In this document: positions 1 through 62,473 of the stretch, piece by piece | Position numbering within the stretch: the first letter of the stretch is position 1 | Layout: each line of letters starts with the position of its first letter | Source: a virus | IMG/VR virus record: IMGVR_UViG_3300050821_002513 | Coordinates: 1 to 62,473 of that record | Strand: one strand, 5' to 3' | DNA length: 62,473 nt | Position numbers and translations under genes: made by a program | Notes under the pieces: model-generated | Told to the model about the DNA's origin: nothing | The model's input: only the letters and a program-made list of their open reading frames with translations | The model's database searches: none

Positions 1-2
1 AT

Positions 3-152
3 GGCTGGTGGAATGGTCGGATTATCCTTATGGGCGGTACGATGCAAGGTCAGGGCACGCTTATTACTGGTTGGTCATCATCGACGAAGACGTACACATT
101 CAAGGCGTTTACCAGAGTGCCGACAACAGGCGATCCGTATGTTATTGTTTGA
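3..152 (+). CDS. C-terminal fragment of an unknown, probably virion, protein
   Basis: The gene begins left of the window. Its frame is open from base 3 to a TGA at 150-152 and encodes a Gly/Thr-rich, beta-like tail, as is common at the end of phage structural proteins. After this TGA the same frame stays open for 17 codons and stops at a second TGA (204-206), which overlaps the next ATG as ATGA. The original C-terminus may therefore lie at 206, with the first TGA a readthrough site, a point mutation of TGG, or a sequence error. Function is unknown. Confidence 0.5.
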   Translation, partial: GWWNGRIILMGGTMQGQGTLITGWSSSTKTYTFKAFTRVPTTGDPYVIV

Positions 153-202
153 GGCAATGGTAGCGTGCGGTGGCAAGTTGCTCCTACGAATAGTGATGAC
201 AA

Positions 203-559
203 ATGAACGCAGGCTCAGATCAAATATGGGTTTCGCTCATCACCATGTTCGGCTCCATTTGCACGGCCGCCATTGGCGCTTTCATCGCCATCAAGACGAT
301 TGCCATCAAGAACGTGGCCGATAACGCAGCCAAAGTAGCAACTGACACCCACACGCTCGTCAACAGCAATATGGGAGTTCAACTGAAGCTCAACCGCGAC
401 CTGTCCAAGAGGGTGGCGGATTCGAGCGGCAACGAGCAGGACAGGGCCGTTGCGAACCTGGCGGAACAGATGTATTTGGAACACATCAAGAAGCAGGCGA
501 TTGTTGACGCGAACCTGATCAGTCCGAACCCATTACCAGTAAATCCGGTAAAACTGTAA
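203..559 (+). CDS. small single-span membrane protein
   Basis: 118 aa. One hydrophobic segment lies at about residues 8-30, followed by a polar, probably helical region and a Pro/Asn-rich C-terminus. The ATG overlaps the second TGA of the upstream frame (ATGA), which supports this start. It is the first of five consecutive tiny membrane proteins with start/stop contacts, a layout typical of holin and lysis-accessory clusters, but no family was recognised. Holin or spanin-like roles are inference from context only. Confidence 0.65.
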   Translation: MNAGSDQIWVSLITMFGSICTAAIGAFIAIKTIAIKNVADNAAKVATDTHTLVNSNMGVQLKLNRDLSKRVADSSGNEQDRAVANLAEQMYLEHIKKQAIVDANLISPNPLPVNPVKL

Positions 560-560
560 C

Positions 561-755
561 ATGGACGACAGAGATAGTTTTAATGGCTGGGCTAGGATCT
601 TGGCGATAGGCGTGATCATCGTCCTTCTGGCCATTTTGGCAGCTTTCATTCAGAACGCCATGCAGATAACGCGCGAGGGCAACGTCGATATCAGCATCAA
701 GAATCTGGATCAGAAGATAGAACATATCCGGATGTTGTTGGAGAAAGGAAGGTGA
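561..755 (+). CDS. small single-span membrane protein with C-terminal helix
   Basis: 64 aa. One strongly hydrophobic segment at about residues 13-31 is followed by a charged stretch of about 25 residues that could form a coiled coil. It starts 1 base after the preceding stop, so it is probably translationally coupled. The shape resembles small phage inner-membrane proteins near lysis genes. No named family is recognised. Confidence 0.6.
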   Translation: MDDRDSFNGWARILAIGVIIVLLAILAAFIQNAMQITREGNVDISIKNLDQKIEHIRMLLEKGR

Positions 756-758
756 ACG

Positions 759-953
759 ATGAGTATAGGTTTTGTCTTTTGGCTGCTCATGCTTCTGTGG
801 ATACTCTTCGGCCTCTACGTTGGCTGGCCAGGCAGACCCCAAATTGCTTATGGGCCCATCGGCAGCAATTTGCTCCTGTTTATCCTGTTGTTCCTACTCG
901 GCTGGGCCGTGTTCGGCTTTATCATTCAGGGTGGCCCAGTGATGGTGCGGTGA
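759..953 (+). CDS. small two-span membrane protein
   Basis: 64 aa with two hydrophobic helices (about residues 3-21 and 37-58) separated by a Gly/Pro loop. It starts 3 bases after the previous stop and its own stop overlaps the next ATG (TGATG). Size and topology suit a class II holin-like protein, but no conserved motif proves this. Confidence 0.6.
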   Translation: MSIGFVFWLLMLLWILFGLYVGWPGRPQIAYGPIGSNLLLFILLFLLGWAVFGFIIQGGPVMVR

Positions 954-1234
954 TGAGATGGCTATCCAACCTCTGGGACCCAACAAACGAATTTCTGGCC
1001 CAGAGTTGTCACATTGGCTGGGGAGCGTTCCTTTCGCTGATCCTCTGCCTCATCGGTCCGTGGTGGTTCGCTCCAGTTGCCCTTGTTTCAGGATCATTCC
1101 TGAAGGAATTCGTTGTTGACCTGTACTGGCTGCACGAGACGACAACTTGGCAGGCGGAGACGGCTGATTTCGGCTTTACGTGTCTGGGGGTTGGTCTTGG
1201 TATTCTGACGTGGTGGCTCACAGGTGCCAAATGA
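953..1234 (+). CDS. small membrane protein
   Basis: 93 aa. The start at 953 overlaps the upstream stop (TGATG); a longer reading of this frame from 752 would be an artefact overlapping the previous gene. Hydrophobic, Trp-rich segments lie at about residues 22-50 and 74-91, with an acidic patch between. The stop overlaps the next ATG (ATGA). Function is unknown; it belongs to the membrane-protein cluster. Confidence 0.6.
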   Translation: MRWLSNLWDPTNEFLAQSCHIGWGAFLSLILCLIGPWWFAPVALVSGSFLKEFVVDLYWLHETTTWQAETADFGFTCLGVGLGILTWWLTGAK

Positions 1235-1440
1235 CGCCTCCCGAAAACATCGGCCACGCCCGCTTACTGCTGGTGATAGCTTTCTTGGCCTGTGTCATAT
1301 TGATTCTCCTATTTGATGTGTGGGCCTGGGCAACACATGGTAAGGAAGCGACGGCGAGCACGCTGATTCACCTGTGGGCCAAGGAGTGGCCGCTGTTGCC
1401 ATTTCTTGTGGGCATGGTAATTGGTCATTTGTTTTGGTAG
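1231..1440 (+). CDS. small two-span membrane protein
   Basis: 69 aa. Hydrophobic helices lie at about residues 11-32 and 50-69, the second ending in a Gly-His-Leu-Phe-Trp motif that recurs in short phage membrane proteins. The ATG at 1231 overlaps the previous stop, so I prefer it to an upstream in-frame ATG at 1180 that lies inside the previous gene. A holin-like role is possible but unproven. Confidence 0.6.
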   Translation: MTPPENIGHARLLLVIAFLACVILILLFDVWAWATHGKEATASTLIHLWAKEWPLLPFLVGMVIGHLFW

Positions 1441-1450
1441 GGTACTGCTC

Positions 1451-1705
1451 ATGAACAAGATCACTATTAACTGTCCTCCCGAACCAGTCATTCGCAAGCA
1501 CAAGCACTGGTGGTGGCCATTCGGCATTATGCAGGCGCAACCGATCACGGCCACAGGGACGATCCTGGGGCCGGACGGTGCAGTCGGCGAAATTGAGATT
1601 GTCTTTCCCTTGTGTGACGTGCACCGGATCGGCATAGGCCACTTCATGGTTGATGCCGTGACAGCAGAGGGAACAGTGGTGTGGACAAAACGAAGTCATC
1701 ACTAG
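1451..1705 (+). CDS. hypothetical phage protein
   Basis: 84 aa, soluble, with a His/Trp-rich patch (about residues 13-20) followed by alternating hydrophobic residues that suggest a beta fold. I chose the ATG at 1451, 10 bases after the preceding stop; an in-frame ATG at 1421 would overlap the previous gene. No family recognised. Confidence 0.5.
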   Translation: MNKITINCPPEPVIRKHKHWWWPFGIMQAQPITATGTILGPDGAVGEIEIVFPLCDVHRIGIGHFMVDAVTAEGTVVWTKRSHH

Positions 1706-1714
1706 GAGGCTCGG

Positions 1715-1933
1715 ATGCCGACCATTCACATTGCTGGCCACTTGGGAACGCCGCTGGAAATCTCAGACACATTTGGTGGCGACTTTGCTTGTGTCGATCT
1801 GATCGGCAAAGTGGTCAAGATTACCCATGCGGCGGTCAATGAAGTCGTGTTCGAGGTGGTTCCGGAGGGTGTGTCAAATGGCACTTTGGCTCCTGAAGGT
1901 TCTTCATGCACTCGGCTTGACGAATCTTTCTGA
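1715..1933 (+). CDS. hypothetical phage protein
   Basis: 72 aa, mostly beta-like, no signal peptide. A clear AGGAGG Shine-Dalgarno site sits 6 bases before the ATG, which supports expression. No family recognised. Confidence 0.55.
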   Translation: MPTIHIAGHLGTPLEISDTFGGDFACVDLIGKVVKITHAAVNEVVFEVVPEGVSNGTLAPEGSSCTRLDESF

Positions 1934-1975
1934 TGATCAGGTTGCTAAGTACATTTTTCTAAAAGGAGGACAGTC

Positions 1976-2212
1976 ATGAAATGGATTCTCGCTCTGATTG
2001 TTGCGTTTTTTCTGGCCGCTTCGGCCGATGCTCAAGTTTTCCGTTTTCGCGGTTCGGGCTCGTGCTCATCTGGTTCGTGTGGTGCTGCCCAAACCCTCTC
2101 CGAACCGGCTACCACCACGACGGTACAGGTTACGACCACAACGGCCGGTGAGACGCGAGTACGTGTGAAGATATTAAGTCGCTTCCATGGAAGACGCCGA
2201 GGCGGCTGTTGA
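1976..2212 (+). CDS. small secreted Cys/Thr-rich protein
   Basis: 78 aa. The N-terminus is a textbook signal peptide (Lys, about 15 hydrophobic residues, Ala-x-Ala at 16-20, cleavage near Ala19-Gln20). The mature part has a short Cys/Ser/Gly segment, a Thr-rich linker and a basic Arg/Gly tail ending in Cys. AGGAGG lies 6-7 bases upstream of the start. Export from the host cell is likely; a structural or toxin-like role cannot be decided. The next 170 bases hold only a weak 29-codon frame (2187-2276) that I do not call. Confidence 0.6.
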   Translation: MKWILALIVAFFLAASADAQVFRFRGSGSCSSGSCGAAQTLSEPATTTTVQVTTTTAGETRVRVKILSRFHGRRRGGC

Positions 2213-2387
2213 AGCACGAGAAAGCCGTCGTCTCGCTCCTGCACCGAAAGGGTTGGCCGAGATAAACCAGGCTTGACAGCCCGGAGAGACGGGCATTTGA
2301 TTCTCCCCGAGAGGGCACGCGTGGGAGACGGCATCGCAGCCGGCCCCGGCCGCCATGATGGTTAGGCCGGGGCATTTCGAGGCGGAC

Positions 2388-2792
2388 ATGAACGAAATCA
2401 TTCCTGGACTCTGGATGGGTGGAGAGATCATTCCGACGCTTGATACGTCGTTCGGTGCGGTTGTTGACTGCCGCATGCTGGAAGACATCGGTTGGCCTAG
2501 CATTGATAGGGCATTTCTTTGGATTCCATTTCTCGACGTCCCCGTTCTTCCTGCGAATTGGTTGATCGAGCAAGGATGCCAATTCATCAAGATTGCTTTG
2601 TATGGTGGCCTGAAGACTCTGGTTCATTGCACGGCTGGGCATAACCGTTCTGGGCTCATCGTCGGCAGCTACTTGATACTCGGCAAAAGCATGACGCCAT
2701 ATGACGCCGTCGCCTTAATCCGCTCCAAGCGTGGTCCGGAAGCGTTGAGCAACCTAACATTCGAACGCTATTTGATGGGTCTCCATGCCTGA
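2388..2792 (+). CDS. dual-specificity protein phosphatase
   Basis: 134 aa. The Cys-phosphatase signature HCxxGxxRSG is present as HCTAGHNRSG at residues 80-89 (nucleophile Cys81, phosphate-binding Arg87), with a plausible general acid at Asp50. The family removes phosphate from Tyr/Ser/Thr or small substrates in the cytoplasm. I chose the ATG at 2388 because GAGGCGG precedes it and the family typically opens with a short strand ending Pro-Gly-Leu-Trp; an upstream in-frame ATG at 2355 is possible. Its stop overlaps the next gene by 8 bases. A likely role is changing host phosphorylation signalling, which is inference. Confidence 0.85.
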   Translation: MNEIIPGLWMGGEIIPTLDTSFGAVVDCRMLEDIGWPSIDRAFLWIPFLDVPVLPANWLIEQGCQFIKIALYGGLKTLVHCTAGHNRSGLIVGSYLILGKSMTPYDAVALIRSKRGPEALSNLTFERYLMGLHA

Positions 2793-3003
2793 GAAGCACC
2801 ACATCATCAAGAGTCCGCTTCTGCCGTGTCCCTTCTGCGGCTCAGCGCCTGCATTGATTCATGAGTACATCGGAGACAACTTGATCCGTATGGGCGTCCA
2901 ATGCACTGGCGAAGGTTGCTGGGCCACGATCAAGGACTACCAGGAGAACGGCACACCTCTTGAGAACCTAACAACCGCGTGGAACAAACGAGCACCACAA
3001 TGA
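2785..3003 (+). CDS. Lar-like zinc-ribbon protein
   Basis: 72 aa. It has the CPFCG knuckle near the N-terminus, a second Cys pair and the terminal AWN-x-R motif typical of the Lar family of phage and prophage proteins. Lar of the Rac prophage relieves type I restriction by modulating the host enzyme; many relatives are uncharacterised. The gene overlaps both neighbours (8 bases upstream, ATGA downstream), so it is part of one operon with the phosphatase and the inhibitor. Confidence 0.75.
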   Translation: MPEKHHIIKSPLLPCPFCGSAPALIHEYIGDNLIRMGVQCTGEGCWATIKDYQENGTPLENLTTAWNKRAPQ

Positions 3004-3293
3004 TCGTAACCCCAGCACAAAACGGCAGCACTATCCAGGTTAAGCCTGGAGAGCCTATTGAAGTCCACCTACCGGAGAACCCCACGACCGGCCACAAGTG
3101 GACTCCGACCGAAACCGGGCCCGTCGCTCTGGTGGGAGACGACTACGAAAAAACCTCTTCGACCATCGGCGGTGGAGGAGTGCGGAAGTTCAAGTTCGTT
3201 GCCCATGGTGATGGGATTGTCAAATTGATCCACAAACGACCTTGGGAAGATCAAGGCGTAGGCGATTTCACGCTGAATGTTGAGATCACATAG
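3000..3293 (+). CDS. chagasin-family cysteine protease inhibitor (I42)
   Basis: 97 aa. All three loops by which chagasin-type inhibitors plug papain-like proteases are visible: NPTTG at residues 27-31, a Gly-rich loop GGGG at 57-60 and RPWE at 80-83. The length matches the family (about 100-110 aa). No signal peptide is seen, so it should stay in the cytoplasm. The ATG overlaps the previous stop. The next gene is a papain-type protease, so this is most likely its cognate inhibitor, keeping it silent in the producing cell or during assembly. The pairing is inference from adjacency and family. Confidence 0.88.
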   Translation: MIVTPAQNGSTIQVKPGEPIEVHLPENPTTGHKWTPTETGPVALVGDDYEKTSSTIGGGGVRKFKFVAHGDGIVKLIHKRPWEDQGVGDFTLNVEIT

Positions 3294-3302
3294 CTTTTAT
3301 GA

Positions 3303-3404
3303 GACTGGCTTCGGGTGACCGAGGCTGGTCCGCCGCTCTGGCTGGTTGGTAATCGCTGGCCAGAGCGGTAATAATCCGATTACCAGGACCAGCTTCAAAG
3401 GAGA
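3303..3404 (+). promoter_or_regulatory. structured 5' leader (outer stem, pseudoknot, competing hairpin) of the protease gene
   Basis: Four paired elements occupy the gap before the papain-type gene. An outer 11-bp stem pairs 3321-3331 with 3386-3396. Inside it, a 10-bp perfect stem (3333-3342 with 3359-3368) and a 9-bp perfect stem (3347-3355 with 3377-3385) interlock as an H-type pseudoknot. Upstream, 3303-3314 can pair with 3319-3330 around a GTGA (GNRA-type) tetraloop, and this hairpin uses the 5' strand of the outer stem, so the two states exclude each other. The Shine-Dalgarno AAAGGAG (3397-3403) directly abuts the outer stem. A translational switch is inferred; intrinsic termination is unlikely because no U-tract follows. 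Confidence 0.65.
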
Positions 3405-3409
3405 TTCTC

Positions 3410-4630
3410 ATGGCAATCGGTTACAAGGGATACAAACCGGCACCTCCAGAAGTCCGCAAAAAACTCCACGACGAATCGTTCAAACGTCATGGGCACCGGA
3501 TGAAGTCACTTCCACGGAATAACTTGCCTCCGGCTTTTGATTGCTCAACGGCTCCTGGCATGGTTGTTCTACCTGTTAACGACCAGGGAGCGTGCGGCGA
3601 CTGCTTCATGATTTCCGCCTTCGACGCATGCTCGATGGCGCTGGCCAAGGCTGGCGTTCTACCTGCCACGGAAGCGGCGAGACTATCCGGCCAGTGGGGA
3701 CTTGATTGTCATGGCGACTGGGGCGGCTGCAATGGCGGCGACGAAGCCCAGGTGATTGATTTTGTCAAGACGAACGGTGCTATCCTCACCAAAGACTACG
3801 GCCCTTACACGGCGTCGGCTGGCACTTGTCAGGATGTAAGTGGCAAAACCCTATACAAGATTCAGGATTGGGGCTATTGCACACCATCTCAGCAACAGGG
3901 TATCGCCAACACGGACGACATGAAGGCTGCCATGGTGCAATATGGTCCGTTAAGCGTTGCCTTCGACGCCTCCGAATGCAATGGCTACACCAATGGCACC
4001 ATGACCGGAAACGGTACATCGGTTGACCATGCTGTCATCTGCAAAGGATGGGATGACCTTCATGACAACGGTGATGGCACCATGGGAGCATTCAAGGGCA
4101 AGAACCAGTGGGGAGCCTGGGGAATTGACAACACTGGAGATTTCTGGATCAAGTACGGCGCCGATTCGTGGGGCACTGAAGCGATATGGATTCTTGGTGG
4201 TGCTGTTCCGCCTCCGCCACCTCCTCCAATTTGTCCTGCTGGCCAACATTGGGACACGACACTGTTAAAATGTGTGCCGAATGTTCCGCCTCCGGTTTGT
4301 CCACCGGGTACGCACCTCGATCCGGTAACTAATACTTGCGTTCCTGACGGTCCACCGCTTGGTTCCGTTGTTAACATTCCGGCTCTCGCCATTACTGTGT
4401 CCGGTATCACTCTGCCGCTGCGAACAGTTCCAACCACGGTTCCAGTGACGCCGATGACTCAACTTCACGGTGCGACTGTTATTCCGTGGGCCTTGATTTG
4501 GATGATTGTGCAACAAGGAATTAGTTGGGTTTGCAATAACGTCAGCAAGTTGCCGCCAACATGGCAGCCCATTGTCACAGAGATTTGCGGATTCATCCCG
4601 CACACGAAAAAACCGTGCGGCGGATGTTGA
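3410..4630 (+). CDS. papain-family (C1A-like) cysteine protease with Cys repeats and C-terminal hydrophobic region
   Basis: 406 aa. Catalytic elements appear in order: Gln59 of the oxyanion hole and Cys65 in DQGACGDCF (Asp replaces the usual Ser before Cys), the conserved CxxGGD-type segment at 106-111, His207 in VDHAV, and Asn232 in KNQWGAWG. There is no typical propeptide, only about 45 N-terminal residues. After the protease domain (to about 264) comes a poly-Pro linker, two copies of a CPxGxHxDxxxxxC motif (about 275-310), a low-complexity stretch and a hydrophobic segment at about 357-374. Strong AAAGGAG precedes the ATG. Possible roles are host-surface degradation, lysis or virion maturation. 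The chagasin gene directly upstream fits a protease-inhibitor pair. Confidence 0.85.
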   Translation: MAIGYKGYKPAPPEVRKKLHDESFKRHGHRMKSLPRNNLPPAFDCSTAPGMVVLPVNDQGACGDCFMISAFDACSMALAKAGVLPATEAARLSGQWGLDCHGDWGGCNGGDEAQVIDFVKTNGAILTKDYGPYTASAGTCQDVSGKTLYKIQDWGYCTPSQQQGIANTDDMKAAMVQYGPLSVAFDASECNGYTNGTMTGNGTSVDHAVICKGWDDLHDNGDGTMGAFKGKNQWGAWGIDNTGDFWIKYGADSWGTEAIWILGGAVPPPPPPPICPAGQHWDTTLLKCVPNVPPPVCPPGTHLDPVTNTCVPDGPPLGSVVNIPALAITVSGITLPLRTVPTTVPVTPMTQLHGATVIPWALIWMIVQQGISWVCNNVSKLPPTWQPIVTEICGFIPHTKKPCGGC

Positions 4631-4643
4631 ATTACTGTCCATC

Positions 4644-4670
4644 GGGTGTCGGACTTGTTGTCCGGCACCC
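4644..4670 (+). terminator. strong stem-loop after the protease gene
   Basis: An 11-bp stem (4644-4654 with 4660-4670, one G-T pair) with a 5-base loop lies 14 bases after the protease stop. It lacks a T-run, so it may be an mRNA-stabilising hairpin or a factor-dependent terminator rather than an intrinsic one. Confidence 0.45.
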
Positions 4671-4693
4671 ACTTTCATACAATAACGGATACC

Positions 4694-4873
4694 ATGGAAC
4701 CACAAATGAATCACGATCATCACCACTGCTGCTGCAATTGTGAGTTGATCCAAATCAAACTGAATACCATCCTTCAACTTCTCATCAATCCAGGGAAGCC
4801 GGTTGATTTGAACATCGTATTTGGATTGACGCCTAAAACTGAATCGGCACCTGTTGTGCCGGCTCAAACGTGA
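4694..4873 (+). CDS. small His/Cys-cluster protein
   Basis: 59 aa. The N-terminus carries a dense metal-ligand cluster (His, Asp, three His, then CCCNC at about residues 6-15), followed by an amphipathic helix and a Pro/Val tail. The cluster would bind Zn, Ni or Cu if folded. I start at the ATG at 4694; ATG 4706 is an alternative, and the upstream in-frame ATG (4646) lies in the stem-loop. The ribosome-binding site is weak. No family recognised. Confidence 0.45.
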   Translation: MEPQMNHDHHHCCCNCELIQIKLNTILQLLINPGKPVDLNIVFGLTPKTESAPVVPAQT

Positions 4874-4913
4874 CAGAATTTCTTTGTGTTTCTTTTTTAA
4901 GGAGATGATTATC

Positions 4914-5330
4914 ATGGCGAACAAAAAAGGTACAGGCTCTCCGATCAAGAGTGCGTGTCTGAAAGCTGCTCTTAAGGGCGGCGGCAAGGGTGCGGTTATG
5001 CCACCGATCACCCTGACGAGCGTACCGGCATCAATCACGCTTCAGCCGGTTGATGTGAATGGCAACGTGGTCGTGCTGACTCCGTCCGATTCGGTGACTG
5101 GCACTCTGACGAGTGACAGTGCCAGCTTTGTCATTAACCCAGGCACGGACAGTTTGCACTATACGGCCACAATTCCAGCGAATACTCCGCAAGGGACGAT
5201 CGTTAACCTCTCGGCCACGCTCGTCGGCACTATCCAAGGTTCGCCGGCTAACTTCACGGCCAGTGTTCAACTCACGTTGAATATTCCGCCTGTTCCGGTC
5301 GCGGTCGACCTCGATATCGTGCTTGGATAG
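4914..5330 (+). CDS. Ig-like/beta-sandwich structural protein
   Basis: 138 aa. After a basic, Gly-rich N-terminus (residues 1-27), the rest has the alternating pattern and Asp-Val-Asn-Gly/Ala-Thr motifs of bacterial Ig-like (BIG) domains, as found in phage surface decorations. AAGGAG sits 9 bases before the ATG at 4914, which I prefer to an upstream in-frame ATG at 4854. An intrinsic terminator follows 25 bases after the stop. Confidence 0.6.
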   Translation: MANKKGTGSPIKSACLKAALKGGGKGAVMPPITLTSVPASITLQPVDVNGNVVVLTPSDSVTGTLTSDSASFVINPGTDSLHYTATIPANTPQGTIVNLSATLVGTIQGSPANFTASVQLTLNIPPVPVAVDLDIVLG

Positions 5331-5354
5331 TTGATACACTTCCGCCAGGAGTGG

Positions 5355-5397
5355 ACCGGTCCCAATGGCCTATTTGGACCAGGGACCGGTTTTTCTT
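5355..5397 (+). terminator. intrinsic terminator
   Basis: A perfect 9-bp stem (5355-5363 with 5382-5390) is followed at once by TTTTTCTT. It ends the left accessory operon after the Ig-like gene. Confidence 0.85.
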
Positions 5398-5424
5398 GAC
5401 AGAACTAATATTAGGCGAGACAAT
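5396..5424 (+). promoter_or_regulatory. sigma70-type promoter
   Basis: A perfect -35 box TTGACA (5396-5401) and a -10 box GACAAT (5419-5424, 4 of 6 consensus) are 17 bases apart, directly after the intrinsic terminator. Expected transcription start is about 5431. It would drive the small RNA unit and, by readthrough, the capsid operon. Confidence 0.6.
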
Positions 5425-5430
5425 TGTCTT

Positions 5431-5567
5431 TCGAACAAAGTATGTTGCTTTGTTTTCTCTCACCGCAAGATGAGAGCGGATTGAAACAGAGGAATGAAGT
5501 GCATGGGTTGAAGCAGGAAGACAGAACTCCTTCGGAAGCTCGGTCTTATTGGCCGGGCTTCTTTTTT
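5431..5567 (+). ncRNA. candidate small RNA carrying a CRISPR-repeat-like unit
   Basis: The stretch has its own promoter (5396-5424) and an intrinsic terminator (5535-5567). It holds no convincing protein frame. A 36-base unit at 5452-5487 begins GTTTTC, contains a 6-bp hairpin (5457-5462 with 5471-5476) and ends GGATTGAAAC, the hallmark 3' end of many type I and III CRISPR repeats. About 47 bases follow before the terminator stem, like one repeat plus one spacer. Phages are known to encode solitary repeats as RNA anti-CRISPRs; that role is inference here. It could instead be a leader/attenuator of the capsid operon. Confidence 0.5.
5535..5567 (+). terminator. intrinsic terminator
   Basis: A 9-bp stem (5535-5543 with 5553-5561, one G-T pair) is followed by six T. 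It closes the small RNA unit and lies 95 bases before the protease/scaffold start, so it may also act as an attenuator. Confidence 0.75.
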
Positions 5568-5661
5568 GAGAAAATCCAAAAATATTATCAATTTGGCCTT
5601 GCCAACCAGGCTTACTCATTTTGTAGCATATTCCATAGTACATTTTCCAAGAGGAATCGAC

Positions 5662-7203
5662 GTGGAGATTCGCAAAGAGATTATACGGCCCGGCACGTAT
5701 ACCTACATCGATCCACGGACTAATAAGCCGGAAAAACTCACTGTCACTACCGACACAATTAAGCACTTCCACAAGACCGGCAGTGACATGCTCAAGGCTG
5801 GCTTATCCGTGCCGGTGCCAATCGAGCATCAAGCCGACGCCGTGCCCATGACGGAATCGGAGCGAGCAGCCAAACAATTAAAGGATAATGGCGGATGGGT
5901 GAGCGGCTATGAAATCGGTGAAGTGAAGCAAAAGATCAACGGCAAGGAAACGGTTGTCAAGGATGTTCTTTTCGGCAAACTGGATATCCAGGACCAATCA
6001 ATCGTTGACAAGTTGCCTAAGACGATTCGGTTTGTGTCGCCGCATATCAACTCATTCACCGATGGTGCCGGCAAGAAATGGGATTCGGTTATCTCGCATG
6101 TGGCTCTGACAACTAGGCCGAGAATCACCAATCAAGAGCCATTCGCTCCGAACATGGCGGCAGCACTTTCTCTTGTTAGTGCTCTTCAACCTCTTCGTGA
6201 TTTGAAAGACGGCATCTCGCTTTCCAAAGCTGGTCTTCTCAAAGCAGGCAAGAAGACACTTCCTGTCTATCCGTTGGCGTTTTCTCTTCTATCCGGCATC
6301 AAGCTTTCTGAAGAAGAGATGAAGAAAGTCGAGGAAGAGGAAGAGAAGGACGAAGAGGAATTTGACGAGGAAGAAGAAGAGGGAGATGAGAATAAGTCGC
6401 CAATCGAGAAGGCGATTGACGGCAACGACAACAGCCAATCGGATGTTAAGATTCACGAGGTCATTTGCCACATGCTCAAGGTTCTCGGCTTTGAGCCGCC
6501 GCAGAACATGGACAAGACAACGTTCGAACGGGATATCTACGAAACGCTGATGGCCAAGTTGATTGAAGTCGGGGCCAAGGTCGGAGACGAGGACGAAGAG
6601 GTTCCGGAACTTGAGGAAGAAGACGAAGAACGCAATCCAATCGTTGAGGAACATCCAACCATGTACGCAAGTTTGGAAGAAGTCAATAAGATCGCCGATC
6701 CCAAGGAACGAAAACTTGCTGGTATGATGTTCGCTCTCCAGCAAGAAAACGACAAAAACAAAAAGAAAGCCGAGGCTGTCTCGCTTTCGATCATCGCCAA
6801 TTACAAGGAAGTTCGCAAAGAGCGGGTGAAGAATCTTCTGAAGCGATTGCCGGCGACACGGCGGGAAAAGCTGCAAAAGTTGTTTTCCGACGACGCCAAG
6901 CTGTCTCTCAGCGAGGATGGCGTCGTTGTCGATCCGATGCAAGCTGTTCTGGATGCCTTCGAAGAAGCAACACCGGATTTGCCGAACCTTCTCACCAAAG
7001 ACGGCAAGTCATTCAGCGAACAGACGCATCCAAAAGAAGACGGTCAGATGACTGAGGAACGACGGAAGGAATTGGTTGGAGCACTTGCCGCTAATTCTCC
7101 TCCTCCTCCGGAATCCGTCAATCTGTCGCATGCTGGTGCGGCTTTCGCCGCTGAAGTGGCGAAGTGGATGAAATCGACAAACGGCGACAAGTCCGGCAAT
7201 TAA
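5662..7203 (+). CDS. Mu I-like prohead protease/scaffold protein
   Basis: 513 aa. The N-terminal ~200 residues match the Mu I-type protease pattern: a GWVSGY segment, SPHI near residue 122 and a HVALT-x-x-P segment near 144. An acidic Glu/Asp tract (about 215-245) and helical, charged C-terminal regions look like a scaffold. Mu I cleaves the scaffold (Z-like part) during head maturation. I start at GTG 5662, preceded by AGAGGA; extension to a TTG at 5566 would run through the terminator T-run. It heads the capsid operon. Confidence 0.75.
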   Translation: MEIRKEIIRPGTYTYIDPRTNKPEKLTVTTDTIKHFHKTGSDMLKAGLSVPVPIEHQADAVPMTESERAAKQLKDNGGWVSGYEIGEVKQKINGKETVVKDVLFGKLDIQDQSIVDKLPKTIRFVSPHINSFTDGAGKKWDSVISHVALTTRPRITNQEPFAPNMAAALSLVSALQPLRDLKDGISLSKAGLLKAGKKTLPVYPLAFSLLSGIKLSEEEMKKVEEEEEKDEEEFDEEEEEGDENKSPIEKAIDGNDNSQSDVKIHEVICHMLKVLGFEPPQNMDKTTFERDIYETLMAKLIEVGAKVGDEDEEVPELEEEDEERNPIVEEHPTMYASLEEVNKIADPKERKLAGMMFALQQENDKNKKKAEAVSLSIIANYKEVRKERVKNLLKRLPATRREKLQKLFSDDAKLSLSEDGVVVDPMQAVLDAFEEATPDLPNLLTKDGKSFSEQTHPKEDGQMTEERRKELVGALAANSPPPPESVNLSHAGAAFAAEVAKWMKSTNGDKSGN

Positions 7204-7213
7204 TTAAACCAAT

Positions 7214-7245
7214 TCTCCGTGCGGCGACGCGGAGAGGATTGAAAC
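7214..7245 (+). repeat. solitary CRISPR-repeat-like hairpin unit
   Basis: A 6-bp perfect stem (7214-7219 with 7230-7235) with a 10-base loop is followed directly by GGATTGAAAC (7236-7245), 25 bases before the decoration gene. Its architecture matches the unit at 5452-5487 although the stem sequences differ, so hairpin plus tail is conserved rather than raw sequence. It may be a 5' UTR control element or a CRISPR repeat mimic. Confidence 0.45.
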
Positions 7246-7270
7246 AAGTAACTTTTAGCGAGAACGAACA

Positions 7271-8059
7271 ATGTCGCAAATCAGTTCAATGTTCGGCAAT
7301 CTTCCTGGCCTCACCACGGCCATTGAAGAATATGAATCGTCAGTCTTGTGGGGGCCGGCATGGCAGTATCAGTGGTGGAATGGCTGGATCGACGCCAATG
7401 CTGTCGATCCCAATAACACGCCGACATGGCGATTGCGGCCTGGCCTCGTGATGGGAAACATCATCGCTACGGGACGGTGGACGAACTACTCAGCGACAAA
7501 CACGGATGGCAGCGAAGTCGCGGCGGCTGTACTTGTTGACGGTCTCCGCATGCAGGATGTGCTGACGGGTGCCAACACACAGAAGTTTTATCGGCTGTTC
7601 ATCGGTGGACGTGTCAAGTCGGCAAATCTGCTTGGCCTGGATGGTCAAGCTCGAGCCCAGATGGCACCTCGGTTCATCTTTGATGACAACATCGTCGGCC
7701 GTGGCGATTTTCCGATCATTCGTTTCCAAACGAAGATTGCAAACTATACCATCCTTTCCTCGGACAATCTTTCTGAGTTCAACACTCTGGGGGCTACTGG
7801 AGAAGTTGACTTCACGCTGCCGGCCATCGCCAACGGCTATTACTTCACGTTCTCCAATGAAGCCGCTCAGACTTTGAAGGTCATCTCGAACGAAGGCTCT
7901 AACATTATTGCCTTCAATAACTTGACAGCCTCTTCGGTGGCTTTTTCGACTGGTTCCGCTCAAATCGGCGGCAAGTTTGCTATCTACAGCAATCCGGCCG
8001 GAACGAAGTGGATTGTGAATACTTTGTCAGCTGGTGCCAATACCGTAACCGTGGCCTAA
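7271..8059 (+). CDS. head decoration protein with C-terminal fibre-like domain
   Basis: 262 aa. The first ~135 residues follow the lambda gpD-type decoration fold pattern (Arg-Pro-Gly near 55, a YSATNTDGSEVA stretch near 73-84, then Gly-Gly and Ala-Arg motifs). The last ~100 residues are a beta-rich domain with Gly, Asn and Ser repeats and a late Trp, typical of fibre or carbohydrate-facing ectodomains. Location between the protease and the major capsid gene is the usual order. The protein would trim the outer capsid and expose a binding domain. Confidence 0.7.
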   Translation: MSQISSMFGNLPGLTTAIEEYESSVLWGPAWQYQWWNGWIDANAVDPNNTPTWRLRPGLVMGNIIATGRWTNYSATNTDGSEVAAAVLVDGLRMQDVLTGANTQKFYRLFIGGRVKSANLLGLDGQARAQMAPRFIFDDNIVGRGDFPIIRFQTKIANYTILSSDNLSEFNTLGATGEVDFTLPAIANGYYFTFSNEAAQTLKVISNEGSNIIAFNNLTASSVAFSTGSAQIGGKFAIYSNPAGTKWIVNTLSAGANTVTVA

Positions 8060-8085
8060 ATCTCGGGATTTGAAGGACAGATCAA

Positions 8086-9306
8086 ATGGCGACTACCGCT
8101 ACCTTGAATGAACTTTTGCAGCCGCAGTTCATCTTAAATTTGATTTCACGAATTAGGCCTGGTTGGGGACCGCTCGGCAAGTGGCTGGGATTCCTTCCCA
8201 AACTCTATAACCCTGAGACAGGCCTTGAAGGGCCGGCGACTATCTCCGGGCCGTCCACGCTGAACGGCACGATTCGCAATGTCACCTATCGTATCTTCAA
8301 CGTCACGCGTACCGTGCCGACGCTGCGGGCACCAGGGACAGGCCCGAATACGGTAGTTCAGAATCCCATGGCGGCTGTGACAGTGGCATGTGCCCGCTTC
8401 CACGACAAGATCCCACTCTCTTATGAGAACTTGAACAACTTGTCGCCGATGGTAGGTCCAAACTCGCAGATTGACAACCTCGGCCAGTCGTACATCAAAC
8501 AGCAAACCAATTTCTTGGCTCAGAAGTATGCCAAAGGCATTGAACTCATGGCTGCTGGAATGATGCGAGACTCGCTCTACATCATCCAGACCGGCGATAC
8601 GTGGCAACCATCTTTCACAGCACCTACCGGAACACAGGTAGGTTTCAGGATTAATTTCCAGATTCCCGCCGGTAATACCGGCCAGCTTAACATGTTGGGA
8701 ACCGGCAACATCATCACTGTATCATGGGCCAATGTTGGGGCACCGATTGTTGCCGACATCATGCGGATTCAGGCGGCATTCGCTCAACTGAGCGACTATG
8801 CGTTGACGGATGTCTGGATCAACGGGACGATGTGGATCAACATCATCAATAACACTCAGGTCCGCAACCTGGGTGGTACGGCTCAGACGCCTTTCGCCAG
8901 CTTCGATTACACGCCGGATGTGGGGCCGGATGGACAGCCTACCGGTGAGATGGTAGCTGTTCTGCGAGGTATACCGTGGCTGCGATGGCACATGACGAAC
9001 AGTGTGCTATCACTCGGCAGTGATTTGGATATCTCGTATTCCTATTCAACCGGCACGGCCACGAAGTTGATCCCGGACACGATGTGCATCTTCTCGTGTG
9101 CTCCGAGTCCGGAGATTGCACAGCTCTACTGTGCTGGCGAACCGGTAGTTGAGAATCCTGGTATGCCGGCGGTGCTGAGGAGTGGGTGGTATTTCTGGCA
9201 TGAGTACACGACGCAGCCGTCGGGGATTGACCTCTTGTCGCTTTTGAACTGCATTCCCGCGTTGTATAACCCCCTAGTTTTTGCACCGGCGACAACCGTG
9301 TTCTGA
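8086..9306 (+). CDS. major capsid protein
   Basis: 406 aa, following the protease and decoration genes as in Mu-like and lambda-like heads. A helical N-terminus (about 5-40) is followed by a long mixed beta region, consistent with an HK97 fold, though no short diagnostic motif exists. GAAGGACAG precedes the ATG. The call rests mainly on length, order and composition. Confidence 0.7.
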   Translation: MATTATLNELLQPQFILNLISRIRPGWGPLGKWLGFLPKLYNPETGLEGPATISGPSTLNGTIRNVTYRIFNVTRTVPTLRAPGTGPNTVVQNPMAAVTVACARFHDKIPLSYENLNNLSPMVGPNSQIDNLGQSYIKQQTNFLAQKYAKGIELMAAGMMRDSLYIIQTGDTWQPSFTAPTGTQVGFRINFQIPAGNTGQLNMLGTGNIITVSWANVGAPIVADIMRIQAAFAQLSDYALTDVWINGTMWINIINNTQVRNLGGTAQTPFASFDYTPDVGPDGQPTGEMVAVLRGIPWLRWHMTNSVLSLGSDLDISYSYSTGTATKLIPDTMCIFSCAPSPEIAQLYCAGEPVVENPGMPAVLRSGWYFWHEYTTQPSGIDLLSLLNCIPALYNPLVFAPATTVF

Positions 9307-9308
9307 TA

Positions 9309-10163
9309 TTAGGTGTGTTGTAAGCAGGAGTGAGGACAGTAACCATATTTTCCAAGTGATAGGTTGCAGTTGTAACAGAGAACGCGAAAACCTTCTGGGA
9401 ATTTGTTGCGAACGAGCCACGGATAAAGCGAGTAGATTTGTTTTCTGTGTTTGTTGCCGCCTCCATGGATGTGATCAATGGTAAGGAACTCAATGTGAGA
9501 TTCATTACAGCATGAACATGACAACGTTCCATTGCTGTAATGATTTAGAACTAACATTCGGTATTTTTTGCCGCGAGTTTTCCAATGAATTTTCTTACTT
9601 GCCTTAATGCATTCTTTGCAACGAGGCAAAAACCCATAGCGGCCAGACGGATGGCGGTAAAAGAATTCGAGTGTTGAAGGCAACGATTTTTTGCATTTTT
9701 TGCAAACAATCGTGTCTGGTTTAGGTTCGGTGTGCCACCTTTTTACTATGTTGGCACATCCACAACTTGGAGTTGTTTTGTCCTTGAGTAAATCGCTTCT
9801 AACAACTGTAAATTCTCCACAAGAGCATTTGCACTTCCAAAAGAAGCGGTTTCCATGAATGGTTGATTTGACATGACGATCGAGGCCAAGAACTGTCAGT
9901 CTGCCGAATACTTGGCCTGTTAGGTTTTCATACTTTCTTTTGCGTGGTTTATGTCTTTTGCATGGAACACAAGAAGTGGATCGGCCAAGAGTGAGTTCAC
10001 TGGATGTCAATGTTCTCTCATTGCCGCACTCGCAGCGAGTATGCCACAGAGAGTATTTGTTGCTCTTGCGGCCGGCGTAGAATAGGACAGTGAGTTTGCC
10101 GAAGACGCGACCGTTTAAGTCTTGGAATCGGGAATCGTTTGGGATAGGATGTTGCTCAGCCAT
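9309..10163 (-). CDS. free-standing HNH homing endonuclease
   Basis: 284 aa, reading against the virion operon. Two N-terminal repeats of a Gly-x-x-Phe-Gly-x-Leu-Thr-Val type (about 18-25 and 83-90), each followed by Cys-x-Cys-Gly segments, resemble DNA-binding modules of phage HNH/AP2 proteins. The nuclease core has CxxC zinc pairs, a TIDHIHGGG segment and a FRVLCYNCN segment with a final CPH. CAGGAGA precedes its ATG. It ends 2 bases from the capsid gene stop, so it looks like an insertion between capsid and connector genes. Confidence 0.85.
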   Translation of the reverse strand: MAEQHPIPNDSRFQDLNGRVFGKLTVLFYAGRKSNKYSLWHTRCECGNERTLTSSELTLGRSTSCVPCKRHKPRKRKYENLTGQVFGRLTVLGLDRHVKSTIHGNRFFWKCKCSCGEFTVVRSDLLKDKTTPSCGCANIVKRWHTEPKPDTIVCKKCKKSLPSTLEFFYRHPSGRYGFLPRCKECIKASKKIHWKTRGKKYRMLVLNHYSNGTLSCSCCNESHIEFLTIDHIHGGGNKHRKQIYSLYPWLVRNKFPEGFRVLCYNCNLSLGKYGYCPHSCLQHT

Positions 10164-10187
10164 GACAGATGTCTCCTGTTGTGGTTA

Positions 10188-10222
10188 GAGCCGACTAGAT
10201 TAAAACAGAATCTAATCGGCTC
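10188..10222 (+). terminator. long stem-loop between the endonuclease and the small + strand gene
   Basis: A 14-base inverted repeat with one mismatch (10188-10201 with 10209-10222) and a 7-base loop. ACTTATTATA follows on the + strand. It may end transcripts entering from the capsid side, or act as an operator between the divergent genes. Confidence 0.4.
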
Positions 10223-10254
10223 ACTTATTATAGGAGCATACGGAGAAGGAAGCA

Positions 10255-10407
10255 ATGCCGCTCACGGAAAAAGGCAAGAAAATAATGGCCGCAATGCAAG
10301 AAACTTACAAAAACAAAGGCGGCAAAGAGAAGGCCGAAGAAGTTTTTTACGCCAGTAAAAACGCTGGCAAAATTAAAGGCGTCGAAGGTAAATCCAAGAA
10401 AAAGTAA
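10255..10407 (+). CDS. small conserved phage protein
   Basis: 50 aa, Lys-rich and helical, opening MPLTEKGKKI and with a VFYASKNAG core. Short proteins of this pattern are common next to capsid or connector genes of tailed phages; their function is unknown. GAAGGA precedes the ATG, and the next gene starts 1 base after the stop. Confidence 0.75.
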   Translation: MPLTEKGKKIMAAMQETYKNKGGKEKAEEVFYASKNAGKIKGVEGKSKKK

Positions 10408-10408
10408 C

Positions 10409-11179
10409 ATGGCTCTGACACTCGGCAACCTGTACACGACTCCGCAAGATGTCTATGACTCCATTGGCATAGACGCGGCCCAGTTACGCCTAGACGACCG
10501 CAACCAGGCCAGTGGGCAGAATGTCTTTGTGTCCGTCGCCGCTCCACTCAATGCAACAGTGCTGACGATCACGGCCATTCAATATCCCATGCTTGCCGGC
10601 ACTCACTTAGTTTTCAGCGAAGCCGGCATGAATCCACCTGTCGAGGTGACGTTGTCAGCCAGTGCTCCCGTGGGGGCCCTGTCTTTGACAGTGGCCCCTA
10701 TCGGTTCTCCAATCGCCGCCGGGGCACAGGCAACCGACAATGGGGTTAATGTGTGGTTGGCCAGTCTGATGCTCAAGGCGTGCCGGTACGCAACCACACA
10801 AGTCAAACTCTACTGCACGAACCGGTACGATGACTCAGACTTGGCCAATAACGCCTCGGAGAATGGATCGGTAAATCGTTGGGCCACGGCTTTGGCTGCT
10901 CGTTGGTTGGCCAAGAGACGATTTCAGGCCGCTCCGGCAGGGATTGAGGAAGACTACAAAGATGCTCTGGAGGAATTGAAGCAGGTTAAGTCTGGGCAGT
11001 TGTGCATTGAGGATATTGGCACAAGGACAAGCGGCTGGCCATTTTTGTCCAATCTGACCTCCATTGATGCCTATACCTATACCAAAACAAGAGTTGAGAC
11101 GATAACCTCGGAAGGCACTCCAACCCAGTTTGGTCAGTTCGTTGATTGGAACGGTATTGTTGGCGTTTTTGAGTGGTAA
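10409..11179 (+). CDS. head-tail connector, Mu gp36-like (DUF1320) with insert
   Basis: 256 aa. The start (Tyr-Thr-Thr-Pro-Gln-Asp-Val) and the later helical stretch with ARWLAKRR and a Tyr-x-x-Ala-Leu-x-x-Leu-x-x-x-x-x-Gly motif (about 160-195) fit gp36-type connectors. About 85 beta-rich residues (36-120) are inserted in place of a short loop. The gene directly follows the small protein, as expected for head completion genes. Confidence 0.5.
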   Translation: MALTLGNLYTTPQDVYDSIGIDAAQLRLDDRNQASGQNVFVSVAAPLNATVLTITAIQYPMLAGTHLVFSEAGMNPPVEVTLSASAPVGALSLTVAPIGSPIAAGAQATDNGVNVWLASLMLKACRYATTQVKLYCTNRYDDSDLANNASENGSVNRWATALAARWLAKRRFQAAPAGIEEDYKDALEELKQVKSGQLCIEDIGTRTSGWPFLSNLTSIDAYTYTKTRVETITSEGTPTQFGQFVDWNGIVGVFEW

Positions 11180-11199
11180 CACAGATAAGGACATAACTC

Positions 11200-11562
11200 A
11201 TGGCAAGCCCCTATAACACTCAGGCCGTAGTCGGTGCCGTCAACACGATGACGATAACTGGGATACCGGGGCGTGCTCTGCGTCTTCTGGACCTGGTAAT
11301 CTCAGTAAGTGCTCAACCGGCTTGGCTTACTTCTCCCAATGTCCAGGTTCAAGATGGTACAACGCCTATCTGGCAGGTTGATTTGCCTCCATCCGGCTCG
11401 GCAGGGTTCCTCAGTCGTGTGCCGTTGCCGACTGGAGATGTTAGCACCAATACAGCCGATCAAGGTTTAGTCGGCGGACCAGGCAATAACCTGGTTATCG
11501 TGGTTGCCAATCCCGGAGCAGGCGTCAAGACGATTATCAATGCCAAAGTTGCCGCTCAGTAA
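11200..11562 (+). CDS. hypothetical virion protein
   Basis: 120 aa, beta-rich with many Val, Gly and Pro and no charged helices. AAGGACATAACTC precedes the ATG. Its place inside the structural operon suggests a small virion component; no family recognised. Confidence 0.5.
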   Translation: MASPYNTQAVVGAVNTMTITGIPGRALRLLDLVISVSAQPAWLTSPNVQVQDGTTPIWQVDLPPSGSAGFLSRVPLPTGDVSTNTADQGLVGGPGNNLVIVVANPGAGVKTIINAKVAAQ

Positions 11563-11574
11563 TCGGGGGAGAAG

Positions 11575-12069
11575 ATGCCGCCGACTTACGATACCATCAC
11601 CGGCAGCCCGCAGATTGACGGGGTTCCGTACTCAACCGCCAGTGCTTTAACCGGTACGGAAGCCGATCTTTTCAACCAATCAGCCAGTTTCCAAGATCCT
11701 CCGAGTTGTCCGGCCGGCGTGGCTTGCATGGCCATCGTGCAACTCACTGTTAGCGGTTCTCCTGGATCGAATTCTTCTTATGTGGTCATGCAGACAAACC
11801 TTGGCGCCGGTGCACCATGGATTGATGCTGCGTGGTGTGTTAGCACAAACACGGCAAACACCACGGAAACGTTTTGTCTTGTGGTTATCCCTGGTTCATC
11901 CAACTCCTTCCAACAGTCCAGAGCAGTCGGGACGGCACCAGGCAGCAATGGTTCTAATCAGATGCCTATGGGAGGCAAGATTCGCTTCGTCGGCAAAACA
12001 ACGTTGAGTGGTGGTAGTACGCCGGCAGTCAAGGCGACAATCGTTTATGAGTTAGTTGGAGTGAGGTAA
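11575..12069 (+). CDS. hypothetical virion protein
   Basis: 164 aa, beta-rich with Ser/Thr/Asn/Gly repeats similar in style to its upstream neighbour. GGGGAGAAG precedes the ATG. Probably a decoration or tail-associated beta protein. Confidence 0.5.
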   Translation: MPPTYDTITGSPQIDGVPYSTASALTGTEADLFNQSASFQDPPSCPAGVACMAIVQLTVSGSPGSNSSYVVMQTNLGAGAPWIDAAWCVSTNTANTTETFCLVVIPGSSNSFQQSRAVGTAPGSNGSNQMPMGGKIRFVGKTTLSGGSTPAVKATIVYELVGVR

Positions 12070-12073
12070 TAGT

Positions 12074-13576
12074 GTGGCACTTGTTTTCAAAGATCGCGTC
12101 CAAGAGACCACTGCAACCACCGGCGTAGGCACATTGACTCTCGCCGGTGCCGTGGCCGGCTTCCAATCTTTCACATCAGGCATAGGCGACGGCAACCTAG
12201 TCGATTACTGTATCGAAGCTGTCGATTCGAACGGCAATCCTACCGGAGATTGGGAGACAGGCCAAGGAACGTACACAGTTTCAGGAACCACACTTTCCCG
12301 CACTACTGTTTACGGAAGCAGTAACGGTAACGCGGCGGTAAATTTGTCTGCTGGCACGAAGCGAGTCTTTTGTACGCTGCCGGATAATCGTGTCTCGCAG
12401 ATTGGTTATCTCGACACGACACAGACTTGGACAGGTGTCAATGCTTTCTCCCCAACCGCTCGTTCCTCCGGCTCAGCATCTTGGCTTTCCTTCAATGGTC
12501 CGGCCGATACAGGACTAACGGCTAGTACGGAATCTATTGGGGTAGTGTTCGCCGGGTCTACTCGTCAATGGGCTACCGGAGCCTTGGCTACTCAGCGATC
12601 CCATGTCCTAAAGGCGTCTACGATAGCGTTTGTAGGGACTAGTACAGTTACTACAGCGGCAACGTTAGCCATAGAGGCGGCTCCTATCGCCGGCACGAAT
12701 GCGACAATCACTAACAGCTATGCGTTGTGGGTACAGGGCGGCAATTCTCTGTTTGCCGCAAAAGTTGGCGTAGGCGCATCAGCTCCCACTCAATCACTTT
12801 ATGTTGACGTGGGTGCCACGGCGGTTGATGGCATCTATCTTAGTGGATCATCGAATCCCGCCTTCGTTTTGCGTAATGCCGGAGTAACGAAGGGTTACTG
12901 GACTATAGCCACGACTGCTGGTTCGTTCTTTAATGATTCCGTGTTGAATGATATAGTTTTTCGAGCGGAATCGGCGCGTATCCTGTTCGGATCGCCGGGC
13001 GGAAATTCTAGTCTAGTAGTTAACGGTATGAATAACATTATTGCCAACGTACCCATAACCACTAATCTGGCTGCCAGGACAAGCGGCTCCCCATCCGTCC
13101 TCACCATCTCCACCCCAGCCGACACCACCCTCACTGCCAGCGTCGAATCCATATCCGTCAACCTCAACTGCTCGGCCACTCGCCAGTTCTCCACGGGTGC
13201 CCTGACGACGCAGCGTGAGTGCGTGATCCAGGCCCCGACGTATGCTTTTGTGGGTGCGAGTACGATTACCAGTGCCGCCACTCTAGCCATAACAAATGCT
13301 CCACAAGCCAGCACAAATGCCACCATAACGAACGCTTACGCATTGTGGGTACAGGCTGGTGCGGTGCGATTCGACGGAACGAAAGCCGGGTTTTTCGGGG
13401 TGGCACCAGTGGTTAAACCAGCGACTACAGGTACTGGTGCGACAGGATACACACAGAACACAAGTGCGAATACCGTCGTTGCTGAATCAACATTTACTGG
13501 GAATAGTGGTTCGACCGCTTACACGATTTCAGATGTTGTTTTGGCTCTTAAGCAACTTGGATTTTTGACAGCATAG
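12074..13576 (+). CDS. fibre or appendage protein with an internal duplication
   Basis: 500 aa, GTG start. The N-terminus (MALVFKDRVQETT) is a widespread opening of phage fibre-type proteins. Two ~85-residue repeats are visible (about 135-220 and 340-425), each with a PADTxLTAS segment, a TRQ-[WF]-x-TGAL-x-TQR segment, and an end near NAT-I-TN-x-YALWVQ. The second copy uses more C-ending codons than the first, which hints at separate origin or recombination. Likely a trimeric surface fibre. Confidence 0.6.
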   Translation: MALVFKDRVQETTATTGVGTLTLAGAVAGFQSFTSGIGDGNLVDYCIEAVDSNGNPTGDWETGQGTYTVSGTTLSRTTVYGSSNGNAAVNLSAGTKRVFCTLPDNRVSQIGYLDTTQTWTGVNAFSPTARSSGSASWLSFNGPADTGLTASTESIGVVFAGSTRQWATGALATQRSHVLKASTIAFVGTSTVTTAATLAIEAAPIAGTNATITNSYALWVQGGNSLFAAKVGVGASAPTQSLYVDVGATAVDGIYLSGSSNPAFVLRNAGVTKGYWTIATTAGSFFNDSVLNDIVFRAESARILFGSPGGNSSLVVNGMNNIIANVPITTNLAARTSGSPSVLTISTPADTTLTASVESISVNLNCSATRQFSTGALTTQRECVIQAPTYAFVGASTITSAATLAITNAPQASTNATITNAYALWVQAGAVRFDGTKAGFFGVAPVVKPATTGTGATGYTQNTSANTVVAESTFTGNSGSTAYTISDVVLALKQLGFLTA

Positions 13577-13586
13577 GAGAACACAA

Positions 13587-13883
13587 ATGGCTGCCAGTAA
13601 TAATCAGATTCAAGCCTTCGTGGACGCGCGAGTACGTCCTCATTGTGAGCTACTACGCTCCGTCTGCAATACCTTGGCAGACGATATCGCTGCTATTGGC
13701 GACGTGTATGCTAACCTCACTGGTACACCTACTTGGGTAGATACGAACGTAAATAATCTTCCGCATACTCTAACGGTTGCGGATGTACTGGCCTGGAATG
13801 CCTTGATTAACGCAGTGTATACGGCGATCCATGGAAACTCGAATTACCCAATCGCTCAGTCGGCTTGTAGAACACCGGTGTAA
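13587..13883 (+). CDS. hypothetical virion protein
   Basis: 98 aa, mostly helical at the N-terminus. TAGGAGAACACAA precedes the ATG. No family recognised; it sits between two appendage genes. Confidence 0.5.
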   Translation: MAASNNQIQAFVDARVRPHCELLRSVCNTLADDIAAIGDVYANLTGTPTWVDTNVNNLPHTLTVADVLAWNALINAVYTAIHGNSNYPIAQSACRTPV

Positions 13884-13885
13884 CC

Positions 13886-14092
13886 ATGACCGTTTACGTG
13901 CTCATCCGCGACGACGGACAATGGGAAGACAATTACAGAAACGTGGAGGGCGTTTATTCCTCCCAAGAGAAGGCAGAGCAAGGCCATGCTTCACTACCGC
14001 CGGGTTCGCCACCGCTGAGGAAGGATTACAGCACACGCATCAAGGGATCGTATTACTTGATCGAAGAACACGAGATGGATGAAAACCAATGA
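13886..14092 (+). CDS. small phage protein of unknown function
   Basis: 68 aa. It opens with a short strand (TVYVLI), then Asp/Gly residues, and a GVYSSQEKAE helix start, a pattern seen in small modulatory phage proteins. It starts 2 bases after the previous stop and its end overlaps the next ATG (ATGA). Confidence 0.5.
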   Translation: MTVYVLIRDDGQWEDNYRNVEGVYSSQEKAEQGHASLPPGSPPLRKDYSTRIKGSYYLIEEHEMDENQ

Positions 14093-14325
14093 CCGAAACA
14101 AACCGACTTGAAGAAGTACTTGTCAATGGCGACAAGCAACAACCAGAAGATCCTCTTGTCAAAGGCCGAGAGCAAATTGAAGCTTTTAACAATTACCGTA
14201 TTCAAGCCGCCAAGATGGACCTGGACACGCTGATGAAGAAATACAACGTCACCTTGCAAACCAGGCAATTGCTCATCAACGGTATGCCTGCCGGACAGAC
14301 TGAAATCGTCATTGTGCCTAACTGA
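14089..14325 (+). CDS. hypothetical phage protein
   Basis: 78 aa, charged and helical with a beta end. It overlaps the previous gene by ATGA and the next by TGATG, so it is translationally coupled on both sides. Function unknown. Confidence 0.5.
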   Translation: MTETNRLEEVLVNGDKQQPEDPLVKGREQIEAFNNYRIQAAKMDLDTLMKKYNVTLQTRQLLINGMPAGQTEIVIVPN

Positions 14326-14861
14326 TGCTCGGACTAGCGACTATTTCCGGTGCTGGCATATCGGCAGAACGCTGGTATCGAGCAGTTAGCACATCAAGTT
14401 CATCTTCGGCAGGTTCTTCCGCTGGTTCTTCGCAAGCATCTTCCGCCGCACCAGGTTCTTCACAAACGTCATCGGCTGGTTCGTCAGCACAGTCATCGGC
14501 CGCACCAGCATCTTCTGCACAATCGTCTTCGTCTAAATCGCCGTCATCCGTGGCACCAGCCAAAGGGATGATAATCACGCCTGTATCAGTACCGACTAAT
14601 ACAGCGAACATCACACTTACACTTACAGGAATTAACACGTCATGGAACAACGCGACAACCGTTTTTACCATATCTGGAGTTGCCAACGTTACGAAAGTAA
14701 GTCAAAACGTCACGTCGCCGACGGCAGCAACTGTTGTCATAACGACTGGTTCTAGTACCGGTGTTATGACAGTTTCGGAAACAGTTACCGGTTCAACGTC
14801 GAATACAGTTTTAGTCGGTACTGGTTTGCCATTGATATTCCCAAGTTTCTTTGGGAGTTGA
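14325..14861 (+). CDS. serine-rich appendage protein
   Basis: 178 aa. A short N-terminal head with ERWYRAV (residues 15-21) is followed by a Ser/Ala/Gln/Pro-rich segment (about 22-80) and a beta-rich Thr/Val domain to the end. The head plus Ser-rich design recurs in three other genes of this window (26342, 46290, 49556). Such segments are flexible stalks and possible glycosylation targets; that role is inference. Confidence 0.55.
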   Translation: MLGLATISGAGISAERWYRAVSTSSSSSAGSSAGSSQASSAAPGSSQTSSAGSSAQSSAAPASSAQSSSSKSPSSVAPAKGMIITPVSVPTNTANITLTLTGINTSWNNATTVFTISGVANVTKVSQNVTSPTAATVVITTGSSTGVMTVSETVTGSTSNTVLVGTGLPLIFPSFFGS

Positions 14862-14862
14862 T

Positions 14863-15570
14863 ATGGAACAAGTTGTCTATCTCAAGAAGTCTCGCCGCGA
14901 CATCCAAGCCATTTTGCGTCAAGTCCCTGCTGCATGTGCTGGGAATGTGCCACAAGCCAATTCCGCCATGCGTGCTTTGTTGCTCCGCGTCGGCATGACG
15001 GCACTCTTCAAGATTCGACAAGCTTTTGTCGTTAAGGCTCGCGGCGGCACTGACGAATGCGGCTTGTCTTGGAAACCACTCTCACCGGCCACGATAGCCT
15101 ATTCCAGAAGGCATCCAGGAGTCTTGTGGCCTGGCAAGAAACGGGCACCTTTCCGGCCTTCCTGGATGCTCACAGATGCTCAGAGAAAGCGATGGTGGCA
15201 ACTCAACGCCATTGGAGGGCCGGCCTACGCTTGGACCATTGTGAAGCAAGAAGGCGGCAAGACTCTGATAGGCGAGTACGGCAATACGCCGGTTGATATC
15301 CTTCGTGATACTGGCCTACTTCTAAACTCACTTTCTCCAGGAATCGGCACGAATCATCCGAACCAGATATTCCAGATTGGCAATGGAGATGTGATCGTCG
15401 GCACAAATCGCAAATGGGCGTCTGTCCATCATAACGGTATTCGTGGTAAAATACCCAAGCGACGCCTTTGGGCCGATCCAAGAAACTGGACGCCTGATTG
15501 GTGGTCAGACATTGTCCAGCAGGCCAAAGAAGGATTGCTTGAGATAACTCTTTTCATGATCGGGAGATAG
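14863..15570 (+). CDS. virion morphogenesis / tail completion protein (Mu G-like)
   Basis: 235 aa. The conserved pattern is present: WKPLSPATI near residue 70, ILRDTGLLLNSL near 145, then VGTN, an A-x-x-H-x-G segment and a late Pro-x-Arg. GGGAG lies 5 bases before the ATG, which I prefer to an upstream in-frame TTG. The family completes head-tail joining. Confidence 0.75.
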   Translation: MEQVVYLKKSRRDIQAILRQVPAACAGNVPQANSAMRALLLRVGMTALFKIRQAFVVKARGGTDECGLSWKPLSPATIAYSRRHPGVLWPGKKRAPFRPSWMLTDAQRKRWWQLNAIGGPAYAWTIVKQEGGKTLIGEYGNTPVDILRDTGLLLNSLSPGIGTNHPNQIFQIGNGDVIVGTNRKWASVHHNGIRGKIPKRRLWADPRNWTPDWWSDIVQQAKEGLLEITLFMIGR

Positions 15571-15571
15571 C

Positions 15572-15952
15572 ATGTCGGCAGACAACGGAGTCATCAAAGT
15601 TCCTCGATTCGGTAAAATGAAATACGAACTGGAAGGCTACCAAGTGATCGAGTTCGATACCATTGAGGTCCACGATGAATGGTGGGTAATCGATCAATCG
15701 TTCCGAGACACGGAAAGCAACGTGCCGGTGGACCAGACATGTGCATACAACATGTCGAAATTGACGTTTGTGCAGAATATTTTCAACAAGATATATCAAG
15801 GAGGAAATGGTCCGGTTTTGACACATGGTGAGGCAGCGAAATTCATCGTGGAGGTTCAGAAAGAGGTGCTGAAGATCCGCGATTTTTTAGACCAACCATC
15901 GCCCGATCAGCCCACCTCTCCGCTACCTATGGATGTCCGCTTTTCGCAATGA
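15572..15952 (+). CDS. hypothetical tail-region protein
   Basis: 126 aa, acidic, mixed alpha/beta with a Pro-rich end. It starts 1 base after the previous stop and overlaps the next gene by ATGA, so it belongs to the morphogenesis operon. No family recognised. Confidence 0.5.
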   Translation: MSADNGVIKVPRFGKMKYELEGYQVIEFDTIEVHDEWWVIDQSFRDTESNVPVDQTCAYNMSKLTFVQNIFNKIYQGGNGPVLTHGEAAKFIVEVQKEVLKIRDFLDQPSPDQPTSPLPMDVRFSQ

Positions 15953-16176
15953 AAGACCTGGCGGACAAGGGAGGCGCATTCGCGATGCTGCTCATGGAGG
16001 ATGGTCAGAAGTTTATCAACTCATGGAAGATGCTGCACAATCCGGAAGTGGTTGGGCATTTGAACATGGAAGAATATTTTGATCTTTGTTTAGATGCTGG
16101 TTACACGAAAGAGGCGAGTGAACAGGCGGCGAAAGCTTGGGGATTGAAACGCCTCCAGAAAGATGTGCCGATGTGA
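15949..16176 (+). CDS. hypothetical tail-region protein
   Basis: 75 aa, helical, with an EEYFDLCLDAGY segment. It may be a small assembly partner of the previous gene. The codons for Gly-Leu-Lys-Arg happen to spell GATTGAAAC here; I do not connect that with the intergenic units at 5.5 and 7.2 kb. Confidence 0.5.
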   Translation: MKDLADKGGAFAMLLMEDGQKFINSWKMLHNPEVVGHLNMEEYFDLCLDAGYTKEASEQAAKAWGLKRLQKDVPM

Positions 16177-16190
16177 AAGGATATGACAAA

Positions 16191-16697
16191 ATGAGCAAAT
16201 ATCATCTTTACAAAAAATCTCTTGTTCCAACTGGTGCTGACATTCTCGGACCATTTTATCGTCCAGGTAGTCCATTTCGAACAAAGTTGATTGACACACC
16301 GACTTTATTTTTGAGCGGAACCGTCAAAGATACGAATGGCAATACGCTTGATTGTTATGTTGACTTTTGGCAGGCCGACGAGAACGGTCAATACGACGAA
16401 GAAGGGCCAAACTTTCGAGGCATACAACTTGTCAAGAACGGCATCTATTCTCTTGAGACCGTCAAGCCTGGCTATTACGACATCAGCGATCCGAACGCTC
16501 CGCAGCCACACGACTTTCGTTGTTCGCACATTCATGCCAAAATCTGGATTGATGGAGTCGATGTGTTAACGACGCAACTTTACTTCGCGGATTCAAAGTA
16601 CGATGACACGGACCACTGGTTTAACAAGGAACGCTGTGTATCGTTCGTCGATAGTCAGCACGCTATTTTTGATTTTGTCCTTAAAATTACCGGATAA
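16191..16697 (+). CDS. intradiol ring-cleavage dioxygenase homologue
   Basis: 168 aa. The family pattern is continuous: GPFYRPG at 20-26, DFWQADENGQY ending at Tyr68, GIYSLETVKPGYY ending at Tyr96, and RCSHIHAKIW with Arg110, His113 and His115. Aligned with protocatechuate 3,4-dioxygenase these are the two Tyr and two His that hold Fe(III), plus the active-site Arg; Gln129 before Leu-Tyr-Phe also fits. It lacks the dimerisation N-terminus of catechol dioxygenases and has no signal peptide. I start at ATG 16191 behind GAAAGGA. It could oxidise catechols or serve as a re-used beta-sandwich in the tail; the intact ligands favour an enzyme. Confidence 0.8.
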   Translation: MSKYHLYKKSLVPTGADILGPFYRPGSPFRTKLIDTPTLFLSGTVKDTNGNTLDCYVDFWQADENGQYDEEGPNFRGIQLVKNGIYSLETVKPGYYDISDPNAPQPHDFRCSHIHAKIWIDGVDVLTTQLYFADSKYDDTDHWFNKERCVSFVDSQHAIFDFVLKITG

Positions 16698-16701
16698 AAA
16701 C

Positions 16702-16995
16702 GTGAGATATTGTTCAGGACAATTTCAATCATTTGATGGACTCGACAACCGTCGCGAGTTGATGCTGTTGTTTCAACGCCTCGGCGATCCATTGCCGGAA
16801 GTCCTGAAGCGAGACAAACGGGCCGAGTTCCTTCGGAGAATCGTCAGGATGTCAAACAATGGTTTTGCCGAGAAACAGGTGAAGATTAAGCCATGCGATG
16901 CGGTGGAAGCCTATTTCACTTTCACGGCTATTACGGGCTGTCTGGGAGTGTCGATTGATCGGGCGGCGAAGATGTTGGAGGATGCAGTCCGATGA
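16702..16995 (+). CDS. hypothetical tail-region protein
   Basis: 97 aa from a GTG at 16702, 4 bases after the previous stop. It is helical and charged, with a Cys-rich middle (ITGCLGVS). An upstream start in the same frame would overlap the dioxygenase gene and is rejected. Its stop overlaps the next ATG. Confidence 0.5.
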   Translation: MRYCSGQFQSFDGLDNRRELMLLFQRLGDPLPEVLKRDKRAEFLRRIVRMSNNGFAEKQVKIKPCDAVEAYFTFTAITGCLGVSIDRAAKMLEDAVR

Positions 16996-17573
16996 TGGAT
17001 GCGCTTCTCATGGCTTACCGGGACGCATTAAGGACTGAAAACTTCGGTTACGCAGATGCCGCCCTCTGCGAAATTACCGATGACGGTAGACCGCCTCCAC
17101 GGGCCGGCAATCTCTTTGTGGCTGTGAGTCCAGGTGCGGCGACAAACAACGCCATGCGGAACCTGGACGAATACTTTTCGTTCAGCCTGACATTAACCCA
17201 GAGAATTTCTGTGCCTCTGGACAGAGTCGGCGATCAAATGCTCGCCAGCAAGTTGGCCAGACAGCAAGGCAAAGGCAATCCGAGCTTCAATGCTCGCGTT
17301 GAGCAACTCCGAGCTTGGGGTCATATGAACTGGGATGTTGGTCTGTATAACGCCAACGTCAATCTTGGAGCATGGCGACCGGATCAGACAGAACAGGTTT
17401 ACGGATTCGTCGAGGTGGCTCACTTCGTCAGTGCAGAGAGACCTGTGCTTGTCGGTCCGGATTGGTTTGGTGCTACACCGGAATCTGGCATGATGGGATT
17501 GAAGTCTGAGATTCGTTTCGCTGACGCTCGCAGAATGCAGCCGCAGACATTACCGATTGGGCCATTTGTTTAG
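16992..17573 (+). CDS. hypothetical tail-region protein
   Basis: 193 aa, mixed alpha/beta with a well-formed core (LAWRPD-type and YGF-x-EVAHF segments). The position, right before the tail-tube candidate, is where tail terminator or tail completion genes usually lie, but I see no diagnostic motif. Confidence 0.5.
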   Translation: MMDALLMAYRDALRTENFGYADAALCEITDDGRPPPRAGNLFVAVSPGAATNNAMRNLDEYFSFSLTLTQRISVPLDRVGDQMLASKLARQQGKGNPSFNARVEQLRAWGHMNWDVGLYNANVNLGAWRPDQTEQVYGFVEVAHFVSAERPVLVGPDWFGATPESGMMGLKSEIRFADARRMQPQTLPIGPFV

Positions 17574-17581
17574 AGGAAGCC

Positions 17582-17902
17582 ATGGAACGCCAAATCATCA
17601 ACAAAATGCTGCCGGATGGTCGGATTTGCATCCACTGGTTCCGGCCTTGCGACGACGGGCCGATCAACACGGAGGCTAAAGTCATTCCGACGCAATTCGG
17701 GCCGTTCAAGATGGGCGGCGTACGTGGGCAGATTGCCTGCAATCCAACGCAGAACTATCTGGGGCCGATTGAGAGAGGCATGCAAAGGCTAATGTGCCAC
17801 AGGTCAGAGGATCCTCGAGCTGTGACGTGCCCGACGTGCATGGAAACACCGGAGTTTAAGCAGGCGATGAATGAGATGGCGAATCTACAGGCAAGTGGGT
17901 AA
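17582..17902 (+). CDS. hypothetical Cys-containing phage protein
   Basis: 106 aa. A central Gly-rich strand region is followed by MCHR and CPTC, which may form a zinc site near residues 81-96. AGAGGAAGC precedes the ATG. Function unknown. Confidence 0.5.
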   Translation: MERQIINKMLPDGRICIHWFRPCDDGPINTEAKVIPTQFGPFKMGGVRGQIACNPTQNYLGPIERGMQRLMCHRSEDPRAVTCPTCMETPEFKQAMNEMANLQASG

Positions 17903-17926
17903 AATAAGCCTGCAAAGGAGATAGAA

Positions 17927-18451
17927 ATGGCTCAGCCAGGCCTTGTGGTGCCTATATCTGGTCCCTACGTCGGGGTATGGAACGCATTAGCGCTTGGCAC
18001 TCAAAACGACGACGGGTACATATTGTCGTGCACCATCCAAGGACAAGAAATAAATGCCTCGGATGCCTACGCTTTAACTCTCGTGGAAGGCATCTATCGT
18101 GGTCAGAATTGGCGACTTACATTTCGAGGTCTGGAATGGAATAAGCCTGGATTGATAGCCATTCTCCATGAGTTTGGCAGAACTGCCGCTGACACGCTTG
18201 CTCCGCAACTTGGACCAATAGGAGACCGCTGGAGTACATACGGAGGAACGTTGCTCTTGACGGCCATTCTTGGCAATCCGCCTACCATTCCACAGACTTT
18301 AACAGCATTGAGTGCCTGCTTTGCACCCAATAGCCAAACAGCATTCAACATGACTTCGAAAATGCGAGAAATGCCTCTGGAGATGGTCTTGCTACCATAT
18401 GCCACGACGGTTCTTGGCGTTCCATACGCGCTCCCCTTCACATGCACTTGA
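17927..18451 (+). CDS. probable tail-tube-like structural protein
   Basis: 174 aa, beta-rich, opening Ala-Gln-Pro-Gly with a SCTIQGQEINASDAY segment and an IYRG turn near 60, a style seen in tail tube proteins. AAAGGAGATAGAA gives a strong ribosome site. The gene is followed by a hydrophobic Ala/Gly-rich gene where the tape measure would normally be. Confidence 0.45.
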   Translation: MAQPGLVVPISGPYVGVWNALALGTQNDDGYILSCTIQGQEINASDAYALTLVEGIYRGQNWRLTFRGLEWNKPGLIAILHEFGRTAADTLAPQLGPIGDRWSTYGGTLLLTAILGNPPTIPQTLTALSACFAPNSQTAFNMTSKMREMPLEMVLLPYATTVLGVPYALPFTCT

Positions 18452-18459
18452 GGTGAGTC

Positions 18460-19200
18460 ATTGCGGACCAGGCTACACTTCGGATTGTTCTGCAAGATGC
18501 TGGCGTAGCCGCTGGTACTGCTCCTCCTACATCTCCAGCCGCTCAAACACCTTCGGCCAAACCAGCCGTTCCTACCGATCAATCTTCGACATTCATAACT
18601 CTGGCTCAAAGGACTCTTGGGGTTGTCGGTGGTCCAGTTGGTGCATTTGGTACAGGAACAATAAGTACCGGTAATGCTGCCGTTGGTGCAGCGTCGGCTT
18701 TAGCTGCCGGTTCGGCGGCGACTGCTTTAGGAGTGGTTGCGGCCGCAGCTATCGGTGCTGCTGTGTCTCTCAAGGCGTTTGATGCAGCCGTCAAACCTCT
18801 GATCGATCGTTATGCTCAATACAATCCTGAAATTGCTATTGCTCAGGCCATGGCAGAGGTAAGGAATGTTTTCGGAGACATGCGGCGAGCGAATCAAATT
18901 GGCCCAGAGTTGTCAAGATATGTGGAAGTACGTTCTCAGTTGGAACAGGAATGGAAAGATGTTGAAATAAAGATTCTTACTGCATTGCTACCAATAGCAA
19001 CGGAGGGTTTGCAAATATTGAGAACGGTAGTTAGCGGCCTAAACACGCTATCAGGCGGTCTAGGGCCTATTTTAGACGGCGTAGGTGCAATGCCTGGACT
19101 TGTTCAGATCGTCGTTCGAATCCTTCGATTACTTCAAAATGAAGTCCAAAACCAAGATCAAACATTGGAACCTCGCTCTATTGTGGTGCCGAATTTATAA
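18460..19200 (+). CDS. Ala/Gly-rich tape-measure-like protein, ATT start
   Basis: 246 aa if started at the ATT at 18460. Frame 1 is open from there with protein-like content (ADQATLRIVLQDAG, then a Pro/Ala linker, a long Ala/Gly/Val hydrophobic region at about 55-120 and an amphipathic helical end). The only start codon upstream of residue 92 that fits is ATT, preceded by GAGGTGA at 18450-18456; the next GTG is at 18733 in mid-domain. ATT initiation is rare but known. The shape resembles a short tail tape measure or a membrane-inserting tail protein. Confidence 0.55.
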   Translation: MADQATLRIVLQDAGVAAGTAPPTSPAAQTPSAKPAVPTDQSSTFITLAQRTLGVVGGPVGAFGTGTISTGNAAVGAASALAAGSAATALGVVAAAAIGAAVSLKAFDAAVKPLIDRYAQYNPEIAIAQAMAEVRNVFGDMRRANQIGPELSRYVEVRSQLEQEWKDVEIKILTALLPIATEGLQILRTVVSGLNTLSGGLGPILDGVGAMPGLVQIVVRILRLLQNEVQNQDQTLEPRSIVVPNL

Positions 19201-20597
19201 TGGCTGTTTCATCCATAGCTTCTGATACTGGCTCGGCAGTACTTCCTGACCTCGGAATACTGCAATACAACGATATTCTTTTTTCATCGTTGTACAGTTC
19301 TGTCATGTCTGGCGAGGCTATTCTCGACAATGCTAATCGGACAGTAAAATACATCAAATACACATTGACCGTAGACGGTGTAGTCACGTTAAACGATCAA
19401 CAGAATCAATTGTCGATTGATGGTACATGGGAGAAGTTACGGGCCGATCTTCAAGTATGTGCCGGTACGCTTTTTTACGATGCAAAAGGATTCGGCGTTC
19501 CGTTTATTGTCAATAAACCTGGCGGAACACTATTTGACGTAGCATGGGGACCGATTCCGAAGTTGCTTGATTTCGTTCCTCTCGGCGGCAGCCGCTCTGC
19601 TCGCATTAAGTGGACAATCACATTTTGCATTCCAGAAATTCCGGCAACTACTGAGTTGTTTCGAGTGCTCCAATTCAACAACGAGACATTCCTGTCTTAC
19701 GATGAGGCAGGATTTAGCCATATCACTATTCGCGGCACGCTTGAAATTCCTTTAACGCGACCGACGCAGCAAACAAAAACCTTGAATAGCACTGTCGATG
19801 ACTTTCGTCAGGAGTTCATGGCACGTATCACAGCCGGGTTTGATTTGACTCGCTTCCAAGTATCGAAGAGAGATTTTGATATATCGCGTGACAAAAGGAC
19901 CTTGGAATGGTCATTTCAACTCGATGAGCTTGGTTGGATGGGATTGCCTGGAGGAATACTTGAAGCCGATGGCAGCGTGACAATGCGGCCATATAGACCA
20001 GGATTGGCACTTGCTGGTAAAGTTCAATGGCTCATGACCATCAGAGCCACCTACATCGTTCCGAATGGTCAGGCACGCCGTCTTGCCTATCTGGCATTTT
20101 TGGCCATGTGGAATTACCGGATGCGGTTCAGTGAGTTTGCTTTCATCAATCCGAATGGAGGCGTAGCTAATGCGGCTTTAGGAAATCAAGCACCGTTGGT
20201 TAATATTCAAGCAAATGCATATGCTGCCGCCTACAACAATCGAGTAAATCAAATTGCTACAGCCGCACCTGGGCCAGCAAACACGATCAATGTTTTTAAT
20301 CAAGCAGTTGATGCACTACCAAATCCAAACCCAAACGCCAAAACAAATTCCATGCCGGTAAGCATCGGTTACGAAGAGGGGCTTTACAAAAATTCCAAGA
20401 CAATATCGTTTGAAGCAAGTTGGTTTTTCACGACATTAATGAGCAATCTTCTGGTTGCTTCTGGTTTGTGGAGAAAGACTGGTCTGGAAGGCGGTCAATT
20501 CTGGGCACAATCGGTTGCGAATATAACTGGTGGCAGTTCTTGGTTAGAGAATAAACTTGATCGGGCTGGTGCTGTGATCGTCGACTTTGGCGGTTAA
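19200..20597 (+). CDS. large tail/baseplate structural protein of unknown family
   Basis: 465 aa. The first ~300 residues are beta-rich with IKYTLTVDG and KWTITFCIPE segments; a linker rich in Asn/Pro/Ala (about 345-400) leads to a helical C-terminus. TAATG couples it to the previous gene. No family recognised, but length and place suggest a baseplate or tail-tip component. Confidence 0.5.
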   Translation: MAVSSIASDTGSAVLPDLGILQYNDILFSSLYSSVMSGEAILDNANRTVKYIKYTLTVDGVVTLNDQQNQLSIDGTWEKLRADLQVCAGTLFYDAKGFGVPFIVNKPGGTLFDVAWGPIPKLLDFVPLGGSRSARIKWTITFCIPEIPATTELFRVLQFNNETFLSYDEAGFSHITIRGTLEIPLTRPTQQTKTLNSTVDDFRQEFMARITAGFDLTRFQVSKRDFDISRDKRTLEWSFQLDELGWMGLPGGILEADGSVTMRPYRPGLALAGKVQWLMTIRATYIVPNGQARRLAYLAFLAMWNYRMRFSEFAFINPNGGVANAALGNQAPLVNIQANAYAAAYNNRVNQIATAAPGPANTINVFNQAVDALPNPNPNAKTNSMPVSIGYEEGLYKNSKTISFEASWFFTTLMSNLLVASGLWRKTGLEGGQFWAQSVANITGGSSWLENKLDRAGAVIVDFGG

Positions 20598-20600
20598 ACA

Positions 20601-21299
20601 ATGGCAATCTTTCTCAATGAAAATGTCGCACGTGGTTTATCTCAGAATGCCGCATTTCAGGTCGGCAAGTCTGATGTGGACCGTCTCGGCAACAGTCCGG
20701 AACAAGATGTTCAGGCTGGTTGGCTCATTAATCCTGACATTAGCTGGGTGGAATATGAATGCTGGATTGAATCCTACCTTGACTCTGGAATAGCCATTCA
20801 TCGTCCACTGCCGCAATCAGCACAACAAGTTGATTCTCTAGCCGCGTCAAGCGTTGATGATCCAGACTTCGCTCAAATAACAACCGGTGTCAATCTGACT
20901 TCGAAAGCACGGTACAAGAACATCACCCAGAGAATGGCAACTTCTGTTTATCGGTTCTGTCTCAAAGGCTATGCCAAGAGAGTAGGCTACAGGATTCCTA
21001 TTCCTTCTCTGAAATCGGTAGGCGGTGTGCCGGCTGTACCAGACGACGAACAACCTCAGGCGGCTTATAATAGGATGGTCGGCAATAACGGCGGTGTGCC
21101 GATATTCTTTGCTGAATGGGCTTTATGGTATACTGTGGCCGTTCCTCCACGAGAAGAACAGTTGCCGCCGTCCGATCTCGCTGAGCATATTACGGCGGAA
21201 GATCAATTGCCGACCGGTATTCAAGTGCCGTTAACAGTGCCTGATAGTGAGGCGGTAAATACGCAGCCGCCGCAACTTTTCAATCCGATACGAGGCTAG
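20601..21299 (+). CDS. virion protein of unknown family
   Basis: 232 aa, mixed composition with a Pro-rich C-terminal third. It starts 3 bases after the previous stop and ends 1 base before the portal gene. No motif recognised. Confidence 0.5.
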   Translation: MAIFLNENVARGLSQNAAFQVGKSDVDRLGNSPEQDVQAGWLINPDISWVEYECWIESYLDSGIAIHRPLPQSAQQVDSLAASSVDDPDFAQITTGVNLTSKARYKNITQRMATSVYRFCLKGYAKRVGYRIPIPSLKSVGGVPAVPDDEQPQAAYNRMVGNNGGVPIFFAEWALWYTVAVPPREEQLPPSDLAEHITAEDQLPTGIQVPLTVPDSEAVNTQPPQLFNPIRG

Positions 21300-21300
21300 T

Positions 21301-22650
21301 ATGCCAGCAACTATTGAATCAAACGGCAAGCATGATGCACGGATTGAGGAAGCACTCACTTCGCAACTCACCGAAGGCTACCGGCCTACTCTGCCCATTG
21401 AGGGCATTTATGGTCCTGACGGTATGCCTCTTTATTACATGAGGCGTGATATTGAATTAATGCTGCCTCATCCGATCATTCACTCAGTCTTGGAATACTA
21501 CAAGTCAGGTATCGCTGGTGCCGAGTTTGACGTGAAGTGCGAAGATTCGGAAGTAGGTGAATTCGTCCTAAACCAGTCTCAAAGATTCTGGGACAGAGGA
21601 GTTCCACAATTACAAGAAGGATATGCTTATGGCTGGCAGGGACTGGAGAATGTCTACACTGATGAAGATGGTTACTGGAAGTGGGACTCAACCCACCATT
21701 TTGCCCCGCGGGACACATTTCTTCTCACTGAAAAGCACGTTCCCATTGGGATACGAGTTAAAAATGTCGCCGAAAGGGGACTTGTTGATTTATGGCTTGC
21801 CACCGATGACGTACCGGCTAAAGGATTATGGTATTCTCATAACCCAAGATGGGGACAATACTACGGCCGTTCCCAGCTTTACGGTGCTTGGAGGCCATGG
21901 CGGCGGTTAGCGTGGAAAGACGGAGCTGAAATGGTTATGGATGCCGGCGTGTACCGGGTTTGCTATGCTGGGCCGATTCTGAAGTACCCGGAAGAGGATT
22001 ACCAGAGCCAGATAGGCATCCCAGCTACTACACTTGACTCTCAGGGCCGGCCGAGGCGTTATGCGAGAGACATGGCCCGCATGATGGCCGAACAGTTCAA
22101 GACAGGGGCAGGTATTGGCCTACCAAGCACGATGTATCCAGCCGATCAGGGAGGCGGACCGAAATGGAGTTTGGAATTACCTAAGCAGGTTCTGAACATC
22201 GATCCGATTTTGAACTATGTGAAGGTTTTGTGCGATTGGATTTCTTACGGCATAGGCGTGCCTCCTGAATTGCTTGAAGCATCCGAGACGGGAAGTGGGT
22301 ATAGTGGACGGCGAATACCGATGGAAGCGTTCTTGGACAGTCAGCAGCATATCGCCGATGCCATGCTGCACCTATTCACAAAACAGGTACTTAAACCGCT
22401 GGTGCGGTGGAATTGGGGGCCAGTGAAGTTTGAGGTGAAAGTGAAGAGGTTGATTGAGACAAAGAACAAGGCAGCGGCTGGACAACAGCCAGGTCAACCA
22501 GGCGAGCGACCACAGGACGGCAAACCGGGTGAAGGCATCCTGAAGTCTCCGGAACAGTTTAAGAAGACCGAAGGGTTGTTCAGCCACCACAACCTATTCA
22601 CTGATAGGATTCGGGCAATTGCTCAGAAGGCGTTGAGGGCAGCGGCGTGA
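21301..22650 (+). CDS. portal protein (Mu gp29-like, DUF935 type)
   Basis: 449 aa. It shows a portal-like layout: an N-terminal strand region with RRDIELMLPHP, a central segment with FAPRDTFLLTE and a Trp-rich YSHNPRWGQYYGRS, then GIGVPPELLEASETGSGYSGRR and a helical tail with many Lys. Two segments, 206-226 and 252-293, are echoed in the - strand gene at 28456-29184. Portal and Mu F-type genes lie downstream of the tail genes here, an unusual order. Confidence 0.75.
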   Translation: MPATIESNGKHDARIEEALTSQLTEGYRPTLPIEGIYGPDGMPLYYMRRDIELMLPHPIIHSVLEYYKSGIAGAEFDVKCEDSEVGEFVLNQSQRFWDRGVPQLQEGYAYGWQGLENVYTDEDGYWKWDSTHHFAPRDTFLLTEKHVPIGIRVKNVAERGLVDLWLATDDVPAKGLWYSHNPRWGQYYGRSQLYGAWRPWRRLAWKDGAEMVMDAGVYRVCYAGPILKYPEEDYQSQIGIPATTLDSQGRPRRYARDMARMMAEQFKTGAGIGLPSTMYPADQGGGPKWSLELPKQVLNIDPILNYVKVLCDWISYGIGVPPELLEASETGSGYSGRRIPMEAFLDSQQHIADAMLHLFTKQVLKPLVRWNWGPVKFEVKVKRLIETKNKAAAGQQPGQPGERPQDGKPGEGILKSPEQFKKTEGLFSHHNLFTDRIRAIAQKALRAAA

Positions 22651-24572
22651 TAACCGAGAAACAACTTGCCGAAAGGTACACTCGACTATTCGCCGCTTCT
22701 CTCGCTGAAACGGATGATGTAGGCGAGGCGATGGCGGCTGCGGATTTAGCGTTGGAACTTTCTCTTGAACAGCCAGTTAAGGAAAGCGATGCCTACTTCG
22801 CTTTCGACATCTTCAACCGCCGTGCACAGGGAATCCTCAACCGTGCTTTGGCTGCTGCCAAGGAAATCTCCCAGACAGCCAAAAAAGCCCTCCTTGCCGC
22901 TCTGAATCTCGCCAATCCAGGCGAAATGGCTCAAGCCGTTGTCCGGTTCATCGAGAAGTATCGCCGTCAACTTACGGAATTGTTAACTGTTACCCAGCTT
23001 GCCAGTGTGCTAGAAGGAGCAAGGGAGGTAGCGAGCAAAGTGCCGCGTGTGCCGCCGGCCGGTTTAGGTGGCCAATTACCCTCTTCGATACCTCCGGACG
23101 CGGCTCAAGCGATCCTGGAACGAATTTCACCGCTTCCAACGATGGAGCAGTGGGAAGAGATTTACAAGCTGCCTGCCGATCAACAGGCATTTGTCGTCTC
23201 AAATCTGAGAATATCTGGTGCCATGGGTCCGCCGCCGTCGTTTGTGCCACCTCGGCCACCGGAAGGCAGCCCAGAAGAGATTCAGTTTCCCATCATTGAT
23301 GAGGCTGTCCGTGATTTATCTGCACGAAACGTTGTCGATAAAGCCACTTACGTCGAATTGGAGTATGCCGCTCGTCAGAAAGCCTTCACAGTCGCTGCGG
23401 TCGATAGCCAAGAAACACTTACAAAAATCCGTGATGCACTGGCAGAGAATGTCCGAGAAGGAGCGGACTTTGAGACATTCAAGAAGCGAGTACTCCAAGA
23501 CGTTTCGGAAGGAACATTTCTCAGTGATCTCCATTTTGAAACCGTTTTCCGCACGAACATACAGACGGCATTTTCAGACGGGCAAATGTCGGTCCTAAAT
23601 ACGCCGTTTGTTCGATCCGGCTTCCCGTACGCCGCCGTTCACGTTATCCACGATGATAGAGTCCGCGAACAGCATGAAGAAATTGAGCACATAGGAATCC
23701 AGAGCACGAACATATTCAGAGTTGACGATCCTGTCTTCCAGACATTTCGTGGCCCTTGGGACTACATGTGCCGCTGCGGCTGGACGCCAATGACAATCAA
23801 GCAAGCAGCCGATGCAGGAATAGAAGAGGCTCGTGCGTGGATGCAGACAGGAGTTGAACCAAGTCCGCCGGCATTTGTGCAAATGCCATCGTTTCAGCCA
23901 AGGCCAGAGTTTCGCCGATCACTGGCCGCACAGCCGATTGCTGTACGGCTCTCCATGGCTTCCATTGAATGGCCGGTGAAGAAAATACTTGAGGTTCCAA
24001 ATGTCCGTCAAGATGACACGTTCTCCTGTCTGGCCATGTGTGCCATGGCGTGTGCCAAATATCGCGGCGTGGGACCGGATGACAAGAAAGAATGGATCAA
24101 GAACCTCGGCACGAACAAGAAGACTTCCACCGATCCGGTCCGCATTGTCCAGTATTTAGGCGAGCTCGGCTTGGACGTTGAACTTCGTCAGTACATGACG
24201 ATTGACGACTTGCGGAAATACATCTCCCAAGATAAGCCGGTTATTTGCATGGTGGAGGAATACTCAGAGAGCGAAATCAAACCGGACAGAGATTATGGCC
24301 ACGGGCTTGTTGTCATCGGCGTCGACCTCGGTCGCGTCTTCGTGCAAGATCCATCCGCCGACAACGTCTTGGAAGGCGAAGACAGTGCCAATGTCCCAGG
24401 CCAGAATATGGTACTTGAAGAGGAATGGATGCGGCGTTGGCGGGACCGCGATTACATCCAATTGGGAATTGTTGTCGGTCCAAAGGTTCGCGAACGACTT
24501 GTGACATCAAAATCAGACGACGGCGAGTTTACCATTGTCCATCACGACGGCTATGACGAGATTGTGAGATAA
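22647..24572 (+). CDS. Mu F-like minor head protein fused to a C39-type peptidase domain
   Basis: 641 aa, GTG start overlapping the portal stop. Residues ~240-400 match the Mu F/SPP1 gp7 head morphogenesis domain (FRTNIQTAFS near 301-310, VIHDDRVREQHE near 333-344, and CRCGW near 375-379). From ~445 a papain-like C39 peptidase pattern follows: Gln455, Cys461 in FSCLAMC, His552 in GHGLVVIGVD and Asp568 in QDPS. C39 peptidases process leader peptides. Fusion to a minor head protein could place a protease inside the capsid, for maturation or delivery. The fusion is seen; its role is inference. Confidence 0.75.
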   Translation: MITEKQLAERYTRLFAASLAETDDVGEAMAAADLALELSLEQPVKESDAYFAFDIFNRRAQGILNRALAAAKEISQTAKKALLAALNLANPGEMAQAVVRFIEKYRRQLTELLTVTQLASVLEGAREVASKVPRVPPAGLGGQLPSSIPPDAAQAILERISPLPTMEQWEEIYKLPADQQAFVVSNLRISGAMGPPPSFVPPRPPEGSPEEIQFPIIDEAVRDLSARNVVDKATYVELEYAARQKAFTVAAVDSQETLTKIRDALAENVREGADFETFKKRVLQDVSEGTFLSDLHFETVFRTNIQTAFSDGQMSVLNTPFVRSGFPYAAVHVIHDDRVREQHEEIEHIGIQSTNIFRVDDPVFQTFRGPWDYMCRCGWTPMTIKQAADAGIEEARAWMQTGVEPSPPAFVQMPSFQPRPEFRRSLAAQPIAVRLSMASIEWPVKKILEVPNVRQDDTFSCLAMCAMACAKYRGVGPDDKKEWIKNLGTNKKTSTDPVRIVQYLGELGLDVELRQYMTIDDLRKYISQDKPVICMVEEYSESEIKPDRDYGHGLVVIGVDLGRVFVQDPSADNVLEGEDSANVPGQNMVLEEEWMRRWRDRDYIQLGIVVGPKVRERLVTSKSDDGEFTIVHHDGYDEIVR

Positions 24573-24573
24573 C

Positions 24574-26337
24574 ATGGCGACCAATTTTCCGACATCACTA
24601 GACACGTTTACAAATCCAAATGCCAACGACTTTATGAATGTCGTTCCGCACAACACGCAGCATGACAATATCAATGATGCTGTCACTGCTTTGGAAGATA
24701 AAGTAGGAATAAATGGCTCTTCAGTTAATTCATCACTTGATTATATAATATCACGTTTGTCTGGAAAATCTCCGTCGCAATTTCCGTTAGTTTTTACTGG
24801 CTTCAATGAACATACACATGTCAATCATGGCCTATTCTGGCCGAAACAAGTTGCTTCGGTACAGCAAGATCTTGGCACGGCGTTCCTCTGGGACATGTGG
24901 ATTGCTCCGCAGACTGGATCAGGAAGCACAGGCTACATTATCTCCGATGGCTATGGAGGTGCTCATGCTCTTTTATGGGGATTTACACCTGCCATTATAA
25001 CCGGGAATATATGGAATGGATCAGCCACCATAAGTTTTGGCGGTATCTATCAAGCTGCAATGGGCGAATGGGTACATGCTGCTGTAGGTTGGACGGGTTC
25101 AATTGTCTATACCTATATCAACGGCGTGCCTGATTCACAGACGCTTTTTGCTGGTCCGCGTAAGAGTCCAGGAGGTCAATCAGACGGTGTCTTATTCGTC
25201 GGCGGCAGCGATCACTTGAACATAGCCTGCTCGTTGGGATTTATACGTGGCTGGGACACGTACAACATCCTGCACGGTTTGAGCCATGACACGAATTGCT
25301 TCGTTCCTGATCGATTCCCGTGGACTCTGGGTGGCGATACAGGCGGCATTCACTATGCAGACTTTTTGTGCGACTATACTCAGGTCACCAAAATTTATGA
25401 AGACCTTTCGCCGTTTGGATACGACTCTGGTAATGGACTACAAAGACACCACGGCATTCCAGGAAACACCTCCGGTAATTATGGTGCCAATGAGGAAGTT
25501 CCTTACATTTCTACCCAACCGGGCGATACTAATAACTTTGCAGTCTGGAACGCTGTAACTGGAGTCTTGCCATATCACGTCTTTGATTCGGCTTGCCCGG
25601 TCGGAGTGCCTTTAGGGATGTCTGCTGCACCAATAGAAAAGACATATACACCAAATTCGGTTCCTTTTGGTGCCAAGATTTATGATAGCTTCCAGCGGGC
25701 AAATCAGACTTTTGCATTCCAGACGCATCCTACCCTAGGTTCAACGGAAGGCGGTTCTCTTGGACTAATAACATGGAATGCTATAGGACCGCCTGGCACT
25801 TCTCCTAATAGTTGTTATTGGGGACTGTTAGGCGGCAAGGTCGTGGCTTTAGGTATCGGTGTTGCCGTAGCTTGGGTAAATAATAATTCAGCTGACATGG
25901 ACGTACGCATTACACGATTTGTGTCAGAAAGTGGTTCGCAAGGGACTGATGGCTATACTCGATCCAACGGTAGCGTCGGTTTAGCTTTTCGAGTCCAGGA
26001 TGCGAGCAATTACTGGTATTGGGTCTTTCAGGCTGGCGCCACCAGTCCATCAGGCGGCAACTTGACTCTTGCCAAGGTCGTGGCTGGAACAGTGACAGGA
26101 GTTTATTCCGGTCTTGCCGTGAATCTTATCGGTTCCCTGACATTACGTGTAGTAACATCCGGCAACACGATTACGGCATATTATGGCACGGACGGCGTTC
26201 CAGGCACTTGGACGCAAGCTACTCAGAATACTGATTCGGCTTTGAATTCAGCCACCGGAGCAGGTCTTTCAACAAGAATTGGAGCATCAACTTATCTGGA
26301 TGGATTTGCTCGGTTTTTGAATTTCACAGTGTTCTAA
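24574..26337 (+). CDS. receptor-binding fibre with lectin-like domains
   Basis: 587 aa. The opening FPTSLDTFTNPNAND is a common fibre N-terminus. A concanavalin A/LamG-like domain spans about 85-220 (WIAPQTGSG, GEWVHAAVGW, YINGVPD) and a second carbohydrate-type domain occupies about 370-587 (YDSFQRAN, GLAFRVQD, AYYGTDG). It starts 1 base after the Mu F-like stop and is the best candidate for host recognition. Confidence 0.65.
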   Translation: MATNFPTSLDTFTNPNANDFMNVVPHNTQHDNINDAVTALEDKVGINGSSVNSSLDYIISRLSGKSPSQFPLVFTGFNEHTHVNHGLFWPKQVASVQQDLGTAFLWDMWIAPQTGSGSTGYIISDGYGGAHALLWGFTPAIITGNIWNGSATISFGGIYQAAMGEWVHAAVGWTGSIVYTYINGVPDSQTLFAGPRKSPGGQSDGVLFVGGSDHLNIACSLGFIRGWDTYNILHGLSHDTNCFVPDRFPWTLGGDTGGIHYADFLCDYTQVTKIYEDLSPFGYDSGNGLQRHHGIPGNTSGNYGANEEVPYISTQPGDTNNFAVWNAVTGVLPYHVFDSACPVGVPLGMSAAPIEKTYTPNSVPFGAKIYDSFQRANQTFAFQTHPTLGSTEGGSLGLITWNAIGPPGTSPNSCYWGLLGGKVVALGIGVAVAWVNNNSADMDVRITRFVSESGSQGTDGYTRSNGSVGLAFRVQDASNYWYWVFQAGATSPSGGNLTLAKVVAGTVTGVYSGLAVNLIGSLTLRVVTSGNTITAYYGTDGVPGTWTQATQNTDSALNSATGAGLSTRIGASTYLDGFARFLNFTVF

Positions 26338-26341
26338 ACAC

Positions 26342-26602
26342 ATGGCAGTAATTTATAACGCACCGGTAACATACAACAGTCCTATATCATATGATGGACT
26401 TATCGGTCCGTCATCAAGTAGTTCATCTAAATCTTCATCGCCTGTTTCATCATCATTAAGTAGCCAAGCAAGTAGCGTGGCCAGTAGACAATCTAGTTCT
26501 CAGCAGCCATCTTTGAGTAGTTCGAGTTTTAGATTGCAGCCTCCCACTGTTCTTGACTTACTTGAGTTCGGCGTTAATCTTAATATCCTGTCATTCCCAT
26601 GA
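26342..26602 (+). CDS. short serine-rich appendage protein
   Basis: 86 aa. A short beta head with repeated Tyr-Asn/Tyr-Asp units (1-21) is followed by a Ser-rich segment (about 23-62) and an end with FRLQPPT. The Ser tract plus Arg-Leu-x-x-Pro end resembles the repeat units of the gene at 49556-50863. The stop overlaps the next ATG (ATGA). Confidence 0.5.
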   Translation: MAVIYNAPVTYNSPISYDGLIGPSSSSSSKSSSPVSSSLSSQASSVASRQSSSQQPSLSSSSFRLQPPTVLDLLEFGVNLNILSFP

Positions 26603-26907
26603 ACAATACACTACTCACCAGCACTGATTTACTAACCGTTGGTAGCACCGAAGTATTTGAAGCCTCGGTCACTCTCAATGGTCTTCTCTGGGATTTGACA
26701 GGAGCCAATGTCCGCCTTTTGCTTGTCGATCCAAACGGCATAGTAACAACACTGACCGGCACTGGCTATCTCGGAGGAGCACAAGTATCGTGGACCGTTC
26801 CCAATACGCCTGGCAATTGGGTGCGGGCCTGGGACATAACAGACGTGAACGGCTACAAACAAACGTCATTACAGATTAATTTCTCGGTTGTGCGAAGTCC
26901 AATCTGA
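26599..26907 (+). CDS. Ig-like/baseplate N-domain protein
   Basis: 102 aa, a single beta-sandwich-like unit with an LTGANVRLLLVDPNG segment and a late GNWVRAWDITD segment, like the N-terminal domains of baseplate upper proteins that hold receptor-binding trimers. It overlaps both neighbours. Confidence 0.55.
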   Translation: MNNTLLTSTDLLTVGSTEVFEASVTLNGLLWDLTGANVRLLLVDPNGIVTTLTGTGYLGGAQVSWTVPNTPGNWVRAWDITDVNGYKQTSLQINFSVVRSPI

Positions 26908-28157
26908 TGCCTAATACCTTCTCGGCCCCGGCTGTTCCAGGCAGTGATGCCATCATAGCCGATCTGATTGATCCGCGTGAAATTCGCAAGAATCGCACTC
27001 GCTTCCGCCGCGAAGAAGTTCCCGAATTGGCCTATGCCAATAGTCTATACGTTCCTGCCGGTCTCTGGCCTGCTCGCGGATGGTTGCTCGTCTCCAGGTC
27101 GGATTACAATGAACTGGCGGCGAATAATGGTCTATATCAAACCTATTATCAATTGAACATCGACGAATTCGATGCCGCCGCTCCGGGACTCACGTTCAAT
27201 GACTTGGTGATTGTGCAAGCCAGATGTGTAACCACTGGCTTAATTTCCGATGCCAATGCGGTTTATCTTCTGGAAATAACGGACCAGCGAGGACTATTGT
27301 GGAATCGTTGGTTCAATTCAGTGACCGTCAATCAGTACAACGTCCTCTCGCCGGCCTATCCCGATCAATACTATTTTACCTCAACAGCGGCCGGTCCGCC
27401 GTGGGACTGGAACGGCATGATCGGCCAAGTCTGGAACCAGATAGGTGTCTTGGGTGCTTATCCAGGTCTACCGACAACGCCAGTGGGCACGCCACAGAAT
27501 TGGAGTTTGCCTGGCACGTCCAACTGGCGAGCATTGAATAGAATGCTGGACCATATCGGCTGCCGTGTTTCTGTCGATCTCAAGTCGCCGACTCAATATG
27601 GCATCGTGCACATGGGAGACACTGATTCAGTCTTCACAAATCTAGTATCTAAATACGCTGGGCGAGTCCAAGACGACATGGACTGGATTGATGTAGGGAG
27701 TGGCCGAGTGCCAGGAACAGTCACAGTACTATTTCACAGGAAGAACCAGGTTTACGGCACTGAGGAAACAATCAGGAACGATAATCTCCAGTGGCAAATG
27801 AATGCTATCTATCAAGTTGGTGTGGCAGCTCCAGCAATATTCAGTGCCGCTCAGGGCGAGCACTTTATATGGAGTGACTATCAAGTCAGGTATGACATTG
27901 ACAACAATCCTTTGGCTGCCGATGTGACGATTGCCGGTTTAATAGCGGCGGATGTAGTCAATCAGTTCTATGCAAGGATTTACTGGCAAACTCTTGGTTA
28001 TCTCAATCGAACATATGCCGGCATCATTCCTTTCACTGCCGGCTCGCAAGTCGATGGAGTCTGCTGGCGACAAGACTTCATGGCACCCATGGAAAGACAA
28101 GGGTGGATCACTCAGATTGTCAGAGGCGAACAGCCGCCATGGCCGGTGCTTAAATGA
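26907..28157 (+). CDS. virion protein, possibly baseplate or hub
   Basis: 416 aa, ATG overlapping the previous TGA. It has Trp/Tyr-rich globular segments (GLWPARGWLLVSRSD near 52-66 and a WQMNAIYQVG segment near 285) and no repeats. No family recognised. The overlap with the next, adhesin-like gene suggests a host-facing assembly. Confidence 0.5.
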   Translation: MPNTFSAPAVPGSDAIIADLIDPREIRKNRTRFRREEVPELAYANSLYVPAGLWPARGWLLVSRSDYNELAANNGLYQTYYQLNIDEFDAAAPGLTFNDLVIVQARCVTTGLISDANAVYLLEITDQRGLLWNRWFNSVTVNQYNVLSPAYPDQYYFTSTAAGPPWDWNGMIGQVWNQIGVLGAYPGLPTTPVGTPQNWSLPGTSNWRALNRMLDHIGCRVSVDLKSPTQYGIVHMGDTDSVFTNLVSKYAGRVQDDMDWIDVGSGRVPGTVTVLFHRKNQVYGTEETIRNDNLQWQMNAIYQVGVAAPAIFSAAQGEHFIWSDYQVRYDIDNNPLAADVTIAGLIAADVVNQFYARIYWQTLGYLNRTYAGIIPFTAGSQVDGVCWRQDFMAPMERQGWITQIVRGEQPPWPVLK

Positions 28158-28459
28158 ATTCCGAACCTATCCAACCGCCATTCTTCGGGCCGGAGCAACC
28201 TCTCTATCCAGAACTTCCACAGGTTTTGAGGGTAACTGGGTCGGCACTCGCAGGCACCAACGTTTATCCAGCATTCACCCAGCAATTTACAGGCAATATC
28301 CTCGCACCTTTCAGGGACCGCGAGCTAGCCTACGTGCTTGAACCGAACGGCGTCATTCTCAGACCAGCATTTTATGACTGCCGCCTTGTCGGTTCCTATC
28401 TTACTCTGCCGCTCTATGTGACAAGTTGCTGTGTTACTGGCTCGTCGTCATCGCGTTAA
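28154..28459 (+). CDS. adhesin head domain, serine-rich tail lost
   Basis: 101 aa. It is a clear paralogue of the N-terminus of the - strand gene at 49556-50863: PPFFGP near the start, R-[IV]-x-RVTGSA, a DRE segment, an EPN segment and SRLVGS/CRLVGS, then two or three Cys and Ser-rich residues. Here the frame stops right after GSSSSR, where the paralogue continues for over 300 Ser-rich residues. Truncation or loss of the repeat tail is the simplest reading. It is the last + strand protein gene and overlaps the convergent neighbour by 4 bases. Confidence 0.6.
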   Translation: MNSEPIQPPFFGPEQPLYPELPQVLRVTGSALAGTNVYPAFTQQFTGNILAPFRDRELAYVLEPNGVILRPAFYDCRLVGSYLTLPLYVTSCCVTGSSSSR

Positions 28460-29184
28460 GGTTTACCGCAGTCTGGACAGATGCCGGTGATGGGATTGGA
28501 CCAGTGATTCTGACAAAGCGGCTTATGTGTGACGGTGCCATCAATAGTGCAGCCTTCAAAACAAATCCGATATTCTCCGATGTCCGTTGCCAGTTCTGCA
28601 CCGTCTTTAGAAAGTTCAATATTCCACGCATATTCGGTTGTCGGCAATCTAAGACAACCTGATTTTTTGAATTCATCTGCCATTTTCGTGGCCATATCAC
28701 GAGCATGCCGACGCATGTCATTTGTTTGAGGAAGTGTTGGATGATAACCAGCAGTCAGAGCCGATCCAGAACAGTCATTTTTGTGTTTTTCACTAGGTTC
28801 AGCACCACACTCCCAGCACATACCGATGCCTTTACAGGTGCCATCACCATGAGGTTTTATCCGCCGCCATAAATCAACATCAATTCTAGTCTGGCATATG
28901 CCGCAAAGTTTGTGACATGTGAAGTTATGCGATTCTGTCAGTGCATTGAAAGTTGGTGCGTGAATTGTAACTGGCACGTCTCTGGAAACAGGACTGCCTG
29001 CCGAAATGGTGATAGGCGGTTCTGAAACAACCTTGGCACCTGCCTGCTCGAACAGCCAAAAGTAAATCGTCATCACTTCCGATTCGTGCTCCAGAATCAT
29101 CAGCTTGGCAGCCTCGCTGACGTTAATGATTTCCCATTCGTAGTCACAACCGGGAAACACAACTTTCTGACCTACCTTAAACAT
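28456..29184 (-). CDS. zinc-site protein with portal-like segments
   Basis: 242 aa, with CAGGAGAAAACCC before the ATG. A Cys/His-rich middle (about 90-138) holds CxxC and CWEC pairs, and the C-terminus has another CPDC. Residues 158-191 and 193-214 resemble portal residues 252-293 and 206-226 in reversed order (shared RRxARDMA, FK-x-x-G, LP-x-T and KDGAE, DxGxYR-x-C motifs). No known family explains this. It overlaps the next gene start by 8 bases. Confidence 0.5.
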   Translation of the reverse strand: MFKVGQKVVFPGCDYEWEIINVSEAAKLMILEHESEVMTIYFWLFEQAGAKVVSEPPITISAGSPVSRDVPVTIHAPTFNALTESHNFTCHKLCGICQTRIDVDLWRRIKPHGDGTCKGIGMCWECGAEPSEKHKNDCSGSALTAGYHPTLPQTNDMRRHARDMATKMADEFKKSGCLRLPTTEYAWNIELSKDGAELATDIGEYRICFEGCTIDGTVTHKPLCQNHWSNPITGICPDCGKP

Positions 29185-29590
29185 GGGTTTTCTCCTGAAT
29201 AGCTAACCGTGCTCGCTCCACTGCCTTGATGCCTTCTACCTGCATAACCACTGAATGGCCGGGAAACAGCTTGTAAACCGGCAACCGAAATTGCTCGGCC
29301 AATCTGATTTCCTCAGAGATGCCTACCGACTTCTCCCATCCGTCAATGCACAGGATAATCATTCCAGTGCAGAACCGCAAGATTATGCTGTCGTATACTC
29401 TCCAATACTCCCACTCTTTCGGCAGCGAGCATACGCAGGCTATCGGGTGAGTGTGGGCAATCGTTGAGAAGACATGGACGCCGCAATTCATGATCTGGCC
29501 GGCATAGCGGCAGGCGTCAACGAACCGCTTCTCCTGAATGGCTGGATCGGTGTGGCTGTATGGCGACGCCAGATAAAAGAGTCCGTCCAT
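29177..29590 (-). CDS. DUF1937/nucleoside 2-deoxyribosyltransferase-like protein
   Basis: 137 aa. The family marks are seen: ASPYSH near 8-13, a VFSTIAHTHPIA segment, W-x-x-W near 60, and a late DGWEKSVGISEEI segment with the conserved Ser-x-Gly and Glu. Relatives act on nucleosides or nucleotides in phage DNA metabolism. The stop overlaps the next gene by 8 bases. Confidence 0.75.
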   Translation of the reverse strand: MDGLFYLASPYSHTDPAIQEKRFVDACRYAGQIMNCGVHVFSTIAHTHPIACVCSLPKEWEYWRVYDSIILRFCTGMIILCIDGWEKSVGISEEIRLAEQFRLPVYKLFPGHSVVMQVEGIKAVERARLAIQEKTHV

Positions 29591-30009
29591 TAGAACACAA
29601 TCCCTTCCGCCTTCACCGGATTAACCGTCCACTTTCCAGGGCCAGTAAACGACGCCCAGGCCCATGGGAACCGCAAGGCCACGTCATATATCCCGAACGT
29701 GCCGGAAGCCTTCACAGGCAAAGCGAGCGGCCCCAGCGTCCATTCCGGCTCAAGAGTCATTGACAGGAAGATATTCCAATCCTTGAGCATGCCGCTGGCC
29801 GTTACTTTCTCAACCTGCCAGAGCGGCCCGAAGATTTTGTTGATGTTGCACACCGGGAAGGTGATCTGCCCATCAAAGTAGGCCGGCGGCGAGTTCATGG
29901 TTATCGCCATATCGGCTTGTATCTCCGAGGTCTGCCGTTGCGTCTTGGAGACGCGTGTGGTTAGCATGGCTGGGCAAGACACAGTTATTTTTCCGAGTGG
30001 TGTCATCAT
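29590..30009 (-). CDS. hypothetical phage protein
   Basis: 139 aa from the ATG at 30009, which overlaps the stop of the zinc-ribbon gene (ATGA). A longer reading from 30192 would cover that gene and is rejected. Beta-rich with several Trp/Pro segments in the C-terminal half. No family recognised. Confidence 0.5.
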   Translation of the reverse strand: MMTPLGKITVSCPAMLTTRVSKTQRQTSEIQADMAITMNSPPAYFDGQITFPVCNINKIFGPLWQVEKVTASGMLKDWNIFLSMTLEPEWTLGPLALPVKASGTFGIYDVALRFPWAWASFTGPGKWTVNPVKAEGIVF

Positions 30010-30209
30010 AACCTTTCGCTGTTCGGTGGTCTGCCTTTGCCGCCACGCTTCCACGGTTTGCAACCAGTCTTTTCCCGGCGGCGTAGTTTCTGTGCATCGC
30101 CGCACTTCTGACACCATGATTTGTATAGGCTTTTTCCCATGGCCTGACCGCACTGACGGCACTTGCCAGCCTCTTGCATCTTCTGTTGCCAAAGTCGCTG
30201 CCGACTCAT
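30006..30209 (-). CDS. small zinc-ribbon protein
   Basis: 67 aa with CRQCG (about 17-21) and WCQKCG (about 32-37) pairs, then a basic tail with RRREK and Gly-Arg-Pro-Pro. This is the shape of short phage DNA- or RNA-binding zinc proteins. It overlaps both neighbours by 4 bases. Confidence 0.6.
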   Translation of the reverse strand: MSRQRLWQQKMQEAGKCRQCGQAMGKSLYKSWCQKCGDAQKLRRREKTGCKPWKRGGKGRPPNSERL

Positions 30210-30817
30210 GACGCCTCCAAGATTTTAGTGGCGTGCAAGTGTGCGAATGGTCCTTCCGGTGCTATGCGAACGTCACTGACCAAATCCGAACCAGGAATGT
30301 ACTGATGGGCACACTCGCTGCCCTTAACCAAAATGTCCGGCTTCAACGCCTCAATTATGTCGTATGGCGTATCATCGTCGAACGAGACAACGTAATCGAC
30401 GCAGGCGAGAGCGGCCAGGATTTCCATCCTCTCGGCCAGTGGGTATCCTCCCGGTCCCTTGAGCCGGTAGGCCGATTCATCGCTGTTGACGCCGACAATC
30501 AGCAGGTCGCCTTGTTGCTTGGCCCAATCGAGCAGGAAGGCATGGCCAGCATGAAGGAGGCGGAAGCAACCGTTTGTGAAGACGACTCGGCTGTTATGTG
30601 TCTTGAACTGTTTGCGGGCTTCCAAGAGGTAATCCAGGCCCACAATCTTGTGCTGCTTGACAGTGGCGTTCATCATGGCCGTAATCCTCCGTGCAGTGTT
30701 AAGATCGAAAGAGCGGGCCGTAAAGTGGCTGTTGTGAGAATCCATGACGACGTACTCGAAGCATGGCTTGCCGACGAGGTCGAAATGGTGCCGGATTTTT
30801 TCGTAGTAGTATCGCAA
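30206..30817 (-). CDS. ADP-heptose-synthase-like nucleotidyltransferase (RfaE2/HldE C-domain)
   Basis: 203 aa. The nucleotidyltransferase core starts at about 76: FTNGCF at 80-85, HAGH at 89-92, then VNSDESAYRLKG at 110-121 and a late LVKGSE. The family transfers AMP to heptose-1-phosphate, giving ADP-heptose for LPS; other cytidylyltransferases share the fold. About 70 N-terminal residues have no counterpart in RfaE2. GT9-type transferases, the usual users of ADP-heptose, are encoded at 33.1-35.0 and 45.0-46.3 kb. Confidence 0.75.
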   Translation of the reverse strand: MRYYYEKIRHHFDLVGKPCFEYVVMDSHNSHFTARSFDLNTARRITAMMNATVKQHKIVGLDYLLEARKQFKTHNSRVVFTNGCFRLLHAGHAFLLDWAKQQGDLLIVGVNSDESAYRLKGPGGYPLAERMEILAALACVDYVVSFDDDTPYDIIEALKPDILVKGSECAHQYIPGSDLVSDVRIAPEGPFAHLHATKILEAS

Positions 30818-30820
30818 GTT

Positions 30821-31006
30821 TCACCCCGAAACATCGCCGCCGCCTGGATGGTCAACTTCCATTGTAAGATTCCATGGGAACGTTGTCCGCTTGCCACTTT
30901 CATATAAAGCCGGCTCCAGTTTGCCAGCCTTGTACGAGAAACGGATGGCGTAGTGTGGCAGGTCGGATTCTGGGATCTTGATGCCGTTAATGGTTAGAAT
31001 AATCAT
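30821..31006 (-). CDS. small hypothetical protein with a start inside a pentamer tract
   Basis: 61 aa from the ATG at 31006. A longer reading (to 31084) would translate the pentamer tract and is less likely. The start codon itself lies in the first CANNN unit, and there is no Shine-Dalgarno site, only the tract directly upstream. Sequence is soluble with a WNLTMEVD segment. Function unknown. Confidence 0.5.
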   Translation of the reverse strand: MIILTINGIKIPESDLPHYAIRFSYKAGKLEPALYESGKRTTFPWNLTMEVDHPGGGDVSG

Positions 31007-31088
31007 AGCATCACATCTCAATACACGGCAAAGCAAATCATCACACGGCAATACAGCACAACACACAACAGCACAGTGCACCACAAAA
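31004..31088 (+). repeat. pentamer tract T1: 17 units of CANNN
   Basis: CA recurs at 31004 and every 5 bases to 31084 without one break, while the three bases between vary freely. In mRNA sense of the - strand genes it reads NNNTG. It fills the whole gap between the ParB-like stop (31092) and the next start (31006). It is not a simple microsatellite, since the units differ. Confidence 0.9.
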
Positions 31089-31091
31089 ATG

Positions 31092-31820
31092 TCATAACGT
31101 TTTAATCAGTTTCTTTATCGTCTTCACCCTCGCCGCAATGTCAGGTTTGGCCATGTTGATGACACCAGCAGTCAGGATGCAAATGAATGAATCAAGGACA
31201 GATTCAACGTCATGACTTGTGACTGAATGCTGCGTCTGGAGAGCGGCGATGGCGTTCTTTGTGCCAACCGTTTCCTTGAGAGGAGCTTTCAGGAATCCGT
31301 AATGGCTGCCATTTACTTTGCGGTTAGCCGATCCCTCTGGAATCAATTCAGCGGTCTTGTGGTCAATTTTGACGCATCGGCTCACGACGATCTTCTCCAG
31401 AGATTCAACCTTCATCTTGAGAAGATCGGCAATGGTGTCAATCGCATAGCCGTCTTCTTTCATGCGGGTAGCAATCCATGCCTTGTCTTGATTGTCAAGT
31501 TGCCGTCCGTGTTCGCAATTCAGGATAACTGATCGTTCCATCCATTTCGATTGCGGGACTCGCTCAATAGTTGCCGGAATAGTTTCCAGTCCAGCTTTGA
31601 GATATGACCGCAATCGGTGAAGTCCATCAAGCAGGACAAATGGATATTTGAAGGCGGTCGCCTTGACGACAGTGATCGGAGGAAACACCGTTCCCTTTTC
31701 AAGAGCCTGAGTATATCGGAGAATGGTCATCCAGTCAGGATTACCATTGACTCGCGGATAGTACTTCTTATCGTACCCGATCTTGTCAATTTTCAATTCG
31801 GTGATCGTTTCAGTGGTCAT
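31092..31820 (-). CDS. ParB-like nuclease-domain protein
   Basis: 242 aa. The ParB/sulfiredoxin pattern is present: a PPITVVKA strand near 46-53, LLDGLHRLRSYLKAG near 61-75 (the DGxHR box), and a helical region with a likely helix-turn-helix near 125-145. Such proteins bind DNA, use CTP or ATP, or nick DNA. AAGGA precedes the ATG. Pentamer tracts lie on both sides of the gene, so they could be its binding arrays; that is a hypothesis. Confidence 0.8.
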   Translation of the reverse strand: MTTETITELKIDKIGYDKKYYPRVNGNPDWMTILRYTQALEKGTVFPPITVVKATAFKYPFVLLDGLHRLRSYLKAGLETIPATIERVPQSKWMERSVILNCEHGRQLDNQDKAWIATRMKEDGYAIDTIADLLKMKVESLEKIVVSRCVKIDHKTAELIPEGSANRKVNGSHYGFLKAPLKETVGTKNAIAALQTQHSVTSHDVESVLDSFICILTAGVINMAKPDIAARVKTIKKLIKTL

Positions 31821-31839
31821 GAAATGGATTCCTTAAAAT

Positions 31840-31919
31840 CAAAACATCGCAATACAATGCAGTTCACGTCAGGACAGCACATAGCAAGGCATTACACAAC
31901 ACCTCAACGCAATGCACCA
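31840..31919 (+). repeat. pentamer tract T2a: 16 units of CANNN
   Basis: CA recurs at 31840 and each 5 bases to 31915. It ends 12 bases upstream (in mRNA sense) of the AAGGA site of the ParB-like gene. A 42-base AT-mixed interruption separates it from T2b, which is in another phase. Confidence 0.9.
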
Positions 31920-31961
31920 AAACCATTAAATATTCAATTGCCGCCGCATTGTGGACCGAAA

Positions 31962-32021
31962 CATTACATTACAAAACAGCACAGGACACTGCATCACAAC
32001 ACAACGCAGCACACAACAAAT
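31962..32021 (+). repeat. pentamer tract T2b: 12 units of CANNN
   Basis: CA recurs at 31962 and each 5 bases to 32017. The last unit touches the stop codon of the gene at 32021-32596. Two or three degenerate units (31947-31961) may extend it. Confidence 0.9.
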
Positions 32022-32596
32022 TACACAATCTTGAAATCAGAAACAGCAAAGCGGCCCCACGGTCCTTTGAGTTGCGGCCGCCATGCTCCAACGCCGACGT
32101 TCTTTCCAGCCTCAGCGATGATCTTCTCCAACACCTGCGGATTGTATGTATCGCAATCGGCCAGAATTGGAATTGTGCATTTCCACTCTCTGAGAACCGG
32201 ACGGCCGATCTTGACCATTGGTCCTTTGATAGGCGGAATGCGAACCCAATCCGTGTAGGTTTCAAAGTCGCTGGTTCCGAGCGGAATGAGGTCCGTTTCG
32301 CAGGCGAGCGTCGGTGCGAGCACAGATTGAAACGTTCTCTTGCCCTTGTCCTTGAAACTACCGCCGGCCTTGCAGATGCTTCGGTAAAGCATGACCCATG
32401 GCAAAGCCATTTGTTTCTTGCCTTTGACGGTTACCCAATGTGCCCGCAGTTTGGCCTCTTCTTCGGGCGGTCGCGGCTTTCCTGGCTTGCCGTTGGTGGC
32501 ATCCAATTCCATGATTCCTTTACCCTGGAACATAATTCCAGGAGGAATGCCGGTAATCTCAACAGACACCTTGACTACGGACGTAGCAACAGCCAT
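32021..32596 (-). CDS. conserved phage protein of unknown function (Gly-rich C-terminal motif)
   Basis: 191 aa, start at ATG 32596 behind AAAGGAG; an upstream ATG in the same frame lies in a pentamer tract and is rejected. The pattern (FQGKGIMELD, then a Pro/Glu/Lys linker, LPWVMLYRSI, PVLREWKCTIPI and a closing GVGAWRPQLKGPWGRF) is found in many tailed phages and is usually unannotated. The glycine-rich end is reminiscent of RAMP/Cas7-like RNA-binding folds, which is speculation. Pentamer tracts flank it on both sides. Confidence 0.6.
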   Translation of the reverse strand: MAVATSVVKVSVEITGIPPGIMFQGKGIMELDATNGKPGKPRPPEEEAKLRAHWVTVKGKKQMALPWVMLYRSICKAGGSFKDKGKRTFQSVLAPTLACETDLIPLGTSDFETYTDWVRIPPIKGPMVKIGRPVLREWKCTIPILADCDTYNPQVLEKIIAEAGKNVGVGAWRPQLKGPWGRFAVSDFKIV

Positions 32597-32614
32597 TTCG
32601 TTCTCCTTTAAGAA

Positions 32615-32689
32615 CAATGCATTACAATACAAGGCAGTACAGAACATATCAGGGCACTACACTACAGTTCAGCACATCACAATACAATT
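32615..32689 (+). repeat. pentamer tract T3a: 15 units of CANNN
   Basis: CA recurs at 32615 and each 5 bases to 32685. In mRNA sense it ends a few bases before the AAAGGAG of the gene at 32596. Confidence 0.9.
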
Positions 32690-32718
32690 GATTCATTCCA
32701 CCGCCTTTCGTTAGCTTT

Positions 32719-32778
32719 CAGTACATCGCATAGCATGACAGATCAGCACAGAACAATTCACTGCAATTCATGGCAGCA
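32719..32778 (+). repeat. pentamer tract T3b: 12 units of CANNN
   Basis: CA recurs at 32719 and each 5 bases to 32774. Interruptions of 29 and 33 bases that contain CCGCC or CGCCGC separate it from T3a and T3c, and the three parts are in different phases. Confidence 0.9.
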
Positions 32779-32811
32779 ATTGATTCCAACTGGTTTCGCC
32801 GCTTAAAAGTT

Positions 32812-32911
32812 CAAAACATCACAGGACAAAACAGTACAGAGCAGAACATGGCACATCAAGTCATGGCACATCAAGTCACGGCACGCCATTACACAGCATG
32901 GCAGAACACCA
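32812..32911 (+). repeat. pentamer tract T3c: 20 units of CANNN
   Basis: CA recurs at 32812 and each 5 bases to 32907. It contains one true 15-base tandem duplication (32847-32861 and 32862-32876), which shows how units may be added. It ends at the stop codon of the small zinc gene at 32914. Confidence 0.9.
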
Positions 32912-32913
32912 AA

Positions 32914-33051
32914 TCACTTGGTATTTGCTTTCGCTCGCCTTCGTTCTGTCTGCCAATATGCCGATTTGCACTTCGGGCATATTCGCACCAGTTCTTGACG
33001 CGGGTGCCAAGTGTGACGGCAACGCTTGCATTCCAAGGTTGGAATTTTCAT
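32914..33051 (-). CDS. 45-aa zinc-ribbon protein
   Basis: Short gene not covered by a minimum-length search. It has CxxC near the N-terminus (CKRC), then His-x-Trp-His-Pro-Arg, CPKC and a basic YWQTERRRAK end. This is a frequent type of tiny phage zinc protein. It sits at the upstream end of the pentamer region, 52 bases after the GT9 stop. Confidence 0.6.
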   Translation of the reverse strand: MKIPTLECKRCRHTWHPRQELVRICPKCKSAYWQTERRRAKANTK

Positions 33052-33103
33052 GTTCTTATTGGTATCACTTGTGAGTAAATTTGTCAAGACGAAAAAACGA
33101 AAT

Positions 33104-35010
33104 TTATTTCAGCCAACCTTTTTCGTCGATCTGGCTGACGATATCGCTGACGGTTTCCCGTTTATAAATGCACGGAATGTAGTTTTCCCGATACTTCGGA
33201 TTGACCCAAGCTGTTGACATGTCTTCGGAAAAACTGATGAAACGTCTCGGATGAATCGAATCGTTTACTGCCCGCCACCAACTGACACAGCGACCGCCCA
33301 TGTAAGAAAGAACAATCATCAAGCCGCACTGATAGCTCACAAAAACCTTGGATTCCTTCAAAAAAGCAAACGTTTCGCCTATCTCGAATTTGCCAATCAA
33401 GTCAATCCAATCAGAAGTTTCTTTGCATTTGACATAACGTTCGTAATAGCTCCTATCATAGTCGGCCCCGACCAAAGCTATCTTGCATCCTCGCTCTTTG
33501 AATCGTTCTGCAAGTTCAACCCATTGACGCGGCTCCCAGACAAATTGTCTAGCGTGTCCCTCATCAACGTTCCCGGTTTCTGGACCTAAGTACAATGCCA
33601 CAAACTTATTAAGCTCTTTCCCTTTGTCGCGTCCCTTCTCGGTATCAGACCAATCAAAATCGTCAATTATGCTCCAATCTATCGGGTACTCAGGCATCCA
33701 GCTCTCTAGCCGTTCACCTTTTTCAAGAGGCGAGTTCGCACACAAAAAATAATGATTTCCCTGCAAACCGTCCTTTTCATAGCGATACCGTCCTTTCTCA
33801 TCGCTCACATTTTCCTTGTCTCTCAACACCGGCACATCCACAACCTCTGCCGACCTTATGAACGGAAACCTCTTCAAAAAATGCGTGCTCCGGTAGTCGA
33901 TTGGATTCGATGGATTGCCGCTCAGGATGATATCAATCGGTCCGCCGTTGTTCACTTCAGCATTGATTGCTTTAATCTTGTGCAAAACCCAAATCACATC
34001 GCCGATGCCGTTTGGTGTGACATACTTCATGGTTTCAATTTCTGGTTCGCAGCCCAGAAGTTTTCCTAGCCACTTCTGAACCTGGTAGATGAGATCGTAT
34101 TTGTTGTCTTGGTAAGTCGTGTATTGGTAGTACTTGTTGAAGCACTGAAAGATATCTTCTCTGTTGTCCAGAGGCGTCATGCCTTTGTGGTTTTCCGGGA
34201 TGAGGTGGAGCGTGTTCGGGGCCGGGTCGTGGAACTGCATCGGGTGGTGGCCGGTCCAGCAGATGAGCGTTGGCGTGTCGGTTGCACTGGCGATTTTGCC
34301 CGGTCCAGAATCGATGCCAATAAAAGCTTCTGAATTTTGGATAAGTGATGCAACAACTGAGGCGTCACCTGATCCGAATCCTCCCCATATATCTCCGTCT
34401 CCTGTTGGAGGGTTGAAGATTCTTTGGTTGTCCGGCAAATGCGAACGGTGATCCCAATCAAGGATGACCGGCACGCGACCTGCTTTGATAATAAGTTCGC
34501 ACACTGGTTTAATTTGCCAGTCATTGAGGTTCTTCCTGGTCGGTGAGGTGTTGCCATGATAATGCAAAATAACGCTGTTGTAAATGCACCGGCTACCATT
34601 GATTGCCTGCCGTTTGCAGCCGATGGACTCCAGATACTTGCAGGCCGTCATGTCTGATTCTGGCGAGCGATGACACTCGTAACGGGCCAGCGATTCGTCC
34701 CAATCAAGGTGGAACACTTCCTGCATGTTGTTGCTTATTTTTGAATTTGGCCGGTCCCGATAGTGGTTCATGTCCTCAAACCAGCCCAGCTGGTTAACTA
34801 TAGTGTAATTCTTGTCTTCCGGATCAATTTCACCGTCGTGAAAGACACGGTTGCACAATCCTATCAAGGCGGTGTGCTTTCCTCTGCCGCACACAACATC
34901 CACTGTGTCATTTGGTCGGTACTTTCGCAGGTGTTTGAGAACAACACTGAGCTGAACGACATCGCCATTCAGCCCAAGCCGTGCGGAAATCTTATCAGGA
35001 TTTTCGACAT
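33104..35010 (-). CDS. double GT9 (heptosyltransferase-like) protein with a frameshift near the start
   Basis: About 635 aa. Two GT9-like halves are seen: the first ends with a FIGIDSGPGKIASATDTPTL-type donor motif near residue 230-250, the second starts near 345 with NGIGDVIWVLHKIKA. The open frame can only start from a TTG at 35044, but an ATG at 35010 with AAGGGAGG upstream encodes MSKILIRFPHGLG, the expected GT9 opening, then meets TGA at 34969-34971. The main frame takes over there (a -1 shift). So the gene is frameshifted, or uses programmed shifting. It would move heptose or similar sugars. Confidence 0.65.
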
Positions 35011-35018
35011 GACTTGGT

Positions 35019-35210
35019 TTAACCTCCCTTCTGAAGAAGTTCAAATGCGTGAAGAGCGATGCTTAGGTTAATCTGACACATATCCCATGATTCTCTTTCG
35101 ACGGATTTTTTGAAAATTTCCATCAAATCAAGTGTCGATAGTCCGCCATCGTTTACTGCGGAAAAGAACTGGAATAAAGCTGCCATGGCATCTATTTGTG
35201 CAGTCTTCAA
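35019..35210 (-). CDS. small hypothetical protein
   Basis: 63 aa from a TTG at 35210 that overlaps the previous stop (TTGA) with AGGGAG 5 bases upstream; ATG 35186 is an alternative. Helical, with an ALHAFELLQKGG end. Its last codons overlap the GT9 start region, so translation may be coupled to the frameshifted gene. Confidence 0.45.
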   Translation of the reverse strand: MKTAQIDAMAALFQFFSAVNDGGLSTLDLMEIFKKSVERESWDMCQINLSIALHAFELLQKGG

Positions 35211-35419
35211 AACAACTCCCTGACAATCCGCCGTGCTCCCCACTTCTTCATCAACGCCTTGAACGCCAACTTTGGCCGCTTCCGCAGTTCCAGGCCTATC
35301 CGAATCCGTGCATTGATGACCTCATCCTGTTCCTTGTCGCCGGTTGTCTCGGCCAGGACAATGCCTGATGAATGCTTGAGTGCATTGGCCAGGTTTATGA
35401 GGTAGGTGGCATCGCTCAT
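35207..35419 (-). CDS. small helical phage protein
   Basis: 70 aa from ATG 35419, overlapping the methyltransferase stop (ATGA). It has an acidic middle (ETTGDKEQDE) and a basic helical end (RKRPKLAFKALMKKWG). No family recognised. Confidence 0.5.
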   Translation of the reverse strand: MSDATYLINLANALKHSSGIVLAETTGDKEQDEVINARIRIGLELRKRPKLAFKALMKKWGARRIVRELF

Positions 35420-36018
35420 TTTCGCTCCAGTAAAACCGCACAATCGTAAGCATGGATGTTCAGCGGGTGCATGAACGTCGAAAACAACTGCCGAGAAGTT
35501 TCTTTGTAGCCGGCTCTATCAATAACACCAGCGAATCTCTCTTCGCTTATCCACGAGTGATGATAGGCTGTCCCATCGTCAAGATCGGCCGGATGAGCCA
35601 AGAACTGCATACCTAGTACACTGTACCGTGCCGAACTAATGACAATATCGATAATCTCGTCAATCTCGTGCAAGCCAAAGTGCTTGATGAATCCCCAGGC
35701 CATGGACAGATCGTAGCCGGTGAATTTCGTGTCACGGATATCGCAGTTCATGAATATCCGCTCCTGGCACCGCTCGCGTGCTTTCTCCAGAAACCAGTTA
35801 TTCCTGTCCACGCCAACATAATCAATGTGCGGCGGCATACCGAAAGCCACATGACCGGTCGCACAACCATACTCCACTACTTTCATGATTTCGTAGGCTT
35901 CGATAATCGGGTTTACGAAGTCCAGAAAGTGCTTGTGTCCTACCTTTATCCATTCGTTCTCCTCATGAACGGCTAAGTCTCCTGTGTAGTACTCGCTGAT
36001 ATCGGCAAACTTTTTCAT
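35416..36018 (-). CDS. class I SAM-dependent methyltransferase
   Basis: 200 aa. Motif I VVEYGCATGHVAFGM (about 46-60), an acidic DYVGVDRN for the ribose (about 66-73) and a DLSMAWGFIKHF motif IV-like stretch are present. I use ATG 36018 with GGAG at good distance rather than the GTG at 36024. It lies in the glycosyltransferase block, so it may methylate a sugar or a protein; the substrate is unknown. Confidence 0.7.
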   Translation of the reverse strand: MKKFADISEYYTGDLAVHEENEWIKVGHKHFLDFVNPIIEAYEIMKVVEYGCATGHVAFGMPPHIDYVGVDRNNWFLEKARERCQERIFMNCDIRDTKFTGYDLSMAWGFIKHFGLHEIDEIIDIVISSARYSVLGMQFLAHPADLDDGTAYHHSWISEERFAGVIDRAGYKETSRQLFSTFMHPLNIHAYDCAVLLERK

Positions 36019-37109
36019 AGCCACTTCTCCCAGCCAGCCTCCATGTGAACAGGTACGGATCGTAAGTCTTTATTTATGTCGCGGCGGTTTTGCTCAGTAA
36101 TGAACCGGTTGATTATCTCAGGCTTGTTCGGTGCGTCCATGTGGTCATAACCAAAATCTCGGCGAAACAAATCGTCTGTGTCCTCGTGATGACGCGGGCC
36201 ACTCGCCAAGTTACACTCGCTGAATCCTTGAGACGGATAGTGGAAGAACGGCGGCGATTCGAGTCCCAGGCTCAAGTAGCCGTGCATTTGCATCCTGATT
36301 CCCAAATGTCCCTCGAAGAATGTGCAGCCGTCTCGGAATTTGCCGACATCGCGCCATGCCTTCATGTTGATAATCAGGAATGGTCCCGGATATCTCGCTT
36401 CAAAGCTTGTGCGATTAGCAGGCCAACTATCCCGGCCGGCCCACTTCTGAACAGCCTGTTTGACATCTTGAGGATGAAGTTTTTTCAGACTTTCCATATC
36501 GTTCATGATGACTTGTTTAGTGAGCAAGACATCTCGTTCCCAGTCTTTGTCAAATCCTCTTTCGATGTTATCAATGATACGTGGAATCAATCGTTTCCAG
36601 CACCAATAACCATCATTCCAGCCTGGCGAGAAATCGTAGAAGTAATGCCTGTCAATTCGGTGATTAAATACATCGCCTACCGATATCCCAGGCCACACGT
36701 CAGCCATGGCCAGATGCCAGTCTTGCAGAGATGAGCAGCCGCCCATGCCTACCGGAAATCCTCTCCAAGTTTTGCTGCCGATCTTGTCAATCCAGTCTAA
36801 AGCAGTTTCCAGCCAGCCTACACTTGGCCTTACGCCATCTTCGATAAGAAAGCACCATGGCGTATTCACATGGTCCAGAGCGTAATTCAGATTGTAACTG
36901 ATTCCCCACGTCGGTCCGGCGTTCTGAATGAATAACGCGTTGTGATGATCGGCAAGTTTTATCTGTTCCTCAACATTATGCGTGCCATCATCGCAGATAA
37001 TATGCGAGAATGGAATATTGGTGTACCGCTTCAAGTCGGCACAGAGAATTCCTAACCGACCAGTGCTGTTGCCGATAGTAGGCGTCACAATGGTAATTAG
37101 TTCATTCAT
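36015..37109 (-). CDS. family 2-type glycosyltransferase
   Basis: 364 aa. The N-terminus is a GT-A fold (LITIVTPTIGNSTGRLG, DDGTHN near 40, a GPTWGISYNLNYALDHV helix, and LIEDGVRP near 88-95 as the DxD-type metal site). The remaining ~200 residues are Trp-rich and may hold the acceptor site. It starts near the stop of the exostosin-like gene and belongs to the surface-sugar operon. Confidence 0.7.
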   Translation of the reverse strand: MNELITIVTPTIGNSTGRLGILCADLKRYTNIPFSHIICDDGTHNVEEQIKLADHHNALFIQNAGPTWGISYNLNYALDHVNTPWCFLIEDGVRPSVGWLETALDWIDKIGSKTWRGFPVGMGGCSSLQDWHLAMADVWPGISVGDVFNHRIDRHYFYDFSPGWNDGYWCWKRLIPRIIDNIERGFDKDWERDVLLTKQVIMNDMESLKKLHPQDVKQAVQKWAGRDSWPANRTSFEARYPGPFLIINMKAWRDVGKFRDGCTFFEGHLGIRMQMHGYLSLGLESPPFFHYPSQGFSECNLASGPRHHEDTDDLFRRDFGYDHMDAPNKPEIINRFITEQNRRDINKDLRSVPVHMEAGWEKWL

Positions 37110-38050
37110 GATAATCCAAGCACATCAAGAATCTTTTTCGCCCTGGCTTTGGTCGTGTGATTCTGGCGAGCGTTTGCCTGCATCTTCTTCCGCATCGTGT
37201 CCAAGTCCATGTCCAGTGCTCTATCGATAATGCCAGGCAATTCGTTGACATCGTAACACTCAAAGCACTCGTCACTGGCGAACCACGGTTCTTTGACTCG
37301 CTTCGGCAAACCGATGAATATCGGAATCGCCCCGTTGGCAACTACTTCCCAAGTTCTAAGACAGTCAAAACTCTCCCCGCCCGCTCCAGTAGGACATAAG
37401 CCTAGTTTGGAATTTCCCAAATAACCGAAGTACTCTTTCAGGCCGATGATACCGCAAGATGATATTAAACTCTGATGCCTTTTCTGCGTGCTCCAGGCCA
37501 TCCTACACACATCCCAACGCGGATTCCAACCTACCGAATAGGCGGCGTAAAACACGTCCAGATGTCGTTGCTCATTCTCGTTAAACCACCGCGATGGAGC
37601 GGACATCATCAGACAATGACACTTATACGGGTAATCAATGTCTGGATTGAGTTCCCTGCGAAAGATGGCGTCAACGTGCATATTAGGTGGATTGATATCT
37701 CGTGAACCATCCCAGCCTTCCACATAGGCTATTTTTGCTTCTGATTTCAGACAGGTTTTGGCCAGAGTAATCGGCCAATGCCAGTCATGCTCTCTCGTGA
37801 AACAAGCATTGATGACCATCAAATCAAACTGCGGTCGCCGTTCACTATAGTCAAGTTTCCTTCCTATCCGAGTGGCACTAATACGGCCGGCAACAGATGT
37901 TGCATTATCAAATGTAGGCGGATCAACATGGAACAATGGAGAATCAACCGCGTCAAAGACGTTATCTTGCCCGCACAGTTCTTGAAAACCGTCCCATAAG
38001 CAACTGGCTATATAGTCGCCTGTCTTGCAACTAATAAACAATACCTTCAC
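37106..38050 (-). CDS. exostosin/GT47- or CgeB-like glycosyltransferase
   Basis: 314 aa. The second half has LGLCPTGAGGESFDCLRTWE followed by GAIPIFIG, the donor-binding pattern of exostosin-like enzymes. The N-terminal half shows a Rossmann-like start (VLFISCKTGDYIAS). The ATG overlap with neighbouring genes shows co-translation. Confidence 0.65.
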   Translation of the reverse strand: MKVLFISCKTGDYIASCLWDGFQELCGQDNVFDAVDSPLFHVDPPTFDNATSVAGRISATRIGRKLDYSERRPQFDLMVINACFTREHDWHWPITLAKTCLKSEAKIAYVEGWDGSRDINPPNMHVDAIFRRELNPDIDYPYKCHCLMMSAPSRWFNENEQRHLDVFYAAYSVGWNPRWDVCRMAWSTQKRHQSLISSCGIIGLKEYFGYLGNSKLGLCPTGAGGESFDCLRTWEVVANGAIPIFIGLPKRVKEPWFASDECFECYDVNELPGIIDRALDMDLDTMRKKMQANARQNHTTKARAKKILDVLGLS

Positions 38051-38676
38051 TTCAATAGCCTCAGAAACACTTCCACATCATCGCACTCTCGCTTACGAAT
38101 CATGGCCATGCCGAAAGAATGTGTGCAGTTCAAAAACTGACACTCTTTCAGGAAATATGGCGTAGTCAGCAGCCACGCCATGAAATTCTGCACTCCTACT
38201 TCACTGTGCGTGTTGTCGATGAATATGTACCCGCCCTGTTTTACGCGTGGATACCATGCGTGCCAATCACTTTTAACTTCGTCATATCTATGGCCAGCGT
38301 CAATGAAGAGTAAATCAACCGGAAAAGAGTAGCCTATCTCCCAAGAATTAGCTTTGTGGATTTCGCAGTACTTTTGCAGGCCGAGGCGGCGGATGCGTAG
38401 GCGAGCGTCAATGCAATCATTTGTATCTACAGCAAACACTCGGCCTCCTGTGTGACGACAGGCATCAGCCAGTAAGACAGTAGTTGCTCCCTTCCACACT
38501 CCCAACTCGACAACATTTTTCAGGCCACAGTAACGGATTAGGCATGCCATGATGATGCCCCACTGACCTGTAGGAGCATCACGACCGGTGAGACCGCTGA
38601 GAAGATGGTAGAAAGTGCATTCCTCTTCTGGAATGCTCTCCGTGGCCCAGTTTCCTTGTGATGCCTGCCAACTCAT
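38047..38676 (-). CDS. class I methyltransferase (Methyltransf_24-like)
   Basis: 209 aa. Motif I VVELGVWKGATTVLLADA (about 55-72), an acidic VFAVDTND (80-87), DLLFIDAGHRYDEVKSD (about 120-136) and GGYIFIDNTH near 150 are all present. The pattern fits sugar- or antibiotic-type O-methyltransferases. It sits between glycosyltransferases, so a sugar O-methylation role is likely. Confidence 0.7.
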   Translation of the reverse strand: MSWQASQGNWATESIPEEECTFYHLLSGLTGRDAPTGQWGIIMACLIRYCGLKNVVELGVWKGATTVLLADACRHTGGRVFAVDTNDCIDARLRIRRLGLQKYCEIHKANSWEIGYSFPVDLLFIDAGHRYDEVKSDWHAWYPRVKQGGYIFIDNTHSEVGVQNFMAWLLTTPYFLKECQFLNCTHSFGMAMIRKRECDDVEVFLRLLK

Positions 38677-39317
38677 ATCGATTCCATGATTTTGAGATAG
38701 TCAGAGAAAGTATGCGTGTGATAGTAATTCTCTTCTATGATCTGTTTGGAGGCATTGCGAACAAAATGGCCCATGTAATCCTCAACCAGCATTCCATTCT
38801 CGCCCAGTCCGTTGAAGTTGGTGAAACACGGCACATAGCAGCCAAAAAACTGTGTGGCGAATTGCTTCTCAGTCCTCCACATCTTGCCGATATACGAAAT
38901 CGGTTTTGCGGTATCTTTAAGGCTTGACATCATCTTCCGCAACTCGCCTCTAAAAGGTACGACATCCTCGCACATGTGAATAAGGTAATTCCGTCCTAAT
39001 TGAATAGCAGCATCTAAAGCTTGCCTAACGCTCCATGTTGCACCTTCCGCATATCCAGGATTGTCGTTGCGGGTGACGAATCGTGCTTCCGCAAAAATCT
39101 TCCACAAGTAATGAGTTTCGCTGTCGAGTTCCAAATCAAACCGCGTCGGCCAGCCTGGAAAGCCGACACTGCAAACTACAATGTCAATGTTGTCCAGTTC
39201 CGCTTTGACATACTCAATGGTCTTGAAAAGCATGGTGGCATGTTCGCGGCCAAAGATATTTGACGTTGGTCCTTTTGTGTGATCGCCGCAGTAGGATATC
39301 GATACCATGTCTTTCAT
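38673..39317 (-). CDS. glycosyltransferase-like protein, paralogue A
   Basis: 214 aa from ATG 39317 (ATGA overlap). It shares with the gene at 39937-40590 an E-x-x-YLWK segment, the NPGYAEGATWSVRQAL helix and a YLIHMCEDVVP core, where Glu-Asp may be the metal motif of a GT-A-like fold. Both end with His-Thr-His residues. No known family is certain. Confidence 0.55.
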   Translation of the reverse strand: MKDMVSISYCGDHTKGPTSNIFGREHATMLFKTIEYVKAELDNIDIVVCSVGFPGWPTRFDLELDSETHYLWKIFAEARFVTRNDNPGYAEGATWSVRQALDAAIQLGRNYLIHMCEDVVPFRGELRKMMSSLKDTAKPISYIGKMWRTEKQFATQFFGCYVPCFTNFNGLGENGMLVEDYMGHFVRNASKQIIEENYYHTHTFSDYLKIMESI

Positions 39318-39940
39318 AGTTTCCACAACATTCCCAAGCCACAATCACCTGGATAACTATGCGGATGATTCTCCAAAACCCAGCCGCCGCGATTTTTGCT
39401 AAATTCCTGCATCGCTTTGCTTACACCATCCCTGCCGAATTCAGTCAAGCCGGTGTCGTGGAAGACCATCACGCCGCCAGATTTAACGTTGTGATGCCAA
39501 TCGTTTATCTCGTTGATGGTTAGTTCGTATGAGTGGTCTGTGTCGATAAAAATTAAGTTGGCTTCAAGGTGAATGTGGTCTTGACGTTTGGCAACAGAAT
39601 CGCCTTTTTCAAACGTCCACCGCTCCCACTCAAGATTTATACGCCTCTCTTCAGTCAATTTGCGAACGTTGTACGTGTCGCCTTCGATGTCTATCGACAA
39701 CATCTTGCCGCCCGTGTCCATTACGCCGGCCAAGAGTGCTCGCGTGCTGTCGCCTCCTCTTACTCCTAATTCAACAACTTGTTTTGCCTTGACCATGCGG
39801 ACCAGCCAGTACAAAGACCACAACTGGCCCTTGATATCGGCGTCCTTGACCTTTTCCACAATGGCCGGCATTTGTTCATAGCCGCCAACTGTCACAGGTC
39901 GGTCAAGAATCATTGAAGTTAGGCGTTCAAAAGGTATCAC
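39314..39940 (-). CDS. class I methyltransferase (Methyltransf_24/CmcI-like)
   Basis: 208 aa from GTG 39940 (GTGA overlap and GGAG upstream). Motif I VVELGVRGGDSTRALLAG, an SIDIEGD acidic loop, LIFID-x-DHSYELT and GGVMVFHDTG are clear. It alternates with the two glycosyltransferase-like paralogues, so each probably prepares or caps the same glycan. Confidence 0.7.
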   Translation of the reverse strand: MIPFERLTSMILDRPVTVGGYEQMPAIVEKVKDADIKGQLWSLYWLVRMVKAKQVVELGVRGGDSTRALLAGVMDTGGKMLSIDIEGDTYNVRKLTEERRINLEWERWTFEKGDSVAKRQDHIHLEANLIFIDTDHSYELTINEINDWHHNVKSGGVMVFHDTGLTEFGRDGVSKAMQEFSKNRGGWVLENHPHSYPGDCGLGMLWKL

Positions 39941-40590
39941 TTCACTTTCTCCAAAAAACCCTTCCACTCACTGTAATCATGCGTATGCCAGTAACAGTAA
40001 TGCGAAGGTTCCATCCACACTCGCTTGCCTTCAAACAGGCTCTTGAGATATCTCTCTGAGTGCATGTCACCGTCTACTTTGCACTGGTCAAAATCGGCAA
40101 CGATTGACTCGACTCGGCAAGCGAAGAACTGAGCGTTCAGATATTCATTGTGGTGTCCCCACGGCATGCCGGCGTAGTCGTAACCTTCCTCCAGTTTTCC
40201 GAGTAGTTTGGCGATCGCTCCTTTGTGCGGTACCACGTCTTCAGCAGTATGGACCATGTAGTCGATGCCGGTCTTGCTACAAGCTTCTAGACCCATTCTG
40301 ATGGCCCAGCAACAACCTTGGTGATGGCCTGGGTTATGGTCTACGCTGATAATCTTCGCCTTATCCCACACTTTCCATAGGTAATCGCGTTCAGGACCGG
40401 CCCAATGATGGAGGATACCGCGAAAGCCGGTGATGCTGACGACAAGTTGCTGTTGACTATATTGGTACGCCAGACTGTCAAGGTGTTCCACGCATTCCCA
40501 TAACCACTTAGCGTGTAGTTCCTCATTGATGGGATTGCCGAATCCCTTTCCATGCTGAGCACACCAGGAGATATTAGTGAGAAAACGCAT
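39937..40590 (-). CDS. glycosyltransferase-like protein, paralogue B
   Basis: 217 aa, related to the gene at 38673. Shared marks include a SITGFRG/SVGFPGW turn, a YLWKVW helix, a HNPGHHQGCCWAIRMGLEA helix and DYMVHTAEDVVP. The two genes bracket a methyltransferase, which suggests tandem duplication of a transferase with an inserted partner. Confidence 0.55.
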   Translation of the reverse strand: MRFLTNISWCAQHGKGFGNPINEELHAKWLWECVEHLDSLAYQYSQQQLVVSITGFRGILHHWAGPERDYLWKVWDKAKIISVDHNPGHHQGCCWAIRMGLEACSKTGIDYMVHTAEDVVPHKGAIAKLLGKLEEGYDYAGMPWGHHNEYLNAQFFACRVESIVADFDQCKVDGDMHSERYLKSLFEGKRVWMEPSHYCYWHTHDYSEWKGFLEKVK

Positions 40591-40594
40591 ACAA

Positions 40595-40762
40595 TCACTT
40601 GCCCTGCACGCTTTTGATGAAACACTTAACGTGATAGCTTCCAGCCCGCGTGATCCTGCTGAATTGGCTGTTGATCGTTTTGCCGCATCGTTGGCATATA
40701 CGAAGCTTCTTTGGAGTCGGCGCCTTCTTTTTCCGGTTGTGCCCTGAAAATCCAGTGTGCAT
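40595..40762 (-). CDS. 55-aa zinc-site protein
   Basis: Short gene. It has a basic N-terminus (RKKKAPTPKK), CQRCG at 23-27 and a HVKC pair at 44-47, consistent with one zinc ion. Its stop lies 5 bases before the start of paralogue B. No strong ribosome site is seen. Confidence 0.5.
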   Translation of the reverse strand: MHTGFSGHNRKKKAPTPKKLRICQRCGKTINSQFSRITRAGSYHVKCFIKSVQGK

Positions 40763-40826
40763 TTAACCGATCACAACATGTTAATGTTTATAAACAATCT
40801 CGTATTGCCCTTGTTAGGACATTTCG

Positions 40827-41024
40827 TCATGTTTCTGAACAGATCACCGAGTCGGCCATCGGCATGCGTTGGCAAATCTCCTTTACCAATGACTCCGTCC
40901 AATTATTCCGCTTGGCCGATCGTTGAATCCAGTGAATGAAGTCCAGCAAGTCTCCTTCGCCACATTTGGCGAACAGATCGCATAATTCCTCTAATTCTAA
41001 TTTCGTCAAATGCCTAACGTTCAT
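40827..41024 (-). CDS. small hypothetical protein
   Basis: 65 aa from ATG 41024. Helical and charged (LTKLELEELCDLFAKCGEGD). The leader upstream, with AAAGGGCAGGA, is shared with the genes starting at 41413 and 43087. No family recognised. Confidence 0.45.
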   Translation of the reverse strand: MNVRHLTKLELEELCDLFAKCGEGDLLDFIHWIQRSAKRNNWTESLVKEICQRMPMADSVICSET

Positions 41025-41034
41025 TATTCTCAAG

Positions 41035-41087
41035 TCCTGCCCTTTAGTCATGTTGCGAAATAATCCATCGGCTGGCCTGGCTTGAGT
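41035..41087 (-). repeat. dispersed leader repeat, copy L1
   Basis: A 53-base element nearly identical (one mismatch) to 41420-41472, and its last 26 bases recur at 41621-41646. In mRNA sense it ends in the AAAGGGCAGGA ribosome site of the next gene. The core CAGCCGATGGAT is the exact reverse complement of the core in the stop-codon repeat, so leader and 3' end can pair. In one frame each copy encodes a remnant ending KPGQPMDYFAT. Confidence 0.8.
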
Positions 41088-41187
41088 ACAGGCTCACGGG
41101 TTACAGTCCGTAGCGGGCTGGTTGATCACAGCGCCACACAACCACTAAGAGGGCCACATACCCCATCTCACCCCGGTGTCCTATCCA

Positions 41188-41207
41188 CGCCGCAGCCGAT
41201 GGATTAA
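41188..41207 (-). repeat. stop-codon-linked 20-base repeat, copy S1
   Basis: The same 20 bases (CGCCGCAGCCGATGGATTAA on the + strand) occur at 41188-41207, 41812-41831 and 42337-42356. Each copy contains the TAA stop of a different gene (41204, 41828, 42353), so three unrelated genes share an identical 3' end. This looks like a mobile 3' module or a shared mRNA-end structure. Confidence 0.8.
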
Positions 41208-41413
41208 ACCCTATCCGCGCTGCCACGCAATCCCAGTACAGATTGCTGTCTGTCTCGCAGTCTCTCAATATCTATCACTCCAGCCATGTAATCGTCGTAG
41301 GCATCGTGAATTTCACGCTGCTCTGCTTTATTGAGACTGAACCAGTGAGATCGGCAGGCGAACATGTTGTCGGGCATATTCTTGTTGCATCCGGTGAATG
41401 GGCACATTCTCAT
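41204..41413 (-). CDS. small zinc-site phage protein
   Basis: 69 aa. MCPFTGC, then Cys20 and a HW pair form a likely zinc site, followed by a helical NKAEQREIHDAYDDYMAG end. Proteins of this pattern are frequent in tailed phages. CAGGATTAACC precedes the ATG. The stop codon is inside repeat S1. Confidence 0.65.
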   Translation of the reverse strand: MRMCPFTGCNKNMPDNMFACRSHWFSLNKAEQREIHDAYDDYMAGVIDIERLRDRQQSVLGLRGSADRV

Positions 41414-41419
41414 GGTTAA

Positions 41420-41472
41420 TCCTGCCCTTTAGTCATGTTGCGAAATAATCCATCGGCTGGCCGGGCTTGAGT
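41420..41472 (-). repeat. dispersed leader repeat, copy L2
   Basis: Second copy of the 53-base leader element, directly before the gene that starts at 41413. It differs from L1 at one base. It also contains the stop region of the frame at 41433-41627. Confidence 0.8.
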
Positions 41473-41627
41473 GCCCATCGCTCGACTCTCGCAGCCGTCT
41501 TTGTCTCCCTGGTTGTAATTGCCAGGTTAAACGACTCAGGCTCCAGTTCCGCGTTACTGCCAAGGGCGTGGCAGGTTCCTATTACGCCTCTTGCCCGTCC
41601 CGGACGGCCGTCTTTCGTTAAATCCAT
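41433..41627 (-). CDS. uncertain small frame between repeat copies
   Basis: 64 aa from ATG 41627. Both ends are built from the repeated element (start near PMDLTKDG in L3, end PMDYFAT in L2), with a plausible globular middle. There is no Shine-Dalgarno site. It may be a living small gene or a remnant left by duplication of a gene whose end is KPGQPMDYFAT. Confidence 0.3.
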   Translation of the reverse strand: MDLTKDGRPGRARGVIGTCHALGSNAELEPESFNLAITTRETKTAARVERWALKPGQPMDYFAT

Positions 41628-41646
41628 CGGCTGGCCGGGCTTGAGT
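41621..41646 (-). repeat. dispersed leader repeat, partial copy L3
   Basis: 26 bases identical to the end of L2 (core CCATCGGCTGGCCGGGCTTG). It overlaps the start of the uncertain frame at 41627. Confidence 0.75.
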
Positions 41647-41694
41647 ACCGGCTCGCTGGTTCCACGTGGATAAATCCACGATCCACCCCTCTAC

Positions 41695-41796
41695 CTATCG
41701 CCGTGTAGCTTTCTGCCATAGCGGACCGCTCTTGCGAGCGCCGTACAGTCTCAGGCGTACTTTGCGACTAGCGATAGATGCCAGCTTGAGGGTCAT
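41695..41796 (-). CDS. 33-aa basic peptide
   Basis: Short frame with a good ribosome site (GGAAGGA 7 bases before ATG). It is rich in Arg and Lys (IASRKVRLRLYGARKSG). It could be a small DNA- or RNA-binding peptide, but the length makes this uncertain. Confidence 0.35.
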   Translation of the reverse strand: MTLKLASIASRKVRLRLYGARKSGPLWQKATRR

Positions 41797-41811
41797 CAGC
41801 GTGTCCTTCCG

Positions 41812-41831
41812 CGCCGCAGCCGATGGATTAA
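41812..41831 (-). repeat. stop-codon-linked 20-base repeat, copy S2
   Basis: Identical to S1 and S3; carries the stop of the gene at 41828-42127. Confidence 0.8.
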
Positions 41832-42127
41832 TCACAGGAACGTAATGTCCACACATCAGGTTTAACTTCGATACATCTAAGGCTCTGCAAATGTTGGCGC
41901 GCCAAATTCTCTTCCCTCCACCAGCGCCGGTATGCATCAACCTCTTCGCCATTCCTTTCGCGCTGGAAATACCGTTCCATGTACTGATCTGTAGTAAAGC
42001 ATTGCGTGTCATTACCTTCCATGAGCGAATCGACGACTTCACGGCGAATCATCATGGCGAGTTTGCCTATCAGGCTTTCCATGGTTTCCGAGCTGTTCAA
42101 GTCTGGGCCAAATCTAGGGGTGCTCAT
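41828..42127 (-). CDS. hypothetical phage protein
   Basis: 99 aa, helical and charged, with an RRWWREEN segment near 67-74. It starts 3 bases after the previous gene's stop, and its stop codon is in repeat S2. An overlapping frame (41695-42042) has less protein-like content. Function unknown. Confidence 0.5.
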   Translation of the reverse strand: MSTPRFGPDLNSSETMESLIGKLAMMIRREVVDSLMEGNDTQCFTTDQYMERYFQRERNGEEVDAYRRWWREENLARQHLQSLRCIEVKPDVWTLRSCD

Positions 42128-42130
42128 GAC

Positions 42131-42316
42131 TTATATGCCCTCTCCGGCCCAAAGAAGACCGTAATACAAATTCCTCGCCTTTTCGATTCGTCCTGATTCT
42201 ACTTCGTCAATTGCCCATTGACACCCGTGAATGGCGAATGCCACGACCCAAACCCAACCTGGTGGATAATAGGTCTGGCCGCGAATGATAACGCTAGGGG
42301 AGATATGCTCTATCAT
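42131..42316 (-). CDS. hypothetical phage protein
   Basis: 61 aa from ATG 42316 (a GTG at 42337 inside repeat S3 is possible). It has a PPGWVWVVAFAIHG segment and a helical, Glu/Arg-rich end. No family recognised. Confidence 0.5.
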   Translation of the reverse strand: MIEHISPSVIIRGQTYYPPGWVWVVAFAIHGCQWAIDEVESGRIEKARNLYYGLLWAGEGI

Positions 42317-42336
42317 TTCTCCGGCCTTACCTTCCA

Positions 42337-42356
42337 CGCCGCAGCCGATGGATTAA
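42337..42356 (-). repeat. stop-codon-linked 20-base repeat, copy S3
   Basis: Identical to S1 and S2; carries the stop of the PP-loop gene at 42353-43087. Confidence 0.8.
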
Positions 42357-43087
42357 GTCCAACAACCCGCATCCTGGCACGCTCGATACAGCGGCAAATC
42401 ATCCGTAACCGATAGGTCAGCTATGGCCAACGGCACGCGGCTTGAATGCAGGAACAATCCGCCACGTTCATCAGCGGCCCGGATGCGCTCATCAAGCCAA
42501 ATCGCCGCCGCCCATTCCTCTGGATCGTCGCGGACCTCTTGCCATTCTTCTGGCGTCTGGTGAGGACACATCCAGCACCGGCTCTTGGGAGCTGGCGGCA
42601 AACCGGCAGCCTGAACCAATCGCTTGCACTGTTCTCGGTAAAGCCTCTTGTCGATCAGCGGATACTCTGGAATGGCCCATGCTCGATGCGCCTTCCCGCA
42701 CCGATGCATTTCGTCCAGGCTAAACCCGATCCATACTGCGCACTTCTGGACGCCTCGCAACCGCATCCAATTCTCGACAACGTCTCTTTTCCAAGTGCCG
42801 CTGCAATAAGTCGGCAATCGTCCCATTTCCGTCCAGGCCGGCAAAAGCATGTCGCCGTTGCCCGCATACATGTCAAAGCCGGCCATCGCATGGGAGGCGA
42901 TTTCAACGGTGATGCCAATCGGGTCAAGATAGGGCTGGATTACCTCCCGTAGATATGCCCATGTCGTCTTGCGTTCGCGGGAGGTGTCAGCGATAACGGT
43001 GAGGTCTGGCTTTGGCAATGCGCCCTCTCGAATGAGGACGGCTATTGCTGCCGTCTGGACGCCTCCGCCATATGACCACACAATCAT
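42353..43087 (-). CDS. PP-loop ATPase, PAPS-reductase-like
   Basis: 244 aa. The PP-loop is at residues 4-14 (WSYGGGVQTAA, the SxGGxxS type with Gly), followed by an IADTSRE strand, a PTYCSGTWKRD segment and a CWMCPHQTPEEW zinc or FeS pair near 172. Phage relatives are thought to act in thiolation or base modification. CAGGATTCATA precedes the ATG within the shared leader. Two DNA methyltransferase genes lie elsewhere in the window. Confidence 0.75.
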   Translation of the reverse strand: MIVWSYGGGVQTAAIAVLIREGALPKPDLTVIADTSRERKTTWAYLREVIQPYLDPIGITVEIASHAMAGFDMYAGNGDMLLPAWTEMGRLPTYCSGTWKRDVVENWMRLRGVQKCAVWIGFSLDEMHRCGKAHRAWAIPEYPLIDKRLYREQCKRLVQAAGLPPAPKSRCWMCPHQTPEEWQEVRDDPEEWAAAIWLDERIRAADERGGLFLHSSRVPLAIADLSVTDDLPLYRACQDAGCWT

Positions 43088-43123
43088 TATGAATCCTGCC
43101 CTTTATTCGTGATTTCGGTAATA

Positions 43124-44137
43124 TTAAAATACCTTTTTTGCCCAAGTCTCCGGCGTCTTGTCAGACTGAATTTCTATCGGCAATGAATATTCAAACTCTC
43201 TTGGTCCTTTGGAGATAATCCAGTCAATCAACTCCTGCATTCCTACAGCCAAGGAAGTCTTGGATTCATAGCCAAGCACTAGCCGTGCTTTATCAGAAGA
43301 CGGCCACGCCTCTTTGACCTCGCACGGCCGATCCGGGTAATGAATGGGTGCTTGGTCGAAGTCCATCATCTCAGTTAATAGTTCGGCCAGTTGATTGATG
43401 GTTATCGGATTGTGATCAGGGCCGATATTGAAAAGCTGGCCGTTCAAACCTTCCTGAAATCCCATCTTAATGAGCGGCTCAATGCAATCGTCGATGTAAC
43501 TGAAGCACCGCTTCTGCTCGCCGTCGCCGTAGATGATGGGCGGCTTGCCTTGAAGAATTCGATTTATCATGATCGAGGCGACGTTTCGGTATGGATCGTA
43601 GTAGCGTTGTCTTGGGCCGTAGATATTGTGAGGTATAGCAACCACAAGCTCAAAATTATGTGGCTTAGACATATGGTAAAGAAAAGATTCACATGCCACC
43701 TTTGCAATGCCATATGGATCAACCGCATCAACATTCCAATGTTCCATCCACGGAGGCTGTCCTCCATAACCATACCGGCTCATCGACGAACAAAACACAA
43801 ACCTCTTCAAATGTCCTGATGCTATCGCTGCCGTTGCGATTGCAACCGTTGACATGTAGGTATTCTGATTGACCACCACCGGAGAGAAGACTGAAAGTCC
43901 TTCGTGTGGACTGGCGGCACAATGATAGACGAGTTCAATGTAATCTCCGCAGAAAATCTCCTTCATTTCGTCCAAGTTAGTGCAATCGACGTTATGGAAT
44001 TGGACGCCTTCCGGAACATTCTCCAATTCGCCGCCTATCAGATTGTCAATGCCGACGACTTGATGACAGTCTTTGATGAGACGTTCAGCGAGGTGCGAAC
44101 CGAGAAAGCCGGCACATCCGGTAACGCAGACAATCAT
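43124..44137 (-). CDS. NAD-dependent sugar epimerase/dehydratase (extended SDR)
   Basis: 337 aa. GCAGFLGSH at 7-15 binds NAD; CAAS near 73, SSMS near 116 and YGIAK near 140 give the Ser, Tyr and Lys of the catalytic triad. The NIYGPRQ segment near 170 is typical of UDP-sugar and heptose epimerases. AAGGATTTGAT precedes the ATG. It would make the nucleotide sugar for the transferases of this block. Confidence 0.85.
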   Translation of the reverse strand: MIVCVTGCAGFLGSHLAERLIKDCHQVVGIDNLIGGELENVPEGVQFHNVDCTNLDEMKEIFCGDYIELVYHCAASPHEGLSVFSPVVVNQNTYMSTVAIATAAIASGHLKRFVFCSSMSRYGYGGQPPWMEHWNVDAVDPYGIAKVACESFLYHMSKPHNFELVVAIPHNIYGPRQRYYDPYRNVASIMINRILQGKPPIIYGDGEQKRCFSYIDDCIEPLIKMGFQEGLNGQLFNIGPDHNPITINQLAELLTEMMDFDQAPIHYPDRPCEVKEAWPSSDKARLVLGYESKTSLAVGMQELIDWIISKGPREFEYSLPIEIQSDKTPETWAKKVF

Positions 44138-44146
44138 ATCAAATCC

Positions 44147-44839
44147 TTAAAAAAGATGGCTGTTGCGAAATCCACGATCCAGCCATCTTTTTCCTCCCAG
44201 GCCAATCAATCCAATCACCATCAAAAGACACGATGCCGGCTCTGGATGTTCCGTAACAACCACCGTATCCAGTGGCACCGTGGCACTCGGAAACCGTTGC
44301 AAGTCAGTCTGCATACCGCCCTGATAGTAACTGCCGCTCACGACGTTCGGGAAATCAACAACGGTCATCGGCACCAGCGAATATGTTCCAGACGATGTCG
44401 GCAAGCCGCTGTTGAAGTCAAGCGTCAGTGAGTTGACGGCGTGCATGTAAATGCTATTTGACGTTATCCTGATCTGGCCAACCGATGCTATCGGTTCAAT
44501 GATGCCGAATGTGGTGACGACGGCTCCAACTTGGTCGAAATGGATGCCCAGAGATGACATCATGACAGACAAATTTGGTGGAGTCGGCGTTAATATGGCC
44601 GATGATTCAAATTGAAGTTCAAGTGTGCTGCCTTCGTAAACGGAGTAAATGACCTCAGCTTGGACAGGCGAGCAGACAATAAAAACAGCTACAACGGCAA
44701 GCGGTTTGATTTTTGACAATATCCAGTCGCACATCCAAAACATCATGCCGAGTGAAACAATCATAATCCACTCTATCATGTCTTCGTCAAATGTTGGTGG
44801 TCGAAATGCCGTCTTCCAATCGTAAACTGGAGTTCTCAT
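44147..44839 (-). CDS. secreted protein with a PEP-CTERM sorting tail
   Basis: 230 aa. The C-terminus (about 198-225) has HPEPAS, a hydrophobic stretch and a basic KRWLDRGFR end, which is the PEP-CTERM pattern recognised by exosortase. The N-terminus has two hydrophobic segments, at about 22-41 and 46-61; the second ends in SPVQA and looks like a signal peptide, and a TTG before it could be an internal start. ATG 44839 has AAGGAG and an ATGA overlap, so it is the main start. The middle is beta-rich. It depends on host exosortase. Confidence 0.65.
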   Translation of the reverse strand: MRTPVYDWKTAFRPPTFDEDMIEWIMIVSLGMMFWMCDWILSKIKPLAVVAVFIVCSPVQAEVIYSVYEGSTLELQFESSAILTPTPPNLSVMMSSLGIHFDQVGAVVTTFGIIEPIASVGQIRITSNSIYMHAVNSLTLDFNSGLPTSSGTYSLVPMTVVDFPNVVSGSYYQGGMQTDLQRFPSATVPLDTVVVTEHPEPASCLLMVIGLIGLGGKRWLDRGFRNSHLF

Positions 44840-45012
44840 TTCAACTCCTTCTTTGCCAGTCGCTCAATCGCTTCCTGAATCACGTCGGTCAGAGAATACA
44901 ACTCGCCACGCTTTATAGTCCACTTGGCGGCAATCTTCTCGATGGCAGAGCGAACCTCATGAGTTACCTTGAAGCTGACTACCTTCTGGCGTGGAGAACG
45001 AGTCAAACGCAT
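44836..45012 (-). CDS. 58-aa ribbon-helix-helix-like regulator
   Basis: Short gene. KVVSFKVTHEV forms the beta strand, followed by a helix (RSAIEKIAAKW) and LTDVIQEAIERLAKKE, as in CopG/Arc-type dimers that bind DNA in the major groove. It directly overlaps the PEP-CTERM gene start, so the two are co-translated; it may control that gene or the whole block. Confidence 0.65.
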   Translation of the reverse strand: MRLTRSPRQKVVSFKVTHEVRSAIEKIAAKWTIKRGELYSLTDVIQEAIERLAKKELK

Positions 45013-45044
45013 GACAGGAATATTAAAAACTTACCTCGTGTCTG

Positions 45045-46286
45045 TCAAGACTGAAATTGCAAAATCTTTCCGGCCACCTCGTCAGCGTGAATCATCGCCA
45101 TGCACTTCGGGGCTGGAGGATCGGTAAACGCTGGATATTCGCATAATTCGTTGTCCTTCGAATCGCCGTCGCCAAGCTTCACCACCCTAGATTTCCAGCA
45201 CGATTCCCGACAGCAAGGCAACATGCCGACCATCGAGAAAAGATTCTGACGCGGGTAGGCATTCCATGGCCTCGGTTCGCGACCACCTCCCAGAATCATC
45301 GAAGGCTTATCGAAAGCTGCCGCGAGGTGCATCAGCCACGTCGTTCCGCAGACGACACCTTCGCAATGGGCCACGAGACGGATTAACTGGCGGTCGTCTG
45401 TCTTGTCCAAGAGATTCAGAACGCCTTTGAGTGGCTTATGGACGTGCTCTGATTTGCCGACTTGAACGAACAGAATCTTTCCCTGGAGTTTGTCAACTAA
45501 TTCCTGGTAATAAGGCCACTGCTTAGCGGTGTAATCTTTTTTCGTTCCTGAGTTTATCAAGAAATATTTCGTCGGCTTGCCAGTCATTTCTTGAACCTGA
45601 CTCATCCAGCTTTTCTCATTTTTCGACAAATAGACATGCGGTTTATTCGTCTTCAAAGGAATCCGCAGGTTCAAGCAGTTCTCAAGGTGTTCACAATAAG
45701 CCTCCATGAAGTGAATAGCCCGCTGATTGCATTCGTGGACGGCGTTGTAGTGCATCTCGATCTTCTCGGCTCCCATCTCCAGAGCTTTAGCCAACGGTAT
45801 CACATCCGGGTTGTGCTCATACACCGCATTACAAGAGGTGTCTACCGCCGTTTGAAACTTGTCCGGGTGTGCCTTGTGAAGAGAATAGATAGCCGCACTC
45901 ATGCACGTCACATCGCCAGGCGATAAATGGTTCTTTAGGATGATTGGTTTGGCGTCTGGATGCTTTGGCCGGTAGGCACAGAACTTACAATCGCCCATCG
46001 TCACTTCATCTGGTTCTCTGGCCGGATGGGTACATTGAAAGACTTTTAACCGTGTCTTGCCGCCGCATGACTCGCATTCATTTGTCTTCGTCTCGCCGCT
46101 CTCGGTTTTGACTTCTGGTCCCAGATATGGGCATTGGATGACTGGCATATGTTTAACCGTCTTATCTGGTCCGTCCCATAGTTCTTTGTAGAGCGGATCA
46201 TTCCAGTACTTCCAACAAGGGAAACAATCCCCCTGGACGAAAGCAGAGCCTTTGGTGCAGCGGTCGCAGGTGCAGGGACGACTCAT
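45045..46286 (-). CDS. GT9-like glycosyltransferase with a Cys-rich N-terminus
   Basis: 413 aa. The first ~110 residues hold at least eight Cys (CTCDRC, CESCG, CKFC), so probably two or more zinc or FeS sites, unusual for GT9. The transferase starts near 115 (IILKNHLSPGDVTCMSAAI) and has the donor motif CGTTWLMHLAAAFDKPSMIL near 315-335. Another Cys cluster (PCCRESCWKS) follows. It may use ADP-heptose or a similar donor. Confidence 0.65.
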   Translation of the reverse strand: MSRPCTCDRCTKGSAFVQGDCFPCWKYWNDPLYKELWDGPDKTVKHMPVIQCPYLGPEVKTESGETKTNECESCGGKTRLKVFQCTHPAREPDEVTMGDCKFCAYRPKHPDAKPIILKNHLSPGDVTCMSAAIYSLHKAHPDKFQTAVDTSCNAVYEHNPDVIPLAKALEMGAEKIEMHYNAVHECNQRAIHFMEAYCEHLENCLNLRIPLKTNKPHVYLSKNEKSWMSQVQEMTGKPTKYFLINSGTKKDYTAKQWPYYQELVDKLQGKILFVQVGKSEHVHKPLKGVLNLLDKTDDRQLIRLVAHCEGVVCGTTWLMHLAAAFDKPSMILGGGREPRPWNAYPRQNLFSMVGMLPCCRESCWKSRVVKLGDGDSKDNELCEYPAFTDPPAPKCMAMIHADEVAGKILQFQS

Positions 46287-46289
46287 AAA

Positions 46290-48833
46290 TCACTGGTACA
46301 GGTTAAATGTCGCCAAACTCCACATATCCGCCGTTGGCTGCCATTGCACGCTCGTTTGGAGCGGGTAGCACGACGTGTAGTTGAGCCATGCCTGCGGAGA
46401 GGCAAAGTCAAACTCTTGGCTCTCATCGGCCCAGTATATCCACAGGAACAGGTTCGGAGCGAAGCCGTTGGTACAAGTCACTTGGAAGCGAATGGCCGGG
46501 CAATTGTTCGGACCGGCCCTACCAAAATCGCCATAAAGTTGACTGGACAAAACAGCGGCATTCAATTGAGTTATGCCGCCAGTGGAAGTTATAACATTGG
46601 AGGCCCATGCTCCCAGGCCTCCAAATCGGTTGATATAGTTCGGCAGGAAGTAAAGAGGAATTACTTGTCCTGATTGGACGTATGGACAGGTCGCGTCCGG
46701 CGTATAGGTGACGGTAAGATAGAGCACAGCTGGCCAGACGATACCTATTGGGCCGAGTGTCGGGTCATTATTGTAATGCGGGTCTCCCTGGCAATCGCTA
46801 TCTACGCAAGCCGGTGCAAGTCCGATGCTCCCTGAACTGCTCACAGATGGTTGACTGAATCCGCCTCCTGATCTGGAAGACTTTGAGGAAGCAAGTGTAG
46901 ACGATTTTGCAGATGACTTGGCTGACGATGCAGCAGCGGCCGATGATACCGACAGCTTAGATGATGACGAAAATATTGAAGATATCAGGCTGCTCAAACT
47001 GCTTGGAACGCTTGATGACGGCGGCGAAAGAACGCTACTTGATGGTGGAGACGTTACACTGCTTGACGGTTGCGATGGAATGCTCGACGGCGGAATAGGC
47101 GGAATACTCGATGACTGTCCGCTACTTTGCGGCGGCTGCGAACCGCTGGATTTGCCGCTTGATATTGGTCCGCCGCTCGATGGAGGTGGGCCTCCGCTCG
47201 ATGGCGGAATGCTCCCGGCAGAAGAACTACTCGATGGACTGCTTAACAAACTAGAACTACTGGAAATCACACTTGAGGGTGCCACGGAAACGATACTGGA
47301 CGATGAGCGAGTACTTGAACTTGACTTCGAGCTTGCCGACGATAGCACACTCGACGATGGAAAGACACTGGAGACAATACTGCTTGACGATGCCGGTGAG
47401 AATCCGCAATTAATCAGGCATGTCAATTGATCGGTGAACGGTCCGCCAACTACGGTAAACCCGGCACTCTGCAAACTGCTCAACTCATCATTGGAAAGGA
47501 ACACGCATTGAGTCGGTGCGTTAACAAGGAAGACACTGCCGACTGAGGTCCAGAATTGGGTATCGGCGAATCGCCACGTAGCATTCGCCATCTGCGAAGG
47601 CTGGTCAACTACGTCTCCCAATGCCTCCATGCTGACAGACACGGTTTTGGTGACGGCATCACCTACCAACGTCACAGCATTCGTCCAGTTTTGTTCGATG
47701 CCGATGCTGTGCTGGTATGGTGCGGCAATTCCGGGAGTCGCCGCACTGGTCATTGCACCAATTACCAGAGCATTGGCAGGGGCCGTGATTGGCCCGGAAT
47801 TGGGATTGGCATCATTGCCTTGGTTGACGTGTGTTAGGCCGGCTACCGCTGGACCAGTGTACTCGTTGATCGCAACGGCAATGCGTACAGAGTTTGGCGG
47901 CGTGACGGTTATTTGATGGACGTTTCCTCCACTGGCATTGATAACGTACCAGAGTTCTATCCTTTGGCCTGTAGTCGCACTTGCTTGAGCACTTGCTAGT
48001 AGCCAATTATTGTTGTAATTGTCCTCTATCGTGTTTGGCAGTGGATTGCCGGCATTGTTCCAAGTGGCAACAGACGCAACTAAAAAGTCTCCTGGTGTAG
48101 TTGGATTGGGAAAAGAGACTGTTACCGGCAGTGTGGTGAAGTCAATTACTTGTGTTCCGGTTGCCTGACCAGGAACCGCTTTTATTTGTGAAGTCGGCGT
48201 ATAAGCGGCCCGTAAAGCAATAGCCACGCCTACCGAACTAACCGGCGAAGCAAAAGTAAAAGGCGTGTCCGTATCGGAATTGACATTGAACATGTCCTGC
48301 GTGAACAAACTCATTGCTGTCGATGAGTTGTTTAGATTTGTACGCAGAGTAAATCCAGTTCCGGGAAAACCGTTGATGATGCCGGCCGGCTGCGTATAGG
48401 CCGCGAACAGCATGTCGCCATTTCGCGGAATGGGAGGAATGCCGCCACTGGCATTCGTAGATGGAACGTTGGTGTATTGGTCGCACCACGAATCGATCCA
48501 GGAAATATCCGATATCCCGGAATATTCGTGAATTCCCAGGCCCATGTAACAAGCAGCCGACGGCGTTACTCGCACCGTGCATGGACCGCCTCCGCAATCG
48601 GCACAGAAGAAGATCTTGATATAGGCTGATGGACCTGTATCAAACAGCGTGAGCGGTTCGTAAAAGTTTCCTAAATTGTCCGTGACAGTTACAGCCAAGG
48701 CACTGCCTGTGAAGGCCGAGACGACGATAATGAGAAAATTGCCGGCCGTGACATTCGACGAGAAGGCGAGAGAGCGGACTGAACCGCTGTTATTGGTTGC
48801 CTGTTGATTACCCTGCACAAAGGCAATCGTCAT
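46290..48833 (-). CDS. large serine-rich surface protein
   Basis: 847 aa. Two similar beta domains form the N-terminal half (about 1-210 and 215-430; both have GN/GD-FL-[IV]-[IV]-x-V strands and I-H/N-EY-[ST]-G turns). A Ser/Pro-rich stalk covers about 470-690, and a globular Cys-containing domain with Trp/Tyr follows (about 690-847). It may be a long fibre or adhesin. The stalk is made of degenerate Ser codons, which can expand and contract. Confidence 0.65.
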   Translation of the reverse strand: MTIAFVQGNQQATNNSGSVRSLAFSSNVTAGNFLIIVVSAFTGSALAVTVTDNLGNFYEPLTLFDTGPSAYIKIFFCADCGGGPCTVRVTPSAACYMGLGIHEYSGISDISWIDSWCDQYTNVPSTNASGGIPPIPRNGDMLFAAYTQPAGIINGFPGTGFTLRTNLNNSSTAMSLFTQDMFNVNSDTDTPFTFASPVSSVGVAIALRAAYTPTSQIKAVPGQATGTQVIDFTTLPVTVSFPNPTTPGDFLVASVATWNNAGNPLPNTIEDNYNNNWLLASAQASATTGQRIELWYVINASGGNVHQITVTPPNSVRIAVAINEYTGPAVAGLTHVNQGNDANPNSGPITAPANALVIGAMTSAATPGIAAPYQHSIGIEQNWTNAVTLVGDAVTKTVSVSMEALGDVVDQPSQMANATWRFADTQFWTSVGSVFLVNAPTQCVFLSNDELSSLQSAGFTVVGGPFTDQLTCLINCGFSPASSSSIVSSVFPSSSVLSSASSKSSSSTRSSSSIVSVAPSSVISSSSSLLSSPSSSSSAGSIPPSSGGPPPSSGGPISSGKSSGSQPPQSSGQSSSIPPIPPSSIPSQPSSSVTSPPSSSVLSPPSSSVPSSLSSLISSIFSSSSKLSVSSAAAASSAKSSAKSSTLASSKSSRSGGGFSQPSVSSSGSIGLAPACVDSDCQGDPHYNNDPTLGPIGIVWPAVLYLTVTYTPDATCPYVQSGQVIPLYFLPNYINRFGGLGAWASNVITSTGGITQLNAAVLSSQLYGDFGRAGPNNCPAIRFQVTCTNGFAPNLFLWIYWADESQEFDFASPQAWLNYTSCYPLQTSVQWQPTADMWSLATFNLYQ

Positions 48834-48834
48834 G

Positions 48835-49131
48835 TCATTTACCGATTACCTTGTTGTCCACGTTTTCCCTAAACCATTTATCCGCTTCAACCAGAGCGGT
48901 GAATGGGTCTGGCCATTCTTTCCATTCAACCTCACAATTTGGCCAGGCGGTTTTTACACGCCAAGCTGTTCCAGGACGCGTCATGTAATTTGGCACCACG
49001 AACCAACCCCGCCGCATCATCACGTCGAAAGCGTTACGGGCCAGGACGATGAATTCATCGTTGTCGCCTCCGCAACATTCCTTGCAGAAGCACTCATAGC
49101 ACGGCGCAGGCGGTAGGTTTTCCAGGTTCAT
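48835..49131 (-). CDS. hypothetical Cys/Trp-rich phage protein
   Basis: 98 aa. A Cys cluster (CYECFCKECCGG) opens it; the rest is Trp-rich (WFVVPNYMT, WKEWPDPF) with a helical DKWFRENV end. ATGA couples it to the small gene upstream. Function unknown. Confidence 0.5.
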   Translation of the reverse strand: MNLENLPPAPCYECFCKECCGGDNDEFIVLARNAFDVMMRRGWFVVPNYMTRPGTAWRVKTAWPNCEVEWKEWPDPFTALVEADKWFRENVDNKVIGK

Positions 49132-49259
49132 TCTATGCTCCTCGCTGCTATTTCTTCTGAATCTTGCCTAGGTGGTCCGACGATATATTGACAACCTATG
49201 GCAGCTACAAGCTCATACGGCTCTTCCGGATCGACACAGTTAATTACTTGCCATTCCAT
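49128..49259 (-). CDS. 43-aa hypothetical protein
   Basis: Short gene with GAGG 5 bases before its ATG and an ATGA overlap with the next. Sequence is acidic (VDPEEPYELVAAIGC). No family recognised. Confidence 0.5.
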   Translation of the reverse strand: MEWQVINCVDPEEPYELVAAIGCQYIVGPPRQDSEEIAARSIE

Positions 49260-49313
49260 ATTTACCTCATTTCGTAATTTTACCAGTTTTCCTTAGATAG
49301 TAGCTGACAATTC

Positions 49314-49559
49314 CTAAAGAGGCTGCTTCAGTTCGTCGCTCAACTCTTCCAACATGTACTTGATTAAATTGGCTTTGGCAACCATCTCGTCATTGAACAA
49401 ATCTTTCCAGTTGTCATTGAGCCATTTTTCATACTTTGTCTGGACAACGATAAGTTCTTGGTAAATTGCCGTGTCTCTTCCATGCTCTGGAGGATTGTCA
49501 TCGCCACCATAATCTTTTGGACTGCCAACAATATGAAGTCCCATTGGTTTTCCTTTCAA
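49314..49559 (-). CDS. hypothetical phage protein
   Basis: 81 aa, helical after a short N-terminal arm, with acidic and Lys-rich stretches. Its start overlaps the adhesin stop (49556). No family recognised. Confidence 0.5.
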   Translation of the reverse strand: MKGKPMGLHIVGSPKDYGGDDNPPEHGRDTAIYQELIVVQTKYEKWLNDNWKDLFNDEMVAKANLIKYMLEELSDELKQPL

Positions 49560-50863
49560 TGACTTGATGAACTACTACTAACAGGAGTCCGCAGACAGTA
49601 CCAGCGGCGAATCGTCGGCGAAACACTCGACGATACCTGAGACGACTGACTGGACGCCAAGGACGATACTTGTTGCGACGGCGACGAAAACGGCGATGAC
49701 GGACTGCTCAGGCCAGAAGACACTAGCGAAGCCAACGGACTCGGTGAACTAGACAGGCTGGAAGACAATCCGCTTGACGGACTGGATATCTGACTGGACT
49801 GACTGGAAACCTGAGACGATGCCGACGATTTCACCGATTTAGATGACGACGATTGCGGCGATTGGCTCGGCGTGATCGGCACTTGGAGGCAGTAAAACTG
49901 TCGGGTGATAGCTGATGCTGATGACAGACTCTTGGAAGACAGCGAAGAGAATGCCGACACAGAAGAAACTTGCGACGGTGCGGCAGAAGATTGTACTGCC
50001 GACGACTGAGCAGCTGATGATTGTGCTGCCGATGACACCGGAATAGATGATGAAACAGGCGACGATGGAGATGCGGAAGATACTGACGAGACGCCAGAAG
50101 ACGAAGAAGATGATGACATCGCCGACGAGATTGACGGCGACTTACTGGACGACTTCAAACTGACCGACGAACTACTTTCTTCTGACGGTAGCGGTGGCAA
50201 AGGTATTTGCAGGCAATAGAACTGCCGCACGAGAACGCTGGACGATGAACTGCTCTTCGGTGAACTGGAGGATGACGAAACAAATGACGAGGAACTGGAC
50301 GGCCCCGAAGACAGAGACGACGGTGGAGAAGACACCTGAGACGATAGCGAACTGCTCCGAGATGATGAGGACGATAAACTTGATGCCGACGAAAATGATG
50401 ACGAAAACGACGATGATGAGCTGGACTTTGGTGTAGGCATTCTGAGGCAGAAAAACTGCCTTAAGATACCGCTCGATGAAGACGACGATGAACTTGAGGA
50501 CGATGACGAAGAGCTTCGCGGCGATGACGAAGATAGAGACGAAGAGGACGATACGGACGATGAAGAAGAGGACCGCGACGAACCAGGAGCACAACACGCC
50601 AGGCCGACAAAGAACAACGGAAGACCGGCAAATGAGCCTACCAGACGGGACCGATAAGTACCAGGTGCGACGGTTATGTTGTTTGGCTCAATGACATAGC
50701 AAGGCTCCCGGTCCCTGGGAACCAGAATATTGAACTGTTCGACGAAGGCTTGATAGACTGATGGAACACCAGCTGAACCGGTGACACGGACGATTTGGCG
50801 GAGCGGCGGGTATTGCGGAAGTGCTGGACCGAAGAACGGCGGTTGATTGTTGGTTGAGTCCAT
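49556..50863 (-). CDS. serine-rich adhesin with four R-x-[FW]-[FY]-C-L-x-x-P modules
   Basis: 435 aa. The first ~95 residues are the head domain shared with the + strand gene at 28154-28459. The rest alternates Ser-rich linkers with four near-identical modules (RQFFCLRMP, RQFYCLQIP, RQFYCLQVP, RRWYCLRTP). Cys and aromatic residues in a fixed frame suggest disulphide or ligand sites spaced by flexible stalks. Ser codons are mostly TCG/TCA/TCT, so the DNA is low complexity and recombination prone. The start overlaps the Dcm-like stop. Confidence 0.65.
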   Translation of the reverse strand: MDSTNNQPPFFGPALPQYPPLRQIVRVTGSAGVPSVYQAFVEQFNILVPRDREPCYVIEPNNITVAPGTYRSRLVGSFAGLPLFFVGLACCAPGSSRSSSSSSVSSSSSLSSSSPRSSSSSSSSSSSSSSSGILRQFFCLRMPTPKSSSSSSFSSSFSSASSLSSSSSRSSSLSSQVSSPPSSLSSGPSSSSSFVSSSSSSPKSSSSSSVLVRQFYCLQIPLPPLPSEESSSSVSLKSSSKSPSISSAMSSSSSSSGVSSVSSASPSSPVSSSIPVSSAAQSSAAQSSAVQSSAAPSQVSSVSAFSSLSSKSLSSASAITRQFYCLQVPITPSQSPQSSSSKSVKSSASSQVSSQSSQISSPSSGLSSSLSSSPSPLASLVSSGLSSPSSPFSSPSQQVSSLASSQSSQVSSSVSPTIRRWYCLRTPVSSSSSSH

Positions 50864-51687
50864 TAAATCAACCTGATTAACTGCTTGCCGATGTATTCTG
50901 TGTAGGCTGGTGGAATCGCCTGAGCCAGTTCGTCTCTCTTCATCCAGTCAATACCCATTGCAATGGATGCGGCGGAAACCTTGAAGTTGTGTTCGGAAAC
51001 ACTCATGGCAACTGAACCGTCGGAATGGTAGTTCCGATTCGAAACCTGATCGGTTGAATCGGAACTACCATTCCGACCAGCAAATAACTTGTGTTTCGAT
51101 GGCAGCGAGACAAAACCAGAATCATTTCCTTTAACCCTATCATTGAGCATTCGCCCGCTGCCGATTATTTCGGTGTGCTTTGGATGGTCTGGCTGCCACA
51201 ACCACTGATTAGACATGAATAAACGATGTCGGTAAACTTTCAATCCAAACATCGTGCCGCATAGCATGATTGAATATCCCATGTCTCTGGCAGCATCCTC
51301 GACATTTTCAATGACATAAGGCTTCCCTGATTTCTCAAGTAATTCGCGTGTTTTCTGAATCAGCATCGGATAGGTTTTACCTTTGAGCCAAGGAAGATGA
51401 CGCATTCTGCTATATCCTTGGCATGGTGGACTCGCGTGAATAACTGAAAAATCACTTTGCATGTGTGCACCAGCACAATTGAATGCCGTCACAGCATTGT
51501 CAACATGGTCATATTCCGCCTCATGGAGCCAATCTAGAAAACTAAATGCATTCGCTTGATGGAATTCAAACGGATAGCGTGGTTGTGGCTCGATATCCAC
51601 TCCAACAATATCAAAACCTGCACGATGATATCCCATGGCACAGCCACCAGCACCACAGAATAAATCAAGAAGTTTTGGTCTCGACAT
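50863..51687 (-). CDS. DNA cytosine-C5 methyltransferase
   Basis: 274 aa. Motif I LLDLFCGAGG at 6-15, PPCQ with the catalytic Cys89, ENV at 127-129 and the YRHRLF motif at 152-157 are intact; the C-terminal motif is AIPPAYTEYIGKQL. Length is short for the family, so the target-recognition region (about 160-245) is small. A perfect 20-bp inverted repeat lies in this region (51021-51075). It could protect phage DNA from host restriction. Confidence 0.85.
   Translation of the reverse strand: MSRPKLLDLFCGAGGCAMGYHRAGFDIVGVDIEPQPRYPFEFHQANAFSFLDWLHEAEYDHVDNAVTAFNCAGAHMQSDFSVIHASPPCQGYSRMRHLPWLKGKTYPMLIQKTRELLEKSGKPYVIENVEDAARDMGYSIMLCGTMFGLKVYRHRLFMSNQWLWQPDHPKHTEIIGSGRMLNDRVKGNDSGFVSLPSKHKLFAGRNGSSDSTDQVSNRNYHSDGSVAMSVSEHNFKVSAASIAMGIDWMKRDELAQAIPPAYTEYIGKQLIRLI
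51021..51075. repeat. perfect 20-bp inverted repeat inside the methyltransferase gene
   Basis: Arms 51021-51040 and 51056-51075 are exact reverse complements with a 15-base spacer. This encodes residues 205-223 without breaking the frame. Such a long hairpin in a coding region is unusual; it may be an inserted element, a regulatory hairpin or an assembly artefact. Confidence 0.85.
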
Positions 51688-51784
51688 TTTACCGAACCTG
51701 GCACATTATCTGATACTCTATACTATATGAGCGATTTAAGACTAATTTCCTGCCTACTTGACAGTACTGCCACTATGGCAGAGG

Positions 51785-52003
51785 CTATTTCGTTGGCTGG
51801 TGTGCAATCTTATGCTCCGTCGCGTGGTAAACATGCAGATTACCGCATTTCGGACAAATGTCGCTGCCGAATTCTCTCCAGTGCATTGCATGTCCACAAC
51901 TGCAAGGATAGGTCTTTCCGTCGCCTACCATCGCGTTAGAGCCATTTTGTTGCCTCTTCTGGTGTTCTATGGCCTTTGTCAGTAAGCGTGCGAAAGGCGT
52001 CAT
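51785..52003 (-). CDS. zinc-site protein
   Basis: 72 aa from ATG 52003, behind GGAGGA. CSCG near 34-37 and CPKCG near 50-54 form a zinc ribbon; the N-terminus is helical and basic. A longer frame (to 52348) would swallow the sigma-like gene and is rejected. It overlaps that gene by ATGA. A 6-bp hairpin (CTGCCA with TGGCAG, near 51768-51782) follows its stop. Confidence 0.6.
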   Translation of the reverse strand: MTPFARLLTKAIEHQKRQQNGSNAMVGDGKTYPCSCGHAMHWREFGSDICPKCGNLHVYHATEHKIAHQPTK

Positions 52004-52173
52004 TCTTCGTCCTCCGGAAGCAATCCCATCTCTTTGGCCAACTTTACGATAATCGGGTGACGCTTCAACTTCCTCAGAGCCATCTGTTCGTATTGGTACA
52101 CTCGCTGTCTTGTCAGTCCGACGATTTTCCCGACTTCTGCGTAGCTTCTGATTGGACGTGGATCCTTGTCCAT
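52000..52173 (-). CDS. 57-aa sigma-region-4-like microprotein
   Basis: Short gene behind AGGAGACACGC. SYAEVGKIVGLTRQRVYQYEQMALRKLKRHP, read in two parts (SYAEVGKIVGLTRQR at 10-24, VYQYEQMALRKLKRHP at 25-40), is the helix-turn-helix of sigma70 region 4, which contacts the -35 box and RNA polymerase beta flap. It lacks all other sigma regions, so it cannot be a full sigma factor. It could be a late activator or an anti-sigma decoy. Confidence 0.7.
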   Translation of the reverse strand: MDKDPRPIRSYAEVGKIVGLTRQRVYQYEQMALRKLKRHPIIVKLAKEMGLLPEDEE

Positions 52174-52185
52174 GCGTGTCTCCTG

Positions 52186-52383
52186 TTATGAATAATCGCT
52201 TTCTTTCGTCTTTCGCCACACGTACCATCCCCTCGCAGGCAATGTCGCCGATACGTCCAGTCTGTCTTTTGTTCGTGCGTCGCGTTCGTACATACCACGA
52301 TAACGTTCGCGGCAGTCGTCGCAGTCCGTCTCCGGTCCGAGTCCGCACACGTTGGGATTGTGCTCTCGCTTTGGTATGGCCAT
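52186..52383 (-). CDS. small Cys-pair protein
   Basis: 65 aa from ATG 52383 with AAGGAGG upstream. CGL-x-x-x-x-DCDDC gives three or four Cys near 12-22, then a basic helical part (RERYRGMYERDARTK) and a WYVWRK end. No family recognised. Confidence 0.55.
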   Translation of the reverse strand: MAIPKREHNPNVCGLGPETDCDDCRERYRGMYERDARTKDRLDVSATLPARGWYVWRKTKESDYS

Positions 52384-52464
52384 TATCAACACCTCCTTGG
52401 AGTAGCCACTCGTTTAGGGATACTTGTTTTGACTCGCTCTACGTATCTTCGGTTAAAGTATCCC

Positions 52465-53002
52465 CGCTGGTTTTTTGTTATCGCTGATCCGCGTTGTGGT
52501 TCAACCTTTCCAAATTGCTGGAGATAACCACCCATCCGGTGCCAGCCGGGTTCCTCGATCAGCGTACTATCCTATAACCACCGTGTTTATTCGATGCAGG
52601 AAACATGTCTCACGACATTTTATCCCGAATCGTGGTGGACTTATACCCGTCTCTCTTCCGTGAGAAACAAGACCTGACGCCTGGGTGCCTTTGGTCCCTA
52701 AAGCCCGCTGGCCCGGATTTAAGCCCGGTTCGCATCAGTGATTCGTGGGCTTCCACGACTGACCACTTGAACTTTACCCTTCTACGGAGTGCCTCTCCGT
52801 TTCTGTACGTCAAGCGTGGCCTTGTTGTCTTTTGGCCAGGTCACTTGCCGATTGTGTAGGGAATGAGAAAAAATGTCGAAAAGACTTGGATGCTGGTTGA
52901 AAGGACGGCAGGTGCTTGGTACAATCAACCCTTAGTGTGCTTTTCGACCCCGGTCAACCTCCTGAATAACAGTTCAGGCCAGTTGAGCGGGGTTTTTCTT
53001 TC
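52465..53002 (+). ncRNA. candidate large structured noncoding RNA
   Basis: About 540 bases without a convincing gene lie between the - strand genes at 52383 and 53036. On the + strand many stems are seen: a three-part nested hairpin (52578-52582/52634-52638, 52589-52593/52626-52630, 52605-52609/52614-52618), TCGTGG/CCACGA (52743-52748/52753-52758), ACGGAG/CTCCGT (52784-52789/52795-52800), and a 9-bp long-range stem (52875-52883/52940-52948) enclosing GGTTG/CAACC. It ends in a strong intrinsic terminator. Limits are estimates; a weak promoter (TTGACT near 52429) lies upstream. Large phage RNAs of the ROOL or GOLLD type are of similar size, but I cannot assign a class. Confidence 0.5.
52947..53002 (+). 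terminator. strong intrinsic terminator with nested stem
   Basis: Stems ACCCCG/CGGGGT (52947-52952/52988-52993), CAAC/GTTG (52955-52958/52982-52985) and CCTGAA/TTCAGG (52961-52966/52973-52978) stack into one hairpin that is followed by TTTTTCTTTC. It points rightward, against all neighbouring genes, so it must serve a + strand transcript. Confidence 0.85.
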
Positions 53003-53035
53003 CCGAGTTTTCAAGGCATCATTTCAAACGTTTTG

Positions 53036-53281
53036 TCATTCGTTGTCAACAACTTTTTTCCGCTTTTTCGGTTTTACTGTTTTCTGTTCCAGTTGCAGTG
53101 CATTCTGAATCGCCATATCCACGCACTCGCCAACGCCGTCAATTGACTTACCGTGTTTCAGCAGGTGTTCGGCCAAGTCGATATAGTCACCCCCCACGCG
53201 TTCCAGGCTTTCCGGTAAGAGGCCACGGAATAGTTTCTGACGAGCTGAGTTCAGTTTGGCTTTGAGGTCGGCTATCGTCAT
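53036..53281 (-). CDS. small helical phage protein
   Basis: 81 aa, Lys-rich C-terminal tail (KPKKRKK). It has a DYIDLAEHLLKHGKSIDG segment. It overlaps the zinc gene by ATGA. No family recognised. Confidence 0.5.
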   Translation of the reverse strand: MTIADLKAKLNSARQKLFRGLLPESLERVGGDYIDLAEHLLKHGKSIDGVGECVDMAIQNALQLEQKTVKPKKRKKVVDNE

Positions 53282-53484
53282 ATGCCGCTTCCTTGAATAG
53301 GACGTCCAGCGATTTTGTCTGGCTGTTTTTTCTTGAATTCGTCATACAGTTCTGCCGTTTTGGTGCATTCAGGACAAACGTGCTTGTCCTGACCAATATG
53401 TCTCCAGTTTTTAGGGATGTCATTAATCCGTTCCAATTCCTCTTTTGCATCACAAGTGTCGCAGAAGATAAACCGGCGTATCAT
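53278..53484 (-). CDS. zinc-site protein
   Basis: 68 aa. FCDTCD and CPECTK pairs form a zinc site; the rest is acidic then basic. CGGAGGA precedes the ATG. A different frame (53187-53453) is less plausible and is left out. Confidence 0.55.
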   Translation of the reverse strand: MIRRFIFCDTCDAKEELERINDIPKNWRHIGQDKHVCPECTKTAELYDEFKKKQPDKIAGRPIQGSGI

Positions 53485-53540
53485 AAAAATCCTCCGGGAG
53501 AGTCAGTACCGCAACGAGCGGTCCATCCCCTCCATCACGT

Positions 53541-53624
53541 TCACTCCAATGATGGAACCTTCGGATGTCCAGGCACCGAGTCTTCCAGTTTCAATCCGCT
53601 CCCATCCATAGGAGAAAACCTCAT
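53541..53624 (-). CDS. 27-aa frame, uncertain
   Basis: Tiny frame overlapping the stop of the 53-aa gene. It shares an EDSVPGH motif with that gene's end, so the DNA seems to be tandemly duplicated. Its codons also spell GAGCGGATTGAAAC after a weak CTCC/GGAG hairpin (53588-53619), similar to the + strand unit at 5452-5487. I would not trust expression. Confidence 0.25.
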   Translation of the reverse strand: MRFSPMDGSGLKLEDSVPGHPKVPSLE

Positions 53625-53786
53625 TCAGGTTCCGATGTGTCCAGGAACCGAATCCTCTATTCTCTCCATAATGTCGATAGCCATGCGTATGGCTTCTCTT
53701 TCGGCATCAGTAAGACGCTCATTCACCCACTGGGAATTTTGCATCAGTTGCAGGGTTACAATCGATTCGTAGATCGATATCTTCAT
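53625..53786 (-). CDS. 53-aa helical protein
   Basis: Short gene with GGAGG before the ATG (GGAGGTGCCAGG). Helical and amphipathic (TDAEREAIRMAIDIMERI). Possibly a small regulator; no family recognised. Confidence 0.5.
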   Translation of the reverse strand: MKISIYESIVTLQLMQNSQWVNERLTDAEREAIRMAIDIMERIEDSVPGHIGT

Positions 53787-53818
53787 CCTGGCACCTCCTC
53801 TTTCCGCAGCGATTCTAC

Positions 53819-54064
53819 TTACCTTCGAACCACCTGCACATCCAGCGGTGCCTCGATGCCGATCCGGCCGCGTCCACGATCAGCCGATAGCAGCGTCACC
53901 GTAACTTTCTGTCCGTTCCAGAGCAAGTCAATCTTCTCTTCAATCCTTCTCGTCGGTACGAGCATTACTACCTCATTGAGAAATGTTTTTTTAGCTTGAT
54001 CACCGGTTCGTTCGTCGGAACTGAGACCACTTGACAGACGACAACTTGGTACCCATCCGCTCAT
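53819..54064 (-). CDS. csrA: CsrA-like RNA-binding regulator with N-terminal extension
   Basis: 81 aa. The CsrA fold starts at residue 34 (MLVPTRRIEEKI) and continues with VTVTLLSADRGRGRIGIEAPLDVQVVRR read as VTVTLLSADRGR and GRIGIEAPLDVQVVRR; the usual family length is 55-65 aa. CsrA dimers bind GGA in hairpin loops and often block ribosome sites. The ATG at 54064 has a near-perfect AAGGAGGTGA site, so the 33-residue extension seems real; ATG 53965 is a second start with GAGG. The stem-loop just upstream contains GGA and may be a target. Confidence 0.8.
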   Translation of the reverse strand: MSGWVPSCRLSSGLSSDERTGDQAKKTFLNEVVMLVPTRRIEEKIDLLWNGQKVTVTLLSADRGRGRIGIEAPLDVQVVRR

Positions 54065-54088
54065 TACTTCTCACCTCCTTGAGAAAGA

Positions 54089-54107
54089 AAGGACTGGCGG
54101 AGTCCTT
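54089..54107 (-). promoter_or_regulatory. leader hairpin of the CsrA-like gene
   Basis: A perfect 7-bp stem (54089-54095 with 54101-54107) and a 5-base loop is followed, in mRNA sense, by TCTTTCTC and then the AAGGAGGTGA ribosome site. It contains AGGA in the stem and could be an attenuator or an autoregulation site, as CsrA homologues often control their own mRNA. Inference. Confidence 0.45.
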
Positions 54108-54194
54108 CTCACGCCAGGCATCCTGCTTCTACATCGGAAACCCCTCGGAACATGAAACAGTCGGCATGACTACGCATCATGCCTCAAGTTTAAA

Positions 54195-54281
54195 ACCACT
54201 GCCTGAACCCAAGCGACTGTGAATTGGACATCGGGACAGCGTGAGACCCCCGAGCAAGATCATCCCACGTCAGGCAGTGGT
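54195..54281 (-). terminator. 12-bp stem with large loop and T-run
   Basis: Arms 54195-54206 and 54270-54281 are perfectly complementary with a 63-base loop. On the - strand TTTTAAA follows. The upstream arm covers the stop codon of the gene at 54270-54536. The loop can form extra pairs (GGG/CCC). It may be a terminator or a stable 3' RNA. Confidence 0.5.
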
Positions 54282-54536
54282 AAGTTCAATCTGTTGATTG
54301 AGTAACCCGGCGAGAGTTACAGCCCACGAGTATTTACCACAAGTGCAGATTACTTCTCTGGAGAAGCATGCACCTTCCGTTGTGTCCGCTGGTCCCATGA
54401 CACTATGTGTATGTGGATGAGATTGGATCACAAAGTATTGCGGGTTGATGCTCGGGTCAAATTCCATCTTTGCACCTTGTATTAAATCCTGGACGGCCCA
54501 AGAAAGATAACCGTCCAGGTCTCCCACCAGAAACAA
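54270..54536 (-). CDS. hypothetical phage protein
   Basis: 88 aa with a FVIQSHPHTHSVMG segment rich in His and a CTCGKYSW segment near the end. No family recognised. The stop lies in the stem described above. Confidence 0.5.
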   Translation of the reverse strand: MFLVGDLDGYLSWAVQDLIQGAKMEFDPSINPQYFVIQSHPHTHSVMGPADTTEGACFSREVICTCGKYSWAVTLAGLLNQQIELTTA

Positions 54537-54561
54537 TCCAGTGGGACACCAGCAGTTAACC

Positions 54562-54789
54562 TTACACGGCTGGCGAGTGGTCCCATGTCTTTATTCCTCT
54601 TCCGCACCTTTCTTCACGCTCCAGCCAATGCCGCTTCATGTTGGCTTCGCCTCTGGAAAGGTATTGACTGTGCAAAATCCATTCTCCATCCGTTCTGTAC
54701 TCTACGTTAAAAATCTCTGGTGCTCCTGCTCTTCCTCGGCACCTACCATGATTCTTCGCTCGGATCATTCTGGTTCGGTATTCTGTCAT
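54562..54789 (-). CDS. small basic phage protein
   Basis: 75 aa, Arg-rich (RCRGRAG) with an IFNVEYRTDGEWILHSQY strand. It overlaps the nuclease-like gene by ATGA. Function unknown. Confidence 0.5.
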   Translation of the reverse strand: MTEYRTRMIRAKNHGRCRGRAGAPEIFNVEYRTDGEWILHSQYLSRGEANMKRHWLEREERCGRGIKTWDHSPAV

Positions 54790-55079
54790 ACCAACCTCCT
54801 CAACGTCTGCAGGATCGAACCGTCGTCACGCTGTTGTGGAGCACACCTCACGAGTCGCCAGCCCATGACGACTGCTTCATTGTATTTCTCGCAATCTTTT
54901 TCGTAACCTCGGCCCCTGGTGTGTCTGCCATGTGTCCAGAGACCACCCTCAACCTCTAGGGCAACCATGGCTTGCGGGAATGCGTAGTCAAACCTCCATT
55001 GCCTCTTTGGGTGGAAAAGGTGTTCAGTGACAACTGGCCCCAGGCCGATCTCGGATGCAAGTTTCTCAAAGAGCGTCAT
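54786..55079 (-). CDS. PD-(D/E)xK/Vsr-like endonuclease
   Basis: 97 aa from ATG 55079 (AGGAG upstream); a GTG at 55103 is possible. WRFDYAFP (Asp near 31), ALEVEGGLW (Glu-x-Glu near 43-45), a GRHTRGRGYEKDCEKYNEA stretch and GWRLVRC match short phage nucleases of the DUF559/Vsr group. Likely cuts DNA at mismatches, branches or nicks. Confidence 0.7.
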   Translation of the reverse strand: MTLFEKLASEIGLGPVVTEHLFHPKRQWRFDYAFPQAMVALEVEGGLWTHGRHTRGRGYEKDCEKYNEAVVMGWRLVRCAPQQRDDGSILQTLRRLV

Positions 55080-55099
55080 TACCTTCTCCTGACAATCAC

Positions 55100-55321
55100 T
55101 CACGGTTCTTGTTCCGGCGGTGCCACACGTCCATTAAGAACGGCATCGGCAAATTGATCTCCGATGATACCAGCAAGTTTGCAAAGTTTCTTTGTCATTC
55201 CATAGGTTGTGACATGAAACCGCTCGCCATCTTCGCGAACACCGAAAATAATCACATAAGCGCAACTACGTTTGTTGCAAATGGCTTCGGCATCAGAAAT
55301 AGGAATTACACCAGGTTTCAT
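55100..55321 (-). CDS. hypothetical phage protein
   Basis: 73 aa, mixed alpha/beta with YVIIFGVREDGERFHVTTYG as a strand-turn-strand, read in two parts (YVIIFGVREDG and ERFHVTTYG). It overlaps neighbours by 4 bases at the upstream end. No family recognised. Confidence 0.5.
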   Translation of the reverse strand: MKPGVIPISDAEAICNKRSCAYVIIFGVREDGERFHVTTYGMTKKLCKLAGIIGDQFADAVLNGRVAPPEQEP

Positions 55322-55641
55322 GGATAATCCCTCATCAGCTGGTTCAGGTCGTCCATGATATGGGCGAACCGCTCATGGGCCTCTTTAGGAATACGGCGTA
55401 GATGCCACGCCTCACGTTCCAGAACTTTACCGCAAATCATGTTTTTCTCGATGTTTCCATTTTCTGCTTGCATGTGACAATTTCTGCACAGAGAGGCTAA
55501 CAGATACCTAGCATCTATGCGATTGCCAGCCCCCATTTGTCTTGGAAAAATATGGTGAACGTCATTAGGAGGCGGCGAGTCGCACCAAATGCATGGAAGA
55601 CATCGAAGTTCTTTAAGTAATACTTCATTTTCATGTCTCAT
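55318..55641 (-). CDS. HNH-like nuclease
   Basis: 107 aa. CIWC near 17-20, then DVHHIFPRQ with the HH pair, and LCRNCHMQ near 51-58 give the HNH metal finger. The family includes small phage nucleases and recombination endonucleases. ATGA couples it to the AP2/HNH gene. Confidence 0.7.
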   Translation of the reverse strand: MRHENEVLLKELRCLPCIWCDSPPPNDVHHIFPRQMGAGNRIDARYLLASLCRNCHMQAENGNIEKNMICGKVLEREAWHLRRIPKEAHERFAHIMDDLNQLMRDYP

Positions 55642-56267
55642 CTATGCCATTCTCCAACAGGTTCAGACAATGCTTTTTCGTGACTCCATCCACGACGAAG
55701 CCTGTAGACAATAGTATTTTGCTTTATGCCAAGCTCATGAGCCCACTGAGACAAAAGTTGCGTTCGTCCAAGGTATGCCATGAGAACATTTCGTCGAGTG
55801 TTCTCGGCTTGTTCTTTTCTAGTGGCCCAGCGACAATTACCTGGTTCGTAATTGCCGCTATTGTCAATACGGTCTATGCTCGTTCCTGACGGTGCATTAC
55901 CCATATCTTCAAGGAAGAATTCGAAAGATTCTAGCCACCGTTCACAAACAATAATGCCGCGTCCTCCATAGCAATGGTAATTCGGATGGTTAGCATTGTA
56001 ACATCGCTGTTTCATTCCATGCCATGCTTTGTAAACTTGTGTTTCATTTCTTTCTCCGTTGGTCCAAGTATGTCCATGTTTGGTGGCAACATCACGTTTG
56101 AAGCATCCACATGATTTTGTTTTACCTGTTTTTAATTTACTCATAGCGACGAATGATTCTTTGCCGCAATCACATTTACATAAAAAACGGCGTTCATGTC
56201 CTGTCTTGGGAACTTCGGCAACAACTAAAAGACGAGTGAAACGTTTTCCGATAATATTATCTGACAT
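55638..56267 (-). CDS. AP2/HNH-type homing endonuclease
   Basis: 209 aa from ATG 56267 behind GGAGCG. N-terminal strand module with CKCDCGKES and a KSCGCFKRD pair, then AWHGMKQRCYNA, YGGRGI, W-x-x-SFEFFLEDMG and SIDRIDNSGNYEPGNCRWAT, the AP2/HNH core of phage homing enzymes. It shares the N-terminal style with the endonuclease at 9309-10163, so both may be related mobile elements. Confidence 0.75.
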   Translation of the reverse strand: MSDNIIGKRFTRLLVVAEVPKTGHERRFLCKCDCGKESFVAMSKLKTGKTKSCGCFKRDVATKHGHTWTNGERNETQVYKAWHGMKQRCYNANHPNYHCYGGRGIIVCERWLESFEFFLEDMGNAPSGTSIDRIDNSGNYEPGNCRWATRKEQAENTRRNVLMAYLGRTQLLSQWAHELGIKQNTIVYRLRRGWSHEKALSEPVGEWHR

Positions 56268-56281
56268 GACTCGCTCCATGA

Positions 56282-56334
56282 AAGCGGGTTGTGTTGGTTC
56301 GGCCGGGGTGACAGCCTCGGCCGTTCCGCTTTTT
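56282..56334 (+). terminator. nested stem with T-run
   Basis: AAGCGG/CCGCTT (56282-56287/56326-56331) encloses a 9-base GC-rich stem (near 56300-56322) with a short loop, then TTTTTA on the + strand. All genes here are on the - strand, so it either stops + strand noise or works both ways. Confidence 0.55.
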
Positions 56335-56382
56335 ATATTGAAGACGCATCATCGGTCAACAGGAGTTCTTTGTCTTCGTGGA

Positions 56383-57348
56383 TCACACCAATTCCTCAAA
56401 AGGCAGACTATTCTCAACAACCGGCGACAACGACGCCTTGACGTTTTTAACGGCCTGAGAGTAGTAAGCTGGCTTCAACTCAACACCTAATCCACGTCGG
56501 CCATTCATCACTGCTCCAGCGACCTCAGAACCGACGCCCATGAAAGGTGTCAAGACAACTTCGTCAGGATTGGACCAAAGTACACAGCATCTTTCAATCA
56601 CATCCAGCTGTAGTGGGTGCAAGTGTCTTTCGTCGTCAGTCTCTTTGGAGTCCTTGTAAGGAAGCACGCGGTTAATGCGGATGTCATCCCAAAAGCAACT
56701 CGCGTACTGTCGCCATATCCAATGGCTATACCGGTTCTCAATCTGATTTCCTTTCCAGTTTCGATAGCGGCGAAGTGAATTAGGTATTTCCCGCTCTCCA
56801 GCGTACCCGGTCAAGCCGTGCGTGTGCGTCACCGGAACTTGATTGGCACCTTTCTTTCGGAAAGGAATGAGGTAATCACCAGCGGCCACGTTCGTCAATG
56901 TGGAATCCTCGACAATTGTCCGGTGAGCCAAGGCTTTGGACATAGTTCGATTGCGGACAGCAAGAGGTTCCTTCCAGATACAGATTCGCGGCGTATATTC
57001 AAAGCCTATCTTTTCGTGGAGGCGGATTATGTCACCAGGAAAGTCTCGATAGCCGCAGATGTTCGCTCCATCTTTCGGTATGTCCATGCAATGCGTTGCT
57101 GATATTCTTCCAGGTTTCAAGAGGCGATGGATTTCTTGAACGACGAAAGAGTAATGGTCAAAAAACTCTTCGTACGACCTGCAATTAGACAAATCTAGTT
57201 CTGAACTTGAATAATGGAATAAACCGCAAAAAGGCGGGCTATGAATTGCCAAGTCAACCGAATCATCCGGTAATGTTGGCATGACCGCACAACAATCGCC
57301 GTTATACAGGGCGTAGCGGTCTGTGATTTCCTGTGTTATTATAGCCAT
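56383..57348 (-). CDS. N6-adenine or N4-cytosine DNA methyltransferase
   Basis: 321 aa from ATG 57348 (overlap with the Snf2-like stop by 10 bases). SPPF at 37-40 is the catalytic motif IV and LTPFMGVGSEVAGA near 275-290 is motif I, in the order of beta-type enzymes. HSPPF instead of DPPY favours N4-cytosine or a divergent N6 target. It may protect phage DNA. Confidence 0.8.
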   Translation of the reverse strand: MAIITQEITDRYALYNGDCCAVMPTLPDDSVDLAIHSPPFCGLFHYSSSELDLSNCRSYEEFFDHYSFVVQEIHRLLKPGRISATHCMDIPKDGANICGYRDFPGDIIRLHEKIGFEYTPRICIWKEPLAVRNRTMSKALAHRTIVEDSTLTNVAAGDYLIPFRKKGANQVPVTHTHGLTGYAGEREIPNSLRRYRNWKGNQIENRYSHWIWRQYASCFWDDIRINRVLPYKDSKETDDERHLHPLQLDVIERCCVLWSNPDEVVLTPFMGVGSEVAGAVMNGRRGLGVELKPAYYSQAVKNVKASLSPVVENSLPFEELV

Positions 57349-58694
57349 GCTGGCACCGTTTCCTTTTCTGTGTACACCGGCTTTTCGATCCGGTTCGCCC
57401 ATTGCATTTGCTCAATCAAAGCCTTGAACATCCGTTCATCTTTACTTCTCTTGGCGGCAAGATTCTTGGCAATCCTCTCCTCACCTTCGGTGAGAACTCG
57501 GTAGACTCGCACAGCCTCTTTCTGACCGAATCGCCAGCAGCGTCGAATTAATTGGTAGGATTGTTCGTAGGAATGACTGGCGAACATCCCCACTTGCGAG
57601 CAGAACTGCCAATTGAGTCCATAAGCTCCAATTTTAGGCTTGATCACGAGCACGCGTAGTTGCCCTGACGTAAATGCTTCATAAGTCTCTTCTTTTTTCT
57701 CTAAAGAATCGCAACCTCTGACTTGCTTGGCATCTGGAATTATCTTTGCCAACAAATCACCCTCTGGATTTAGATGACACCAGATAACAGCTTGTTTGCC
57801 AGTGTCCATTAACTCGGCGACTTTCTCACATCTTTCATTGATGGTCCGCCGTCGCTCCTCTTGCTCCTCAAGCAGATTCGTCGCAGGCATATCGAATAAA
57901 AAACCAGGCCGCAATGTCCGTGCTTTTACGACATACTCATTCTCTTCGAGCGGTGGCAGGATAAAGTCAGCATCATCAAAACCTAAGTCAGAAGGTTTTC
58001 GGCATGCTCTAGCCCATGAGCAAACCCACCTCCAAAAATGAATCTGTGCATGACCTCGCATGGTGTACTTGAGTGCGGACCAGTTGCGATGTCCTTTCTT
58101 TTGCTCGGTCCTGAAGAACTTGGTAATCATATCCCGTTGGCCCATCTCTCCGAGTGCTTCGCTGGATGTTCCTAGCTCCACATAATCATTTGGAGCTGCC
58201 GTTGCAGTGCATAAAAGGCGATAATGGACTGTCCGCAAAAACTCTGTTACCTCAGCACGTCTCTTGCCGTCCATTGCCTTGATGCAGCTCGATTCATCGC
58301 ATACCACGCCGGAAAAGTCATTCGGCGAGAACAGGTGCAACTTTTCATAGTTAGTAATGGTGATGTTTGGCTTGATACTCCCATCACGTGACACATTGGC
58401 CTCAATGTTAAACTTGTTCGCCTCCCGATACGTCTGCTGGGCCACGGCGAGCGGCGTTAGAATCAAAGCCGGTTTATTGGTCTTCCTGACCATATTCTCG
58501 GCCCAGGCTAATTGCATGGGTGTTTTCCCGAGTCAAAGGCCGCAATCTGCGAAGATTGCGGCACGCCCCTTTCTAATTGCCCAATCGACTAATGCCGCTT
58601 GGAAGTCCTTAAGAAAACTGGGCATCCATAGTGGTTCAAAACCATCCATGGAGACGGCTTGTTGTTTGTCGGCAATAAATTCTTCGTAGGTCAC
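57339..58694 (-). CDS. Snf2-type SF2 helicase interrupted by an in-frame TGA in the P-loop
   Basis: About 451 codons from GTG 58694 (GTGA overlap with the gene before). The frame reads AIFADCGL, then TGA (58533-58535) and CTC, then GKTPMQLAWA. In relatives GL is followed directly by GKT, so 6 bases (TGACTC or the equivalent) seem inserted in the ATP-binding loop. Downstream motifs are intact: DESSCIKA (DExx box), TATAAPNDY and a RRCWRFGQ-type motif VI. ATG 58517 could start a truncated product without the P-loop. Pseudogene, readthrough or sequence error. Confidence 0.75.
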
Positions 58695-58888
58695 TTTCGC
58701 CTCTTTGTCATCTCAGTAGGCTTAACGTCACACGGCAGCACGACCAACGAACCAGACACTTTTAACTGGTTATCTCGGGCCCATTGAAGCAACCGGTTAA
58801 GGCAGTCGGCATATTCGTGGGACTCGCATACTTGATACCAACGCTCTGATGTTTTGCGTCTCATCCAGCCGGCGTATCTGTGTTTCAT
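58691..58888 (-). CDS. small hypothetical phage protein
   Basis: 65 aa, basic and helical (MRRKTSERW, LLQWARDNQ) with two Cys. It overlaps the Snf2-like start and the next gene by 4 bases. No family recognised. Confidence 0.5.
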   Translation of the reverse strand: MKHRYAGWMRRKTSERWYQVCESHEYADCLNRLLQWARDNQLKVSGSLVVLPCDVKPTEMTKRRK

Positions 58889-59088
58889 TTTGTGGGCTCC
58901 TTTCCATTAACCTCAACTCCGTTTTGGCAGTCTTTCCAAATAGACGACAGGCATAAGTCGATCTTCTTCATCATCTGTTCTTCCAACAATGATCTCTGGG
59001 CACCTGTCATGCCGGTCCTAGAAAGGTGGAGCATGATGCCCCATAATTCATGCCTATACTTCTGGATGCATTCATCCCTGGTCATCAT
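58885..59088 (-). CDS. small hypothetical phage protein
   Basis: 67 aa, helical, charged, two Cys in the C-terminal part. Overlaps its neighbour by ATGA. No family recognised. Confidence 0.5.
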   Translation of the reverse strand: MMTRDECIQKYRHELWGIMLHLSRTGMTGAQRSLLEEQMMKKIDLCLSSIWKDCQNGVEVNGKEPTK

Positions 59089-59094
59089 CCCTGA

Positions 59095-59505
59095 CTACTC
59101 CTCGAAATCGTCCCTATCTGGCATCCCTTCCCATGTGTCTACCTTGACCTGTGGAGTGCTTGTCAATTGCTTCGGGAAATCCCATGGACTGACTGGTGCC
59201 GGCGAAGTTTGCCGATTAACGTGCCTAGCGACCTCCTCGGTGACGATGGTTATTCGATATACCGATCCGCCCCCGAAATACTGACTGACGAAACTCTTAA
59301 CGAATCCGGAGCCGTCGCATTTTGAGCATTCGACGGTTTGTTCCATAACATTGGTTCGTGATGCGTTTGGGCATTCGCATTTTTCATGCGTGGGAATATC
59401 TAGTCGTCCCATCTTGGCCCCAAACTTCTCTTCCTCGGTGAGACGACCAGCCAATTTGACATGGCCCATTAATTCAACAATCGCCCATACGTCCTGTTCA
59501 TCCAT
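59095..59505 (-). CDS. conserved phage protein with an inserted zinc segment
   Basis: 136 aa. The outer parts (VELMGHVKLAGRLTEEEKFG near 10-29 and QYFGGGSVYRITIVTEEVARH, read as QYFGGGSVYR and ITIVTEEVARH) match a family common in tailed phages. Between them lie CECPNAS and CSKCDGSGF, a DnaJ-like CxCxGxG zinc piece not usual in relatives. Possible role in nucleic-acid handling, unproven. Confidence 0.6.
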   Translation of the reverse strand: MDEQDVWAIVELMGHVKLAGRLTEEEKFGAKMGRLDIPTHEKCECPNASRTNVMEQTVECSKCDGSGFVKSFVSQYFGGGSVYRITIVTEEVARHVNRQTSPAPVSPWDFPKQLTSTPQVKVDTWEGMPDRDDFEE

Positions 59506-59510
59506 GGTTA

Positions 59511-59705
59511 TTACTCCTCGTCAAATAGTGTTTGCTCCGCTGGTGCCAAACTTTTCAATGTAAGTAGCACCGCCTCCATGGCGGCTATCTCTTTGTCGGC
59601 TGTTTCCTGTTTCATTGTGCCGACTACAACCAAGCGGCCATACGTGTTACGCCGCATCCGCAATTCTCGTTCGACGCAGGCGATTTGGGCTTGGATGGAG
59701 ATCAT
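59511..59705 (-). CDS. conserved small phage protein
   Basis: 64 aa. VERELRMRRNTYGRLVVVGTM and an EIAAMEAVLLTLKSL helix match a short phage family that often lies near replication genes. Function unknown. It overlaps the previous gene by 4 bases. Confidence 0.55.
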   Translation of the reverse strand: MISIQAQIACVERELRMRRNTYGRLVVVGTMKQETADKEIAAMEAVLLTLKSLAPAEQTLFDEE

Positions 59706-60121
59706 TTCTTAAATTCGCCAACTAAAGAATCAGATTTTGCGTTGGCTGTAAGCAATGCATGTTTGAATGCTTTCAAAATTACAGAATTTATTTGTTCGGC
59801 TTTGTCGTGGAATCTACCTTCGGCACAAGTCCAGACTTCGAAATCTCCCCAACTTCCTCCAAGAACATCTATATCTTTGTTGCCAAAGCAAACGGCGTTG
59901 TCCAAATATGAAATAAATCCAATATCCACAAGTCTGCGACAAAAAGCTCGTGCCTCAGGAATTTGAAACATTTCACGTTTGTCATTGTCAAATCCTGAAA
60001 TGACGCAAACAATATGAGCACAGTTCAACTCTCTCGCATTTTTCATTTTCCGCATGTCATTCAATAAATCGTTATTGGATTCGTATGGTCCGCATTCCAT
60101 AATTACTAATGTGTTTTTCAT
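59702..60121 (-). CDS. hypothetical protein, Rossmann-like start
   Basis: 139 aa from ATG 60121, which overlaps the helicase stop (ATGA). NTLVIMECGPYES and IVCVISGFDNDKR alternate strands and helices as in nucleotide-binding folds. A longer start would overlap the helicase and is rejected. Function unknown. Confidence 0.5.
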   Translation of the reverse strand: MKNTLVIMECGPYESNNDLLNDMRKMKNARELNCAHIVCVISGFDNDKREMFQIPEARAFCRRLVDIGFISYLDNAVCFGNKDIDVLGGSWGDFEVWTCAEGRFHDKAEQINSVILKAFKHALLTANAKSDSLVGEFKK

Positions 60122-61662
60122 GTCAAATGCTCTCGTGGTATTTCCCGAACATGTCGAAACCAATCCATTTCGTTCGTCGGCATGAATGGCCATTGCGGAT
60201 CGGGCCAGCCCCATTGATTTTCCTGAGCGAACAACGCCGCTGCCGCCCGGAAACTGCGATCACCTTTATCCGTGCAAGAGCGGAAATACATTTTCTTCCA
60301 AAGTTCTGGTCCGTTAGGAGCAGTGCTGATTCGACGCGGTCGGAATATGTCCCCGGTCATCTCGCGGAGTTGTCCGTCTGTACCGACGACCGGCCGCGAC
60401 CTTTTACGAACGCCAAGATCAAAACCGCATCCTCCCCAAGCAGTTAAGCATGTTGTTCCTTTCATCCAAGTCCGTCCGCAGCGAGGGCATCGGAACGGTT
60501 CGGACATTTTCTTTTTCCGCAATCTCTCTGCCCGTAGACCATAGACAATCTCGTCGGTAAACTCCAAATCCCATTCACGATTAGCGTTTATTGATCCGTG
60601 TCGCCACCACGCTCCGCCGTGATCTTGAACGATCAACTCTTTCTTTCCGGGTGAAGCACGCAGACCTCGGCCTACTGTCTGCAAATACGTTTGGAGTGAA
60701 CCGGGGATGAAAGCTAAGATAACATGTTCAATCCATGGCCAATCGACGCCCTCGCGGAGAACGTAGCGGTTGCAAACAACCTTGATTTCGCCGGCTTTCG
60801 TTCGGTCCTTTAGTTCCGAACGTGCTCCGATATCGGACTTGTACCAAGTGCCATCTATCCAGATATCATTGCCATCAATGTGGGCAGCTTTGATGTCTCG
60901 GCCCTTGAATTGTTCTGCGAACCAAAGGCTTTCATTAACTCCTGGTCCGAATAAGATGCACGGTCTGCCTTGTGGATTTAGCTTGCAGTACCATTCCCAG
61001 ACGCGACCGAATATCGACGGCGTCATCATAGCTTTACGCTGCTGACTTTCGGTTGGGTCTAATCCTTCCCGAAGTCGTTGAAATGCTTTCAAGTCCGGTT
61101 CGTCAGGAGCATAATGGATAGCCGGCACAAGAGCACCACACTCTCGCAATTCACTCATGGTTCCGGCAATAATCAAGTGGTCATAAATTCCAGACAATCC
61201 CAGAGGAGTCGCCGTAAAGCCGATTACCGCCGCTCCACCTTCTTCGTGATGGGAATCCATGATATTTTTGGCGGAATTCCCGGTCTGAATATGGGCTTCA
61301 TCGACCATTACTAAATCGGCTTCGTGCAGTTCCCATGTCTTTTTTTTGTTTACCCGACTATGTTCTGTCTGGATGGAGGATACTTGAAAGGGATGGTCTC
61401 GCTCGTCCTCATAACCAGCTGCTCGGATGCCATGGTAAAGCCCACCCTTCATGAGATTGCCTGACAATTGGTCAACAAGCATTCTGCGGTTTGTGTAGGC
61501 AATTACCTTTTTGCCACGTTCAAGGAAATCGCGGGCGAGCATTTCCATGATGAGAGATTTGCCGCCGCCAGTCGGAGTCACAGAACACATACGCCGAATT
61601 CCCTGGTTAATACAGGAAATAATCTCGCTGACGGCGTATGTTTGATGTTTCCAGGGAATCAT
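60118..61662 (-). CDS. SF2 DEAD/DEAH helicase with C-terminal zinc ribbon
   Basis: 514 aa from ATG 61662 (ATGA overlap with the ParB-like gene). TPTGGGKS at 29-36, VDEAHIQ, IGFTATPLG and a QTVGRGLRASPG motif are in order. The C-terminal CPRCG/CLTAWGGCG region (near 395-425) may bind zinc. It is a type III restriction/UvrB-like DNA translocase and likely works in phage replication or repair. Confidence 0.85.
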   Translation of the reverse strand: MIPWKHQTYAVSEIISCINQGIRRMCSVTPTGGGKSLIMEMLARDFLERGKKVIAYTNRRMLVDQLSGNLMKGGLYHGIRAAGYEDERDHPFQVSSIQTEHSRVNKKKTWELHEADLVMVDEAHIQTGNSAKNIMDSHHEEGGAAVIGFTATPLGLSGIYDHLIIAGTMSELRECGALVPAIHYAPDEPDLKAFQRLREGLDPTESQQRKAMMTPSIFGRVWEWYCKLNPQGRPCILFGPGVNESLWFAEQFKGRDIKAAHIDGNDIWIDGTWYKSDIGARSELKDRTKAGEIKVVCNRYVLREGVDWPWIEHVILAFIPGSLQTYLQTVGRGLRASPGKKELIVQDHGGAWWRHGSINANREWDLEFTDEIVYGLRAERLRKKKMSEPFRCPRCGRTWMKGTTCLTAWGGCGFDLGVRKRSRPVVGTDGQLREMTGDIFRPRRISTAPNGPELWKKMYFRSCTDKGDRSFRAAAALFAQENQWGWPDPQWPFMPTNEMDWFRHVREIPREHLT

Positions 61663-62473
61663 CGCGTTGGGGCCTTTTCGCCGGTAACTTCTTTGGTCCA
61701 AGCCTTGAATTGGTCAACCCATGCTCCAAGCGATGAACGCAAGTCATTTGCTTCCTTGCTGTTATTTGTCTTGTGTCGTTTGCCGAATTCATCAATTTGA
61801 CGAATGAGTTGGCCGAATACTGAATGGAATCCACGCCAGTCGAAGAGCACTTCGCCATTCTTGGCGGCTCTGCTGCTTTTCTTTTTTGATTTGCGTTTCT
61901 CGTTTCGCATTTCCTTGCATTCTTCGCAATTTTCCTTGACGGCTTGCCCTTTACGCAGTCGGGTTTGACAGGATGAACAATAAGCTTTTGGCTGCGCGGC
62001 TGGATGTTTTTTATCATCTTTTCCAACCACTTCGCCGCTTGGCGGGTCAACTGAGTACCCCTTCTCAGTTGCCTTATCCATGTCGTCTCGAATTGTTTTC
62101 TGACTGACCCCTTCTTCTTCGGCTATTGCACGAGTGCTCTTGCCCTCCTGCCGTGCTTCGACGACGCGGTTAATGCGTTCTTGCCGCTCTTCTTCTTTTT
62201 GTTTCTGGGTTAAATGTCTGCGGTCATAGTTCAGTCGCTTGCATTCCTCCTTGGCGGAGTCAATATCCGGGAAGGATCGTTGCATAATCGGAATCTTTTC
62301 CAGACCATGTTCTTTTGCTAGCAGAGTGCGATGGGCACCGTCAACCACCCATTCCGAGTTGTCCTTGGATTTCTCTTTCCAACACATGATCGGAAGCAGC
62401 ACCTTTTTCGCATCCCGGATGGAATCCGATAAGTCTTTTAGCTGCACCTCGTCGAATGGTATTTCATCGACGA
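61659..62473 (-). CDS. ParB-like partition/nuclease protein (partial at window edge)
   Basis: At least 271 aa; the N-terminus continues beyond the window. The ParB box is visible (VDGAHRTLLAKEHG), followed by a Lys/Glu-rich helix and an HTH-like SQKTIRDDMDKATEK segment, a CSSCQ/CEEC pair and a helical end. Second ParB-like gene of the window. Its stop overlaps the helicase start. Confidence 0.75.
   Translation of the reverse strand, partial: VDEIPFDEVQLKDLSDSIRDAKKVLLPIMCWKEKSKDNSEWVVDGAHRTLLAKEHGLEKIPIMQRSFPDIDSAKEECKRLNYDRRHLTQKQKEEERQERINRVVEARQEGKSTRAIAEEEGVSQKTIRDDMDKATEKGYSVDPPSGEVVGKDDKKHPAAQPKAYCSSCQTRLRKGQAVKENCEECKEMRNEKRKSKKKSSRAAKNGEVLFDWRGFHSVFGQLIRQIDEFGKRHKTNNSKEANDLRSSLGAWVDQFKAWTKEVTGEKAPTR

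Follow-up and report, generated by a model that had tools for sequence, protein, structure and literature searches.

In class 1 CRISPR systems, Cas7 subunits such as Csm3 form a filament on the guide RNA, in which non-paired positions recur periodically, and in Bacillus the TRAP protein recognizes RNA elements with a five-base period whose free letters are neutral. A third system, VIPR (Viral Interference Programmable Repeat), was introduced in a 2026 preprint (PMC13142463). As presented in its main text, the VIPR loci of phages combine a small RAMP protein, Vipr (about 20 kDa, with an RRM core and a glycine loop), an accessory gene, vap, whose product is often DNA-binding, and guide RNAs (vrRNAs). 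Each vrRNA consists of 9–16 pentamers with a fixed GGY triplet (“or a related consensus”) and two free letters (NN), and when DNA is bound one target base is skipped between dinucleotides (PMC13142463). The main text names seven VIPR types and presents, for type II (the clade of SUSP1), a structured tail that contains a pseudoknot (PMC13142463).

VIPR as a kind was described only in 2026, and the window (the whole stretch of DNA analyzed here, 62,473 nucleotides, which is a complete single virus record) very probably adds a divergent variant to it. We consider it very likely that the region at 31004–32911 is a VIPR locus comprising six vrRNAs, Vipr, and a ParB_N protein as a possible accessory. 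It is best filed as a divergent variant with a UGH or DCA triplet (depending on the strand that is read), tracts of up to 20 units, and no visible tail. Three lines of evidence carry this reading: units made of three constrained and two free letters; the identification of Vipr by PHROG, profile, and fold; and a linkage between tracts and Vipr that holds in both directions. Against it stand a triplet other than GGY, the lengths of two tracts out of six, which go beyond the 9–16 range, the lack of a conserved structured tail, the lack of a target match, an unusual orientation, and a very divergent Vipr.

The nearest point of comparison is phage SUSP1 (type II, KT454805), in which we assigned Vipr (28474–29061) and vap1 (28031–28471) by position and homology. 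Both loci lie in phage genomes and encode homologous Vipr proteins, with tracts of two-free-letter pentamers on both sides of vipr and a second protein gene directly downstream of it. They differ in the triplet (UGH or DCA in the window, GGY in SUSP1), in the window tracts of up to 20 units that lack a recognizable tail, and in the protein encoded where SUSP1 has vap1, which in the window is the ParB_N protein. With class 1 CRISPR the window shares the RAMP fold, according to a predicted model, but it has no identical repeats with spacers, and its fixed and variable guide letters are interleaved. With TRAP it shares the five-base period, whereas the protein fold differs.

Geometry and composition of the tracts

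The original prediction had described six tracts in which CA recurs every five bases, 92 units in all, and these were found again, uninterrupted: 17 units at 31004–31088, 16 at 31840–31919, 12 at 31962–32021, 15 at 32615–32689, 12 at 32719–32778, and 20 at 32812–32911. Four of the lengths (12, 12, 15, and 16) fall inside the published 9–16 range and two (17 and 20) lie above it. Each tract is a candidate vrRNA for which the minus strand is preferred. The first lies between the candidate vap and an open reading frame at 30821–31006, the third abuts the vipr stop codon, and the fourth is upstream of vipr; both minus-strand genes (32021–32596 and 31092–31820) are flanked by tracts. The linkers between tracts 4 and 5 (32690–32718) and between tracts 5 and 6 (32779–32811) have CAATTGATTC...TTTCG in common, a weak resemblance seen in two copies. 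Tract 6 (32812–32911) contains a three-unit direct repeat (NN = TG CA AG, twice), the sole within-tract repeat of this kind in the locus. The open reading frame at 30821–31006 does start inside tract 1, as had been noted, its ATG being the CAT of the first plus-strand (last minus-strand) unit, and no Shine-Dalgarno site is visible before it; no domain was found in its 61 aa product.

The regularity of the tracts is far above chance for the window. CA is the sole dinucleotide there with period-5 runs of eight or more units, and in 40 Markov-1 simulated windows, matched to the window in dinucleotide content, the longest run for any dinucleotide was at most six. No further CA-phased stretch was found on either strand elsewhere in the whole 62 kb.

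In the original prediction the unit was CA followed by three varying bases. The CA phase stands, but the three bases are not equally free. Across the 92 units, the entropies of positions 1 to 5 are 0, 0, 1.99, 1.99, and 1.51 bits; all 16 dinucleotides occur evenly at positions 3–4 (chi-square p = 0.76), and position 5 is A in 49 units, G in 26, T in 16, and C in one, in agreement with the earlier remark that C almost never directly precedes CA. Because C and A are invariant, position 5 is restricted, and positions 3–4 have maximal entropy, the unit is better described as one in which three letters are constrained and the other two are free. The constrained letters read DCA on the plus strand and UGH on the minus strand, where 75 of the 92 units (82%) carry UGY.

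These figures bear on the simplest alternative, a functionless degenerate pentamer satellite grown by slippage, which we regard as extremely improbable. Degenerate CANNN satellites do exist in bacterial genomes: a genome-wide scan of bacteria and archaea for mixed DCANN tracts returned 87 loci, none with Vipr. Slippage, however, would leave repeated neighbors, whereas here NN is uniform, just two 3-unit words recur among the 92 units, and CA is without any error; the strong linkage of tracts to Vipr, given below, also argues against a satellite.

An Rfam scan matched no RNA family and no hammerhead, and sigma-70 promoter and terminator scans gave chance-level hits only. Identical repeats of the CRISPR type (about 20–50 nt, with spacers) were not found, the units being 5 nt long with two free letters.

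The two proteins encoded between the tracts

The 191 aa product of 32021–32596 (minus strand) is very probably a Vipr-family, Cas7-like RAMP, as judged from its sequence and a predicted structure. When 20 window proteins were scanned against Pfam and PHROG, its single PHROG match was phrog_4652 (E 1.1e-7), a group that also takes in SUSP1 Vipr (E 1.4e-96) and that has one match in this record and none in 14 control genomes. A profile of the tract-linked family, built from homologues in tract-bearing loci with SUSP1 Vipr left out, scores SUSP1 Vipr at 113 bits (hhalign, 99.6%). The AlphaFold2 model reached pLDDT 86.2 and pTM 0.82 with a 48-sequence alignment (pLDDT 29 without one), and every one of the 50 best PDB matches listed for it is a Cas7-type RAMP complex, among them Csm3, type VII Cas7, and gRAMP (E 2e-5, TM about 0.5). 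Residues W138, G168, G170, R173, and G181 are invariant across 59 homologues including SUSP1, and GVGAWRPQLKGPWGRF, at the C terminus, corresponds to the glycine loop expected of a Vipr.

The window Vipr is nevertheless very divergent, with a terminal branch of 4.14, 17% identity to SUSP1 Vipr, and 25% to the nearest Vipr found, that of the IMG/VR phages L033 and L219. Searches by tblastn with the Vipr and ParB-like proteins against phages and plasmids gave weak matches or none, and no close relative was found in IMG/VR by Vipr or by capsid protein; this virus stands far from the phages known so far.

The original prediction had proposed a ring or filament protein binding UG every five bases, with TRAP as its precedent. 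Much of this has held up as probable, as far as sequence analysis goes: a functional phase, action at the level of RNA, a repeating subunit, and the product of 32021–32596 as that subunit. The identification with TRAP has not. A TRAP-like system, in which a ring protein bound to UG every five bases of leader RNAs controls downstream translation or termination and the remaining letters are neutral, now appears very unlikely. It would fit the period of five and the RNA-level reading, and tracts 2 and 4 immediately precede ribosome-binding sites, but tracts occur downstream of genes as well, the adjacent conserved protein is predicted to be a Cas7-like RAMP, and relatives encode tract arrays with hairpins of their own. 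In addition, maximal entropy is confined to two positions, as would be the case for a guide.

The second gene, at 31092–31820 (minus strand), encodes a 242 aa protein with a ParB_N domain (Pfam, E 2.8e-6; phrog_1033, E 2e-12). Going by its position, which is that of vap1 in SUSP1, it has roughly even prospects of being a DNA-binding accessory (vap). No homologue of it was found among the ORFs of other tract-bearing loci.

This gene lies between tracts, which would fit the other earlier suggestion, a DNA-level array used by the ParB-like protein (as centromere or condensation sites). We have abandoned this idea as highly improbable: the ORFs of the other tract loci, in which the RAMP recurs, include no homologue of the ParB-like protein, and the CANND units are directional, unlike the palindromic parS. 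Furthermore, the tracts of relatives are flanked by hairpins or long stems whose G-U pairs favor one sense, which speaks for RNA. Within the VIPR reading, it is rather unlikely that the window represents a tail-less UGY/NN system of up to 20 units, outside the types published in the main text of the preprint, in which a ParB-type, CTPase-like partner spreads from the guide-bound site. If that were true, such spreading could silence or condense a longer stretch of a rival genome.

Tracts, Vipr, and the guide strand in other phages

Had the tracts been confined to one assembly, the original prediction would have lost its footing, but dozens of IMG/VR phages carry tracts that adjoin a Vipr homologue. 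When IMG/VR was scanned for eleven CANNN units without regard to the encoded proteins, at least 119 loci came up; among those listed, the units are diverse in 48, and the other 71 consist of monotonous pentamer repeats. A Vipr homologue accompanies 26 of the 48 diverse loci and none of the 71 monotonous ones (Fisher 2e-13, among the matches listed), and in the diverse loci listed it usually lies within 60 bases of the tract. In the opposite direction, 56 loci were fetched by Vipr protein, using a query group derived from tract-bearing loci; strict tracts are present in 20 of them, always on the vipr strand, and in none after local shuffling.

Some of these loci deserve a word of their own. A 23-unit CANNN tract with 19 different units (L083, 5076–5190) has no Vipr in its 5.4 kb contig and is possibly a cut-off VIPR locus. 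L219 and L220 (arrays near 3539–3940) have identical Vipr proteins and flanks that are 99% identical, yet differ in the number and content of their tracts, one of which resembles a recombinant of two others; this is guide turnover between near-identical phages. In one Vipr group, 44 loci (e.g., L171, 3152–3583) have a gene for a protein of about 143 aa (phrog_15946) upstream of vipr, which is a candidate accessory gene.

The fixed triplet varies among these phages. One group has CAC/NN (L046, L062, L093, L110, and L114), a second GCA/NN (L031, L038, and L126), and a third A/G-CA/NN (L100, L163, and L175), while L033 has UGY/NN, as the window probably does too. In the group of L100 and L163, the tract forms the loop of a 20–25 bp stem, and these stems contain 36 G-U versus 18 A-C pairs when read in the CA sense, which supports a CA-sense RNA there. 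The stem sequences of L100, L163, L164, L175, and L177 vary from tract to tract with the pairing kept. L031 and L038 have a strong hairpin after most tracts in the CA sense. L033, in contrast, has the hairpin ACGAYAGACUUGAUCUGUCGU after most tracts in the vipr (UG) sense, with one ATT loop variant, and the hairpin variants stay paired (U-G) in the vipr sense only.

The window resembles the L033 and L219 phages in having UG tracts on the vipr strand that flank vipr; it differs from them in that theirs are mostly followed by a clear 3' hairpin and their downstream gene encodes another protein. Neither a conserved structured 3' tail nor a shared hairpin was found on either strand of the window, and stems of the L100/L163 type are absent around its tracts. 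As the structured tail is presented for the SUSP1 clade and not as defining all types, its absence counts against type II rather than against VIPR.

The guides are probably read from the minus strand, as UGY. The minus strand is favored by the 82% share of UGY, which is one base away from GGY, by an arrangement like that of L033, and by co-orientation with vipr; since no tail hairpin marks either strand of the window, we infer the guide strand from these features. Most relatives have CA on the vipr strand, so the orientation of the window, which has UG there as L033 does, is unusual. Plus-strand guides (DCA/NN), antisense to vipr, would be a sub-variant of the VIPR reading, their probability being contained in that of the latter, and we regard them as somewhat unlikely. 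They would match three other Vipr groups, in which CA lies on the same strand as vipr and hairpins or a G-U bias back a CA-sense RNA, but they would break the co-orientation with vipr that holds in SUSP1 and all other loci, and the L033 hairpins favor the UG sense.

Proposed mechanism, targets, and surroundings

If the window locus operates as VIPR does, each tract would give rise to one guide RNA (vrRNA) of 12–20 pentamers. Vipr subunits would line this RNA, one per pentamer, each holding the three constrained letters, and the two free letters of every unit would face outward and pair with double-stranded DNA that belongs to a rival phage or prophage. One target base would be skipped between paired dinucleotides, and binding would silence transcription of the target. 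The guide function, the skip rule, and silencing are carried over to this locus from the preprint (PMC13142463). By the published VIPR rule, the bases that separate the fixed letters would be the guide itself and not a neutral filler.

Exact 8-unit target scans with a one-base skip, using tracts 1, 2, and 6 against IMG/VR, gave chance-like matches only, with runs that stop at 8–9 units. Tract 1 had 24 matches, several reading AIRDFFR, which were rejected as lying in unrelated proteins. Mismatch-tolerant searches with skips of 0–3, run with the window tracts against their own record and the collected loci, gave no excess over shuffles, nor did 113 tracts of all loci at skips of 0–2. Since this phage is so distant from those already known, its rivals may be unsampled.

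It is worth considering what such loci have to offer. It has been suggested that VIPR is an ancestor-like relative of CRISPR, and the system has also been put forward as a minimal programmable DNA binder. The locus was spotted blind, from sequence, and lends independent support to the pairing of tracts with Vipr. The code evidently tolerates other fixed triplets (UGY in the window; RCA, GCA, and CAC in related phages), and a comparison of triplet with Vipr protein would reveal the residues that read the RNA. Once the skip rule has been checked for their type, such phages carry a readable list of their rivals.

Two further observations concern the rest of the window. The VIPR locus is surrounded by nucleotidyltransferase, glycosyltransferase, and methyltransferase genes (29177–37109). 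GA recurs with a period of 9 (10 units, 50052–50141) and of 6 (8 units, 50526–50573) within a single 435 aa ORF, and these stretches are probably coding repeats.
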